From Candidatus Polarisedimenticolaceae bacterium (GTDB taxonomy: Bacteria > Pseudomonadota > Gammaproteobacteria > Chromatiales > Chromatiaceae): a stretch of 64,000 nt of DNA. Made by a program: the position numbers and the translations under genes. The notes beneath the pieces are model-generated. The model saw only the letters and a program-made list of their open reading frames with translations. It searched no databases and had not been told where the DNA came from. The stretch spans positions 1 to 64,000 of the forward strand of contig JAKITT010000002.1 of assembly GCA_021647945.1 (NCBI GenBank), written 5' to 3'. Below, in pieces: positions 1-64,000 of this stretch (position 1 is the first letter of the stretch; each line of letters opens with the position of its first letter).

Positions 1-1
1 T

Positions 2-109
2 GAGCGTGTCACCAAAAACCTGAAGAAGAGAGCGGCTTCTTTGGGATTTGATCTGGTGCCAAGTGCAGAAAATGAGACTATTTCAAATGCTGTTTTATCA
101 ACAACTTAG
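2..109 (+). CDS. 3' end of an unidentified gene, possibly a transposase
   Basis: An open frame enters from the left edge and stops at TAG 107-109, giving the last 35 residues of a protein. The tail is basic and then leucine-rich, with a stretch reading KNLKKRAASLGFDLVP. Similar basic 'RAxxLGFxLVP' endings occur in several insertion-sequence transposases, so a transposase is possible, but 35 residues do not allow a family call. The following 130 bases, up to the terminator at 241, hold no further gene that I can see. Confidence 0.35.
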   Translation, partial: ERVTKNLKKRAASLGFDLVPSAENETISNAVLSTT

Positions 110-240
110 GTTTATGTTACTCAAGAGGTACAAATCTCAGTCATTCAAATGATTCACTGCTCCTACAGACTCTTTACACAGACATGCTGAGCTTTGCACC
201 TAATCACCTAGCTATTTAAGCAGACTCTTTTCAGACACAA

Positions 241-268
241 AAAAACGGAAGCCGAGGCTTCCGTTTTT
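241..268. terminator. bidirectional terminator between ssb and the upstream gene
   Basis: A 7-bp GC-rich stem (246-252 with 257-263) closes a CGAG tetraloop. It is flanked by AAAAA on the left and TTTTT on the right, so it can end transcription from both directions. It lies 23 bases past the ssb stop codon on the minus strand. Confidence 0.8.
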
Positions 269-291
269 AGTTTTACTAGATGAGTGTTCCG

Positions 292-753
292 CTAGAACGG
301 AATATCATCATCAAAATCGTTATCTGGAAAGGGCGCTGCGGCCGGAGCCTGCTGCTGTTGCTGCTGCTGGGGGCGCGACTGCTGCTGTGGTGCATCAAAC
401 GGAGCACTACCACCGCCTCGGCTATCCAGCATCTGCATCTCACTGCCAACAATCTCAGTGGTGTAACGATCCTGGCCATCTTGCCCCTGCCACTTGCGGG
501 TACGCAGGCTGCCTTCGACATAGACTTTGGAACCCTTCTTCAAGTATTCGCCAGCAATCTCACCCAGCTTATTGAAGAAGACCACACGATGCCATTCGGT
601 GCGCTCCTGCTTATCTCCGGTGTTTTTATCTTTCCAAGACTCACTGGTTGCGATGGTAACGTTGGTCACGGCACCCCCTGATGGCATGTAACGTGTCTCA
701 GGATCTTTACCTACATTGCCAATCAAAATAACCTTATTGATGCCTCTTGCCAT
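292..753 (-). CDS. ssb: single-stranded DNA-binding protein
   Basis: Encodes a 153-residue SSB, which coats single-stranded DNA as a tetramer in replication, repair and recombination. Residues 1 to about 110 form the OB fold, starting [20 protein letters not shown] Gln/Ala/Pro-rich flexible linker follows, and the extreme C-terminus is the acidic tip DDDIPF that recruits partner proteins. The length is slightly below E. coli SSB (178) because the linker is short. The start has a strong purine-rich ribosome site (GGGGGAG) directly upstream. Proximity to uvrA, separated by a transporter gene, is a familiar gammaproteobacterial arrangement. A bidirectional terminator follows. Confidence 0.97.
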
Positions 754-807
754 TGCTCCCCCTATCGGTGCGATTGAGCCGTCCTTGAATAAAAGTTGAG
801 TGGTAGT

Positions 808-2193
808 CTACGCGTTATGTACCGCAAAATCATCCAGCGCAGCCCGATCCAATATCTTAGAATCGACCTTGAGGTAGGCGATGCCATCTTCTGCAATCAC
901 CACAGCCTCTTCAACGCCAGGCAAGGCCAGCAACTGTTCAACCAATTGCGCAGCCTCTGATTCATCAACCTCTCCCACGCGAAGCAGCGAGTTGCTCAAA
1001 TGTGACGGTTTGGCCATGCCCCATGCAGAGATCAGCCAGAGCAGAACACCCATCGCTGAGACCAGAAAAACAGCCTCCAGCCCTAATGCACTATGCACCC
1101 AACCACCCACGATGCCACCTAAAAAGGCACCAATAAACTGTGAGCTGGTGTAGACGCCCATCGCCGTGCCTTTACTCTCGGCGGGGGCTATTTTAGAGAT
1201 CAGTGAGGGCAGCGAGGCCTCAAGCAGATTGAACGCGGTAAAAAATAGAAACAGCCCACCAATCAAACCATAGAGTGAATCTGCGCCAAAGTAGAGCAAA
1301 AATAGCGACAGTGCCAAAACGCTAATCGCGCCCAGAAAGATCGGTTTCATCTTGCGTCGTTTCTCAGCAATGATGATGAAAGGAACCATCGCTCCCATCG
1401 CCAACACCATCACCGGCAGGTAGACATGCCAATGATCTGCGACCTCTAACCCCTGGTCACGTAGCGCCAATGGGAAACTGAGGAAAAGTGCCGTCAGCAC
1501 CATATGTAGAATCAGAATACCGAAATCAAGACGCAGCAGGTTGGGGTTGCTGAGTACACTACTAAACTGAGCGGGAACGGGCTCGGTATCACGATGAAAG
1601 TGGCTATCTTTGGGGGTCGGCACGATGAAGATGACAACCAACACGCCGCCAATGGCCAGCACAGCAGTGAACCAAAATATGCCGGGCACACCCACCACGC
1701 TGTTGAGCAGCGGCCCAAGAATCAATGAGACGGTAAACGCCATACCGATGCTAATGCCGATGGTCGCCATCATTTTGGTACGGTGCTCCTCTCGGCTAAG
1801 GTCAGCCGCGAGCGCCATAATCGCCGCCGCAATGGCACCACTGCCCTGTAGCAGACGACCCGCAATAATGCCCCAAATGGTATCTGCATTCGCCGCGACA
1901 ACACTGCCGGCGGCAAAGATCAACAGCCCCATAATAATGACTGGCTTGCGGCCAATGCGGTCAGAGAGCATGCCAAAGGGGATCTGTAGTATCGCCTGAG
2001 TGAGGCCGTAGGCACCAATAGCCGCACCAATCAGTAGTGGAGTCACTCCTTCCAGATCTTCTGCATAGAGGGCAAAGACCGGCAGGATCAAAAATAGCCC
2101 CAACATGCGTAGACAAAAAATTGCTGCGAGAGAGAGAGAAGCCTTGCGCTCTTCCGTCGACATTCCATGCTGATTATCTTTATTTTGGTCCAT
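808..2193 (-). CDS. yajR: YajR-like major facilitator transporter with C-terminal YAM domain
   Basis: A 461-residue MFS permease with about twelve hydrophobic segments and the motif A loop GMLSDRIGRKPVI between helices 2 and 3. It resembles E. coli YajR along its length (LRMLG near the start, LQGSGAIAAA, KGTAMGVY-SQF). The last 65 residues form a soluble ferredoxin-like segment (LPGVEEAVVIAEDGIAYLKVDS) equivalent to the YAM domain. Its substrate is unknown; YajR is treated as a proton-driven drug-efflux-type carrier. I chose ATG at 2193; an in-frame TTG at 2217 would add eight residues, and a later Met at 2163 is possible. None has a strong ribosome site. It lies 54 bases upstream of ssb on the same strand, so co-transcription is plausible. 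Confidence 0.88.
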   Translation of the reverse strand: MDQNKDNQHGMSTEERKASLSLAAIFCLRMLGLFLILPVFALYAEDLEGVTPLLIGAAIGAYGLTQAILQIPFGMLSDRIGRKPVIIMGLLIFAAGSVVAANADTIWGIIAGRLLQGSGAIAAAIMALAADLSREEHRTKMMATIGISIGMAFTVSLILGPLLNSVVGVPGIFWFTAVLAIGGVLVVIFIVPTPKDSHFHRDTEPVPAQFSSVLSNPNLLRLDFGILILHMVLTALFLSFPLALRDQGLEVADHWHVYLPVMVLAMGAMVPFIIIAEKRRKMKPIFLGAISVLALSLFLLYFGADSLYGLIGGLFLFFTAFNLLEASLPSLISKIAPAESKGTAMGVYTSSQFIGAFLGGIVGGWVHSALGLEAVFLVSAMGVLLWLISAWGMAKPSHLSNSLLRVGEVDESEAAQLVEQLLALPGVEEAVVIAEDGIAYLKVDSKILDRAALDDFAVHNA

Positions 2194-2217
2194 GCTAAAA
2201 CTGCTTTTGCCACTCAA

Positions 2218-2369
2218 TTGGAAGACCGCGTATAGTAACAGGTTTGGCCTTCACCGGGCGATAGGCGACCATGTAGGCATCCATGTGATAAATATGGATT
2301 CATACATGACGAATGGCAACAGCCTCCTCCGGAAGCAGACTCATCAACCTGGGTAGAGCACTAAATTAG
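2218..2369. promoter_or_regulatory. divergent intergenic region between yajR-like gene and uvrA
   Basis: This region must hold promoters for both directions. It contains an imperfect operator-like inverted repeat, ATCCAT (2279-2284) and ATGGAT (2294-2299), nine bases apart. I could not find a CTG-N10-CAG LexA box, although uvrA is SOS-controlled in enterobacteria. The -10/-35 elements are not clear enough to place. Confidence 0.3.
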
Positions 2370-5264
2370 ATGGACACCATCCTGATTCGCGGCGCACGCA
2401 CGCACAATTTAAAGAATATTGACCTGGATCTGCCCAGGGACAAGTTGATTGTTTTTACCGGGCTCTCAGGGTCGGGTAAATCTTCACTCGCCTTCGATAC
2501 CATCTATGCAGAGGGGCAGAGGCGATATGTCGAGTCACTCTCTGCATACGCCCGGCAGTTCCTGTCGATAATGGAGAAGCCGGATGTCGACCATATTGAG
2601 GGGCTATCACCCGCCATCTCAATTGAGCAGAAGACCACCAGCCACAACCCGCGCTCGACGGTCGGCACCATCACCGAGATCTACGACTATCTGCGCCTGC
2701 TCTTTGCCCGCGCCGGTAGTCCACGCTGCCCACATCACGATGAGGTGCTTGAGGCGCAGACGGTCAGCCAGATGGTCGACCAAGTGTTAACCCTGCCGGA
2801 AGGCAGCAAGTTGATGCTGTTGGCACCCGTCATTAGCGAGCGCAAGGGGGAGCATCAAAAACTACTGGCCGAGATGTATGCGCAGGGTTTCATCCGCGCC
2901 CGCATCAATGGTGAGGTGGTGGAGATTGAGCAGGCACCCGAACTGGAGCTACACAAAAAGCACACCATTGAGATCGTGGTTGATCGTTTTAAGGTACGTA
3001 CCACTGAGGGAAGCGCCAACGACAGAAGTGATATGCAGCTGCGTCTAGCGGAGTCATTTGAGACAGCGCTGCGCCTCTCTGATGGGCTCGCCAGAGTTGC
3101 CTGGATCGACGCCAGGGATGGCGAAGGCAGCGCGAAGCAAGAAGCCAGAGCCGATGATGCGGCGAGTGAAGAGCTGATCTTCTCCGCCAACTTTGCCTGC
3201 CCAAAGTGCGGTTACTCTATCGCTGAGTTGGAGCCTCGTCTCTTCTCTTTCAATAACCCTGTCGGCGCCTGCCCAGATTGTGATGGTCTGGGCATCAAAC
3301 AGTATTTTGACCCTAAGCGGGTGGTGGCCCATGCCGAGATGAGCCTCGCAGCCGGTGCCGTACGCGGTTGGGATCGGCGGAATGCCTACTATTTCCAGCT
3401 GATAAAATCACTCGGTAACCACTATAAGTTTGATGTCGAGACACCCTTCGAGACGCTGCCCAAGAAGATCAAACAGATCATTCTCTACGGCAGTGGCGAG
3501 GTGTCGATCAAGTTCAACTATTTTGGCGACCGTGGCCGCAGCACCACCAAGACGCACCCGTTTGAGGGCATCATCTGCAACATGGAGCGGCGCTATCACG
3601 AGACCGAGTCCAATGCGGTGCGTGAAGAGCTGGCCCGTTTCATCTCCACCCACTCCTGTCCAAAATGTAGCGGCACCCGCCTCAATGAGGCGGCGCGCCA
3701 TGTCTTTATCGCCAGCTACAATCTGCCGCAGATCACAGCACTTCCAATTGGTCGCTCATTCGATTTCTTTAAACAGCTCTCACTGCCTGGGAAACAGGGC
3801 AAGATCGCCGACAAGGTGGTCAAAGAGGTGGTGCAACGTTTAGAGTTCTTGGTCAATGTGGGCCTCGATTACCTCACGCTTGATCGCAGTGCGGAGACCC
3901 TTTCCGGTGGTGAAGCTCAACGCATTCGACTGGCCAGCCAGATCGGCGCAGGGCTGGTCGGCGTGATGTATGTGTTAGATGAGCCCTCCATTGGGCTGCA
4001 TCAACGTGACAACACCCGGTTGCTCAGCACCCTCACCTATCTGCGAGATCTGGGCAATACGGTGATTGTGGTGGAGCATGATGAAGAGGCGATTATGATG
4101 GCCGATCATGTGGTCGATATCGGCCCAGGTGCCGGTGAACATGGCGGCCAGATTATCGCCACCGGAACCGCCCAACAGATCATGGCCAACCCCAACTCAT
4201 TAACCGGGCGCTATCTATCGGGCGAACTGACCATCCGCGCCCCTGAACAGCGTCATCCAATCGACCCTGATCATATGCTCCACCTCAAGGGAGTGACTGG
4301 CAACAACCTAAAATCGGTCGATCTTGTGCTGCCATTAGGTTGCTTGACCTGCATCACAGGTGTCTCAGGCTCCGGCAAATCAACCCTAATCAACGACACG
4401 CTCTACCCCATTACCGCCAACGAACTGAACGGCGCAAACAGAGAGCCATTACCTTACAACAGTATCAAAGGGTTAGATCTGCTCGATAAAGTGGTCGATA
4501 TCGACCAGAGCCCCATCGGCCGTACACCCCGATCAAACCCCGCCACATACACCGGTCTCTTCACGCCGATTCGTGAACTTTTTGCCGCCACCCATGAGGC
4601 GCGTTCACGTGGTTACACGCCGGGACGCTTCAGCTTTAACGTCAAGGGTGGCCGCTGTGAGGCGTGTCGTGGCGATGGAGTCATCAAAGTCGAGATGCAC
4701 TTTCTACCCGATATCTATGTCGAGTGTGATGTCTGCAAAGGACGGCGCTACAACCGTGAAACACTGGAGGTGCGTTACAAAGGAAAGACCATCGATGAGG
4801 TGCTGGCAATGACAGTGGAAGAGGCTGAACCCTTCTTCGATGCGGTGCCTGCTTTGAGGCGCAAGTTGAAGACACTGATGGATGTTGGCCTCGCCTATAT
4901 CAAGCTCGGCCAGAATGCGACCACCCTCTCCGGCGGAGAGGCTCAGCGAGTCAAACTATCACGCGAGCTATCAAAGCGTGATACGGGTAAAACGCTCTAC
5001 ATTCTTGATGAGCCAACCACCGGCCTGCATTTCCACGATATAAAGAAGCTATTGGAGGTGCTGTATCGTCTACGCGACCACGGCAACACCGTAGTGGTGA
5101 TTGAGCATAATCTGGATGTGATTAAAACAGCCGACTGGGTTGTCGACCTAGGCCCAGAGGGGGGTGATAAGGGGGGCGAGATCATTGCCACGGGAACACC
5201 CGAGGATATTGCCGATAGTGAACACTCACATACAGGGCACTATCTAAAGAAGAGTTTGAGCTGA
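2370..5264 (+). CDS. uvrA: excinuclease ABC subunit A
   Basis: A 964-residue UvrA, the damage-sensing ATPase of nucleotide excision repair, which loads UvrB on lesions. It has the duplicated ABC layout: Walker [15 protein letters not shown] at residues 31-44, a first zinc module (CPKC ... CPDC), signature [14 protein letters not shown], then a second Walker [10 protein letters not shown], a second zinc module (CEAC ... CDVC) and signature [15 protein letters not shown]. Both Walker B/DEP motifs ([20 protein letters not shown]) are intact. It is about 20 residues longer than E. coli UvrA. The ATG at 2370 gives the standard N-terminus [19 protein letters not shown]. It is transcribed alone and ends at a strong hairpin. 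Confidence 0.98.
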
Positions 5265-5272
5265 TCTAAAAC

Positions 5273-5300
5273 GGTCGGGTGGGCTTCTCCCCACCCGACC
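5273..5300. terminator. hairpin terminator between uvrA and the kelch gene
   Basis: An 11-bp perfect GC-rich stem (5273-5283 with 5290-5300) encloses a six-base loop, nine bases past the uvrA stop. The T-rich tract after it is weak on the plus strand, but AAAA at 5268-5271 gives a short U-run on the minus strand. It can therefore serve both converging genes. Confidence 0.7.
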
Positions 5301-5323
5301 TTGGCTCTAGTTGCCCGATATCA

Positions 5324-6760
5324 CTAGTGGGGACTCTCAACTTTTACCGTTTTACCACCAACAACGCGGATCTCACCCACAAACATCACCGCAGGGAAAT
5401 TCTGCTTTAGCTCTTTACTGAAGAAGTTGCGCATCACCACACCATCTGGAAACTGCACACGCGAGCCCTCGACGAAATCAGATGCTGGCCCGGCCAACCA
5501 TGCCGTCAGGCCATCATCACGTTTCACTCCAAGGTAGCTATAGCCTTCGGTTTTAATGTGCCTGACAACAGTCGCTTCATTTGGCAGGATTTTTTGCTGT
5601 GCTGCCTTTGCAGCCATCTCCTGTTCAATAACGGCCGCCTGAGCCGCTGTTGTCAAATAACCGATATCACCCTGCTCATTGAAACCAGCGTAGTAGACTT
5701 GGTTGGTAAAACCGCCAAGACTGGTACCCCCCAAAATGTAGATTTTGTCACCCACCACAATGGCATTAAATCCCTCACGAGTGGCAGGTAGCTTGGTGGT
5801 AGATTCCCAGGATGCGACCCCCCCTTCAGGATTGAGGCGTGCTTTCTCAGAGGTATCAAGATAGGCGGCTCCACTCAACCCGCCCAAGGCATATAGGTAA
5901 TCACCATACTGTGCGGTAGCTAGGCCATAACGCCCCTCTTTCAACGGTGCCGTTTTTGCCCACGGTTGAAGCAACCCTTCATCATCCTCTCGGCTCCATT
6001 CGACCCCGGTAATACCCAGCCCTTTTGCCTTATCATGACCACCAATGGCATAGAGCATCTCTCCCGCGCTTTCAACGCCGTGGATATAGCGCGCCTCATT
6101 CATCTGATCACTCAGCACCAACCACTCACCTAGCGAACCATCTTCGTTCACCTCAACCTGTTCAACGGTATCGAGTAGAATGCCGCCAAACCCACCAAAG
6201 GCATAAAGGTTATTGTTAAGGGCGATGATTCGAGTACAGCGACGCTCAGTATTGAGGCGGCCCTCCTCAAGCGTCCCCGTCCCTAATGTCCCATCAGGGT
6301 TGATCTCTGCACGCTCAACACTGTCGAGCAAAATGCTGCCATTAGGGCCACGTCCACCACCAACAACGTAGACATAGTTACCCTTAACGGCGGCACCAAT
6401 AAAGCCTCGCTCAACATTCAGTGCATTACCCTTTTGCCAAGCTGAGAGTGTGCCATCCTCTTGGATGCGGGCATATTCGGTGCTGGTAGTAAACTCAAAG
6501 TTCTTGCCGCCAACACCGCCAATCATATGAATGACACCATTCACTTCAATCACAGCCGAGCCTGATCGAACCTCTAACATGGATGAGGTCTCCTTCCAGG
6601 CGGATACCCACTTTTTCTGGCTCTCCTGCTTTACATCAGTAACGGTTGTTGTGGCTTTTTCGACAGGGGGTTCTGCGCCTTGGTCTGTTTGGCTGCAACC
6701 GGCAAACAGTATGAGCAGAATCAGAGAGAAGATTAGTCGGCTATAACCTTTGTTATTCAT
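5324..6760 (-). CDS. kelch-repeat lipoprotein of unknown function
   Basis: A 478-residue predicted lipoprotein. The N-terminus has a hydrophobic signal ending in lipobox LFAGC, with the lipidated Cys at residue 22. Residues from about 65 to 350 carry repeated kelch blades: pairs such as IGGVGG, VVGGGRG, FGGFGG, AIGGHD, ALGGLSG and ILGGTS recur about every 50 residues, with 'ARI/AEI/VEV-NEDG-LG-W' linkers between them. This predicts a six- or seven-bladed beta-propeller. The C-terminal 100 residues are not kelch and have no recognisable domain. The ligand or enzyme activity is unknown. It is monocistronic, convergent with uvrA, and probably sits on a membrane facing the periplasm. Confidence 0.75.
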   Translation of the reverse strand: MNNKGYSRLIFSLILLILFAGCSQTDQGAEPPVEKATTTVTDVKQESQKKWVSAWKETSSMLEVRSGSAVIEVNGVIHMIGGVGGKNFEFTTSTEYARIQEDGTLSAWQKGNALNVERGFIGAAVKGNYVYVVGGGRGPNGSILLDSVERAEINPDGTLGTGTLEEGRLNTERRCTRIIALNNNLYAFGGFGGILLDTVEQVEVNEDGSLGEWLVLSDQMNEARYIHGVESAGEMLYAIGGHDKAKGLGITGVEWSREDDEGLLQPWAKTAPLKEGRYGLATAQYGDYLYALGGLSGAAYLDTSEKARLNPEGGVASWESTTKLPATREGFNAIVVGDKIYILGGTSLGGFTNQVYYAGFNEQGDIGYLTTAAQAAVIEQEMAAKAAQQKILPNEATVVRHIKTEGYSYLGVKRDDGLTAWLAGPASDFVEGSRVQFPDGVVMRNFFSKELKQNFPAVMFVGEIRVVGGKTVKVESPH

Positions 6761-6854
6761 AATCGGGGTTCTTTTTTAAGTGGTTAGCGAACAAGAAATT
6801 ATAAAGGAAAGCAGTCGCTGACGAACGGTAATATTTCTAATTATGCCGCATCGT

Positions 6855-7361
6855 TCAAACGAATCTTGTTAGCACTTCACACCATACAAGGTACTTCTGT
6901 TCTCTGTTCAGAGCCGCCATCGCTGGGCTGGTGGAGGGGAGACGTATCAACTCAAGACGACGACTTTCAACTGAAAGCGTTGGTAAAACGCGCTTTCGAT
7001 ACTCCTGCTCCGCCTTAGCTCCGTTGAAAAGCACCGCCACTAGGTTTTTGTGTAACCGAAAAAATACCTCAAACTCATTGACCACAATTGTCTTGTTATC
7101 AATATTTGAATCAAGACTGCCCGGCCGTTCACAGCGCTGCATAACATCCCAAAGTGCAATGCCATAGTGCTGAGAAAGTTCAATCTTTTGTTGATATGTT
7201 AAAGATTCAGATCGGTTGAAGTGACGTTGTAAAATATACCAAAAGGCATTCCTTGGATGGGCATAGTACTGCTGCTGCCTGAGAGACTCATCACCAGGCA
7301 TTGAGCCAAGTATCACGATCTTGGCATCGGCCATAGCTACAGAGGAAAAGCTCTCTTTCAT
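6855..7361 (-). CDS. DNA-deoxyinosine glycosylase (Mug/UDG superfamily)
   Basis: A 168-residue protein of the uracil-DNA glycosylase superfamily, hypoxanthine/deoxyinosine-DNA glycosylase group (family 6). It would remove deaminated bases, mainly hypoxanthine, in base excision repair. Visible marks are the motif 1 region VILGSMPGDESLRQQQYYAH, then PRNAFWYIL, the helix GIALWDVMQRCERPGSLDSNI, and the C-terminal LPSTSPAM loop. The length fits the family. I kept the ATG at 7361 because residues before MADAKIVILGSMPG align with the usual SFxPVAD start. It begins 18 bases after the SAM hydrolase-like gene ends, on the same strand, so the two are likely co-transcribed. Confidence 0.85.
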   Translation of the reverse strand: MKESFSSVAMADAKIVILGSMPGDESLRQQQYYAHPRNAFWYILQRHFNRSESLTYQQKIELSQHYGIALWDVMQRCERPGSLDSNIDNKTIVVNEFEVFFRLHKNLVAVLFNGAKAEQEYRKRVLPTLSVESRRLELIRLPSTSPAMAALNREQKYLVWCEVLTRFV

Positions 7362-7379
7362 TAGCTAGCATGAAGCCAA

Positions 7380-8153
7380 TTAGCGGGGAGTCACGCTAGA
7401 GTGAGGTTCAGCATCGCTGATATCGTCACCAATGGAGAGCCCTAACAACTGGTCCGCACGCGTCATGTTTGCGGCAAATTCAACCAAGCCGAGAGAGTTC
7501 CGGTACCAGAAGGGCGTCCCAGCTGGCACATCACTAAAGGTAGTCGCACTGCTCAACAGGTGTTTGCCTAATCTAAACTGGTGCGATGACGAGAGCGACT
7601 CAGCGCGCATGCCTGTCATCAGATTGCCGTAATGGTCACAGTAGATGATTTTTGAGAGATCATCTTCCCAATCGAGGCCAATGATATCTTGGCCATCAAT
7701 AGGCTGCGCCGCTGGAATATCCTCTGCCATTATCTGCAAAGCAATCGGGGCAAAAACATCGCGCGCATGAAATGTGGCACAACTCTCTTCAGGTGTCTCG
7801 ATAGACCACCAACGCGTCTTGCTGGCCCGCTTAGCAACCCTCGATAGCAAGCCGTTATCTGGCCCAATGAACCATTGACCATCCGCTTTCAGCACGAGCG
7901 CACGACGCTGACTACCAACCCCCGGGTCAACAACGCAGATAAAGAGCCATGAATCGGCAACATGACGCACCAACGCTGAGATCATGTAGGCCGATAGATC
8001 GGGTCGAAATGGTGGCAAGTCGGAAATGAGATCAATAATCGGGGTAAAGCGGTTTAGATAGTGCTCTCTGAGAGCGATCTGCATCTGCCCCATATAGGGT
8101 GAGTTCGCACCAAAATCGGTGAGGAGGGCTATTCCAGGTTCACTGACAGTCAT
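7380..8153 (-). CDS. SAM hydrolase / SAM hydroxide adenosyltransferase family protein
   Basis: A 257-residue member of the former DUF62 family, which includes SAM hydroxide adenosyltransferases (adenosine plus methionine from S-adenosylmethionine) and the actinobacterial fluorinases and chlorinases. Visible motifs are IALLTDFGANSPYMGQM at the N-terminus, FICVVDPGVGSQRRALV around residue 90 and WFIGPDNGLLS about residue 115, which form the SAM site in this fold. A C-terminal beta-barrel-like half follows, with YCDHYGNLMTGM. Hydrolase rather than halogenase chemistry is expected because halogenating members are rare, but I did not verify the halide-loop residues. It is first in a probable two-gene operon with the DNA glycosylase. 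Confidence 0.85.
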   Translation of the reverse strand: MTVSEPGIALLTDFGANSPYMGQMQIALREHYLNRFTPIIDLISDLPPFRPDLSAYMISALVRHVADSWLFICVVDPGVGSQRRALVLKADGQWFIGPDNGLLSRVAKRASKTRWWSIETPEESCATFHARDVFAPIALQIMAEDIPAAQPIDGQDIIGLDWEDDLSKIIYCDHYGNLMTGMRAESLSSSHQFRLGKHLLSSATTFSDVPAGTPFWYRNSLGLVEFAANMTRADQLLGLSIGDDISDAEPHSSVTPR

Positions 8154-8303
8154 TCAAACCACCTTCCAGATGCACACATTAATAGTTGTTAGGGCAAACT
8201 AGGGGGAATCAAATTTTGAGGTTAGCATTAAGTTCTATTTTCGCAGCTTATTACGATCTGTCGCTGCTCAACCGCGACAGCTTTGGCCTCATAAAAATAG
8301 GAC

Positions 8304-8329
8304 AAAAAAAAGCCGGGATAAACCCGGCT
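8304..8329 (-). terminator. terminator of the ribosomal protein super-operon
   Basis: A 7-bp stem AGCCGGG/CCCGGCT (8311-8317 with 8323-8329) with an ATAAA loop is followed on the minus strand by a seven-U run (8304-8310). It starts five bases after the rplQ stop codon. Confidence 0.9.
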
Positions 8330-8333
8330 AATT

Positions 8334-8732
8334 TTATTCTTCGATCGCTGTAGTCTCTTCAGCATCTTCTGGAATAGGTCGATCAACCAACTCGACATAT
8401 GCCATAGGGGCTTTATCACCTTCACGGTAACCACATTTCAGAATGCGGATATAACCACCTGGACGCTCTTTGTAACGTGGGCCAAGCTCAGTAAACAGTT
8501 TGTTTACAATTCCATTATCACGTAGACGTGAGAATGCAAGACGACGTTTTGCAACATTATCAACTTTTGACAGTGTGATAAGTGGCTCTGCAACACCACG
8601 CAGCTCTTTTGCTTTAGGCAAAGTTGTCTTGATTAGCTCATGCTGAAACAGCGAAACCGCCATATTACGGAACATGGCTTTACGGTGACTGCTATTACGG
8701 TTCAGCTGCCGTCCTGATTTGCGGTGACGCAT
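8334..8732 (-). CDS. rplQ: 50S ribosomal protein L17
   Basis: A 132-residue L17 of the large-subunit exit-tunnel rim, beginning [20 protein letters not shown], the family signature. The core carries [25 protein letters not shown] and the C-terminal acidic extension [13 protein letters not shown]. coli L17 is 127 residues. It is the last gene of the alpha operon, 48 bases after rpoA, and is followed at once by the terminator. Confidence 0.97.
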
Positions 8733-8780
8733 GAATCGACTTCCTTAAAACTAGTTTAAATAGATTTGGTTAATTGACGC

Positions 8781-9779
8781 TTACAGCTGCGTCAGTTCTT
8801 CAAGATTTTCCGGTGGCCAGTTCTCTAATCTCATTCCGAGAGAGAGACCACGAGTAGCCAGCACGTCTTTGATTTCTGTGAGTGACTTCTTACCCAGATT
8901 TGGCGTTTTCAACAGCTCAACTTCTGTACGCTGAATCAGATCACCTATCAGGAAGATATTCTCAGCTTTAAGACAGTTTGCTGAGCGCACGGTCAGCTCA
9001 AGATCATCCACTGGACGCAGCAGGATAGGATCAAACGCTGGCTCTTCAGACTCAGGAGCAACAACAGCCTCGTCAGCTTCAAGATCAACGAACACAGTCA
9101 GCTGTTCACGAAGAATGCTAGCCGCTCTGCGAATAGCCTCTTCAGGATCGATTGTTCCGTTTGTCTCAAGCTCAATAATCAGTTTATCAAGATCGGTACG
9201 TTGTTCTACACGCGCAGATTCAACAGAGTATGAGACGTTTAGGACAGGGCTATAAGATGCGTCAAGCTGAAGCATTCCGATAGGCCGATCTTCTCCTGAC
9301 TCATTTTTGCGAACAACTGCTGACTGATAGCCACGACCACGCTGGATCTTAAGAGAGAGATTGATATCACCCTCTTTAGTCAGGTTGGCAATCACATGTT
9401 GAGGGTTTGCAATCTCAACATCATGGTCGAGAATAATATCACCCGCATATACTGGACCAGGCCCTTTCTTATTGAGAGAGAGGGTCGCAGTGTCACGCGA
9501 ATGCATGTTGATCGCTACTTCTTTGAGATTGAGAAGTATGTCTAGTACGTCTTCATGTACACCATCAATAGTAGTGTATTCATGAAGGACACCATCAATC
9601 TCAGCTTCAACGATGGCACAACCAGGCATTGAAGATAGAAGTATGCGTCGCAGTGCATTACCGAGTGTATGCCCAAAGCCACGCTCTAGTGGTTCAAGCG
9701 TTACTTTTGCTACTAAGTCGGAAACATTCTGGACATTAACAATCCGAGGTTTCAGAAACTCATTTACGGCTTCAGGCAT
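8781..9779 (-). CDS. rpoA: RNA polymerase alpha subunit
   Basis: A 332-residue alpha subunit. Residues 1-235 form the assembly domain, with [21 protein letters not shown] at about 30-50, and the C-terminal domain ([22 protein letters not shown], then [16 protein letters not shown]) contacts UP elements and activators. Length and both domains are standard. It lies between rpsD and rplQ in the alpha operon; transcript levels should follow the ribosomal genes. Confidence 0.98.
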
Positions 9780-9798
9780 GGGTTATCCTCTTCCTGGA

Positions 9799-10419
9799 TT
9801 ACTTAGAATAGAGCTCTACGACCAGCTGCTCATTGATCTCAGCAGGGAGATCAGCACGGTCGGGGATGCGTTTAAATTGGCCAGTCATCGCTTTAGTATC
9901 TACAACCACCCAATCAGAGAAACCATACTGCTCTGCGAGTGCAAGCGAACCTTGGATACGTATCTGCTTTTTAGCTTTTTCACGAATGCTGATTTCATCT
10001 TCAGGTTTGACCTGATATGAAGCAACATTAACGATAGTTCCATTCACGACAATCGATTTATGTGACACCAATTGGCGAGCTTCTGCACGTGTGCAGCCAA
10101 AACCCATACGATACACAACATTATCAAGACGACACTCAAGCAACTTCAGGAGGTTTTCACCTGTTGCGCCTTTAGTTTGAGCGGCTTTTTTATAGTAGTT
10201 ATGGAACTGTTTTTCCATCACACCATAAATACGGCGTACCTTCTGCTTTTCACGCAGCTGTAGGCCGTAATCTGAGATACGACGGCGACGTTCGACGGTC
10301 TGCCCTGGTACCTTATCCATATTACATTTAGTGTCGATTGAGCGAACGCGGCTCTTCAGGAACAGGTCAGTTCCTTCACGACGACTTAGTTTACATTTTG
10401 GACCAATATATCTTGCCAT
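9799..10419 (-). CDS. rpsD: 30S ribosomal protein S4
   Basis: A 206-residue S4, primary binder of the 16S rRNA 5' domain. It starts [20 protein letters not shown], has the S4 RNA-binding motif [34 protein letters not shown] in its middle, and ends VVELYSK. In E. coli S4 represses the alpha operon through a leader pseudoknot before rpsM; I could not confirm that structure by eye here. Confidence 0.98.
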
Positions 10420-10435
10420 GTGACTAACTCCAGAA

Positions 10436-10822
10436 TCAGACGCGGCGTTTTTTGGACGGACGGCATCCGTTATGAGGAATAGGTGTCACATCGCAAATAC
10501 TGGTTATTTTGAAACCAGCATTATTGAGTGCACGTACTGCAGACTCACGACCAGGGCCAGGACCATTGACTTTTACATCAAGATTTTTCAAACCGAACTC
10601 TTTTACTGCCTGACCTACACGATCTGCAGCTACCTGTGCGGCGAACGGTGTACTCTTACGAGAGCCACGGAACCCAGACCCACCTGCGGTTGCCCAACCG
10701 AGAGCATTGCCCTGGCGATCAGTTATCGAGATGATGGTATTATTAAAAGAGGCATGAATATGCGCAACCCCGTCGGTTACACTCTTCTTTACTTTTTTCT
10801 TACTTCGGCTTGGTTTTGCCAT
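10436..10822 (-). CDS. rpsK: 30S ribosomal protein S11
   Basis: A 128-residue S11 of the 30S platform. The core motif [21 protein letters not shown] and the C-terminal signature [18 protein letters not shown] are intact. It is alpha operon gene 2, between rpsM and rpsD, with normal spacing. Confidence 0.98.
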
Positions 10823-10866
10823 TGACTAGTCCTGAAAGACGCTATGTTACTTGCGAATTAATTAAA

Positions 10867-11223
10867 TTATTTACGAATCGGTTTACGCGGCCCCTTGCGG
10901 GTACGTGCGTTAGTGCGAGTCCGTTGACCACGAAGTGGAAGACCACGACGGTGACGGATGCCACGATTACAACCAAGATCCATCAGTCGTTTGATGTTCA
11001 TAGAGACTTCACGACGAAGATCACCTTCAATCGTAAAAGCAGCTACAGCAGAACGAATCTCGTCGATTTTAGCTTCGTCAAGATCAATCATTTTAGCATC
11101 TTCTTTGATGCCCACTTCACGACAGATCCCAACTGCACGTGTACGCCCAATCCCAAAGATTGCAGTCAACGCGATTACCGCGTGCTTACGATCTGGGACA
11201 TTGACTCCAGCAATACGAGCCAT
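10867..11223 (-). CDS. rpsM: 30S ribosomal protein S13
   Basis: A 118-residue S13 of the 30S head, which contacts the P-site tRNA and bridge B1. It starts [20 protein letters not shown], with a helix-hairpin-helix segment [17 protein letters not shown] and the C-terminal basic tail [20 protein letters not shown]. An excellent ribosome site, TAGGAGAGG, precedes the ATG. It is the first gene behind an internal promoter at 11276-11304. Confidence 0.98.
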
Positions 11224-11275
11224 TGAATCCTCTCCTAAAAAATATTTCGCAATTTATGTGCGAACGGAACGCGCC

Positions 11276-11304
11276 AATATAGCGGCGAGATCGTTAAAAA
11301 TCAA
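11276..11304 (-). promoter_or_regulatory. internal promoter of the alpha operon (before rpsM)
   Basis: On the minus strand there is TTGATT (11299-11304), a 17-bp spacer, and TATATT (11276-11281), followed by a GC-rich GGCGCG stretch typical of stringently controlled ribosomal promoters. Transcription would start near 11269, giving a leader of about 45 bases before rpsM. The E. coli alpha operon also has a promoter in this place. Confidence 0.75.
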
Positions 11305-11342
11305 GCCCCAATTTATATTAACTTACACAAAACCGGGTTTGA

Positions 11343-11456
11343 TTAACCCTGACGCTGTTTATGGCGCCCTTCTTTGCAGATGACGCGAACAACGCCATTG
11401 CGACGGATGATTTTGCAGTTGCGACACATCTTCTTAACTGATGCACGAACTTTCAT
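11343..11456 (-). CDS. rpmJ: 50S ribosomal protein L36
   Basis: A 37-residue L36 lies between secY and rpsM. It reads [20 protein letters not shown] and ends EGRHKQRQG. The zinc ligands Cys11, Cys14, Cys27 and His32 are all present, so this is the zinc-binding form. It is the last gene of the spc block, 56 bases after secY. Confidence 0.95.
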
Positions 11457-11512
11457 CTCAACTCTCCAATTACAATTTAACTAAATCTGTACAGGGGCCC
11501 TAATGGTGCACA

Positions 11513-12859
11513 CTAAATGCCAGCACCCGTCCCTTTCAAGTTGGCCTTCTTCATCAGACCTTCATACTGGTGCGACATCAGATGGGCCTGCACTTGGGCC
11601 ATAAAATCCATCACAACAACAACAATGATCAGCAGTGAAGTACCACCAAAATAGAATGGTACATTCCAGCCAACTATCAAAAACTCTGGTAACAAACAGA
11701 CCAGGGTGATGTAGATTGCACCGACCAGCGTCAGTCGCGACATAACACCATCAATGTAGCGGGCCGTCTGTTCACCAGGCCGAATACCGGGGATAAAGGC
11801 ACCCGATTTCTTTAAATTGTCCGCAGTCTCTTTTGAGTTAAATACCAACGCGGTATAAAAGAAACAGAAGAAAATAATGGCAGCGGCATAAGTAATTACA
11901 TAGACCGGCTCACCAGGGGACAATTTAGCAAATATGTCCTGAATCCATCGTGTCTCCGCCGATGTACCGATCCATTGCCCTAAGGTTGCAGGGAAGAGAA
12001 TGATACTTGATGCGAAAATTGGCGGAATTACACCAGCCATATTCAACTTGAGTGGCAGGTGGCTTGTTTGCGCTGCAAACATTTTCCGACCTTGCTGACG
12101 TTTAGCATAGTTGACCGTAATACGTCGCTGTCCACGCTCAACAAATACGACAAAGGCGGTAACACTAATTGCCAAAACAAACAGTACCAATATGGTTAGC
12201 GCATTCAGTTCACCTGAGCGAGCCAATTCAAGCGTACCACCAATAGCGGATGGGAGACCCGCTACGATACCCGCAAAGATAATCAGCGAGATCCCATTGC
12301 CAATTCCGCGTTCAGTAATCTGCTCACCAAGCCACATCAAAAACATGGTACCGGTAACGAGTGACACCGTAGAGGTAAATACAAACGCCATGCCACTCTG
12401 TAGAACGACCGAGGATCCACCGACCTCTTGTCCTTGCAGCGCCATCGATATCCCGATCGCCTGGAAAGTAGCCAAACAGACAGTACCGTAACGGGTATAT
12501 TGGGTTATCTTGCGTCGCCCGCTTTCACCCTCTTTCTTCAACTGTTCAAGCGTTGGAACTACTGACGTCATCAGCTGCATGATAATTGATGCAGAGATAT
12601 AAGGCATTATGCCCAGCGCAAACAGACTCGCACGCTCAAGTGCGCCACCAGAGAACATGTTAAACATGTCAAGGATTGAACCTTGAGTGGTGTTAAACAG
12701 TGAAGCCAACGCAGCAGGGTTTACGCCCGGGACAGGAATAAATGTACCGATCCTGAACACCAGCAGAGCGCCAACGACGAACATAAGCCGCTGCTTCAAC
12801 TCTGTAAGGTGGCCTATGCCTCCCGATCCGTTCGCCATAGATGCACCACGCCTAGCCAT
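11513..12859 (-). CDS. secY: protein translocase subunit SecY
   Basis: A 448-residue channel subunit of the Sec translocon with ten hydrophobic helices. Standard marks are [12 protein letters not shown] in helix 1, [28 protein letters not shown] near the plug, and [12 protein letters not shown] in the last cytoplasmic loop. The start ATG directly abuts the rplO stop codon, the usual spc operon coupling. Seven extra residues (MARRGAS) precede the common MANG-type start, so the start may lie slightly inside. Confidence 0.97.
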
Positions 12860-13294
12860 TTATTCTTCGATCTTTCCGCCGGCAGCTTCAATAGCAGCAC
12901 GTGCGCCTTTTGTGACTCCAACGCCCTTCAGGGTAACTGCCTTATCGACAGTACCAGAAGAAACAATCTTCGCACGTGTTGTTGATTTTCTAATCACTCC
13001 AGCAGCCTTTAGTGTCTCAACACTAATCTGGTCGCCATCGACCATAGCCAGTTCACTTAAGCGAACCTCTTGCATGGTACGACCAACACGAGAAGAGAAA
13101 CCAATCTTTGGCAGGCGGCGCTGCAAAGGCATCTGACCACCCTCAAAACCGATGATTGAACCGCCACCGGAACGAGATTTCTGACCTTTATGACCACGGC
13201 CACAAGTTTTACCGTAACCACAACCTATACCGCGACCGACGCGCTTAGCATTCTTTTTACTGCCAACTGCCGGCGATAGTGTATTGAGCTTCAT
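12860..13294 (-). CDS. rplO: 50S ribosomal protein L15
   Basis: A 144-residue L15. It starts [20 protein letters not shown], followed by the glycine-rich [24 protein letters not shown] arm that penetrates 23S rRNA, and a folded C-terminal half. It abuts secY and sits two bases from rpmD. Confidence 0.98.
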
Positions 13295-13295
13295 T

Positions 13296-13484
13296 TTAAG
13301 CCTCGACCACTTGAACCATGTAAGAAACTTTATTTACCATGCCACGTGTGCAAGGAGTATCTTCGACTTCTACAGTCTGATGTATACGACGCAGACCCAG
13401 TCCTTTTACACAAGCTTTGTGACTTGCCAAACGACCATTCATGCTACGCACTAGCTTGACTTGCATTGTTTTTTTGCTAGGCAT
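13296..13484 (-). CDS. rpmD: 50S ribosomal protein L30
   Basis: A 62-residue L30 with core [22 protein letters not shown] and [20 protein letters not shown]. The length matches the bacterial family (about 60). It lies between rpsE and rplO with three- and one-base gaps, implying translational coupling. Confidence 0.96.
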
Positions 13485-13487
13485 CTC

Positions 13488-14000
13488 TTACCCCAGGATC
13501 TCTTCAACTTTTTTGCCACGTTTTGCAGCAACGCTTTTAGCATCAGCCATTCCACTCAATCCATTTAATGTTGCACGTACAACATTGACTGGGTTATTTG
13601 TTCCAATAACTTTCGCGAGGACATTCTGAACGCCAACCACTTCGAACACTGAGCGCATGGCACCACCAGCGATGATACCGGTACCATCTGATGCTGGCTG
13701 CATGTATACACGAGCTGCACCATGACGCCCTACCAGAGGATACTGAAGGGTTGTTCCCTTAAGGCTCACATCAATCATATTGCGACGGGCATTTTCCATC
13801 GCTTTTTGAATTGCGATGGGCACTTCACGCGCCTTACCTTGACCAAAACCCACACGCCCTTTCCCGTCACCTACAACAGTAAGTGCAGAGAAACTAAACT
13901 GACGCCCACCCTTTACAACTTTTGCTACACGGTTGACGTTGACTAATTTTTCAATCAGATCGTCGCCTTCCGGCTTTGCATTAAAATTCGCCATAACCAA
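13488..14000 (-). CDS. rpsE: 30S ribosomal protein S5
   Basis: A 170-residue S5 involved in decoding accuracy and mRNA unwinding. It has the double-stranded-RNA-binding N-terminal half ([23 protein letters not shown]) and the C-terminal half ([23 protein letters not shown]). Residues of the spectinomycin loop VKGGR look wild-type. Confidence 0.98.
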
Positions 14001-14004
14001 ACCT

Positions 14005-14364
14005 TTAGAATTGCAGACCGTTTTCGCGAGCAGCTTCTGCTAACGCTTTAACTCGACCATGATATCTGAAGCCAGAGCGATCAAAAGCGACACGCTCAAT
14101 ACCCGCTGACTTGCCACGCTCAGCGATCACCTTACCGACAACGCTAGCTGCTGCTGCATTACCTGTTGACCCTTCGATTGATGCACGAATCTCTTTATCA
14201 AGAGTTGATGCACTCACTACAACCTCGGAACCTGTAGGCGCAATAATCTGCGCATAGACATGCTGTGGCGTACGGTGAATGGTCAAACGATAGACACCCA
14301 GTTCGCGAATCTTTGAGCGAGCACGAAGCCCGCGACGTTTACGTGCTGTTTTCTTATCCATCAT
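14005..14364 (-). CDS. rplR: 50S ribosomal protein L18
   Basis: A 119-residue L18, a 5S rRNA binder. It starts [21 protein letters not shown] and ends [26 protein letters not shown], the family signature. The start could be the second Met. It lies four bases from rpsE. Confidence 0.98.
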
Positions 14365-14370
14365 TCAACC

Positions 14371-14904
14371 CTACTTTTTCTTCGCTTCTTTGCGAACAAC
14401 AACTTCATCTGCGTAGCGAACACCTTTACCTTTATAAGGCTCTGGTGGACGGAACGCCCGAACTTCAGCCGCTACCTGTCCAACCTGCTGCTTATCACAG
14501 CCAGTCAGGATAATCTCAGTCTGAGATGGTGTGGAAATATCAACACCCTCGGGAACACTGTACTCAACAGGATGCGAGAAACCAAGAGAGAGGTTTAATA
14601 CGCGACCTTTGGCCTGAGCACGGTAACCAACACCGATGAGTTTCAGTTTTTTCTCGAAACCGGCACATACACCTGTGACCATATTGTTAATTAATGCACG
14701 GGTTGTACCTGCCATTGCCCACTGCTCTTTAGACTCTTTGCCAGGTGCGACACTGATAGCATTGTCATTTTGAGACACTGTAACAAACGGGTGAACCGTC
14801 ATGCCAAGCGAACCCTTAGGCCCCTTAATAGTGACATCTTGACCTGCGAGTGTTACATCAACACCAGACGGAATTGAGATCGAACTTTTTGCTATACGAG
14901 ACAT
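14371..14904 (-). CDS. rplF: 50S ribosomal protein L6
   Basis: A 177-residue L6 with two repeated alpha/beta domains. It begins [19 protein letters not shown], and the C-terminal signature [15 protein letters not shown] is intact. It lies between rpsH and rplR in the spc operon. Confidence 0.98.
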
Positions 14905-14918
14905 TATCTATTTCCCCA

Positions 14919-15314
14919 TCAAGCGACAAAAGCGACGATTTCGCCACCTTGCCCAGCTGCACGAGCGGCTCTGTCGCTCATTACGCCACGGGAGGTAGAG
15001 ATGATCGCCACACCCAGACCGTTACGGACTGTAGGCAGATCATTACGACCCTTATAAACACGAAGACCTGGACGAGAAACCCGTTTGATCAATTCAATAA
15101 CCGGCTTACCTTCAAAATAACGCAAGCTAATAACCATCACAGGTTTAGCGCCTTCATCCTCAATAGAGATGTCGCTTACATAACCTTCATCTTTTAAGAC
15201 ATTTGCGATAGCTAGCTTGGCTTTAGAGGCGGGGCAGCATACTTGGGCCTTATTTGAAGTTTGGCCGTTACGTATACGTGTGAGCATATCCGCAATGGGA
15301 TCTGACATACTCAT
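14919..15314 (-). CDS. rpsH: 30S ribosomal protein S8
   Basis: A 131-residue S8, start [18 protein letters not shown], end [27 protein letters not shown]. In E. coli S8 is the repressor of the spc operon, binding near the rplE start; the first residues of that control cannot be checked by eye here. Confidence 0.98.
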
Positions 15315-15399
15315 TATTTCTGTACTCCCAAGGTCAGTCCGCCTTCAAGACGCGATACCCAATTTTACGTGAGGGTGTAAACCCAAAATTACTAAATTA

Positions 15400-15705
15400 T
15401 TACCAGCTTGCTTTAACAAGCCCTGGAACATCACCGCGCATAGCTGCTTCACGTAATTTATTACGTGCAAGACCAAATTTGCGATAGAAGCCGTGAGGAC
15501 GCCCTGTAATCTGACAACGATTGCGCTTGCGGCTAGGACTCGCGTCACGCGGCTGTTTTTGCAGTGCAATAACAGCCTGCTCGCGCTCTTCGTAAGAAGA
15601 ATCAGGATTTTTGATAGTCGCTTTAAGTGCAGCACGCTTTTCAGCGAACTTGATCACTAGCTGTGCACGTTTTTTCTCACGTGCAATCATGCTCAATTTT
15701 GCCAT
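15400..15705 (-). CDS. rpsN: 30S ribosomal protein S14 (zinc-free long form)
   Basis: A 101-residue S14 beginning [17 protein letters not shown] and ending [26 protein letters not shown] chose the ATG at 15705 because the longer open frame runs antisense-like through the end of rplE and is not related to S14. It is the long form without the CxxC zinc knuckles, as usual in gammaproteobacteria. It lies seven bases from rplE. Confidence 0.97.
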
Positions 15706-15712
15706 AATTATC

Positions 15713-16252
15713 TCAATTCTTAAATGGAAAGCTAAATGCTTCCAACAATGCACGACCTTCTTCATCAGTACGAGCATCTGTAGTGATGGTGATATCCAAG
15801 CCGCGTAGTGTATCAACTTTATCGTAATCAATCTCGGGAAATATGATCTGTTCAGTCACACCCATGCTGTAATTACCACGCCCATCGAATGATTTCGCAT
15901 TCATACCGCGAAAATCACGAATACGAGGAATTGCAATGCTGATCAAACGATCTAAGAATTCATACATCCGTTCGCTGCGAAGGGTCACTTTGCAGCCGAT
16001 TGGCCAACCATCACGGATTTTAAACCCAGCAATCGATTTACGTGCCAAACAGACAACAGGTTTTTGACCGCTGATTTTTGTCATATCCGCTACTGCGAAC
16101 TGTATGACTTTTTTATCTGCGACCGCAGCACCAACACCCATATTTAGAGTGATTTTAGTGATACGTGGTACCTGCATGATGCTTTTGTACTGGAACTTTT
16201 CCATCAACGAATTAACGACGTTGTCCCGGTAGTGTTGCTGTAATCTAGACAT
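15713..16252 (-). CDS. rplE: 50S ribosomal protein L5
   Basis: A 179-residue L5, the 5S rRNA and central-protuberance protein. It starts [20 protein letters not shown], followed by [17 protein letters not shown], and ends [11 protein letters not shown]. Spc operon position 3. Confidence 0.98.
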
Positions 16253-16264
16253 CTCTATAGCGCC

Positions 16265-16588
16265 TTATACATCCACGACTTCGCCGTTGGATTTGAAAGT
16301 TCTTACCTTACGGCCATCCTCAAGGATTTTAAAACCAACACGATCACCTTTACCCGTTGCTGGGTTAAACAGTGCGACGTTGGAAATCTCTAATGGCATC
16401 TCTTTTTCAAGAATGCCACCAGGCTCACCTTTATTTGGGTCCGCTTTAGTGTGGCGTTTTGCCATGTTGACGTTCTCAACAATGACTTTACCGTTCTCGA
16501 GTACACGAGAAACCAAACCACGCTTTCCCTTATCTTTTCCGGCTGTGACGATGACGTCATCACCCTTTTTAATTTTACTCATTGCCAT
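16265..16588 (-). CDS. rplX: 50S ribosomal protein L24
   Basis: A 107-residue L24, an early assembly initiator. The KOW motif is [19 protein letters not shown] placed the start at ATG 16588, because GAGG sits eight bases upstream and this gives [11 protein letters not shown]; the next Met at 16582 is the alternative, and longer versions have no ribosome site and no homology. C-terminal [13 protein letters not shown] is standard. Confidence 0.95.
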
Positions 16589-16598
16589 GATTACGGCC

Positions 16599-16967
16599 TC
16601 ACAAAACTTCTGGGGCAAGCGATATGATTTTCATAAAGCGCTCGCTACGTAACTCACGGGTCACAGGGCCAAAGATACGTGTGCCGATTGGCTGCAACTG
16701 TGCGTTCAACAAAACTGCTGAGTTTGCGTCAAAACGAATGAGCGAACCATCAGGACGACGCACACCTTTTCTGGTACGCACGATGACAGCATTATACACC
16801 TCACCCTTTTTTACCTTACCGCGAGGGATAGCGTCTTTCACGCTAACCTTAATAATGTCGCCGATACCGGCATAGCGACGGTGCGATCCACCTAGTACTT
16901 TAATACACTGTACTCGCTTAGCGCCGCTGTTATCGGCTACATTTAGCCGTGACTGCATCTGAATCAT
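16599..16967 (-). CDS. rplN: 50S ribosomal protein L14
   Basis: A 122-residue L14, start [20 protein letters not shown], with the conserved [21 protein letters not shown] and ending [11 protein letters not shown]. First gene of the classical spc group. The 49-base gap before it (16968-17016), the largest in this part, may carry a weak spc promoter that I cannot place. Confidence 0.98.
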
Positions 16968-17016
16968 GGTGTTGTTCCAGTTTTAAATTTAATTCCGCAG
17001 GGATCTAGCGAGTCGC

Positions 17017-17277
17017 TTACTTGCTGCTCTCTAGAATCTTGACCAAACGCCAGCTCTTGCTTTTTGAGAGTGGGCGACACTGTTCAACCATCACAGTATC
17101 TCCATTGTTACATTCGTTGCTCTCATCGTGTGCATGCAGCTTTGTAGAACGTTTCATGTATTTCCCGTAAATCGGGTGCTTCACTTTACGCTCAACTAAG
17201 ACAGTGATCGTCTTATCCATTGCATTACTGACCACGCGTCCTACAATTGCGCGATTTTCAGGTTGTTGTTCAGTCAT
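17017..17277 (-). CDS. rpsQ: 30S ribosomal protein S17
   Basis: An 86-residue S17 with the OB-fold core [20 protein letters not shown] and [20 protein letters not shown]. The start overlaps the rpmC stop by four bases, an ATGA-type coupling. Last gene of the classical S10 group. Confidence 0.98.
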
Positions 17278-17474
17278 GATGACTCACCCATCTTCTGTTC
17301 ATTCATCAATGTTCTAATCCGCGCAATGCCTTTGCGAACGACCCGCAACTGAGATGGACGTGGCAGCTGACCAGTTCCTTTCTGCATACGGAGATTGAAC
17401 TGCTCTTTCAGCAACTCTTCCAACGATTTTTGCAGCTCTTCGGGACTTTTTTCCCGTAGTTCACTCGCTTTCAT
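17274..17474 (-). CDS. rpmC: 50S ribosomal protein L29
   Basis: A 66-residue two-helix L29: [20 protein letters not shown], then [18 protein letters not shown]. It overlaps rplP by one base and rpsQ by four. Confidence 0.97.
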
Positions 17475-17887
17475 TACATCACCGTCCGTTTAACGAAGGT
17501 TGTTGCCAACGGCAATTTCGCGGCGGCCAGTTGAAATGCCTCGCGGGCCAACTCTTCAGGCACACCTTCAATCTCATAAAGCATGCGTCCTGGTTGAATT
17601 TGGGCGACCCAATATTCAACATTGCCTTTACCTTTACCCATCCGGACTTCGAGCGGCTTTTTACTGATAGGTTTATCAGGGAAGACGCGAATCCAAAGCT
17701 TGCCACCACGCTTTACATGGCGTGAAATAGCACGACGTGCAGCTTCAATCTGACGAGCAGTTATTCTGCCGCGAGCAGTTGATTTAAGACCAAATTCACC
17801 AAAGCTTACACTGCTTCCAGTGGTAGCTAAGCCCCGGTTGCGACCTTTATGCTGCTTACGAAATTTTGTACGTTTAGGTTGCAACAT
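17474..17887 (-). CDS. rplP: 50S ribosomal protein L16
   Basis: A 137-residue L16, which organises the A-site tRNA corridor. It starts [20 protein letters not shown], and the loop [19 protein letters not shown] is intact, including the Arg region hydroxylated by YcfD in relatives. It overlaps rpmC by one base. Confidence 0.98.
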
Positions 17888-17889
17888 CG

Positions 17890-18570
17890 TTATGCCCTCT
17901 TAGCAGCCTTGCCTTTCGGCGCCGCCTCAACTGCTGGAGCATCAGCGTAAATTTCGCCTTTGAAAATCCAGACCTTCACACCCAATATGCCGTATGCGGT
18001 ACTTGCTTCAGCAAAGCCATAATCAATATCCGCACGCAGTGTATGTAGAGGTACGCGACCTTCACGATACCACTCGTTGCGAGCAATCTCGGCGCCGTTC
18101 AAGCGTCCAGAGACGTTGACTTTGATCCCCTGTGCACCTAGACGCATGCTGTTTTGCACGGCACGTTTCATCGCACGGCGGAACATAATTCTGCGTTCCA
18201 ACTGCTGCGCAATACCTTCTGCAACGAGTTGGGCATCTAGCTCAGGCTTGCGAATCTCTTCGATGCTGATGTGAACTGGCACACCCATCATCTCAGATAC
18301 TTCATTTCGCATCGCATCAATACCTTCACCCTTTTTACCAATCACCAACCCTGGACGAGCGGTGTGGACAGTGATCTGTGCATTGTTTGCGGGACGATCA
18401 ATCTGAATACGGCTGACAGATGCTTGCGAAAGTTTCTTTTTCAAGAAAGCACGCACTTTTAAATCTGTATTCAATAACACTGGGTAATCTTTTGAGTTGG
18501 CATACCATTTGGATGTCCACTCTTTGACGATACCGAGTCGTATACCTGTTGGATGTACTTTTTGGCCCAT
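17890..18570 (-). CDS. rpsC: 30S ribosomal protein S3
   Basis: A 226-residue S3 of the mRNA entry site, start [22 protein letters not shown]-domain motif [17 protein letters not shown], and C-terminal [15 protein letters not shown] short Ala/Pro-rich tail replaces the longer E. coli tail. Confidence 0.98.
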
Positions 18571-18589
18571 AGTGGTCTCTCTTACCTTT

Positions 18590-18928
18590 CTACTTGTCGG
18601 CCACAGTCAGCGTTATATGGCTGCTGCGTTTTAAAATGCGACCTGCACGACCTTTAGCCCGTGCAGTGATACGTTTCATGGTTGGTCCTTCATCAACATA
18701 TACTGCAGAAACACGCAGTTCGTCGATATCAGCACCCTCATTGTGCTCTGCATTCGCGATCGCTGAATCGAGAATTTTTTTCATCATCACTGCTGCTTTT
18801 TTATTACTAAAAGCCAGAATATTGAGCGCATCTTCAACAGGAAGGCCGCGAATCTGGTCAGCGACCAAGCGTCCTTTCTGTGCAGAAATTCGCGCATAAC
18901 GCAATTTTGATACTGTTTGAGTTGCCAT
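18590..18928 (-). CDS. rplV: 50S ribosomal protein L22
   Basis: A 112-residue L22 with the exit-tunnel beta-hairpin segment [26 protein letters not shown]. It starts [19 protein letters not shown] and has normal length. The hairpin carries no deletion of the macrolide-resistance type. Confidence 0.98.
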
Positions 18929-18934
18929 TACCCG

Positions 18935-19207
18935 TTACCTCGACTTCTTATCTGCGACATGACCGCGATATGTACGTGTCAGGGCAAATTCACCTAGCTT
19001 ATGACCAACCATATTTTCATTGATCATTACAGGTATGTGTTGACGCCCATTGTGTACTGCGATGGTCAGTCCGACCATATCAGGCAATACCATTGAACGA
19101 CGCGACCATGTCTTAATTGGACGCTTTATGTTGTTGGCAACAGCCTCTTCAACTTTCTTCGCCAAATGATGATCGACGAATGGGCCTTTCTTGATTGAAC
19201 GTGGCAC
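18935..19207 (-). CDS. rpsS: 30S ribosomal protein S19
   Basis: A 90-residue S19 of the 30S head, start [20 protein letters not shown], core [22 protein letters not shown] and [15 protein letters not shown]. It lies six bases from rplV. Confidence 0.98.
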
Positions 19208-19224
19208 GAGTCTACCCCTATCTG

Positions 19225-20052
19225 TTATTTGCGGTTCCGGTGCCGCACAATCATTTTATCAGTACGCTTGTTGCTGCGTGTCTTATAACCCTTGGTAGGT
19301 ACACCCCATGGTGATACAGGATGACGACCACCAGAGGTACGACCTTCACCACCACCGTGAGGGTGATCAACTGGGTTCATTGCCACACCGCGAACGGTTG
19401 GACGAACACCACGCCAGCGGGCTGCACCGGCTTTGCCGAGTGACCTCAGGCTGTGCTCACTGTTGCTCACCTCACCGATAACGGCACGGCAATCAACAAG
19501 TATTTTCCTCATCTCGCCTGAACGAAGACGAAGCGTTGCGTAACCAGCTTCACGAGCAACCAACTGTGCGGATGTACCGGCTGAACGGGCGATCTGTGCC
19601 CCCTTGCCTGGTTTCATCTCGATGCAGTGAATAGTGCTACCCATTGGCATATTGCGCAGCGGCATACAGTTACCGATCTCGATCGGTGCCTCAACACCCG
19701 ACTGAATCTCTGCACCAGCTTTCAAGCCACGAGGAGCAATCACATATGAGCGAGAGCCATCTGCGTAGCAGATCAGGGCAATATGAGCACTGCGGTTTGG
19801 ATCATACTCCAAGCGCTCTACAATACCGACAACATCTGTCTTGTTACGTTTGAAATCGATTACGCGATAACGTTGCTTATGACCACCACCACGGTGACGT
19901 GTGGTGATACGACCATTATTGTTACGACCACCAGATCTGGTCTTCTTCTCAAGAAGAGGACCATAAGGTGCACCTTTATGAAGATCAGGTGTCACCACCT
20001 TTACAACAAATCGGCGACCCGGTGATGTTGGTTTACTCTTTACAATTGCCAT
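19225..20052 (-). CDS. rplB: 50S ribosomal protein L2
   Basis: A 275-residue L2 near the peptidyl transferase centre, start [20 protein letters not shown]. The signature [19 protein letters not shown] with its essential His is intact, as is the N-terminal OB core [14 protein letters not shown]. Confidence 0.98.
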
Positions 20053-20076
20053 GATTCTTTTTCCGATCTAATCGCT

Positions 20077-20373
20077 TCAGGCGCCAGTAGAAAAATCGAT
20101 TTCGTTCCCTTCTTGGAGACGTACGATAGCTTTACGCCAATCAGAACGTTTACCCAAGATACGACCAGAACGTTTTGTTTTACCTTTAACATTCATGACC
20201 TGAACTCGATCAACTTTTACATCAAAAAGATTCTCAACCGCACGCGCTACCTCATGCTTATTTGCATCAACCGCCACACGAAAAGTGTATTGACGATTTG
20301 CGTCTGCTGCGATACTGGTTTTCTCTGAAATCAGAGGACTCATAAGAACCTGTAAAATACGTTCGTTGTTCAT
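20077..20373 (-). CDS. rplW: 50S ribosomal protein L23
   Basis: A 98-residue L23, docking site for trigger factor and SRP at the tunnel exit. It starts [20 protein letters not shown], with [20 protein letters not shown]. Its start overlaps the rplD stop by four bases. Confidence 0.98.
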
Positions 20374-20996
20374 GACAGGCGCTCCTCAAGACGCTTCATA
20401 GCATCAGCCGTTATGACGATACTCTTAAAGCCAATCAGGCTTACAGGATCGATATCTAAAACGTCGCAAACTCCAACGTGGTAGAGATTCCGACTTGCCA
20501 GGAAAATATTCTCATCTGCGCCGTCTACAATGATCAACACATCGTCAACATTGAGTGACTTCAGCTTGCCAACCAACTCTTTAGTCTTAGGCTGCTCAAC
20601 AGTGAAGGCATCAACAACGGTAAGACGCTCTTTGCGAAGAAGCTCTGACAGAATGGAGCGAATAGCACCGCGGTACATCTTACGGTTAACTTTTTGCTCA
20701 TAATTCTGTGGCTTCGCTGCAAACGTAGCACCACCAGAACGCCAGATTGGGCTTCTGATTGTACCTGCACGAGCGCGACCAGTACCTTTTTGACGCCATG
20801 GTTTAGCACCACCGCCTCTCACTTCAGAACGCGTTTTCTGTGCGCGTGTTCCAGAGCGTGCCGCTGCTTGATAAGCCGTTACGACCTGATGAATCAGTGA
20901 CTCTTTATATTCCGCTCCGAAAACTACATCTGAGACCTGGATGGCCTGAGCAGCTTCGCCGGAGACTGACTGTACATTAAGATCCATCAGACTCAC
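20370..20996 (-). CDS. rplD: 50S ribosomal protein L4
   Basis: A 208-residue L4 with the tunnel-constriction loop [19 protein letters not shown] and the C-terminal Rossmann-like half. In E. coli L4 represses the S10 operon through a leader before rpsJ. Here only eight bases separate tuf from rpsJ, so that leader cannot exist in the usual place. It overlaps both rplC and rplW by four bases. Confidence 0.98.
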
Positions 20997-21643
20997 CCTT
21001 TGTTTTTCTGCTTGATGGCAGGAACGATGATCACATCCCCACCGGTTGCACCGGGTACCGCGCCCTTGACCAAAATCAGGTTGCGTTCGGTATCAACACG
21101 AACCACCTCAAGATTTTGCTGGCAACGATTTACATTACCCATGTGGCCTGCCATCTTCTTACCTTTAAAAACACGTCCTGGTGTTTGGCACTGACCGATA
21201 GAACCAGCCGCGCGGTGAGAGATTGAACAGCCATGTGTCGCATCTTGCATATGGAAGTGGTGGCGTTTTACACCGCCCGCAAATCCTTTACCAATGCTAC
21301 GACCACGTACATCGACCAGCTGACCAGCCTCAAAGATATCGACTTTAATTTCGCCGCCAACTTCGATGCCATCTGCCTCGGCGCCTTCGACGCGAAACTC
21401 CCAGAGCCCGCGACCAGCTTCAGTACCCGCTTTCGCGAAGTTACCGGCAGCAGCTTTATTTACACGTGATGCTTTCTTCTGACCAATTGTGACCTGAATT
21501 GAAGAGTAACCTTCGTTCTCTACACTCTTCAGCTGTGTCACTCGGTTAGGATCAGCTTCTATTACAGTTACGGGCACCGAAACACCATCTTCTGTGAAGA
21601 TGCGTGTCATTCCGGCCTTACGCCCAACGATTCCAATCGCCAT
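20993..21643 (-). CDS. rplC: 50S ribosomal protein L3
   Basis: A 216-residue L3, start [20 protein letters not shown], with [23 protein letters not shown] and the [15 protein letters not shown] loop containing the Gln-methylation region (QNLEVV context). Ten bases from rpsJ. Confidence 0.98.
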
Positions 21644-21653
21644 CGACCTTACC

Positions 21654-21965
21654 TCAGTTGAGCTTAATCTGAACGTCTACACCAGCAGCCAGATCTAACT
21701 TCATCAGTGCATCCACTGTTTTGTCAGTTGGATCTACGATATCCATCAGGCGCTTGTGCGTGCGAATCTCATACTGATCGCGCGCATCTTTATTTACATG
21801 CGGAGAGATCAGGATAGTGAAACGCTCTATCTTTGTTGGAAGTGGTATCGGACCCAGTACCTGCGCACCAGTACGCTTTGCTGTCTCTACGATCTCACGG
21901 GCTGATTGATCGATCAGACGATGATCAAATGCTTTCAGCCGAATTCGGATTCTTTGATTAGCCAT
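21654..21965 (-). CDS. rpsJ: 30S ribosomal protein S10 / NusE
   Basis: A 103-residue S10, start [20 protein letters not shown], with [20 protein letters not shown]. Besides its ribosomal role it is NusE, which joins NusB in antitermination and NusG in coupling. It starts eight bases after tuf, so the S10 group is fused to the str group. Confidence 0.98.
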
Positions 21966-21973
21966 TTTCTTAA

Positions 21974-23164
<1,191 letters not shown>

Positions 23165-23184
23165 CGTCGTTACCTCTATCTCTG

Positions 23185-25281
23185 TTACCGTTTCTTTATG
23201 ATAGCGTCGACAACATTTGCCGGCACTTCGTTGTATCTTACAAATTCCATACTGTAGGTCGCTCGACCCTGGGTTGCTGAGCGTAACGCTGTGGCGTAGC
23301 CAAACATCTCAGAGAGCGGTACCTCTGCGGCAATGCTCTTGCCTGAGGGACAATCCTCCATCCCCTGCACAATGCCGCGACGACGATTCAGGTCACCCAT
23401 CACATCGCCCATATAATTTTCTGGCGTCAGAACATCCACTTTCATCAGCGGTTCAAGGAGCACAGGAGAGGCAATTTCCATCCCCTCTCTGAATCCTATC
23501 GAGCCGGCTATTTTAAACGCCATTTCAGAAGAGTCAACATCATGATACGAACCATCGAACAATGTAACCTTCACATCGACCACTGGGTAACCAGCAATCA
23601 CACCGTTTTTCATCTGTTCCTGCACCCCTCTATCTACAGACGGGATGAACTCACGTGGTACAGATCCACCGGCAATTTCATTAACAAACTCATATCCAGT
23701 GCCATTTTCTTGAGGCTCGATACGAAGGCAAACGTGCGCATACTGTCCGCGCCCACCCGTCTGCCGAATAAACTTATTCTCGTGCTCTACTGTCGACTTA
23801 ATCGTTTCACGGTAGGCCACCTGCGGCGCACCTACATTTGCTTCAACAGCAAATTCACGCTTCATTCGATCGACGATGATCTCAAGATGGAGTTCGCCCA
23901 TCCCTGAGATTATGGTCTGTCCCGACTCTTCATCCGTATGCACATGAAAGGACGGATCCTCTTGTGCCAACTTCGTGAGTGCAACACCCATTTTTTCTTG
24001 ATCGCCTGCTGTTCTAGGCTCCACAGCCACCGAGATAACCGGCTCAGGAAACTCCATTCGCTCCAATGTAATCTTCTGATTCAGATCACAAAGGGTGTCT
24101 CCCGTAGTCACATCTTTGAGACCAACGGCAGCAGCTATATCACCAGCGCGCACCTCTTTAATCTCTTCGCGAGCGTTGGCGTGCATCTGCAAAATCCGAC
24201 CAACTCGCTCTCGCTTACCCTTTACTGGGTTAAATACCGCATCACCACTCTTTAACACGCCTGAATAGACGCGGAAAAAAGTAAGCGTACCGACAAAAGG
24301 GTCAGTCGCTATCTTAAAAGCAAGCGCTGCAAATGGCTGGTCATCACCGGCCTGGCGCTCAGCTTCTGTTTCGTTCTTGTCATCAAGATGCCCCTTGATA
24401 GACGGCACATCAAGTGGCGACGGCATATAATCGATCACCGCATCCAACATCGCCTGCACACCTTTATTCTTAAAGGCGGATCCACACATGGTTGGTACGA
24501 TCTCGTTATTAAGCGTTCGTACTCGCAACCCTTTGCGAATCTCATCTGAAGAGAGCTCGCCCTCTTCAAGATACCTCTCCATCAACTCATCATTGGCCTC
24601 GGCTGCCGCCTCGACCATATTCTCGCGCCACTCAGCAGCTAGCGAGACAAGATTAGCAGGAATCTCCTGCTCTTCGAACTCCATTCCACGTGTCGAGTCA
24701 TCCCAGATGATTGCCTTCATCCGCACCAAGTCAACAACACCCTGAAACTCTTCTTCAGCGCCAATCGGCAACTGAATGGGCACCGGATTAGAGCCCAGCC
24801 GCTCTCTTACTTGCTCAACAACGCGCAGAAAATCTGCACCCGTTCGATCCATCTTATTTACGAAGGCGATCCTTGGCACTCCGTATTTATCAGCCTGACG
24901 CCAAACTGTCTCTGACTGTGGCTCTACACCGCCCACCGCACAGAAGACAGCGCACGCACCATCCAGAACTCGCAATGACCGCTCTACTTCAATGGTAAAG
25001 TCTACATGGCCTGGCGTATCTATTATATTGATACGATGTTGCTCAAACTGTTTCGCCATCCCTGACCAAAAACAGGTTGTTGCAGCGGAGGTGATGGTTA
25101 TTCCACGCTCCTGCTCTTGCTCCATCCAATCCATGGTGGCAGCACCATCATGAACCTCGCCAATCTTATGCGAAACTCCCGTGTAGTAGAGTATTCGCTC
25201 CGTTGTCGTGGTCTTCCCTGCATCAATGTGCGCCATGATGCCTAGATTACGATAACGATCAATTGGCGTGCTGCGTGCCAC
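23185..25281 (-). CDS. fusA: elongation factor G (str operon copy)
   Basis: A 698-residue EF-G, the translocase, start [21 protein letters not shown] motifs are [22 protein letters not shown] and NKMDRTGAD, and domain IV carries the conserved [15 protein letters not shown] segment. Length and order (rpsL-rpsG-fusA-tuf) are canonical. A diverged second EF-G lies only 1.4 kb away at 26743. Confidence 0.98.
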
Positions 25282-25313
25282 AAACTTTCCTTACTTTAAG
25301 CCAACCTATCTCT

Positions 25314-25796
<483 letters not shown>

Positions 25797-25808
25797 TCAA
25801 CCTTCTCG

Positions 25809-26183
25809 TTAGCTCTTAGGACGCTTGGCGCCATACTTTGAGCGACCCTGACGGCGACTCTCAACACCGGACGTATCCAGGCTGCCACGAACAACATGGT
25901 AGCGCACACCAGGTAAATCTTTTACTCGACCACCACGGATGAGAACAACTGAATGCTCCTGAAGGTTATGCCCTTCACCACCGATATAGGAGGTCACTTC
26001 AAAACCATTTGTAAGGCGAACACGCGCCACTTTACGCAGAGCTGAATTCGGCTTTTTTGGTGTAGTAGTGTACACACGGGTACATACGCCGCGCTTCTGC
26101 GGACACGCCTCTAGGGCAGGCACCTTACTTTTTTCAATCTTACGCTTTCTGGGCTTGCGCACCAGCTGGTTAATCGTTGTCAT
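25809..26183 (-). CDS. rpsL: 30S ribosomal protein S12
   Basis: A 124-residue S12 of the decoding centre, start [20 protein letters not shown], loop [20 protein letters not shown]. Lys43 and Lys88 are both present, the streptomycin-sensitive state. First gene of the ribosomal super-operon, behind a leader of about 186 bases and a strong promoter at 26376-26404. Confidence 0.98.
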
Positions 26184-26375
26184 TCACGCCGTCTCCACGG
26201 ACCCACTCAACCAGACCTTTTGCACATGGCAAAGGTCACCCGTGACGATTGAATTATTCATTCGTCAGGGCCTTTCGGCTATTGAGATTGATAATACCTT
26301 CTCCCGAGCACTTACGAGCCGGAATACTATAAATAGAATCGACCGCATGTAGTGCCGGTCAATCGAAGAGGGCGC

Positions 26376-26404
26376 ATTCTATGCCCCATCCCCGGTCTCG
26401 TCAA
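26376..26404 (-). promoter_or_regulatory. str operon promoter (before rpsL)
   Basis: On the minus strand there is TTGACG (26399-26404), a spacer of exactly 17 bases, and TAGAAT (26376-26381), then the discriminator GCGCCCTC. This GC-rich discriminator is the hallmark of ppGpp-controlled stable RNA and ribosomal promoters. Transcription would start near 26369. A second TTGACC lies at about 26357-26362 without a clear partner. Confidence 0.85.
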
Positions 26405-26742
26405 GCTAAATTATCTACTAACTTTACAAATGATCTACAGAGAACCATTTCAACTTTATACGTTACTCATCCAATTACTCGAATTTTATTAACAAAAACT
26501 TCCCATTTCCGGTTAAACTACCGCTCCTTTTAAAATTACACGGCTAACGCGCATATCTGCGCATTAAAATATCGTGTTTTTTTAATCACTAAACATCTGA
26601 GACACTCATCATTCTCCTACAGGGCTACGCTCTTAGAAGCATATGAGCGTGGTGACTGTTAGGAGCTAACCCTAACTTTACCCGTACTTTTATTGAGTGG
26701 TTCAGTAGACATTTTTTATACCTGTATATATAGAGTGCAAAA
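26405..26742 (+). promoter_or_regulatory. upstream region of the second EF-G gene
   Basis: No gene is visible in these 338 bases. The stretch is AT-rich and holds several small repeats: GCGCAT twice near 26555, and a palindrome GTTAGgagCTAAC near 26658. A weak promoter is possible with TTGAGT (26693-26698) and a TATA-rich -10 near 26716-26722. That would give a very short leader, with only GAG as ribosome site before the ATG at 26743. Confidence 0.35.
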
Positions 26743-28821
<2,079 letters not shown>

Positions 28822-28907
28822 TTGCTCTTCCTGAATTGGTTGATGGCCGGTTCACTTTACCGGCCATCAGCTGTCACGATTATTAATCTCAACTGACTTA
28901 TAATCGA

Positions 28908-28958
28908 GACAAAATAAAACCCCCGTAGCATGACTTGTTACGGGGGTTTTATTTTGTC
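28908..28958. terminator. bidirectional terminator, 20-bp perfect stem
   Basis: Bases 28908-28927 pair perfectly with 28939-28958 around an 11-base loop. The stem contains CCCCCGTA flanked by AAAATAAAA/TTTTATTTT, so a GC core is followed by a U-rich run on both strands. It ends fusA2 transcription about 90 bases after its stop and rpoC transcription from the other side. Confidence 0.85.
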
Positions 28959-28987
28959 TCCTGTAACTCACAAGTGAGTTACAGGAG
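28958..28987. terminator. second hairpin behind rpoC
   Basis: A perfect inverted repeat pairs 28958-28971 with 28974-28987 (about 13 bp, four-base loop). It lies 12 bases past the rpoC stop and shares one base with the larger terminator. No U-run follows directly, so on the minus strand it is more likely an RNA 3'-end protector or a helper of the next hairpin. Confidence 0.55.
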
Positions 28988-28999
28988 TTGCTTCAGAAG

Positions 29000-31900
29000 T
29001 TAATTGTCTGAGGTATTCAGCGCCTCTTTAAATGCCTCTTCCAACTCTTCCACTGCTATCTCTGGCTTAATCGCATCTGCTGCATCAGCCTCAAGTTCCG
29101 CTTTGCGACGTAATTGACGGGCTTTATGAAAAGCAAGACCTGTGCCCGCTGGAATAAGCCGACCAACAATAACGTTCTCTTTTAGTCCATTCAAACTATC
29201 GGAGAGACCTCTAACGGCAGCCTCTGTTAGCACTCGTGTGGTCTCTTGGAAGGAGGCCGCAGAGATGAATGACTCTGTGGCCAATGATGCTTTGGTGATT
29301 CCAAGTAGCAGCGGAATATAGAGCGCACCATGTTTGCCCTCTTCAGTCAGTTTAGCATTGGTGGCGACCAAGGTTGATCGTTCGATCACCTCACCACGTA
29401 GCAATGGACTATCACCACCGGCAACAATCTCGACCTTACGCAGCATCTGACGAATGATCACCTCGATGTGCTTATCATTGATCTTTACGCCTTGTAGACG
29501 ATAGACATCCTGAATCTCTTTAACGAGATATTCTGCCAATTCGGTAACACCACGTAGGCGTAAGATGTCATGTAGGTTCAACTCACCATCTGAGATGACC
29601 TCACCACGCTCTACGTGCTCACCTTCAAAGACGTTAACGTGACGCCATTTGGGGATCAGCAACTCGTTTGTCTCGCCATCTTTTTCGGTGATAACGAGTC
29701 GCTGTTTACCTTTCGTATCAGCACCAAAACTGACGGTACCGGTAGTTTCAGCCAAGATCGCTGGATCTTTTGGCTTACGTGCTTCAAACAGATCGGCAAC
29801 ACGTGGCAGACCACCGGTAATATCGCGGGTTTTACTAGACTCTTGTGGAATACGTGCCAGCACGTCACCAACGCCGACATTCGCGCCATCAGTTACACCG
29901 ACAATCGCTGCCGCAGGTAGAAAGTAGTGTGCAGGGATATTGGTTCCAGCAATGTTCATATCCTGGCCATCTGCATCAACCAGCTTGACCATTGGACGTA
30001 GATCTTTGCCGCTTGCTGGCCGCTGTTTTGGATCGATAACCACCAATGAACTTAAACCGGTCTGTTCATCGACCTGACTCTGAACTGTTCCACCATCGAC
30101 AAAATCGATGAACTCAAGTTTACCAGCCACCTCAGTAATAACAGGGTGGGTGTGCGGGTCCCAAGTTGCAACTAGCTGGCCAGCTTCAACCGAACTGCCA
30201 TCACTGATCTGAATAGTTGCACCGTAAGGTAGTTTGTAACGCTCTTTCTCACGCCCGACATCATCAACCACGGTGATTTCACCGGAACGAGATACTGCGA
30301 CGAGATGACCACTCTGGTGCTTAACCGTTTTGATGTTATGCAGATGCACGACACCGTTGGATTTCACCTGGATGCTGTTGGCAGTCACTGAACGAGAGGC
30401 GGCACCACCAATGTGGAAGGTACGCATGGTGAGCTGAGTTCCTGGCTCACCAATTGACTGTGCGGCAATAACACCCACAGACTCGCCTTGATTGACTCGA
30501 TGACCCCGAGCGAGATCACGGCCGTAACACTCAGCACAGATACCAACGCGGCATTCACAGGTGATGGCAGAGCGAACTGTTACCTGATCAACACCGGCGG
30601 CTTCTAAACGATCTACCCATGCCTCATCAAGCAGTGTTCCACGCTCACAAATCACCTCATCACTGCTGGGTTTGCAGACATTTACGTTTGTTACACGACC
30701 AAGAATACGATCTCTCAGCGGCTCAACAACGTCGCCGCCCTCAATAATGGGCGTCATCAACAGACCGTTTTCGGTGCCACAATCTTCAGTGTTGACGACC
30801 AAATCCTGAGCAACATCAACCAGTCGACGAGTCAGATAACCAGAGTTAGCGGTCTTCAGCGCCGTATCAGCGAGACCCTTACGCGCACCATGTGTTGAGA
30901 TGAAGTACTGTAGAACATTCAGCCCTTCGCGAAAGTTCGCGGTAATGGGTGTCTCAATGATCGAGCCATCTGGCTTGGCCATCAAACCACGCATACCGGC
31001 TAACTGACGAATCTGCGCTGCCGAGCCTCGGGCACCAGAATCTGCCATGATGTAGATTGAGTTGAAAGACTCCTGCTCAACCTCGTTACCTTCGCGATCA
31101 ATAACGCTCTCTTTACCCAGTTTGTCCATCATCGCCTTAGCGACCTGATCATTGGTGTGAGACCAGATATCAACAACCTTGTTGTAGCGTTCGCCGTTGG
31201 TGACAACACCCGAGGCGTACTCATTTTCGATCTCTTTAACCTGGGCCTCGGCTGCAGCGAGAATGCCACTTTTCTCTTCTGGCACGGCCATATCGACAAT
31301 ACCAATTGAGACACCGGCACGTGTGGCATAGCGAAAACCGGTATACATCAGTTGATCTGCAAAGATAACCGTCGCTTTAAGACCAGCACGTCGATAACAG
31401 ACATCAACCAAACCGGTGATTTCACGTTTGTTCATAGATTTGTTGATCAGATCGAACGGCAGACCCTTTGGCAGAATCTCTGACAGAATTGAGCGTCCAA
31501 TCGTGGTATCAAAAATCTTTCTTTCGGTAAACAATTCGCCGCTTTCATCATACGATGAGTTAACAAGACGGATGCGTACTTTAGCTTGTAGATCAGCTGC
31601 CCCTGACTCATAGGCGCGTCTAGCTTCGAGCGGATTGGAGAAGACCATGCCTTCACCCTTGGCCGCAATACGATCACGCGTCATGTAGTAGAGACCTAAA
31701 ACAACGTCCTGTGATGGGACGATGATTGGCTCACCATTGGCGGGTGACAGGATGTTGTTGGTTGACATCATCAAGCTGCGCGCTTCGAGCTGAGCTTCGA
31801 GCGACAGTGGAATATGTACGGCCATTTGATCGCCGTCGAAGTCGGCGTTGAATGCGGTACAAACCAATGGATGCAGCTGGATCGCTTTACCTTCAATCAG

Positions 31901-33220
31901 TACCGGTTCAAAGGCCTGGATACCGAGACGATGCAGAGTTGGTGCGCGGTTAAGCATCACTGGGTGTTCGCGGATAACATCTTCAAGGATGTCCCACACC
32001 TCAACACTACCCCGTTCAACCAGCTTTTTGGCCGCCTTGATAGTGGTGACCAAACCACGCAGTTGCAGTTTGCCAAAGATGAACGGCTTGAACAGCTCTA
32101 GCGCCATCTTCTTAGGTAGACCACACTGATGTAGTTTCAGTGTTGGCCCCACAACAATAACGGAACGACCGGAGTAATCGACACGTTTACCGAGCAGATT
32201 CTGACGGAAACGGCCCTGTTTACCTTTGATCATATCGGCCAAAGATTTAAGTGGGCGTTTGTTTGTGCCGGTGATGGCACGGCCACGTCGGCCATTATCA
32301 AGCAACGCGTCAACAGCCTCTTGCAGCATGCGTTTTTCGTTGCGCACGATGATATCTGGCGCGCTCAGATCTAACAGTCGCTTCAGCCGGTTGTTGCGGT
32401 TGATCACGCGACGATAGAGATCATTCAGATCAGAGGTGGCAAATCGACCACCATCTAGTGGCACCAATGGGCGCAGTTCTGGCGGAAGAACGGGCAGCAC
32501 GGTCAGGATCATCCACTCTGGACGGTTACCCGATGCATCAAGCGACTCGATCAATTTAAGACGCTTGGTGTATTTTTTGATCTTGGTCTCTGACTTGGTA
32601 CCGCCCATATCCTCACGGATCTGTGCAACTTCAGCCTTGAGATCAAGGGTCTTCAACAACTCATTAACAGCCTCTGCACCCATACGCGCATCGAACTCAT
32701 CGCCGTACTCTTCGAGCGCTTCGAGGTACTGCTCATCGTTCATCAACTGGCCACGTTCTAACGTGGTCATGCCGGGTTCGATGACAACAAATGACTCGAA
32801 ATAAAGAACGCGTTCAATATCACGCAGGGTCATATCAAGCAGCAGGCCAATACGTGACGGCAGAGATTTCAGAAACCAGATATGAGCAACCGGACTGGCC
32901 AGCTCAATGTGTCCCATACGCTCACGGCGTACTTTTGAGAGGGTGACTTCAACACCACACTTCTCACACACCACACCACGATGTTTGAGGCGCTTGTATT
33001 TGCCACAGAGACACTCGTAATCGTTGGTCGGGCCAAAGATTTTGGCACAGAAGAGACCGTCGCGTTCCGGCTTGAAGGTCCGGTAGTTAATGGTCTCAGG
33101 CTTCTTAACCTCGCCATAGGACCAGGAGCGAATCATGCTGGGTGAAGTCAGGCCAATGCGGATTTTGTCGAAATCTTCCGACTGCCCCTGCTGCTTCAGA
33201 ATCTTGAGTAGATCTTTCAA
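29000..33220 (-). CDS. rpoC: RNA polymerase beta' subunit
   Basis: A 1406-residue beta' subunit. The N-terminal zinc ribbon [20 protein letters not shown] at about 70-90, the catalytic [12 protein letters not shown] with three Mg-binding Asp at about 460, and the bridge helix/trigger loop region ([20 protein letters not shown]) are all intact, as is the second zinc site ([20 protein letters not shown]). Length equals E. coli (1407). It starts 15 bases after rpoB and ends at the double hairpin. Confidence 0.98.
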
Positions 33221-33235
33221 GGTCGTATCTCCTGG

Positions 33236-36200
33236 TTATTCCTGTTCGAGTTCAATGTTGATACAGAGAGAGCGAATCTCTTTGACCAACACATTGAACG
33301 ACTCTGGCATACCGGCTTCCATGCGATGATCGCCATCGACGATATTTTTGTACATGCGAGTACGGCCATTCACATCATCCGACTTAACAGTCAGCATCTC
33401 CTGCAAGGTGTAGGCGGCGCCATAAGCTTCAAGTGCCCAGACCTCCATCTCACCAAAACGCTGTCCACCGAACTGTGCTTTACCACCCAGTGGCTGTTGT
33501 GTAACCAGACTGTATGGTCCCGTTGAACGGGCATGCATCTTGTCATCAACCAAGTGGTTAAGTTTGAGGATGTACATGTAACCAACGGTCACTGGACGCT
33601 CAAAAAGATCACCGGTTCGACCATCGCGCAGCGTGGTCTGACCCGTTTCAGGCAGGCCTGCTAATTTCAGCATAGCTCTGATCTCTTCTTCGCTCGCGCC
33701 ATCAAAGACAGGCGTCGCAGTCGGCACACCTTCAGTCAGGTTACTGGCAAGCTCCAAGATCTCTTCATCACTGAATGAGTCGAGATCTTCTGTTTTACCA
33801 CTGGTGTTGTAGATCTTATCTAGCAGCTGACGCAGTTCAGAGACCTTGGCATGGGCCTGTAACATCTGACCAATACGTCGGCCAACGCCTTTGGCGGCAA
33901 AACCCAGGTGCGTCTCCAACAACTGACCTACGTTCATACGTGATGGAACGCCAAGCGGGTTGAGCACTATATCGACCGGCTCACCATGCTCGTCGAACGG
34001 CATATCTTCAACGGGCACAATCTGTGAGATAACACCTTTGTTTCCGTGACGGCCGGCCATTTTATCACCCGGCTGGATACGGCGTTTGACAGCAACATAG
34101 ACTTTAACCATCTTCAGCACGCCTGGAGCCAGGTCATCACCGGTGGTCAGTTTATGTTTCTTCACTTCAAATTTCTCGCGGAACGATTCGCGCTGCTGTT
34201 TGATCTGCTCAGCAATGGCCTCGAGCTGCACTGCGGCCTCTTCATTACGCAGACGCACCTCTAACCACTGCTCGCGGTCAAGATCTGCCAAGTATGCTTT
34301 GGTGATTTTAGCACCGGCGGCTAAGCCATTCGGCCCACCTTCAGCCAGTTTACCTGAGAGCATCCTCTCAACACGTGCGAAGGTATCATCTTCCATAATT
34401 CGTAGCTGATCATTTAGATCTTTACGCACCCGAACAAGCTCAGTCTCTTCAATCTGTAGCGCACGCTGATCTTTATCAACACCGTCACGGGTAAAGACCT
34501 GCACATCAATAACAGTACCGACTCGACCTGTTGAAACACGCAGTGAGGTATCTTTTACGTCTGCCGCTTTCTCACCAAAGATGGCACGCAGAAGTTTCTC
34601 TTCCGGTGTCAGCTGGGTCTCACCCTTAGGCGTCACCTTGCCGACGAGAATGTCACCCTCTTTAACCTCGGCACCGATGTAGACGATACCGGACTCATCC
34701 AATTTAGAGAGTGCTGATTCGCCAACATTGGGGATATCGCCAGTGATCTCCTCTGAACCCAGTTTGGTATCGCGGGCCATACAGGTCATCTCTTCAATGT
34801 GGATTGAGGTAAAACGATCCTCTTTAACCACTCGCTCAGAGATGAGGATCGAATCCTCAAAATTGTAACCATTCCAAGGCATGAACGCGACGCGCAGGTT
34901 CTGCCCTAGCGCCAACTCGCCCATATCGGTGGATGGGCCATCGCCCATCACATCGCCCTTAGTGATCAGATCGCCCGGCTTAACCAGCGGACGCTGATTG
35001 ATACAGGTGTTCTGATTAGAGCGGGTATATTTGGTCAAGTTGTAGATATCTACACCTGGCTCACCCGCCTCCGTCTCATTATCGTTAACACGAACGACAA
35101 TGCGGCTCGCATCAACAAAATCGACAATGCCACCGCGTAGTGCCACCACAGTCACACCCGAATCGACCGCCACACTGCGCTCCATGCCGGTACCCACAAG
35201 CGGCTTCTCAGCACGCAGAGTAGGAACAGCCTGACGCTGCATGTTTGAACCCATCAATGCGCGGTTGGCATCATCGTGTTCAAGAAAGGGGATCAATGAA
35301 GCGGCCACAGAGACGATCTGCTTGGGCGAGACATCGATATACTGCACCTTATCTGGTGTTGAAAGTGCAAACTCATTTTGATGACGACATGAAACCAACT
35401 CTTCTGTCAGCTTGCCATCTTCATCTATCGTGGCACTCGCCTGTGCAATGATGAAATTGCCCTCCTCAATCGCAGAGAGGTAATCTATTTTATCAGACAC
35501 CTTGCTGTCAGCAACCCGGCGATACGGGGTCTCAAGAAACCCATAGCTATTGGTGCGTGAGTAGACTGCAAGTGAGTTGATCAGACCAATATTTGGCCCT
35601 TCAGGCGTCTCGATTGGGCAGACACGGCCGTAATGCGTTGGATGTACATCACGCACCTCAAAACCAGCGCGTTCACGTGCCAGGCCACCCGGGCCGAGTG
35701 CTGATACACGGCGTTTGTGGGTGATCTCGGAGAGCGGATTGTTCTGATCCATAAACTGTGACAGCTGACTGGAGCCAAAGAACTCTTTGACCGCGGCTGA
35801 GACAGGTTTTGCATTGATCAGCTCTTGTGGCATCAGCCCTTCTGACTCAGCCAGAGAGAGACGCTCTTTGACTGCGCGCTCGACACGTACCAGACCTACA
35901 CGGAACTGGTTCTCCGCCATCTCACCGACACAGCGAATACGACGGTTACCGAGATGGTCGATATCATCAACGATACCGTGACCATCGCGGATATTGATCA
36001 ACTCTCTTAGGACATCAACGATATCCTCTTTTGAGAGCACACCCTCGCCTTCTGACTCTTGACGGCCAAGGCGACGGTTAAACTTCATCCGGCCTACTGC
36101 TGAGAGATCATAACGCTCAGGGGTGAAAAAGAGATTTTTAAACAGATTCTGCGCCGAATCTTTAGTTGGTGGCTCGCCTGGGCGCATCATGCGGTAGATC

Positions 36201-37312
36201 TCAACCTGTGCTTCAAGCACATTGGTGGTGGAGTCAATTTTCAGTGTTGTAGAAAGGTAGGCACCATGATCGATATCATTGGTAAAGATTGTTTTTATCT
36301 CTTTTATGCCTTTTTCTTGCAGCAGTTCAAGCAGCTCTTCGGTAATTTCGGCATTGGCTTCAGCCAATAGCTCACCCGTCTCGGTATCGACAATGTTGTT
36401 TGCCAACATCTTGCCCATCAGATATTCGCTTGGAACTTCAATTTTCTTGACGCCCGCTTCCTCTAATTGGCGAATATGACGAACGGTGATCCGACGGCCC
36501 TCTTCGACAATCACCTCTTTCTTCGCTTTAACGTCAAAACTGACCGTTTCACCACGCAGGCGTTCCGCAACGAGCGTTAGCTTGATGCCTGTTTTGTTCA
36601 GCGAGAAGGTATCGGTCTCGAAAAAACGCTCTAACATCTGCTCAGTATCATAACCAAGCGCACGCAGTAGGATGGTAGCCGGCAGCTTGCGGCGACGATC
36701 GATTCTGACAAAGACGTTATCTTTTGGGTCAAACTCAAAATCGAGCCATGAACCACGGTAAGGAATCACCCGTGCGGAGAAGAGCAACTTACCTGAAGAG
36801 TGAGTTTTACCCTTGTCGTGATCAAAGAAAACACCCGGTGAACGGTGCAACTGAGAGACGATAACGCGATCAGTACCGTTGATAATAAAGGTTCCGGTAT
36901 GCGTCATGAGCGGAAGTTCGCCCATATAGACCTCTTGCTCCTTAACCTCTTTTACCTTCTTCGCTTTTGCGGGGGAGTCTTTGTCATAGATAACCAGACG
37001 GACAAGTACTCGGAGTGGTGCAGCGTAGGTCGTACCGCGCAACTGACACTCACGCATGTCGAAGGTGGGCGTGCCGAGACGATAACTCACATACTCCAGC
37101 ACCGCATTACCGGAGTAACTGGCAATCGGAAAGACCGATTTAAAAGCAGCGTGTAAACCAACATCCCGACGATCTTCAACCGATACCCCTTCCTGTAGAA
37201 AATCCACATAGGAATCAATCTGGGTAGCGAGTAGAAAAGGTACATCCAGGACAGTGGGGCGCTTGCTGAAGTCTTTGCGTATACGCTTTTTCTCGGTGAA
37301 CGAATAGGCCAT
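33236..37312 (-). CDS. rpoB: RNA polymerase beta subunit
   Basis: A 1358-residue beta subunit, start [20 protein letters not shown]. The rifampicin pocket [31 protein letters not shown] is wild-type in sequence. The C-terminal part includes [13 protein letters not shown] and the end [10 protein letters not shown]. It lies downstream of rplJL behind an attenuator hairpin and is coupled to rpoC. Confidence 0.98.
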
Positions 37313-37430
37313 TCTGCCATCCCTCAGTGTCTAAAAATTCAATATTTTCACGATCAGCGAAATGAAATATTCTTCATCCCGCAACAAATCATTTTATGAG
37401 CCAACGCTCACTACATTTACAAGCAGGAAA

Positions 37431-37457
37431 GGGCCGGTGACGAATCGTCACCGGCCC
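37431..37457 (-). terminator. rplL-rpoB attenuator hairpin
   Basis: A perfect 11-bp stem (37431-37441 with 37447-37457, GC-rich) with a GAATC loop lies 36 bases after rplL. It is followed on the minus strand by TTTCCTGCTT, a poor U-run. This fits a partial terminator that lets some polymerase continue into rpoBC, as in E. coli. The remaining 118 bases to rpoB show no other element. Confidence 0.75.
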
Positions 37458-37492
37458 AACCTACTTAAAATGCTCTAACGCAAGAGATCAGA

Positions 37493-37867
37493 CTATTTGA
37501 TCTCGACAGATGCGCCAGCCTCTTCCAAGGTTTTCTTAGCCTCTTCAGCTTCGTCTTTAGATACACCCTCTTTCATTGGAGCAGGTGCACTTTCGACTGC
37601 AGCTTTAGCCTCTTTCAGGCCAAGACCTGTAAGAGCGCGAACAGCTTTAATGACAGAAACTTTGTTTGCACCAAAGCTGGTCATCACTACGTCAAACTCT
37701 GTCTGCTCTACTGCAGCAGCAGCTTCACCACCACCCGCAGGGGCAGCAGCAACTGCTGCAGCAGCTGAAACGCCAAATTTCTCTTCCATTGCAGAGATGA
37801 GGTCAACAACCTCAACCACTGTCATGTTGGAAATAGCCTCAAGGATATCGTCTTTTGAAACGGCCAT
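37493..37867 (-). CDS. rplL: 50S ribosomal protein L7/L12
   Basis: A 124-residue stalk protein. The N-terminal dimerisation helices ([21 protein letters not shown]) are joined by an Ala/Gly-rich hinge at about 35-52 to the factor-binding domain with [21 protein letters not shown]. It recruits EF-Tu and EF-G. It lies 61 bases from rplJ. Confidence 0.98.
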
Positions 37868-37928
37868 TGTAAACTCCTAAAATTAAATATTTATCTGAAT
37901 TTGTTTATAACGAAAGCGAGAGAACTGC

Positions 37929-38456
37929 TTATGCAGCCTCTTTTGCATCACGGATCGCTGCGACTGTACGTACCAACTTTCCTGGAACTTCGTTGATAGT
38001 ACGGGTCAACTTCTCGACTGGAGCTTTCATAACTGCCATCAGCAAGCTGATAGCCTGGTCGTAAGTCGGCATCTTAGCCAGCGTACTGATCTCTGATGGA
38101 TCAAGCAGCTTGCCTCCGATGGAGACCAATTTTACAACCAGATTTTTATGATCCTTTGAGAAATCATTGATCACGCGAGCAGCAGCACCAGGATCTTCCT
38201 GTGAAAAAGCAAGAATCAACTGACCTGTTAGGCCATCTTGCATACAGGCAAAATCGGTACCCTCTACTGCACGACGAGCAAGTGAGTTTTTGACCACACG
38301 GAGAAAAACACCCGCTTTACGTGCTTCTGCACGCAACTCGGTCAACTCTCCAACAGCCATACCACTATACTCAGCCGCAACAGCAGAGTAGGCATTAGCT
38401 GCAACTTCCGAGATCTCGGCCACAACGGCCTCTTTCTCTGCGAAACTCAGTGGCAT
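37929..38456 (-). CDS. rplJ: 50S ribosomal protein L10
   Basis: A 175-residue L10, the stalk base that binds L12 dimers, start MPLSFAEKEAVVAEISEVAA, with RVVKNSLARRAVEGTDF in the rRNA-binding half. In E. coli the L10-L12 complex represses translation through the leader RNA; a similar leader is visible upstream. Confidence 0.98.
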   Translation of the reverse strand: MPLSFAEKEAVVAEISEVAANAYSAVAAEYSGMAVGELTELRAEARKAGVFLRVVKNSLARRAVEGTDFACMQDGLTGQLILAFSQEDPGAAARVINDFSKDHKNLVVKLVSIGGKLLDPSEISTLAKMPTYDQAISLLMAVMKAPVEKLTRTINEVPGKLVRTVAAIRDAKEAA

Positions 38457-38540
38457 ATGCCAACTCCTGATTACGGTGGGACAGAGATCTGCCCCTGGTT
38501 ACACACACCCTGTAGCAAATATCATTTAAAAACGAAACTT

Positions 38541-38645
38541 ACTCAGGTTCGGCACGGTTACCGTCATCAGGAAAAAACCTGATTCTGGAACACGTCTACG
38601 CAGGCTAAAAAAACTATTAAGCGTTAGCACCCACGGTCTTTGACT
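38541..38645 (-). ncRNA. L10-type ribosomal protein leader
   Basis: The 255-base gap between rplA and rplJ is rich in secondary structure. On the minus strand it holds GACCGTGGGTGC, then GCCTGCGTAGACG, the segment resembling the E. coli L10 leader core, and a perfect hairpin ATCAGG/CCTGAT (38566-38583) with a U6 loop. The boundaries are approximate. The L10-L12 complex would bind here to limit rplJL translation. Confidence 0.6.
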
Positions 38646-38676
38646 TGCACCGGCGAACCGATGCTCCAAAGTCTTG

Positions 38677-38705
38677 GCAGTACATCTGAACGTCAGATGT
38701 ACTGC
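38677..38705 (-). terminator. hairpin after rplA (partial terminator or processing site)
   Basis: A perfect 13-bp stem (38677-38689 with 38693-38705) with a three-base ACG loop begins seven bases past the rplA stop. No U-run follows, so it more likely sets an RNase III cut or 3' end between the L11-L1 and L10-L12 messages than a strong stop. Confidence 0.55.
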
Positions 38706-38711
38706 ATAAAT

Positions 38712-39407
38712 TTATATTGAGAGCGAACTTTGATCGATCCTCAAACCTGGCCCCATGGTGGTAGAGATCGTCACATGTTTCAGATAGACGCCTTTAGCAG
38801 CACTCGGCTTAGCTTTGACCAGATCAGCGATCAGAACTTCAAGATTCTGCTTGAGAAGCTCAGGGGCAAAGCCCACTTTACCGATCAGGCAGTGGATAAT
38901 GCCGCCTTTATCTGTACGGTAACGAACCTGTCCCGCTTTTGCGTTCTTAACTGCCTCAGCAACATTAGGTGTGACGGTACCCACTTTAGGGTTAGGCATC
39001 AGACCACGCGGGCCCAGGATTTGACCTAGCTGACCCACGACGCGCATAGCATCTGGACTGGCGATCACCACGTCAAAGTTCATATTTCCGGCTTTAACTT
39101 CTGCTGCCAGATCATCCATACCGACAATATCTGCCCCCGCTTCTTTGGCGGCCTCTGCATTCGCACCCTGGGTAAAAACTGCAACACGAACATCCTTACC
39201 GGTACCATTCGGCAGGACTGAAGCGCCACGAACAACTTGATCGGATTTGCGAGGATCAACACCCAGATTAACGGCCACATCAACTGACTCGGAAAACTTT
39301 ACCGTGGAGATCTCTTTCAGCAGCGTGAAGGCATCTTCAATCGCATACTGTTTACCGATCTCAACTTTTTCGCTGATCGCTTTTGCTCTTTTGCTCATCT
39401 TAGCCAT
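38712..39407 (-). CDS. rplA: 50S ribosomal protein L1
   Basis: A 231-residue L1 of the E-site stalk, start [20 protein letters not shown], with [20 protein letters not shown] and [16 protein letters not shown]. In E. coli L1 represses rplKA through the rplK leader. Three bases from rplK. Confidence 0.98.
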
Positions 39408-39410
39408 GAC

Positions 39411-39845
39411 TTAAACGACCCCTTCAACATTGAGGCCCATAGAACGGGCACTACCAGCAATCGTACGAACCGCGGCATCCATATCTGCCGCTGTTAGATC
39501 AGCCATCTTGCTGGTGGCGATCTCTTCAAGCTGCTCACGTGTCACGGTACCCACTTTAGTGACGTTAGGTACACCACTTCCCTTCTTGATACCTGCCGCC
39601 TTTTTCAACAGCACAGCAGCTGGAGGCGTTTTAGTGATAAAGGTGAAGCTGCGATCAGCATAAACGGTGATAACAACAGGGATCGGCATCCCTTTTTCCA
39701 TGCTTTGAGTCTTTGCGTTGAACGCCTTACAAAACTCCATGATGTTAACGCCATGCTGACCCAATGCTGGACCAACTGGAGGACTTGGATTTGCTGCTCC
39801 AGCAGCAACTTGAAGCTTAATGTAAGCCCCGATCTTCTTAGCCAT
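39411..39845 (-). CDS. rplK: 50S ribosomal protein L11
   Basis: A 144-residue L11 of the GTPase-associated centre, needed for RelA activation. It starts [20 protein letters not shown], followed by [20 protein letters not shown]. The 120-base gap from nusG (39846-39966) contains a small hairpin GCAAC/GTTGC (39908-39921) and is the expected site of an L1-binding leader and promoter, though I cannot place either. Confidence 0.98.
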
Positions 39846-39966
39846 ACTGACCTCTTTTTGGGTGCAAGCGCCAAGGAGTGGTTACCCAGGCTTCCCAATG
39901 TAGATAAGCAACTAACGTTGCAGATAGACGGCAGCACCGGTCAGATATCCAGTGCCGCAAAATTTA

Positions 39967-40500
39967 TTAGCCCTTCTCGACCTGCCCAAACTCCAGATCA
40001 ACGGGTGTAGAGCGACCAAAAATTAGCACAGAGACTTTCAGGCGACTTTTATCGTAGTCGACATCTTCAACCACGCCACTGAAGTCATTGAACGGACCAT
40101 CAATAACGCGAATAACTTCGCCCGGCTCAAAGAGCACCTTAGGACGCGGCTTCTCAACGCCATCCTGAACTTGCTGCAAGATTGCGTCGGCCTCTTTGTC
40201 ACTAATAGGTGCTGGACGATCACCGGTACCACCGATGAAACCCATCACTTTTGGCACATCTTTTACTAGATGCCAAGTCTCATCGGTCATCTCCATCTGA
40301 ACCAAAACATAACCAGGAAAGAATTTACGCTCGCTCTTACGCTGCTGTCCGGCACGCATCTCGACCACCTCTTCGGTAGGTACAAGAATTTGACCGAACA
40401 AATCTTCCATGCCAAAACGGGCAATTCGCTCATCTAGCGAACGTTTAACCACACCCTCAAAACCGGAGTAAGCGTGTACTACATACCAATGCATAGACAT
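39967..40500 (-). CDS. nusG: transcription termination/antitermination factor NusG
   Basis: A 177-residue NusG. The NGN domain ([20 protein letters not shown], then [12 protein letters not shown]) binds RNA polymerase, and the KOW domain ([20 protein letters not shown]) binds Rho or S10. The start may be the second Met. It starts two bases after secE. Confidence 0.98.
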
Positions 40501-40502
40501 GT

Positions 40503-40877
40503 CTAGCCCTGCCCTGTAAGGGTGTTAACTACCGCGCCCAGTACCATATCAAAAAGCCACAACACCACGCCCATCACCAGCACCATCGCAAAAACGATAA
40601 GTGTTGTCTGAATGGTCTCTTGACGGGATGGCCATACGACCTTGCGAACCTCGGTGCGTGCATCAGCAGCAAAGCGCCAAAGACCACGCCCCATCACCGT
40701 CTGCATTATAATGGCAACAGAGACGCCCGCCATGGCAAGCATCCCTAGTACCCGATACAGTTGCGACTGCGCTTCGAAGTAGTAGAAACCTACAATACCT
40801 GCGATAAGAACGAGCACGGCCAATATCAACTTAACCGTGTCGAAACCTGAACTTTCAGCTTCAACCTTTGCGTTCAT
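40503..40877 (-). CDS. secE: preprotein translocase subunit SecE
   Basis: A 124-residue SecE with three membrane helices, the E. coli-like long form: [18 protein letters not shown], then [15 protein letters not shown], and a last helix after the conserved amphipathic segment [21 protein letters not shown] chose ATG 40877 (MNAKVEAES); the open frame continues upstream only through the tRNA-Trp gene. It is co-transcribed with nusG. Confidence 0.96.
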
Positions 40878-40913
40878 AAATATTTTGAATTCCGGACTAT
40901 GCTGCCATGAAAA

Positions 40914-40989
40914 TGGCAGGCCAGGAGGGACTCGAACCCCCAACCTGCGGTTTTGGAGACCGCTGCTCTACCAATTGAGCCACTGGCCT
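40914..40989 (-). tRNA. tRNA-Trp (CCA anticodon)
   Basis: A 76-base cloverleaf including encoded CCA. The acceptor arm is AGGCCAG/CTGGCCT, the anticodon loop CTCCAAA gives CCA, and the T-arm GGGGGTTCGAGTCCC is standard. It lies between tuf copy 2 and secE, the usual gammaproteobacterial place. Confidence 0.97.
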
Positions 40990-41011
40990 ATAAATAGGCT
41001 CCAAATAGAGG

Positions 41012-41037
41012 GGCGGGAATGCCTAAACATTCCCGCC
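41012..41037 (-). terminator. hairpin between tuf copy 2 and tRNA-Trp
   Basis: A perfect 10-bp stem (41012-41021 with 41028-41037) with a CCTAAA loop lies 18 bases past the tuf stop. The following minus-strand bases are not U-rich, so it is probably a partial terminator or processing hairpin that lets some transcription reach tRNA-Trp and secE. Confidence 0.55.
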
Positions 41038-41055
41038 AACCATCCTCTTTAGATG

Positions 41056-42246
<1,191 letters not shown>

Positions 42247-42335
42247 CGTAAAAGCTCTCCGAATATTCTAAATAGTTAAGATTAAAATAAAAAACTCGTG
42301 CGCTAAAAACCGCACATCACCTTACAAAGCCAAGG

Positions 42336-42411
42336 TGGAGCCCATGAGCGGAATTGAACCGCTGACCTCACCCTTACCAAGGGTGTGCTCTACCAGCTGA
42401 GCTACATGGGC
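42336..42411 (-). tRNA. tRNA-Thr (GGT anticodon)
   Basis: A 76-base cloverleaf with encoded CCA. The acceptor is GCCCATG/CATGGGC, the anticodon loop CTTGGTA gives GGT, and the T-arm is GCGGTTCAATTCCGC. It is the third of three tRNAs before tuf. Confidence 0.97.
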
Positions 42412-42479
42412 TTAACGCAATACAGAGCCGACATTAAGAACTGCCGACCCATTAAAAACAACATCTACACATCAAAGAT

Positions 42480-42553
42480 TGGAGCGGGTGAAGGGAATCG
42501 AACCCTCGTATTCAGATTGGAAATCTGAAGTTCTACCATTAAACTACACCCGC
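42480..42553 (-). tRNA. tRNA-Gly (TCC anticodon)
   Basis: A 74-base cloverleaf with encoded CCA. The acceptor GCGGGTG/CACCCGC is complete, the anticodon TCC lies in a CAGAT/ATCTG stem, and the T-arm is AGGGTTCGATTCCCT. It lies between tRNA-Tyr and tRNA-Thr. Confidence 0.97.
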
Positions 42554-42618
42554 GCAACACTTCTACCAATACAACCGCACCGCAGCGAGCTTATTCGCGC
42601 GAACCATCGATATTAAAA

Positions 42619-42703
42619 TGGTGGAGGGGGGAGGATTCGAACCTCCGAAGGCTGAGCCGTCAGATTTACAGTCTGATCCCTTTGGCCACTCGGGAACCCC
42701 TCC
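42619..42703 (-). tRNA. tRNA-Tyr (GTA anticodon)
   Basis: An 85-base class II tRNA with a long variable arm and encoded CCA. The acceptor GGAGGGG/CCCCTCC is complete and the anticodon loop CTGTAAA gives GTA. First gene of the tRNA-tuf transcript. Confidence 0.97.
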
Positions 42704-42818
42704 AAAAACGAAGCTGTCCATTCTGCCCGAGTGACCCACCTCTGTCAACGACAGATCAATCAGCAAAATAGACACAACCATAAATGGCCTCAAAATCGTA
42801 GCCATGTATAGTCATTGC

Positions 42819-42831
42819 GGCGCGCATACTA
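42819..42831 (-). promoter_or_regulatory. candidate promoter of the tRNA-tuf-secE transcript
   Basis: On the minus strand TAGTAT (42826-42831) is followed by GCGCGCC, a GC-rich discriminator like that of stringently controlled tRNA promoters. A clear -35 is not visible at 17 bases. An alternative is TTGTAG (42829-42834) with TATACA 18 bases downstream. The 115-base leader to tRNA-Tyr has no other features. On the plus strand the region also must start the TPR gene. Confidence 0.4.
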
Positions 42832-42953
42832 CAACATTATCATTCAACTAGATAACAAAAAATTTGCTACTCTTGAAATTGAGTCTATATCGACCCAAAT
42901 GAGTAGCAACACCCATCGTCAACCATTCACCCTATAAGGCAACTGTTCAGGCA

Positions 42954-44714
42954 ATGAAACCGACACCCACATCCACTGCATCTCTCCTGCCTAGCTGCCT
43001 GAGAAGTCTCACGCACACCCTCACTCTCCTTCTACTAATCCTTATATCCGGCTGTGCCACACAAACCATGCGCCCAGTTGCTAGCATCTCTGTCACTCCA
43101 GAGATCATCAGTGAGAGCGGCAACGCCAAATCAACATCCCTCAGTGCCGATATGATTTATGAGGTGCTGCTTGGCGAGATAGCAGCACAACGAGGCGATC
43201 ACAAAACAGCTTTTTTACACTACAAAAATGCACTTAACCTAAATAACGAGCCACGTCTTGCTGAGCGAGCCACGCAACTAGCACTCAATACCGGCAAGCC
43301 AAATAATATCCGCATCGCCGCCAGACTTTGGTTAAACAATGCGCCAGACCAACCCACCCCACACAAAATACTGGCGCTACTCAACATTCAAGAGAAGAAC
43401 ATTGGTGCTGCAAAAAAACACCTTGAAGAGATCATTCGCATCGCCAAATCACAAAACAAAGAGGGCTACATACTAATATCCAACACCCTTGAGAAAGCAA
43501 ACAACCCAACATTAGCCCTAACCCTACTGCAACAGCTCACAGAATCCGCCACCGACAACCCCAACGCACTACTGGCTCTAGCACTCACCGCAGGCCACGC
43601 ACGTCGATATGACCTCGTCAACGACGCTTTATACAAAGCGCTACTACTTAAACCCAAATGGCCACAGGCGCTGATGCTGCTCAGCACCAATGCCATGGCA
43701 CAAAACAACCCCACCGAAGCTCAACGGATATTAAAAACAGCCGTAGAAAAATCTCCAGACGAAATTGTATTGCGCTATACCTATGCTCAACTCCTAATGG
43801 AAACCAGCCATTTTAATGACTCTTATGAGCAGTTTCTGATCCTCAACAACAAGCAGCCCCCCCACCCCAACTTCATCTTCACCTTAGGCATTCTTGCTAA
43901 GCAACTTGAAAAACCGGAACAAGCAAAGGATCACTTTAAGCAACTTATTGAATTAAAAAAGCGTACCGATGATGCCCGCCACCACCTGGGACAGATTGAA
44001 GAACATCTTGGCAACAACAGAGAGGCCATTGATTGGTACAATCTAGTCAAGGGTGAGAAGGAGACGGATGCCAAGATTCGCATCGCCGTACTCTTTTCCA
44101 GGGAGAGGGAGATTGGCAAGGCTCGAGAGGTGTTGCAACGTCTGCGCGTAACCACGCCCCATCTAGCTGCACGCATCTACTTAGTAGAGGGTAGCCTGCT
44201 CATGGATGCTGGAGAGATTGAAACCTCCATGTCTATCTTCAGTGACGCGATCAAACAATTCCCTGAAAACACCTCTCTGCTCTACGCACGCTCAATCCTA
44301 CATTCGATACTAGGAGAGATTGAGCTGCTTGAAAATGACCTACAAAGGGCCATAAAAATTGACCCAAATCATGCCGATTCACTCAACGCCCTTGGCTATG
44401 CACTCGCCGACCAAACGACCCGCTACTCCGAAGCACTCGGCTATATAGAACGCGCACTCCAGATAAAACCTGATCACCCCGCCATTCTTGATAGCATGGG
44501 GTGGGTACTATTTCGTCTCGGCAAAAATGACGAAGCCATAACCTATCTACGTCGTGCAATGGAACTACAGCCCGACCCAGAGATAGCCGCCCACCTTGGC
44601 GAAGCTCTCTGGACCACAGGTAAGACCATCCAAGCACAGCAGGTGTGGGATAAGGCCCAAGCCAGCGACCCCGATAGCGACTATCTGAACAACGTCATTC
44701 GCCGCCACCAATAA
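42954..44714 (+). CDS. TPR-repeat outer-membrane lipoprotein
   Basis: A 586-residue tetratricopeptide protein. A long N-terminal signal ends in lipobox LISGC with the lipidated Cys at residue 34. TPR units fill most of the rest: MIYEVLLGEIAAQRGDHKTA near 65, ALNALGYALADQTTRYSEALGYIERALQIKPDH (about 480-515) and MGWVLFRLGKNDEAITYLRRAM (515-536) are clear. It matches the family of TPR lipoproteins that lie next to lolB-ispE or hemA in Pseudomonas and relatives; its partner is unknown. ispE starts 18 bases after its stop, so they form an operon. No lolB gene lies between them. Confidence 0.85.
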   Translation: MKPTPTSTASLLPSCLRSLTHTLTLLLLILISGCATQTMRPVASISVTPEIISESGNAKSTSLSADMIYEVLLGEIAAQRGDHKTAFLHYKNALNLNNEPRLAERATQLALNTGKPNNIRIAARLWLNNAPDQPTPHKILALLNIQEKNIGAAKKHLEEIIRIAKSQNKEGYILISNTLEKANNPTLALTLLQQLTESATDNPNALLALALTAGHARRYDLVNDALYKALLLKPKWPQALMLLSTNAMAQNNPTEAQRILKTAVEKSPDEIVLRYTYAQLLMETSHFNDSYEQFLILNNKQPPHPNFIFTLGILAKQLEKPEQAKDHFKQLIELKKRTDDARHHLGQIEEHLGNNREAIDWYNLVKGEKETDAKIRIAVLFSREREIGKAREVLQRLRVTTPHLAARIYLVEGSLLMDAGEIETSMSIFSDAIKQFPENTSLLYARSILHSILGEIELLENDLQRAIKIDPNHADSLNALGYALADQTTRYSEALGYIERALQIKPDHPAILDSMGWVLFRLGKNDEAITYLRRAMELQPDPEIAAHLGEALWTTGKTIQAQQVWDKAQASDPDSDYLNNVIRRHQ

Positions 44715-44732
44715 ACCAACTGAATAGTAGAG

Positions 44733-45578
44733 ATGAGACATCAGAGTGACTGCGGCTGGCCATCACCCGCCAAACTGAATCTAATGCTGCACATTGTCGG
44801 ACGACGAGCAGATGGTTACCACCTACTTCAGACCGTCTTCCAATTCCTTGATCATGGCGACCGACTCTATTTCAAACCACGCAGAGAGAGCGACATCTAT
44901 CACAGCAACCCCCTGCCCGGAGTGCCCGCAGAGTGCGACCTCACCGTTCGTGCAGCGCATCTACTGCAAAAAAGCACGGGTTACAGCCAGGGTGCCGAGA
45001 TCAAAATAGATAAACAACTGCCGATGGGCGGCGGCTTAGGCGGTGGCAGTTCCAATGCGGCCACCACCTTAGTTGCCCTCAACAAACTATGGAAAACCAA
45101 TCTAAGCACCAACGAACTAGCTGAGCTTGGGTTGCAACTCGGTGCCGACGTACCTGTTTTCATCCGGGGAGATGCCGCATGGGCCGAAGGTATTGGCGAA
45201 GAACTCACCCCCATTCAGCTGCCCCAACCCTGGTTTCTGGTACTCATTCCGGCATGCCACGTCTCCACAGCGGAAGTTTTTTGCACACAAAGTTTGACAC
45301 GAAACACGCCGCGTATCACAATGCGCGACTTCCTTGCGGATGGGGGTCATAACGACTGCCTAGCCGTGGTTCAACGACAACACCCGGAAATTGCCGCTGC
45401 ACTCGACTGGCTTAGCCAATATGCAGAGGCAAAACTAACCGGCACAGGTGCCTGCATCTATGCGTCGTTTGATAGGGAAGATGATGCTCGAGAGACGCTG
45501 AGCCGCCTACCGGCAACCCTTAAAGGGTTTGTCGCACAAGGATTAAATCGCTCGCCACTGCTGAAGATGTTGGACTAA
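44733..45578 (+). CDS. ispE: 4-diphosphocytidyl-2-C-methyl-D-erythritol kinase
   Basis: A 281-residue GHMP kinase that phosphorylates CDP-ME in the MEP isoprenoid pathway. Catalytic Lys lies in SPAKLNLMLHIVGRRADGYH at the N-terminus; the ATP loop is PMGGGLGGGSSNAATTLVAL near residues 95-115, and LTGTGACIYA is the third GHMP motif. Length matches E. coli (283). It follows the TPR gene and precedes tRNA-Gln. Confidence 0.97.
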   Translation: MRHQSDCGWPSPAKLNLMLHIVGRRADGYHLLQTVFQFLDHGDRLYFKPRRESDIYHSNPLPGVPAECDLTVRAAHLLQKSTGYSQGAEIKIDKQLPMGGGLGGGSSNAATTLVALNKLWKTNLSTNELAELGLQLGADVPVFIRGDAAWAEGIGEELTPIQLPQPWFLVLIPACHVSTAEVFCTQSLTRNTPRITMRDFLADGGHNDCLAVVQRQHPEIAAALDWLSQYAEAKLTGTGACIYASFDREDDARETLSRLPATLKGFVAQGLNRSPLLKMLD

Positions 45579-45626
45579 ACATCTCTCGCAACAGCTCTTA
45601 GTAAGAGATCATCAAAACGCTTTTAT

Positions 45627-45701
45627 TGGGGTGTCGCCAAGCGGCTAGGCACATGGTTTTGATCCATGCATACCCAGGTTCGAATCCTGGCACCCCAGCC
45701 A
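45627..45701 (+). tRNA. tRNA-Gln (TTG anticodon)
   Basis: A 75-base cloverleaf with encoded CCA. The acceptor TGGGGTG/CACCCCA starts with the U1-A72 pair typical of tRNA-Gln, the anticodon loop TTTTGAT gives TTG, and the T-arm is CCAGGTTCGAATCCTGG. It lies between ispE and prs, a conserved gammaproteobacterial place. Confidence 0.97.
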
Positions 45702-45760
45702 TATATAAATTTTAGTGTCACAAAAGAGGCTTATTAATCGAGTCTAGTGAGCCAGGATTA

Positions 45761-45847
45761 TGAACCGTAACAGGTTCAACAGGTTTGCCGCGTGCAGGCC
45801 TGATCAGCGGAGCTGACCCCACAAATGGGGCACAGGGCAGGCTGCCC
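45761..45847 (+). promoter_or_regulatory. structured 5' leader of prs with four hairpins
   Basis: Four small perfect hairpins lie in 87 bases: TGAACC/GGTTCA (45761-45778, six-base loop), TCAGC/GCTGA (45804-45816, GGA loop), CCCCA/TGGGG (45817-45830, CAAA loop) and GGGCA/TGCCC (45835-45847, GGC loop). Hairpins two and three abut with no spacer. The region lies between tRNA-Gln and prs, 57 bases from the prs start, and has no open frame. It could be a regulatory leader or tRNA processing spacer. I do not recognise the family. Confidence 0.5.
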
Positions 45848-45903
45848 ACAGTGGTCCTGACAGCCCAGCCGTTTTATAGAAAATGATGATAAAGGTAACC
45901 GCC

Positions 45904-46857
45904 GTGTCCGCCACTGCAATGATGGTCTTCTCCGGAAACGCCAACCCAGAACTTGCTGCAGAGATTGCAGCTCACCTCGACCTGCCAATGGGTGCCGCGA
46001 TGGTTGGTCACTTCAGCGACGGCGAGGTCACTACTGAGATCCAGGAGAATGTACGCGGACGCGATGTCTTCGTCATTCAACCAACCTCAGCCCCCACCAG
46101 TGAAAACCTGATGGAGCTGCTGGTCATGATCGATGCACTGCACTGGGCATCAGCCAAGCGCATTATCGCGGTTATCCCATACTACGGCTATGCCCGACAA
46201 GATCGTCGCCCACGCTCTACTCGCGTGCCAATCACCGCACGCTTGGTCGCCAAAATGATCCACCGCGCCGGTGCAGATCGCGTGCTGACCATGGATCTAC
46301 ACGCCGATCAGATTCAAGGTTTCTTCGACATCCCTGTTGATAACATCTACGCCTCTCCCGTTCTGCTGGGCGATCTATGCAAACAGCAACATGAAAATAT
46401 GATGGTCGTCTCGCCCGATGTTGGCGGCGTAGTACGCGCCAGAGCACTGGCCAAACGTCTAAATGACGCCGATCTCGCCATCATCGACAAACGTCGTCCG
46501 CGCCCTAACGAGGCGCAGGTGATGAACATTATCGGTGACGTTGAAGGTCGCACCTGTATCATTGTTGATGATCTGGTTGATACCGCAGGCACACTCTGCC
46601 AAGCGGCCAAAGCACTCAAAGAGAGCGGCGCAAAAAAGGTCGTTGCCTACTGCAGCCATCCGGTACTCTCTGGCAAAGCGCTTGATAACATCAACAGCTC
46701 TATATTGGATGAGTTGGTGGTGACCAACACCATTAAACTCTCTAAGGAAGCGCAGCAGTGCAAGAAGATTCGCCAAGTGAGTATCGCACCCCTACTAGCA
46801 GAAACCATGCGCCGTATCAGCAATGAAGAGTCTGTCAGTTCACTCTTCATTGACTGA
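45904..46857 (+). CDS. prs: ribose-phosphate pyrophosphokinase (PRPP synthetase)
   Basis: A 317-residue PRPP synthetase, making phosphoribosyl pyrophosphate from ribose 5-phosphate and ATP for nucleotides, His and Trp. Marks are [11 protein letters not shown] at the start, [35 protein letters not shown] (ATP loop), [13 protein letters not shown] and the PRPP motif [11 protein letters not shown] chose GTG 45904 because AAAGG lies eight bases upstream and the length then matches relatives (E. coli 315). The in-frame ATG at 45883 adds seven residues and has no ribosome site. It follows a structured leader. Confidence 0.95.
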
Positions 46858-46936
46858 CACTAAGCTGTCTTATCGCATTATCAATAACCTGCTTAGTAAC
46901 TAAAGTCGAAGCGGCTTAGCGGTCGCTTCAAAACAC

Positions 46937-46968
46937 ACCACGGCCAGGTCGCGGGCACGTGGTTTTTT
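46937..46968 (+). terminator. terminator-like hairpin between prs and rplY
   Basis: ACCACG (46937-46942) pairs with CGTGGT (46958-46963), extended inside by GCC/GGC with one bulge, and TTTTT follows. It lies 80 bases past prs and 30 bases before rplY. It may end prs transcription or attenuate rplY. A smaller GAAGCG/CGCTTC hairpin lies just before it (46908-46929). Confidence 0.6.
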
Positions 46969-46998
46969 ATTTTCTACATATTTTTTAGGAGAGACATC

Positions 46999-47625
46999 AT
47001 GTCTACCAATTTCGTCGTAACTGCTGAGTCACGCACTGACACAGGGAAAGGTGCGAGCCGCCGCCTGCGTCATGCTGGCCTCGTCCCCGGCATCATCTAT
47101 GGCGCTCATAAAGAGCCTGCCATGATCACTTTGAACCACAATGCGCTGCTCCTGCTTCTGGACAACGAAGCTTTCTACTCCCACATTCTTGAACTGAAAG
47201 TGGGCAAAAAGAGTGAACAAGTGATTTTGAAAGATCTGCAACGTCACCCTGCAAAACCTTTCATCATGCACATCGATTTTCAGCGCATTAGTGCCAAAGA
47301 GAACATCAAGGTTCACGTACCGCTACATTTCACCGGCGAAGATAGTGCGCCTGGCGTTAAAGCCGGCGGCATCATCAGCCACAACATGAGCGGCATCGAA
47401 ATAACCTGCCTACCAAAAGATCTGCCAGAGTTCATCGAAGTTGATATCTCTGCGCTAGAAGTGGGTCAATCGATCCACCTCTCTGAGGTTGCACTGCCAA
47501 AAGGCGTTGAGCTGGCTCACGCTACGGATGCCAACAACCCTCCTGTCGCAGCCATCCACAACAAAGGTGGCGCTGAAGAAGAAGAGTCATCAGAAACTGG
47601 CGACGAAGAGGAAGCCGCTGAGTAA
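46999..47625 (+). CDS. rplY: 50S ribosomal protein L25/general stress protein Ctc
   Basis: A 208-residue two-domain L25 (TL5/Ctc form), a 5S rRNA binder. Residues 1 to about 90 are the L25 core (RTDTGKGASRRLRHAGLVPG), and a second beta domain (APGVKAGGIISHNMSGIEIT ... PEFIEVDISALEVGQSIHLS) follows. It ends in an acidic Glu-rich tail. E. coli has only the short form; the long form is usual in Pseudomonas-like genomes. A strong AGGAG ribosome site precedes the ATG. Confidence 0.97.
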   Translation: MSTNFVVTAESRTDTGKGASRRLRHAGLVPGIIYGAHKEPAMITLNHNALLLLLDNEAFYSHILELKVGKKSEQVILKDLQRHPAKPFIMHIDFQRISAKENIKVHVPLHFTGEDSAPGVKAGGIISHNMSGIEITCLPKDLPEFIEVDISALEVGQSIHLSEVALPKGVELAHATDANNPPVAAIHNKGGAEEEESSETGDEEEAAE

Positions 47626-47697
47626 TTTAGCGCCTCATCAAGGCGACATCTGCTAGCCAGCAGATGTCGCTCACCTACCTCACCACAGCCACCTTCC

Positions 47698-48282
47698 ATG
47701 CCTTTACCTCAGATCAAGCTCATCGTTGGCCTCGGCAATCCAGGGCCAGATTACCAACAGACTCGGCACAACGCCGGCTTCTGGTTTGTTGATCAGATCG
47801 CCCATCAATATGGCGGCAACCTAAAGATTGAATCCCGCTTCCACGGCCACGTCTGTCGTGTCAATGTCGAAGGGCACGATCTTCGTCTGCTCAAACCAAG
47901 TACATTTATGAATCGCAGTGGTCAGGCTGTTAGCTCACTCGCCAACTATTTCAAGATCACCGCAGAAGAGATTCTGGTGGCCCATGACGAACTTGATATC
48001 CCCTGTGGCAACTGTCGTCTCAAAAAAGGCGGGGGCCATGGTGGACACAACGGCCTCAGAGATATCATCAGCGCACTCGGCACACGTGACTTCTACCGCC
48101 TACGTATCGGCATTGACCATCCCGGTGATGCTAAAAAAGTGGTCAACTATGTACTAAACAGACCGTCAAAGAGTGATATGGATGCAATTGAGGGGAGTCT
48201 AATTGACGCTAACCACTCAATTTCTGATATCCTATCAGGCGAGTTCCAGAGGGCGATGAACAGACTGCATAGCAGTCGTTAA
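47698..48282 (+). CDS. pth: peptidyl-tRNA hydrolase
   Basis: A 194-residue Pth that recycles dropped-off peptidyl-tRNA. Catalytic His lies in GNPGPDYQQTRHNAGFWFVD (residues 12-31), with substrate Asn in FMNRSGQAV, and HDELDIPCGNCRLKKGGGHGGHNGL further on. Length matches E. coli (194). It lies 72 bases after rplY. Confidence 0.98.
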   Translation: MPLPQIKLIVGLGNPGPDYQQTRHNAGFWFVDQIAHQYGGNLKIESRFHGHVCRVNVEGHDLRLLKPSTFMNRSGQAVSSLANYFKITAEEILVAHDELDIPCGNCRLKKGGGHGGHNGLRDIISALGTRDFYRLRIGIDHPGDAKKVVNYVLNRPSKSDMDAIEGSLIDANHSISDILSGEFQRAMNRLHSSR

Positions 48283-48367
48283 AGTCACAACGCAATCACC
48301 AACCTCTTGAATTCAAGCTACTGATAATTCAGAATTTCAAATCCTCTACGGACTATAATAATTAGCT

Positions 48368-49636
48368 ATGTCACTGCTTGCGATTGGACTCAACCATAAA
48401 ACTGCCCCTATCGAAGTCCGCGAACGGATCACTTTTGGCCCTGATATCCTAGCGGGTGCACTACGTGGCCTGAACGAACTAGCCGAGGTGGATGAAGTTG
48501 CCATCCTCTCCACCTGCAACCGCACCGAGATCTACTGCAAAATTCAGGAGAACGGTCACGAAGCGATCTGCAAATGGCTTAGTCAGTTCCACGGCATCGA
48601 TTGCGACCGTTTTGCCCCCTATCTCTACACCCATTTTGATACAGATGCGGTGCGCCACCTACTGCGTGTCGCCTGCGGTCTCGATTCACTGATACTCGGT
48701 GAACCACAGATTCTCGGTCAGGTTAAACAGGCCTTTCAAAGTGCCTCCACCGCTGGCACCATTCAAAAACTGCTGGGCAAGCTTTTTCAGCACACCTTCT
48801 CAGTAGCAAAACAGATTCGTACCGACACCGCGATTGGCAATAGCCCTGTTTCAGTCGCCTTTGCCGCCGTCAGTCTTGCTAGACAAATTTTTAGTGACCT
48901 CTCTGAGCAGACAGCGCTACTCATCGGTGCCGGCGAGACCATTGAGCTAGCTGCACGCCACCTACATCAACATGGCATTGGCCGCATCATCGTCGCTAAC
49001 CGCACGATTGAACGCGCCCACACCCTCGCCATGCAGTTTGACGGCTTTGCCATCCCGTTGACCGAGATGACTCACCATCTTGCTGATGCTGATATCATCA
49101 TCGCCTCTACCGCAAGCCCACTGCCCGTACTCGGCAAAGGGGCTGTTGAGAGCGCCCTAAAACAGCGCAAGCATCGTCCAATTTTCATGGTCGACATCGC
49201 CGTACCCCGTGATATTGAAGCCGAGGTAGGTGATCTTAACGACGTCTATCTCTACACCGTTGATGACCTGGAAGAAGTGATTGATGAGAATCGTCGCTCA
49301 CGCCAGGAGGCGGCCGCACAAGCAGAAGATATTGTTGATTTGAATGTTGATGAGTTCCTCGCTTGGCTCCGCTCACTGGATGCCGTTGAACTGATCAATG
49401 ACTATCGTGCCCAAGCAGAATCTGTGCGTGACGAAGTGTTGAAAAAAGCTCTTCAGCAGATCCACAAAGGTAAATCAGCCGAAGAGGCGCTTAACTTTTT
49501 AGCCCACACCCTGACCAACAAGCTGCTGCACACCCCCAGCTCACAACTGCGCCAAGCCAGCTCAGAGGGGCAGACAGAACTACTGGAAGCAGCCAACACA
49601 CTCTTCCAGCTTAAACCGATCAAAGGTCGTTCATGA
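48368..49636 (+). CDS. hemA: glutamyl-tRNA reductase
   Basis: A 422-residue enzyme that reduces Glu-tRNA to glutamate-1-semialdehyde, the first step of the C5 haem pathway. Catalytic Cys50 lies in [10 protein letters not shown]-terminal [15 protein letters not shown] is standard, and the NADPH domain shows [16 protein letters not shown]. Length matches E. coli (418). prfA overlaps its stop by four bases, so the two are translationally coupled. Confidence 0.98.
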
Positions 49637-50712
49637 AGGCATCGCTACGCGGCAAACTCGATCAAATTGCCGAGCGCTTTGAGGAGATCACCGCCCTACT
49701 TGCAGAACCAGAGGTGCAGGCCGACCAAAACCGCTTCCGCGACCTAGGTCGTGAGTATGCACAGCTCGAACCACTTACACAGTGCTACGCCGATTTTCTC
49801 TCCATCGAAGAGGAGATTGAAGGGGCCAAAGAGATGCTGGACGACCCGGAGATGGCCGAGCTAGCACAAGAGGAGCTAGCCGATACTGAGTCACGTCGCA
49901 AAGCTTTGATTCCAGAAATCCAGCGCCTACTGATCCCCGCCGACCCCAATGATGAGCGCAATATTTTCATCGAGATTCGCGCGGGAACCGGCGGTGCTGA
50001 AGCGGCCATCTTCTCCGGTGATCTGCACCGCATGTATCTACGCTACGCCGAGCAGCAACGCTGGCAGGTCGAAATCATCAGCGAGAGCTTGGGTGAACAT
50101 GGCGGTTACAAAGAGATCATCTGCCGTATCACCGGTAAAAACGTCTATTCACGTCTGAAATTTGAGTCGGGCGCACATCGTGTACAACGCGTTCCTGAAA
50201 CAGAATCACAGGGCCGAGTACACACCTCCGCCTGTACGGTCGCCATTCTGCCTGAGGCAGATGCTATCGATGAAATTGAGATCAACAACAGCGATCTACG
50301 CATCGATACCTACCGCGCCTCGGGTGCCGGTGGCCAGCATGTCAATAAGACCGATTCAGCCGTACGCATCACCCACCTGCCAAGTGGTGTAGTTGTTGAG
50401 TGTCAAGATGAACGCTCCCAGCACAAAAACAAGGCGAGGGCTCTGTCACTCCTACAGGCTCGCCTGCTCTCCTCTGCACAAGAGGTGCAACGGAGTGAGC
50501 AAGCACAGGATCGTCGCTTACAAGTGGGCAGCGGCGATCGCTCCGAACGCATTCGCACCTACAACTTCCCACAGAACCGCCTCACGGACCACCGCATTAA
50601 CCTCACACTCTACAAACTGGATGAAGTGATGGCAGGCAACATCGATCAGGTGATTGAACCGCTACTCAGGGAGTACCAGGCCGATCAGTTAGCGGCACTG
50701 GGTGAGGAGTAG
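49633..50712 (+). CDS. prfA: peptide chain release factor 1
   Basis: A 359-residue RF1, reading UAA and UAG. The GGQ motif is [20 protein letters not shown]; its Gln is the methylation target of PrmC. The tripeptide for codon recognition reads P-E-T (VPETESQGR), within the PxT pattern of RF1. It overlaps hemA by four bases and is followed by prmC, its modifying enzyme. Confidence 0.98.
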
Positions 50713-50717
50713 CACAG

Positions 50718-51587
50718 ATCACAACCCCCTCCATCCGTGATGCACTAAGTGAAGCGACCAGCCGCCTCGTGCAATCCAATATCCCCGACAGCACGCCTAC
50801 ACTGGAAGCAAAACTCCTACTCAGCCACCTGCTGCAAAAAGATCAGAGCTATCTCTATGCATGGCCTGAGAAACAGCTCAAAGCAGCCCAATGGTCAATC
50901 TACCAGCAGCTCATCCAACGACGAATCAGCAATGAACCCATCGCCTACATCACAGGCCAACGTGAGTTCTGGTCACTCACATTCAGGGTAACACCTGCCA
51001 CACTCATCCCCCGACCAGAGACAGAGCAGCTGGTTGAACTAAGCCTGCACTACCTTCACAACAAAACAGAGTGTCACATTCTTGACCTCGGCACGGGCAG
51101 TGGTGCCATTGCCGCAGCGATCGCCAGCGAACGACCCCACTGGTGCATCACCGCCACCGATGACTCTGATCAAGCGCTGGTCATTGCCAAAGAGAACTTC
51201 CAAAACCTAAAATTGAACAACATCACCCGCTATCTTGGCAACTGGTACGACGCACTACCCGCTGGCAGCCAGTTTGACATCATCATCAGCAACCCCCCCT
51301 ACATCACCCACAGCGACCCCCACCTACAGCAGGGCGACCTCACTTGTGAACCTCTCTCCGCACTCGCCTCCGGCTTAGATGGCTTAGATGATATTCGCCA
51401 AATTATCAAACAGGCACCTCAGCACCTAAAGCAGCAGGGCCGGCTAATTTTGGAGCATGGTTATGAGCAGGGGAGAGCGGTACGCAGACTGTTAGCTGAA
51501 GCAGGACTCCAGCAAGTAAAAACCCATCAAGACCTATCCGGACTCGACCGTATCAGTGAAGGCATATGGAACTTGGATGAAGCTTAA
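50718..51587 (+). CDS. prmC: release factor glutamine methyltransferase
   Basis: A 289-residue N5-glutamine methyltransferase that methylates the GGQ Gln of release factors. SAM motif I is HILDLGTGSGAIAAAIASE and the catalytic NPPY is in IISNPPYITH. Homology to the PrmC helical N-terminus (SIRDALSEATSRLVQ) begins before the first in-frame GTG at 50769. No ATG, GTG or TTG occurs in frame between prfA and that GTG. ATC at 50718 has GAGGAG eight bases upstream and gives the expected N-terminus, so I placed the start there. A 272-residue product from the GTG is the fallback. It starts five bases after prfA. Confidence 0.93.
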   Translation: MTTPSIRDALSEATSRLVQSNIPDSTPTLEAKLLLSHLLQKDQSYLYAWPEKQLKAAQWSIYQQLIQRRISNEPIAYITGQREFWSLTFRVTPATLIPRPETEQLVELSLHYLHNKTECHILDLGTGSGAIAAAIASERPHWCITATDDSDQALVIAKENFQNLKLNNITRYLGNWYDALPAGSQFDIIISNPPYITHSDPHLQQGDLTCEPLSALASGLDGLDDIRQIIKQAPQHLKQQGRLILEHGYEQGRAVRRLLAEAGLQQVKTHQDLSGLDRISEGIWNLDEA

Positions 51588-51647
51588 CGTCTCACCCAGG
51601 GTACCACCCTACCCGCTTGGTTAAACACTAAGAGATGCGACAAAAAA

Positions 51648-51689
51648 ATGCCCCACCTAAATCCTATTAAGTGAGGCATCTGCTTTTTT
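51648..51689. terminator. terminator after prmC, bidirectional
   Basis: A stem of 11 positions (51648-51658 with 51669-51679) has a ten-base loop, with two G-U pairs on the minus-strand RNA. It is flanked by A7 (51642-51648) on one side and T6 (51684-51689) on the other. It can stop both prmC and the higBA transcript. The next 190 bases up to higA show two tiny hairpins and no gene. Confidence 0.65.
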
Positions 51690-51883
51690 CTTCCGTTACC
51701 GTCCTTGAAAGGGTGAACATCCTTGTTCGCGTCCAATGCGATATTGGCTTTCCTTGTCGGCAAAGACTATATCGAACCCACTAAATTTTAGATGTAGGAA
51801 TTTGCCTAAAGATTTGTAGGCCAATTCCTACGCACCTCTCTTGCTAAGTTATTGGTAGGTAGATGTAAATATTAAAGCAAGAG

Positions 51884-52162
51884 TCAAGCAGCATCGGTCT
51901 TATGTCGCGCCTGCCACATATCGTAGTCAAGCTGCATTCCTGCCCACACCTCTGCCTTTCCTCCACCCTCAACACCGAGCCAAGCTTCTATACGTAACGC
52001 CATTTCAGTAGAGATAGAGGCTCGTTCGTTAATCACTCGTGATAGCGCCGCCCTAGAGCAACCTAGTCGTCGAGCCGCCTCAGTTACACTCATATTCAAC
52101 TCTGGGAGAATATCTCCCCTCAAAATGCTACCTGGATGTGGTGGATCAAACATTATGTTCAT
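51884..52162 (-). CDS. higA: HigA-family antitoxin
   Basis: A 92-residue helix-turn-helix protein. The start MNIMFDPPHPGSILRGDILP and the HTH AARRLGCSRAALSRVINERA are typical of the HigA/VapI antitoxins, which bind the toxin and repress the operon. The C-terminus WAGMQLDYDMWQARHK is also typical. The gene lies 11 bases after higB, toxin first, the normal hig order. Confidence 0.92.
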   Translation of the reverse strand: MNIMFDPPHPGSILRGDILPELNMSVTEAARRLGCSRAALSRVINERASISTEMALRIEAWLGVEGGGKAEVWAGMQLDYDMWQARHKTDAA

Positions 52163-52173
52163 ATCATCAACCT

Positions 52174-52452
52174 CTAGTGATAATCCTGGTAATTAACCAA
52201 AATCGCGTCGCCATTCTCAAAAGCAAAAGTTAACCGCCAATTGCCACTCACATTGACGGACCATTCTCCCACTAGGCCCCCACTCAATTGATGCAATTTC
52301 CAACCAGGAACATTCATCTCTTCTGGCCTTGTCGCACGGTTAAGCGCACCTAACTGACGCCGCAACTTATCGACATGAGTGGACTGCACACCGGCTTTTA
52401 AACCGGTTTCAAACAACCGTTTAACCCCTTTATGCCGAAAGCTTTTGATCAT
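52174..52452 (-). CDS. higB: HigB-family toxin (RelE superfamily)
   Basis: A 92-residue RelE-fold toxin, expected to cleave mRNA on the ribosome. It starts MIKSFRHKGVKRLFETGLKA, with KLRRQLGALNRATRPEEMNV, GWKLHQLSGGLVGEWSVNVS and the final WRLTFAFENGDAILVNYQDYH, all diagnostic. I chose ATG 52452; 12 extra upstream residues have no homology. No promoter is obvious, but higBA are autoregulated in relatives. Confidence 0.92.
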   Translation of the reverse strand: MIKSFRHKGVKRLFETGLKAGVQSTHVDKLRRQLGALNRATRPEEMNVPGWKLHQLSGGLVGEWSVNVSGNWRLTFAFENGDAILVNYQDYH

Positions 52453-52557
52453 ATAGCAAAGTGTAGCTCGCAACGTTACGCGATACAATCATAACTTTTT
52501 AACTAGCAATCGAGAACCAATAAAGATCCCTGCTGCAAGCGGATGAGGCATCCCATT

Positions 52558-52605
52558 TGTAGGTTCGCCTTCAGGCGAACGTATGCGACTGAAGCCGCAC
52601 CTATA
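52558..52605. repeat. palindromic repeat, two small hairpins
   Basis: GTTCGCC/GGCGAAC (52563-52580, TTCA loop) lies within a wider inverted repeat TAGGT (52560-52564) and ACCTA (52599-52603). A second imperfect hairpin GCGACtgaaGCCGC lies beside it. The layout resembles REP/BIME elements. It lies upstream of higB. Confidence 0.5.
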
Positions 52606-52704
52606 GAAATATTTCGCTGTACCAACAGTAGGCGCTTTAGGCGAGCAGCGGGGGGGTCACTAACCGTCTGCATAGTAGGAGGCTTGAAGAAAGTTCCTAA
52701 AAGG

Positions 52705-52742
52705 GGCTATTTGTTACGTGCTTATGCTTAGGCAAAATAGCC
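52705..52742. repeat. inverted repeat
   Basis: GGCTATTT (52705-52712) pairs with AAATAGCC (52735-52742). An outer AGGAGGCT near 52676 can pair with AGCCTCCT at 52739-52746, an alternative fold. No gene is present in this 90-base stretch. Confidence 0.4.
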
Positions 52743-52766
52743 TCCTAACTGGTTGAAAACAAATAT

Positions 52767-52821
52767 AACCACAGAGAGCACAGAGAATCCAAATACTTTT
52801 TTCTCTGTGTTCTCTGTGGTT
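52767..52821. repeat. long ACCACAGAGA-type palindrome
   Basis: Twenty-one bases (52767-52787, start AACCACAGAGAGCACAGAG) pair with 52801-52821 with a single G-U mismatch around a 13-base loop. This ACCACAGAG-type palindrome is a dispersed repeat known in many proteobacteria. It abuts the 5' edge of the RelE-like remnant. Confidence 0.65.
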
Positions 52822-52831
52822 TATTCTTGTT

Positions 52832-53059
52832 GGCCGTTACCACGAAGCCACTGACATTGATGAGGCGGTACAGGCCGTTTCAACCAATCCCGATATTGGT
52901 GTGCGGAAAAAGGGAGATTTATCAAAACTCTTCGTCTACAAATTCCGCAGCCAGAATCAACACTGGCTCTTGGGTTACACCCGCGACGATAGCGTTCAAC
53001 TGATCTATCTTGAGGCAGTTGGACCACACGAAAACTTTTATCGCAACCTTAAACGTTAA
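52832..53059 (+). pseudogene. RelE/ParE-type toxin remnant, 5' truncated
   Basis: Plus-strand frame ending at TAA 53057-53059 encodes about 75 residues. It reads DIDEAVQAVSTNPDIGVR, then KKGDLSKLFVYKFRSQN and HWLLGYTRDDSVQLIYLEAV, ending GPHENFYRNLKR. This is the C-terminal three quarters of a RelE/ParE-type toxin. There is no start codon in frame: the frame runs back into the palindrome at 52801-52821. No antitoxin partner follows. It is probably non-functional. Confidence 0.7.
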
Positions 53060-53117
53060 GGGAACTTTACCATTGGGGGTGGTCACCAGTAAAAGAGTCG
53101 CCGTAATTGGCACAATA

Positions 53118-53155
53118 CGTAGGGCGGATAAGCTTGCGCCATCCGCCGCATGGGC
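53118..53155 (-). repeat. REP element, inverted copy upstream of RAYT end
   Basis: The 38 bases match the reverse complement of the REP at 53734-53772 with one substitution and one missing G. The core can fold as a hairpin ATCCGCC/GGCGGAT. It lies 14 bases past the transposase stop, so the RAYT gene is bracketed by inverted REPs. Confidence 0.75.
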
Positions 53156-53168
53156 AAGCTTACAAAAC

Positions 53169-53702
53169 CTACCCACGCTCCCCAGCCTGAATATCCTCAA
53201 CCACATCACACCCCCAATTCTCAGGATAAACACCTCTTGCAACTAATCGGTGAAAGGTCGAGTAAGGCCAATCGGAAACAGCCACCACCCATCCATGCTT
53301 GACCGGATTGAAATGAATGTAATCCATATGAGCGGTGTAGTCTTCATCATTCCGTATCGCATGCTCCCAAAACCGTCTTTGCCAGATACCCCGTTCTTTG
53401 CGACGAACGCGCACCTTGGAAAGATACTCCCTCTTGGGCAAGCCTTTGGAGAAACCTTTTTTGATCTCCCGCCAACGTCCGGAGTAATCATCATCCTCTG
53501 TCGGCAGCGTCCAGATGCAGTGAATATGGTCGGGTAATATTACGCAGGCATCAATGTGGAAAGGTCTTTTCTGTTTTACCTTGCGAACAGACTCCCTAAG
53601 CAGCTCTATATTGTCGGTCAAGAGTGCTTTGTCTCTTTCCAATAAATTTATGGTGAAAAAATAGCTTCCTCCGGGGATTCGGCATCGTCTGTAATTGGGC
53701 AT
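53169..53702 (-). CDS. REP-associated tyrosine transposase (RAYT, Y1_Tnp family)
   Basis: A 177-residue single-strand transposase of the IS200/IS605-like Y1 class. The start is MPNYRRCRIPGGSYFFTINL, the metal-binding HUH pair is His59 and His61 in LPDHIHCIW, and the tyrosine helix is EDYTAHMDYIHFNPVKHGWV with Tyr122 and Tyr128 as candidates for the nucleophile. Length is typical. Such enzymes cleave and spread REP palindromes. REPs in opposite orientation flank this gene at 53118-53155 and 53734-53772, and more copies lie at 55402 and 56889. The frame is intact, so the enzyme may be active. Confidence 0.92.
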   Translation of the reverse strand: MPNYRRCRIPGGSYFFTINLLERDKALLTDNIELLRESVRKVKQKRPFHIDACVILPDHIHCIWTLPTEDDDYSGRWREIKKGFSKGLPKREYLSKVRVRRKERGIWQRRFWEHAIRNDEDYTAHMDYIHFNPVKHGWVVAVSDWPYSTFHRLVARGVYPENWGCDVVEDIQAGERG

Positions 53703-53772
53703 ATGTGGAGTATAACGAAATGGGGGGGGGGTAGCCCCATGCGGCGGATGGCGCAGGCTTATCCGCCCTACG
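53657..53772 (+). repeat. RAYT left end and REP element (copy a)
   Basis: This block covers the first 15 codons of the transposase, the CTGTAATTGGGCATATGTGG segment with its start codon, a G-run, and the REP core at 53734-53772 (GGCGGAT/ATCCGCC hairpin). Parts recur at 55402-55483 and 56889-56974. Confidence 0.75.
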
Positions 53773-53856
53773 GGCTGTAGAAGCCTCTATTGCCGTTCTT
53801 CATCTAGGGCACTGAGCCAGTCAGTTTATAGTAGAGTGTGTATGGTTGTGGAGATG

Positions 53857-53894
53857 AATACTGTCGGTTTTGCAGAGACAAAACCGACAGTATT
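53857..53894. terminator. 16-bp perfect hairpin after the OprP-like porin
   Basis: Bases 53857-53872 pair perfectly with 53879-53894 around a six-base loop. It lies 66 bases past the porin stop codon on the minus strand and ends in UAUU. It is the likely porin terminator, although the U-run is short. Confidence 0.6.
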
Positions 53895-53960
53895 ATTAGG
53901 TTGTCAGATTTAGGGCAAATCTGCTGCGTGAACTTTATACCAACTCATGAAATATCCGAG

Positions 53961-55121
53961 CTAGAAAACGTACTGAGTTTGTAAAAATAGCTCATCTTGA
54001 TCCTTGCCATCCACGCCGTCCAGGTTACTGCCCTGGCGATAGGAGAGTTGTGCCTTGATGTCCTGCTTGTGCAGGAACCAGTTGACCCCCACTGAGTTAC
54101 GCGTCCAGGCCTTATCATACTCATCGGCATCCATCGACTGAAAACCGGCAACCAGCTCCAGCGTTGATGGAATGACCATATAACCACCCTCCAGCGCCAT
54201 CTGTCTCAATGTGGCATCGCCATCCTTGAATAGTCCGCCGGTATAGCTGTTGTCCACCGTGCTGGCTTTAATTAGGTTGTACTGGGCATCCACTGAGAAC
54301 CCCGCGTTGCGATAGGCTGTACTGATCTCGATGCCATTAGCGCGATCTACATCCACTTTGCTGCCGCCCATGTGATTTCCTGCTGCATCTGTGAAAGTAT
54401 TATTGTCACCATCATTACTCCAGCTGAAGGCACCAAGGCCGATGGTCGCTTTCTGCTCCCTCTTGAAGTCACCCTGTGATCGTTTCAGATAGCCAAACGG
54501 GTGGAAATCGACTCGACCACCCACGACCCAACCCTCATTCCAGTCCTCGTCGTTGTTAACAGGGGTGTCAAAATCGAGTTTTTTATTGTCTGGATCAAGA
54601 TTCATACCGCCAAAAGAGAGAATGTAGCTGATACGTTTATCCTCGGTATGTCCATTAAACCGGAGGCCCAGCATATATTCTGGTGCGCCGTAGTTATGAT
54701 CGCCGACAAAGCTGCGCTCTACCAGCTGGGTTTTTTTAGAGGAGGTCATTGTCTCTCGTGAATAGCCTGTTTTTACATTACCAACGTAGATTTTTCCGCT
54801 GGAGAGACCTTTATACATCATATAGGCTGTTTTGACCGATAGCTCATTATCATCGCCAGCTTTGCCCATATCCCATTGCAGTTTTCCTTCCCAGTTTTTG
54901 TGTAGACTTCCTATGATGAAAGGGCGAAAGCGGCGGAAAAAAATCTTGTCTGTATCACTTCCTTGATCCGGTGATATTTGATGATACTGGATCTGTATTC
55001 GCCCGCCGATCTTTACATATTTTTCGCCCTCTTCGTGGACAGTGATTCCTGCTGCATTTGCAGCGGTAAAGCAGGTTGTAGATATCAGGGCTAAGCCCAT
55101 AATAGTGATCCGATTTTTCAT
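53961..55121 (-). CDS. OprP/OprO-type phosphate-selective porin
   Basis: A 386-residue outer-membrane porin. A signal peptide (MKNRITIMGLALISTTCFTA) ends near AANA, and alternating-residue beta strands run to a terminal Phe (LFLQTQYVF), the OMP insertion signal. Early strands KIGGRIQIQYHQ and FFRRFRPFIIGSLHKNWEGKLQWDMG match the phosphate/polyphosphate-selective porin family. The true substrate could be another anion or organic acid. An 11-bp direct repeat set and a Fur-like site lie upstream. It has a terminator at 53857-53894 and is monocistronic. Confidence 0.85.
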   Translation of the reverse strand: MKNRITIMGLALISTTCFTAANAAGITVHEEGEKYVKIGGRIQIQYHQISPDQGSDTDKIFFRRFRPFIIGSLHKNWEGKLQWDMGKAGDDNELSVKTAYMMYKGLSSGKIYVGNVKTGYSRETMTSSKKTQLVERSFVGDHNYGAPEYMLGLRFNGHTEDKRISYILSFGGMNLDPDNKKLDFDTPVNNDEDWNEGWVVGGRVDFHPFGYLKRSQGDFKREQKATIGLGAFSWSNDGDNNTFTDAAGNHMGGSKVDVDRANGIEISTAYRNAGFSVDAQYNLIKASTVDNSYTGGLFKDGDATLRQMALEGGYMVIPSTLELVAGFQSMDADEYDKAWTRNSVGVNWFLHKQDIKAQLSYRQGSNLDGVDGKDQDELFLQTQYVF

Positions 55122-55189
55122 TGGTGGTCTATCCTCGCATGTGCTATCAGAAATTAAGTATGAAGGTTAATAAGTCTCTATTACGATTA

Positions 55190-55256
55190 TCTTACCGAAG
55201 CGTTACATCTCAGTTACATCTCAATTATACCGCTATCAATAATGATTATCAATTGC
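55190..55256 (-). promoter_or_regulatory. tandem 11-bp repeats and Fur-like box before the porin
   Basis: GTTACATCTCA occurs twice in exact tandem (55202-55212, 55213-55223), and a partial copy with TTAC lies one period before (55190-55201). The 11-base period equals a helical turn, the geometry of Pho-box-type operators. Just upstream, GATAATCATTAT on the minus strand (55239-55250) matches twelve bases of the Fur consensus in a 19-base window with 15 matches. The sites lie 70-130 bases before the porin start. Confidence 0.55.
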
Positions 55257-55322
55257 GTTTAGTGGCGGCGCCATTATTGCGGTTACCGCCACCCGAGAGA
55301 GAGACAATAAAATCAGCCAAGG

Positions 55323-55345
55323 GTGGGCACGGGTTTTGTGCCCAC
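55323..55345. repeat. GTGGGCAC palindrome
   Basis: GTGGGCAC/GTGCCCAC (55323-55330 with 55338-55345) with a seven-base loop. The same GGGCAC/GTGCCC family recurs at 57725-57805. Between the porins (55257-55577) I see only this, the REP copy at 55402 and the terminator, no gene. Confidence 0.55.
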
Positions 55346-55401
55346 GCGGCAATTATGCAACAACACATTTGAATAGCGTGAGTATCAAAGTTGGGAGCAA
55401 A

Positions 55402-55483
55402 CTGTAATTGGGCATATGTGGAGTATAACGAAATAGGGGGGATAGCCCCATGCGGCGGATGGCGCAGGCTTATCCGCCCTACG
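55402..55483 (+). repeat. REP-bearing RAYT end, copy b
   Basis: Starts CTGTAATTGGGCATATGTGG, as at the transposase start, continues through GAGTATAACGAAAT and a G-run, and ends with the full 39-base REP core. It contains no transposase coding sequence beyond the first few codons. It is a short non-autonomous copy of the RAYT end. Confidence 0.75.
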
Positions 55484-55530
55484 TATCAACGAGTCTGACC
55501 CCTTGAGTTTCCTTCTTGGCGCACCACAAA

Positions 55531-55554
55531 AAACGGGACCCGAAGGTCCCGTTT
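55531..55554 (-). terminator. terminator of the second porin gene
   Basis: A 10-bp stem AAACGGGACC/GGTCCCGTTT (55531-55540 with 55545-55554) closes a CGAA tetraloop and is followed on the minus strand by TTTTGTGG. It lies 23 bases past the porin stop. Confidence 0.85.
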
Positions 55555-55577
55555 ATCACAGCAAATCTAAATGTAGC

Positions 55578-56594
55578 TTAGAATTTGTGCTGTAGACCAA
55601 AGGCGATGGTGTCGAAATCACCGGTGCTGCCTGTGTCATCTTTATCATATGAGTCATAGATGGCGTAGACTTTGGTGCTTTTGCTCAGGTTGTGGTCAAG
55701 ACCGACGGTAACAACTTTGTGGTCAAGGTCGCTGGCGCCAGCTGCTTCAACAGTCTGCTGACCGTAACCCAGTTTCACAGCACTACTGCCAAAACCGAAG
55801 GTGGCATAGGCTTTAGCGGTAGTAGAATCACTATCCTTAACGCCGCTTATAGATTCAACCTTTGCAGCCACTATAGCCAGTTTAATGCTGTTGATGGTGT
55901 AACCCAGACCCAGGCGTGTTCGCTTTTCACTCTCTGCATTAGCCACACCAAGAGCTGTCCAGGTGTCATCTTTAACGACTTCATAACCAAGACCGGCGTA
56001 GATGGGGCCATTGCTATACATACCAGCCAGGGAGTAGACGTTACCCAGCTCATCTGCATCATTGTCTACTGCGCCAGTCTCAACCAATGAGATGGCACCC
56101 GCCAGAGTCAGACCGCTCATGCTCGGACTGATGTAGGCAATTACACTACCAAGACGACGCTCATTAAACATTCCGTGAGGGCCACCTGTGTTCACATCTT
56201 GGTCGGCAGTGGTGTTGGCGAATGGATCCAAGCTATCAGCAGCAATCTTGTAAGGGGTGTCATGGCGGCCCAACAGTGCGGTACCAAAATCACCGGCCAA
56301 ACCAACATAGGTGTTACGTCCTTTTACCAAACCGTTGTTACCAAGTGTTCCCTGAGTCGCGCTTGTTAGAGAGTACTCAATTTTGTAGATGGCTTTCAGA
56401 CCATTACCCAGATCTTCAGAACCTTTGATGCCGAAGTTAGAGGTGGAATCTCCCATGCTCCAACCAGCCTCATCCATATTGTTATCTTTTTCTACAGTGT
56501 AGTTAATTTTGCCATAGACGGTAGGGGCGGCTTGAAGGGCCATTGGCGCGGCCAGTGCGGCGGCGATAGCCAGTGATACGATTTTTTTGTTCAT
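55578..56594 (-). CDS. general Gram-negative porin
   Basis: A 338-residue trimeric porin of the Porin_4 type. The signal peptide MNKKIVSLAIAAALAAPMAL ends at QAA, then PTVYGKINYTVEK. Typical elements are SNFGIKGSEDLGNGLKAIYKIE and RNTYVGLAGDFGTALLGRHD, where the latter begins loop 3 inside the channel. It ends in a terminal Phe (IAFGLQHKF). I chose ATG 56594 because GGGAG lies at the right distance and the signal starts there; a longer frame lacks both. It should be expressed alone. Confidence 0.9.
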   Translation of the reverse strand: MNKKIVSLAIAAALAAPMALQAAPTVYGKINYTVEKDNNMDEAGWSMGDSTSNFGIKGSEDLGNGLKAIYKIEYSLTSATQGTLGNNGLVKGRNTYVGLAGDFGTALLGRHDTPYKIAADSLDPFANTTADQDVNTGGPHGMFNERRLGSVIAYISPSMSGLTLAGAISLVETGAVDNDADELGNVYSLAGMYSNGPIYAGLGYEVVKDDTWTALGVANAESEKRTRLGLGYTINSIKLAIVAAKVESISGVKDSDSTTAKAYATFGFGSSAVKLGYGQQTVEAAGASDLDHKVVTVGLDHNLSKSTKVYAIYDSYDKDDTGSTGDFDTIAFGLQHKF

Positions 56595-56888
56595 GAAGAA
56601 CTCCCAGTTGGGTTGATTAAATTTGTTTACGGACGAAATAGTAGATGAGGCAAAAGGCCTTTGCAAGGCTTTTTGACAAAAAAAGCGACATATTTTGTAT
56701 TTGTTGTTTTTTTACGACATTAGCTTGCGCTATTTCTCTGGAATGTCTCGTAAGTTACTGAAGAGAAAGGGTGTGCACTGCTGGATCTATCTGTGGCGAC
56801 AAATGTGACCAGAGCTTTCATGCAGTTGCAAGAGGCATAAAAGCCGCACACACACAAAATATAGGTGTTTTTGGAGAGTGATCCATTC

Positions 56889-56974
56889 AAAAATAGCTTC
56901 CTCCGGGGATTCGGCATCGTCTGTAATTGGGCATATGTGGAGTATAACGAAATGGAGGGGATAGCCCCATACGG
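56889..56974 (+). repeat. truncated RAYT 5' fragment, copy c
   Basis: From AAAAATAGC at 56889 this matches bases 53657-53742 with few changes: the reverse complement encodes the first 15 residues of the transposase (MPNYRRCRIPGGSYF), then the shared upstream segment and CCCCATACGG, where the REP core breaks off. It is a remnant of a second RAYT gene or of a mobilised end. The 623-base gap 56595-57217 holds only this, the palindrome at 57007 and a candidate promoter; I see no gene. Confidence 0.75.
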
Positions 56975-57006
56975 AAGGTGCCGACCGGGAATCGAGAGTG
57001 GTATGG

Positions 57007-57032
57007 GATTCCCACGGGGGACCGTGGGAATC
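57007..57032. repeat. GATTCCCAC palindrome
   Basis: GATTCCCAC (57007-57015) pairs perfectly with GTGGGAATC (57024-57032) around an eight-base loop. It lies just after RAYT copy c and may be another dispersed repeat family. Confidence 0.55.
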
Positions 57033-57180
57033 AGTACTCAACCAGCTAAAGCCGTAGTTTTTTGCAGAAGTAAGCACCGACAAACGACGTAAAAGGTACC
57101 GGATCCCTTTACCGCTTTACCGGTTTTTATGTCAACGGGAACTAATCTATCGTTCCGGCCTCAGATTTCCGTAGGTTCTC

Positions 57181-57186
57181 TATAAT
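57181..57186 (+). promoter_or_regulatory. candidate -10 element before the Cys/His-rich protein
   Basis: A perfect TATAAT lies 60 bases before the chosen start. No good -35 lies 16-18 bases upstream. The bases CCTcagatttccgtAGG at 57159-57175 form a weak inverted repeat in the place where a MerR-type (CueR) activator would bind, but the match is poor. Confidence 0.35.
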
Positions 57187-57247
57187 GTTAGGGTTGATGT
57201 AGCAAAATTGGCTTGCAGTGAGTAAAAAAGGGGCGTACTTTTCGGTT

Positions 57248-57598
57248 ATGGCAAACTCAGTGGGCAAAAGCATGACTAAACTACTGCTGATCATCACTCT
57301 GATGTTTCAGCCAGTCATGCTCTCCTATGCCATGGCGAGTATGGTTCACTCTCACCAACAAGCCACATCATCCATGGATCACCACACCCTGCATAAGATG
57401 GGTGATCAACACGCTTCTGATGCGGATGCCAGCGATAATATATTGGATGATTGCTGTAACAGCGCCGCTTGTTGTCCTGCTGCAACGATCGTTGCTACCG
57501 AGATAGCACGCTCTGCACCTTCTACACTGTTTATCCACTTCTACTCCCCCTCTTGGCCGGTCATTGACCTCTCGGCTGAAATCAAACCTCCTCGATAA
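57248..57598 (+). CDS. small exported Cys/His/Met-rich protein, efflux-linked
   Basis: A protein of about 116 residues with a signal peptide (MTKLLLIITLMFQPVMLSYA) and a segment rich in metal ligands: HSHQQATSSMDHHTLHKMGD, then DDCCNSAACCP with four Cys. The layout resembles CopL-type and related periplasmic metal-binding proteins found upstream of copper-resistance genes, but I would not fix a family. Starts at GTG 57218, ATG 57248 or ATG 57272 are all possible and none has a clear ribosome site. It precedes the Cus-like efflux genes on the same strand by 270 bases, with a repeat between them. Confidence 0.55.
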   Translation: MANSVGKSMTKLLLIITLMFQPVMLSYAMASMVHSHQQATSSMDHHTLHKMGDQHASDADASDNILDDCCNSAACCPAATIVATEIARSAPSTLFIHFYSPSWPVIDLSAEIKPPR

Positions 57599-57724
57599 TT
57601 AATCATGCAATTCCAACCATCAATTTATGATGGCTTGGCTCTGATGCGGCGCATCTCACGCGCGCTTATGATTTAACTATTTGCTGCACTTTGTGCATCG
57701 GTTGATCGGTTCTCTCTGCCAATC

Positions 57725-57805
57725 CGTAGGGGGGTACGTTTTGTGTACCCACCCATTGCACGACACGGGAGCATGGTGGGCACAAAAAAACGTGCCCACC
57801 CTACG
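57725..57805. repeat. BIME-like paired palindromes between small protein and cusC
   Basis: Two hairpins, GGGTAC/GTACCC (57732-57750) and GGTGGGCAC/GTGCCCACC (57775-57800, A7-rich loop), lie within an outer CGTAGGG...CCCTACG pair (57725-57731, 57799-57805). The second hairpin belongs to the same GGGCAC family as 55323-55345. Confidence 0.6.
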
Positions 57806-57870
57806 TATGCTGCTTCCTAAATTATCCTGCTGAAGGGGTATTCGTGTTTAGAGAATCGAGGAGTAACTCT

Positions 57871-59172
57871 ATGTATTTTCGATTTTGTGATCTTTTCATC
57901 ACATCTCTGCGTCTGATATTGGTCGGTGTATTGGCATTAAGTTCAACTGCCATATGGGCTGACGAGGGACTGTCTGTCGAACAGGCAGTGGCAGAGGCAC
58001 TGACCCGCAACCCCACTCTGGCTGCTATTGAGGCACGGGCTGTGGCATTGGCAACCATACCAGACCAAGTGGGTGCACTGCGCGATCCCCGACTCTCAAT
58101 AAAAACGCTTAACGTCCCGCTCGACAGCCTCTCTTTCACCCAGGAGGGGATGACGCAATTACAGGTGGGACTCTCTCAGATGCTGCCCTATCCCGGCAAG
58201 CTGGCGTTGCGTTCTAAAGCTGCTGGATATGAGGCGAGTGCGGCAAAATCGGAGGTGGCAGAACGACGCTTACAGCTGGTTCAAGATATCAAAATGGTGT
58301 GGTGGAACCTCTTCTATCTAGATCGAATGTTGGAGGTGATTGCCCGCAACCAGAGGCTGTTGGAACAGTTTGTCGTGGTGGCGGAGACACGTTACCAAGT
58401 TGGGCGGGGGCTGCAACAAGACATTCTGTTGGCCCAGCTTGAACGTTCAAAATTGAATGACCTCACACTCCGCATTCAGAATATGCGGGAGAACGAAGCG
58501 ACACGCCTCAACAGGCTGCTGGATCGTCCTGTGGCAATGCCGGTTCAACTACCCAGCTCAGTAGATGAAAAATTACCTACACTGCAAAGCGTGGCGACAC
58601 TACAAATGCGTGCCGAAACGGGGCATCCGCGTCTGGCGACAGGGAGAGAGCAGTTGGCGGCGGCACGTAGCCGCGTCGATCTGGCAAAAAAGAGCTATGC
58701 ACCTGATTTCAATGTGGGGGTGGCTTATGGCCTACGTGGCGGTGATAACCCCGACGGCAGCAGCCGGGCTGATTTTGGCTCTATTATGGTCAGTATGAAT
58801 CTACCCATCTATACCGGGCGTAAGCAGGATCGTGCGGTTGATCAGCGTCAGGCGCAGTGGATGCAGCAGAAGTATCAACTAGAAGATCTTCACAACCAAA
58901 TCGCCTCAAATGTGCAACAGGCGATCACCGACTACCAACGTGCCGGTGAGCAGGCACAGCTCTTTAAGCAAGAGATCATTCCCCTGGCTCGCCAGACTGT
59001 AGATGCGATGCTGGCGGGTTATCAGGTGGGCAGCGTCGATTTTCTCAATCTGGTGCGCAGCCAAACCACACTCTACAACTATGAAACCGAATACTGGAAA
59101 GCCTTGAGTGGCGCTAATCAGGCGCGCGCCCGATTGGTTGCTGCTGTTGGCGAGGAGAAGATTTATGAGTAA
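57871..59172 (+). CDS. cusC: CusC-like outer-membrane channel (TolC family)
   Basis: A 433-residue outer-membrane efflux protein with two OEP repeats. A signal peptide ends near IWADEGLSVEQAVAEALTRN. Later marks are QVGLSQMLPYPGKLALRSKA and the second repeat VDLAKKSYAPDFNVGVAYGL. It would form the exit duct with the adaptor and pump encoded next. No lipobox is seen, unlike E. coli CusC. I chose ATG 57871 because GAGGAG lies eight bases upstream; a GTG start at 57844 would add nine residues. It overlaps cusB by eight bases. Confidence 0.88.
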   Translation: MYFRFCDLFITSLRLILVGVLALSSTAIWADEGLSVEQAVAEALTRNPTLAAIEARAVALATIPDQVGALRDPRLSIKTLNVPLDSLSFTQEGMTQLQVGLSQMLPYPGKLALRSKAAGYEASAAKSEVAERRLQLVQDIKMVWWNLFYLDRMLEVIARNQRLLEQFVVVAETRYQVGRGLQQDILLAQLERSKLNDLTLRIQNMRENEATRLNRLLDRPVAMPVQLPSSVDEKLPTLQSVATLQMRAETGHPRLATGREQLAAARSRVDLAKKSYAPDFNVGVAYGLRGGDNPDGSSRADFGSIMVSMNLPIYTGRKQDRAVDQRQAQWMQQKYQLEDLHNQIASNVQQAITDYQRAGEQAQLFKQEIIPLARQTVDAMLAGYQVGSVDFLNLVRSQTTLYNYETEYWKALSGANQARARLVAAVGEEKIYE

Positions 59173-60520
59173 ACCATTGATTACGGTTGCACTTGCCACC
59201 GCATTGGGTCTGGGTTTTGCTGGTGGCTATTGGCTGTCAAACGCTGGCTCTCCACTACCACTCGCAGAGACGGGGGGGCAACCGTCTGAACGTAAGGTGC
59301 TGTTTTGGCGTAACCCGATGAATCCGTCAATCACCTCACCAACGCCTGCCAAAGATGGTATGGGCATGGATTACCTGCCCGTCTACGCCGATAACGGCGA
59401 TGGTGGGGATGAACCGGCAGGCACGGTGAAGATTGACCCTGTCACCGTGCAGAACATCGGTGTTCGTACGGCTAAAGTAAAGCTGCGCAGCTTGGCTCGC
59501 CAGCTAAAGGCCCTGGGGCGGGTGGATTTTAATGAGGAGCGATTGGCTCGTCTGCATCCCAAGACATCGGGCTGGATTGAGCAGTTGATGGTGGATGAGA
59601 CCGGGGTGCGGGTCAATAAAGGCACCATTCTGCTGGGGTTATATTCCCCGGACTTGGTCGCTGCACAGCGGGAGTATCTGGTGGCGCTGGAGAACTGGGA
59701 GGCGGTGCGTAACAGCACAGTGGGGCGGATGAAAAAATCAGCGAAGAATCTGCTACGAAGCTCACGTGAGCGACTGGAGCTGTTTGATATGCCTGCCCAT
59801 CAGATTAAGGAGCTGGAGAAAAGCCGTAAGATCAAAAAACGGCTACATATCCACTCACCCTTTGCCGGGCACATCATGCATATTGGTGCGCGTGATGGTC
59901 AGTACATTACACCCAAGGATGAGCTCTATCTGATTGCTGACCTGAGCCGCATCTGGGTCAATGTTGATATCTATGAGGATGATCTCCCCTGGATGAAGAT
60001 TGGTGACCGTGCAGAGATGACGGTACGTGCAGCACCGGGCCGTGCTTTTACCGGCAAGGTCACTTTTATCCACCCCACCATGCAGAAGAAGAGCCGCACG
60101 GTGCGCGTGCGGTTGGAGTTTGACAATGCCGATCTGGTGCTAAAACCCGGCATGTTTGCCAATGTGGTGCTGCATGTTGATGAGCAACCCAATGCGGCGG
60201 TTGTTCCCTCTGAGGCTATTATCCGTTCAGGCTCCCGTGAGCAGCTGTTTGTGGTGCGTGAGCCCGGTAAGTTTGAACCACGGTTGGTGATATTGGGTGT
60301 GAGTGCGGGTGGTTACACTCAGATTTTAGACGGCGTGGAGCCGGGTGAAGTGGTGGTCACCTCCAGTCAGTTCCTGATCGACTCTGAATCCAAACTGCGT
60401 GAGGCGACGGCCAAGATGATGGCGGCGATGGCGGCAGAGTCTGCGACTGAGAATGTAGATATGTCTGATATGGAGATGGATGATATGTCGATGGACGATG
60501 AAGCTGGAGGTCACCCATGA
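59165..60520 (+). CDS. cusB: CusB-like periplasmic adaptor with heavy-metal-binding region
   Basis: A 451-residue RND membrane-fusion protein. It has an N-terminal signal/anchor (ITVALATALGLGFAGGYWL). Then comes the heavy-metal-binding region VLFWRNPMNPSIT and KDGMGMDYLPVYAD (residues about 45-80), lipoyl and barrel-sandwich segments, and an acidic Met-rich C-terminal tail (DMSDMEMDDMSMDDEAGGHP). Methionines in this region bind Cu(I)/Ag(I) in CusB. I chose ATG 59165; a longer frame overlaps cusC deeply and has no homology. cusA overlaps its stop by four bases. Confidence 0.9.
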   Translation: MSKPLITVALATALGLGFAGGYWLSNAGSPLPLAETGGQPSERKVLFWRNPMNPSITSPTPAKDGMGMDYLPVYADNGDGGDEPAGTVKIDPVTVQNIGVRTAKVKLRSLARQLKALGRVDFNEERLARLHPKTSGWIEQLMVDETGVRVNKGTILLGLYSPDLVAAQREYLVALENWEAVRNSTVGRMKKSAKNLLRSSRERLELFDMPAHQIKELEKSRKIKKRLHIHSPFAGHIMHIGARDGQYITPKDELYLIADLSRIWVNVDIYEDDLPWMKIGDRAEMTVRAAPGRAFTGKVTFIHPTMQKKSRTVRVRLEFDNADLVLKPGMFANVVLHVDEQPNAAVVPSEAIIRSGSREQLFVVREPGKFEPRLVILGVSAGGYTQILDGVEPGEVVVTSSQFLIDSESKLREATAKMMAAMAAESATENVDMSDMEMDDMSMDDEAGGHP

Positions 60521-63500
60521 TCCAGGCCATCATCAACGCCTCGCTACGGGAGAAGTTCCAGGTACTGATCGCTACCTTCATCATTCTGGTAGCAGGCATC
60601 TGGGCGGTAAAAAACACTCCGTTGGATGCGATTCCTGACCTCTCGGATGTACAGGTGATCGTCTTCACTGAGTACCCCGGTCAGTCACCTCAGGTGGTGG
60701 AGGATCAGGTCACCTATCCACTCACCACCGCCATGCTGGCGGTACCCAAAAGCAAGGTGGTGCGCGGCTATAGCTTCTTCGGCTACAGTTTCGTCTACAT
60801 CATCTTTGAAGATGGTACTGATATGTACTGGGCGCGGGCGCGGGTGCTGGAGTATCTCAACTACGTCAGCTCCCGCCTGCCGTCGGGACTCTCCCCCTCA
60901 CTGGGGCCGGATGCCACTGGCGTGGGCTGGATCTACGAGTACGCCCTAGTGGACAGAACCGGCCAGCACGATCTGGCGCAACTGCGCTCACTACAGGATT
61001 GGTATCTGCGCTACCCGTTGCAGACGGTGGAGGGGATCTCCGAGGTCGCCTCTATCGGCGGCCATGTCAAACAGTATCAGGTGGAGGTCGATCCCAACGC
61101 ACTGCTCGCCTACAACATTCCGCTATCGAAGGTGAAACGGGCGATTCAGCGTTCCAACAACGATGTCGGCGGCAAGCTGATCGAGATGGCCGAGACGGAG
61201 TACATGGTGCGCGGCCTCGGTTATATCCAATCCATTGGTGACCTGGAGGTGATCCCGGTCGGGGTGGATGAGAATGGTACGCCGATTCGTATAAAGGATA
61301 TCGCTAATGTCCAGATCGGCCCCGATCTGCGCCGGGGTGCCGCTGAGCTGAATGGTGAAGGTGAGGTGGCCGGTGGCGTGGTGATCATGCGCTATGGTGA
61401 GAACGCCATGGCGACCATCGAGCGGGTGCGTGAGAAGCTGGCCGAGCTACAGAAAGGGCTGCCTGAAGGGGTTGAGATCGTGCCGGTCTACGACCGGGGT
61501 GACCTGATCGAACGGGCGGTAGAGAATCTGGTTGAGAAGCTGATCGAAGAGTCGATTGTGGTCAGCCTCATCTGCATCCTCTTTCTGCTGCACGCCCGCT
61601 CTGCACTGGTGGCCATTCTGACCCTGCCGATCGGCATTCTGATCGCCTTCATCATCATGAAAACTCAGGGTATCAACGCCAACATCATGTCGCTGGGTGG
61701 TATCGCCATCGCCATCGGAGCCATGGTGGATGGTGCCATTGTGATGATTGAGAATGCCCATAAACATCTGGAGCATGCCGGTGTTCGCAAAGGGGGGGAG
61801 CTAACCAGCGCCGAACGCTGGGGGGCGATTGGTGATGCCTCCCGCGAGGTCGGCCCGGCACTCTTCTTCTCGCTGCTGATCATTACCGTCTCATTCCTGC
61901 CGGTCTTTACCTTGCAGGCGCAGGAGGGACGGCTGTTTGCACCACTCGCCTTTACCAAGACCTATGCCATGGCCGCCTCAGCCATACTGGCCGTCACGCT
62001 GGTGCCGGTACTGATGGGTTTTTTCATTCGCGGCAAGATCATGCCTGAAGCCAAAAATCCGGTAAACCGCATCCTGCACTGGATGCATGCGCCGGTATTG
62101 AAACAGGCGATTCGCTTTCGCTGGATCACCCTGGCTTTTGCCGTGGGCCTACTGGCCGCCACCAGCTACCCATTGGAGCGGCTTGGCAGTGAATTTATGC
62201 CGCCGCTGGATGAGGGCGATATCCTCTACATGCCGACCACCTATCCCGGCATCTCCATCACCAAAGCCAAGGAGCTGATGCAGCAGACCGACAAGATCTT
62301 GATGAGCTTCCCGGAGGTGCATCACGTCTTTGGCAAGGTGGGACGCGCCAATACTGCCACCGACCCGGCACCGCTGGCGATGCTGGAGACTACCGTCAGA
62401 TTGAGGGATCGTTCCGAGTGGCCCGACCCGAGCAAAACCACCAAGGCGTTGATGGATGAGATGGATGCGGCGATCAAGTTCCCAGGGCTGGCCAACGCCT
62501 GGACGATGCCGATCAAGACCCGTATCGACATGCTCTCCACCGGCATCAAGACCCCCATCGGCATCAAGGTGAGTGGGCCGGATCTGAATGTGCTGGAGGA
62601 GGTTGCGGGCAAGATTGAGCAGGCGCTGACCCAGATGCCGGATACCCTCTCTGCTTTTGCAGATAAGGCGGCTGGAGGCTACTACCTCGACTTCGACATT
62701 GACCGGGAAGAGGCCTCCCGCTATGGGCTGACCACGGGCGATGTGCAGGATGTGATTCAAACCGCCATCGGTGGCATGAATGTTACCCACACCGTCGAGG
62801 GGCTGGAGCGTTACCCAGTCAACCTGCGCTACCCCAGGGATCTGCGCGACAACATCGAGAGCCTGAAACGGGTGCTGATTCCGACCCCCACCGGCGCACA
62901 GATCCCGCTCTCACTGGTGGCTGATCTGCAACTGCGGCGCGGCCCACCGAGCATCAAGAGTGAAAACTCACGCCCCAACGCCTGGATCTATGTCGATATC
63001 AAAACCTCTGATATTGGCGGTTATGTGGCTAAAGCAAAGCAGGTGGTTGAGAGTCGGGTGGAGATTCCCGCCGGTTACACCATCATCTGGTCAGGGCAGT
63101 TTGAGTATATGGAGCGGGCTGAGGAGCGGTTGCGTATCGTGGTTCCTGGCACCCTGCTGCTGATCTTCCTGCTGCTCTACTTCAACTTCAAAAACATCAC
63201 CGAACCGCTGGTGGTGATGCTCTCCATCCCCTTCGGGCTGATCGGCGGCTTCTGGCTGATCCACTACCTCGGCTTCAACATGTCGGTGGCCGTGGCGGTC
63301 GGTTTTATCGCCCTGGCTGGGGTGGCGGCGGAGATTGGTGTGCTGGTGCTCACCTTTATCGACCAGGAGATCGCCCGTCGTCACCGAGATAAAGGGGGGA
63401 GATTAACCGCCAGTGAGATTATGGATGCGGTACATACGGGCACCTCAGAGCGAGTACGACCCATTGCGATGACAGCCACCGCCATCATCGCCGGTCTGCT

Positions 63501-63666
63501 GCCGATCATGTGGAGTTCAGGCACCGGCTCCGAGGTGATGCAGCGCATCGCTGCCCCGATGGTGGGTGGCATGATCACCGTCACCCTGCTCTGCCTGCTG
63601 GTACTGCCTGTCATCTACGGCATGGTGTTGCAGATGCAAGAACGATTTCATAAACCTTCAGAGTAA
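60517..63666 (+). CDS. cusA: CusA-like heavy-metal RND efflux pump
   Basis: A 1049-residue inner-membrane proton-driven pump of the heavy-metal (HME) RND group. The proton-relay helix reads MSLGGIAIAIGAMVDGAIVM followed by IENAHKHLE, the sequence of CusA-type pumps. Periplasmic metal-site methionines align with CusA: Met in LYMPTTYPG, APLAMLETT and RIDMLSTGIKTP. The second half carries the usual HME ending (TAIIAGLLPIMWSSGTGSEV). Metal is most likely Cu(I)/Ag(I); Zn/Co cannot be excluded by eye. Length matches E. coli CusA (1047). Last of the three-gene overlapped set. Confidence 0.95.
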   Translation: MIQAIINASLREKFQVLIATFIILVAGIWAVKNTPLDAIPDLSDVQVIVFTEYPGQSPQVVEDQVTYPLTTAMLAVPKSKVVRGYSFFGYSFVYIIFEDGTDMYWARARVLEYLNYVSSRLPSGLSPSLGPDATGVGWIYEYALVDRTGQHDLAQLRSLQDWYLRYPLQTVEGISEVASIGGHVKQYQVEVDPNALLAYNIPLSKVKRAIQRSNNDVGGKLIEMAETEYMVRGLGYIQSIGDLEVIPVGVDENGTPIRIKDIANVQIGPDLRRGAAELNGEGEVAGGVVIMRYGENAMATIERVREKLAELQKGLPEGVEIVPVYDRGDLIERAVENLVEKLIEESIVVSLICILFLLHARSALVAILTLPIGILIAFIIMKTQGINANIMSLGGIAIAIGAMVDGAIVMIENAHKHLEHAGVRKGGELTSAERWGAIGDASREVGPALFFSLLIITVSFLPVFTLQAQEGRLFAPLAFTKTYAMAASAILAVTLVPVLMGFFIRGKIMPEAKNPVNRILHWMHAPVLKQAIRFRWITLAFAVGLLAATSYPLERLGSEFMPPLDEGDILYMPTTYPGISITKAKELMQQTDKILMSFPEVHHVFGKVGRANTATDPAPLAMLETTVRLRDRSEWPDPSKTTKALMDEMDAAIKFPGLANAWTMPIKTRIDMLSTGIKTPIGIKVSGPDLNVLEEVAGKIEQALTQMPDTLSAFADKAAGGYYLDFDIDREEASRYGLTTGDVQDVIQTAIGGMNVTHTVEGLERYPVNLRYPRDLRDNIESLKRVLIPTPTGAQIPLSLVADLQLRRGPPSIKSENSRPNAWIYVDIKTSDIGGYVAKAKQVVESRVEIPAGYTIIWSGQFEYMERAEERLRIVVPGTLLLIFLLLYFNFKNITEPLVVMLSIPFGLIGGFWLIHYLGFNMSVAVAVGFIALAGVAAEIGVLVLTFIDQEIARRHRDKGGRLTASEIMDAVHTGTSERVRPIAMTATAIIAGLLPIMWSSGTGSEVMQRIAAPMVGGMITVTLLCLLVLPVIYGMVLQMQERFHKPSE

Positions 63667-63694
63667 CTATCCATTGTCCAATCAAGAGGAAAAA

Positions 63695-64000
63695 ATGATG
63701 AAACAGAGAAAACAGCCCATTGCAGCTTTTGCATTGTGTGGATTTTTGGCTATGACCCCCGTCGTCTTTGCCGCTGGAGAACATGATCATGGGGATCATA
63801 AAATGCAATCAGGCAGCATGGATCATATGAACCAGGGTGCAGACCACAAAATGTCATCTGGCGAGATGGATCATAAAATGCACGATGGCGCGGATCACAA
63901 GAGTCATGACGCAAAGATGGGCGGCATGTTCCTGAAGAAAAAAGAGATTGATGGTTACACCGTCACTTTCCACATCATGAAAGCAAAACCCGGCAAGGAG
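63695..64000 (+). CDS. Met/His-rich periplasmic protein, N-terminal part only
   Basis: An open frame of 102 residues runs off the right edge. A signal peptide (MMKQRKQPIAAFALCGFLAM) ends near VVFAAGEH, followed by repeats of the form HDHGDHKMQSGSMDHMNQG and SGEMDHKMHDGADHKSH, which supply many Met and His metal ligands. The last part, KKKEIDGYTVTFHIMKAKPG, starts a folded domain. It begins 28 bases after cusA behind AGAGGA, so it belongs to the efflux operon, probably as a metal chaperone like CusF. Its full length is unknown. Confidence 0.75.
   Translation, partial: MMKQRKQPIAAFALCGFLAMTPVVFAAGEHDHGDHKMQSGSMDHMNQGADHKMSSGEMDHKMHDGADHKSHDAKMGGMFLKKKEIDGYTVTFHIMKAKPGKE

Follow-up and report, generated by a model that had tools for sequence, protein, structure and literature searches.

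At positions 53,118 to 56,974 of the window (the whole stretch of DNA analysed, 64,000 nucleotides of contig JAKITT010000002.1) we find a transposase gene between two inverted REPs, together with two partial copies of one edge of this unit, referred to as copies b and c. The locus is probably a REPtron of the group-2 type, and judged by their sequence the two fragments are most likely truncated relics of local copies made from an earlier form of the unit. The REPtron type as such is known; what is added here are the gene-edge relics, a modest addition that might represent an early stage of REP spread. Coordinates are given in Table 1.

Table 1. Features of the REPtron locus and its direct surroundings (positions in the window).
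Feature	Positions	Strand	Basis
RAYT / TnpAREP gene, 177 aa	53169..53702	-	ORF list, NCBIfam, PDB match, alignment
Leader, from REP to start codon, ten-C run on gene strand	53703..53735	-	sequence comparison
Upstream REP: CGTAG and 7-bp stem GGCGGAT/ATCCGCC broken by AA, inner 2-bp stem, loop	53736..53772	-	pattern search, folding
Downstream REP, inverted, one base different in loop region	53118..53154	+	pattern search, folding
Copy b: complete REP, leader, first 14 gene bases	55402..55483	-	similarity search, alignment
Copy c: first 46 gene bases (15 codons), leader, ~7 REP bases	56889..56974	-	similarity search, alignment
Palindrome GGGTGGGCACGGGTTTTGTGCCCAC, other REP-like family, 13 genome copies (context, outside unit)	55321..55345	+	folds, z -3.1
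Unrelated palindrome, 2 genome copies at <=3 mismatches (context, outside unit)	57006..57032	+	genome search, folding

The sequence-only reading had recognised a RAYT transposase, and this is borne out by the protein matches of the ORF. Its product belongs to NCBIfam family NF047646 (E 4.5e-61, 205 bits against a cut-off of 80) and is matched over its full length by the closest solved structure, that of E. coli TnpAREP (PDB 4er8, E 7.6e-61). In an alignment with 16 relatives the HUH motif (H58-I-H60) and the pair D126-Y127 are invariant, while Y121 and Y127, either of which may be the catalytic tyrosine, are both conserved or nearly so. The C-terminal AGER tail aligns to the tail of 4er8; the Gly and Glu of this tail are described as contacting GTAG (PMC8266576). 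By these matches the gene encodes a REP-associated tyrosine transposase and is intact; transposases domesticated in this way are a known kind. RAYTs are regarded as single-copy and apparently non-mobile genes (PMC2817692, PMC3116915).

The inverted REPs that had been reported around the gene were confirmed as well: GTAG-tagged palindromes bracket it in opposite orientations, and the two 37-nt arms are complementary at 36 of 37 bases (97%). The REP pattern has 3 matches in the window, against 0.00 expected from 100 shuffles. Each REP folds into a 7-bp stem, an AA/C bulge and an inner stem, hence a long REP with a stem irregularity, although the energies of the single hairpins are only weakly better than those of shuffled sequences (z between -0.3 and -1.4). 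The elements of the group-2 design (compare PMC8266576) are thus found together: GTAG, the 7-bp stem, the AA irregularity and the AGER tail. Because of the RAYT family, this REP design and the flanking inverted GTAG hairpins, we consider the locus a REPtron as PMC3733652 uses the term. With the group-2 REPtron of E. coli (4er8; PMC8266576) it shares the protein family, the GTAG tag and REPs that adjoin the gene, and with the E. coli y and z REPs described in the same source the long stem with its AA irregularity.

That REP and RAYT belong together, as had been proposed, also follows from other loci and genomes. At most of 80 related loci taken from a public scan the gene is enclosed by an inverted pair of GTAG hairpins, whose sequences vary by locus. 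Among 321 genomes sampled across the class, only two others contain the REP itself (<=2 mismatches). One of these, G164 (another family of the same class), contains a sister unit whose gene has 68% DNA identity, while its REP matches the upstream REP over 36 nt at 100%. REP and RAYT therefore form a recurrent pair. The REP is thus better conserved than the gene, which would fit a need of the enzyme to recognise it. Solitary REPs are dispersed over several other contigs of G164, so that the REP is an established type which can disperse in another host. The leader, on the other hand, shows no conservation in the sister unit, where most of it is missing; conservation of the leader for a function was for this reason rejected.

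Within its own genome the REP is strictly local. The REP core (<=3 mismatches) has 3 copies in the 3.43 Mb draft, all at this locus and within 2.4 kb, and in the same draft (94.6% complete, so that REP or fragment copies may be missing from it) we found no leader or gene-edge copies beyond the unit, b and c. A genome-wide family had been anticipated by the sequence-only reading, which took similarity confined to these sites as evidence to the contrary; for this genome, confinement is what we observe. The remaining genome matches to the unit are only divergent RAYT genes at 67-74%. Several such divergent RAYT genes or fragments are present, and about 20 other GTAG-type sites of several sequence types were counted (4 in a reversed-pattern control). 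The 5' segment of the unit was not found in 54 other genomes (relatives).

Both partial copies that had been reported are real. Copy b aligns to the unit with 95% identity over about 84 columns (E 4e-31) and copy c with 94% over about 88 columns (E 1e-31), and all three lie in one common orientation. For copy c the first 15 codons are present as described, but unlike copy b it has no REP: only some 7 bases of the REP are present before the homology breaks off (CATACGG|AAGG), inside the inner foot, and no hairpin is left, while copy b ends at the outer foot (CGTAG). Copy b is thus longer on the REP side and copy c on the gene side, and their flanks are unrelated. Since neither fragment contains the other and the flanks differ, the two must have arisen, or been truncated, separately. 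The gene-strand sequences are GGGGCTACCCCCCCCCCATTTCG for the unit, GGGGCTATCCCCCCTATTTCG for copy b and GGGGCTATCCCCTCCATTTCG for copy c; both copies have GATAG and a G tract that is 2 bases shorter, against GGTAG in the unit. The ten-C form of the leader is therefore restricted to the intact unit. With their T and shorter run the copies do not stem from the unit as it now stands, except if its run (a ten-base homopolymer) is a sequencing error; given that the leader is unconserved in the sister unit, the copies' form is not proven to be the older one. The other RAYTs of the genome were considered as a source of b and c and rejected, with protein identities of 44-61% over most of their length. 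The REP of copy b and the downstream REP are complementary for 3 bases (ATA/TAT) past the REP itself (55447-55486 and 53115-53154); the upstream REP has other bases at these positions, and the extension may be due to chance.

The probable course of events starts from an earlier form of the unit, with a T in the leader and a shorter C run, which would have been copied locally and in the same orientation, the ends of the copies being lost during copying or afterwards. The copying might have been done by the RAYT, or alternatively by template switching of the host at the hairpins. By analogy with the E. coli enzyme, TnpAREP would recognise REPs as single-stranded hairpins and cut beside them. Because the homology of copy c breaks off within the inner foot of the hairpin, we lean slightly towards host processes in its case. 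It had been argued that the 5' end can move without the gene; truncation of local copies accounts equally well for b and c, and copy c is without the REP that such a move would require.

The main alternative, a sharper form of the sequence-only reading, is that TnpAREP cuts beside the REP and transfers REP-anchored 5' pieces to nearby single-stranded DNA, such that b and c moved as non-autonomous derivatives. Copy b begins exactly at the outer foot of its REP, the single orientation of all copies is expected of a strand-specific, single-strand chemistry, and E. coli TnpAREP is described as cutting at CT on either side of the REP (PMC8266576). Nonetheless, copy c has no REP by which it could have been anchored, b and c end at different points on the gene side with no common cut site apparent, and no copy is found elsewhere in the genome. 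We therefore hold this alternative to be doubtful, though it deserves more credit than the remaining ones. Much less probable is a single local segmental duplication as the source of both fragments, which the sequence-only reading had named as a challenge to its view: b and c are close, share orientation and leader state, and at a related locus (L058) a partial copy takes in DNA outside the REP, as plain tandem duplication would, but here each fragment exceeds the other on one side and the flanks are unrelated, the porins in between matching different Pfam families. Hardly credible, finally, is a role of b and c as leader or promoter elements retained for two porin genes, since despite their position and orientation (they point at porin starts 280 and 294 bases away, two cases only) a search of the fragments yielded no promoter-like site, and the best one of the region lies near the first porin and at a distance from copy b. 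That they point at porin start codons is probably a coincidence; terminator-like matches in the leaders of b and c are weak.

Relics comparable to b and c, which we favour as truncated local copies, occur at other loci. On contig C31 of the same genome (L109) a RAYT broken by two stop codons lies between inverted REPs (160-710), and about 2 kb off a second 3' fragment (2586-2790) shows homology that stops in the inner REP arm. A 43-base copy of the gene 3' end at L059 loses its homology at the REP. At L077 (3318-3567) a RAYT unit has lost the middle of its gene, with an intact 5' REP and a degraded 3' REP; this MITE-like derivative is situated 0.6 kb upstream of the intact unit, and the 5.0 Mb genome in question yielded no other partial copy. 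The partial copy of L058 looks like a plain tandem duplication. In all four cases, small numbers as they are, the relics lie at most about 3.3 kb from the unit and in the same orientation, a pattern that tandem duplication would also give and that thus does not discriminate between mechanisms.

Compared with known systems, the fragments are the distinguishing element of this locus. The E. coli group-2 REPtron has a large dispersed REP population (PMC8266576), against three REPs in the present genome, and unlike it this locus has two gene-edge fragments next to the gene. More similar are the REPtrons Ma and Mb of Marinomonas sp. MWYL1, whose REPs are concentrated beside the RAYT as they are here, which their authors attribute to recent arrival and multiplication in the vicinity (PMC8266576); confinement of the present REP to its neighbourhood may have the same background as in these reportedly recent arrivals. 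Gene-edge fragments are not mentioned for Ma and Mb in the available portion of that source, in contrast to our locus. REPINs are REPs paired in inverted orientation, whose proposed origin is in REPs on either side of an IS200-like element (PMC3116915). An inverted pair exists here also, but only around the gene: with a REP at each end as the mark of REPINs and MITEs, copy b (a single REP plus gene sequence) has one and copy c none.

REPs are believed to originate from what were once the ends of a mobile unit, and partial copies that combine a REP with a gene edge are the kind of intermediate this would predict; they are open to systematic search. It might be argued that the locus captures the beginnings of a REP population, with TnpAREP still copying pieces of its unit, the gene edge among them, into DNA nearby, where they would later erode to bare REPs. 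We regard this as rather unlikely, and if true it would contradict the view of RAYTs as single-copy genes unable to mobilise themselves, a question that one small locus does not decide.

IS200/IS605 relatives leave no target duplication on insertion, and consequently the flanks cannot reveal one. In the only genome of the same genus another gene stands upstream at the right flank, and the contig stops short of the left flank.

Several further elements surround the unit. One palindrome lies 57 bases from copy b, with no transposase linked to it here, and a second one about 32 bases past copy c (Table 1). Between 52767 and 52821 there is an inverted repeat of 21 bases (AACCACAGAGAGCACAGAGAA), near-perfect and with a loop of 13 bases, which has no relation to the REP. 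Adjoining genes for a HigB-like toxin and a helix-turn-helix antitoxin (Pfam) at 51884-52488 on the minus strand constitute a type II toxin-antitoxin pair.
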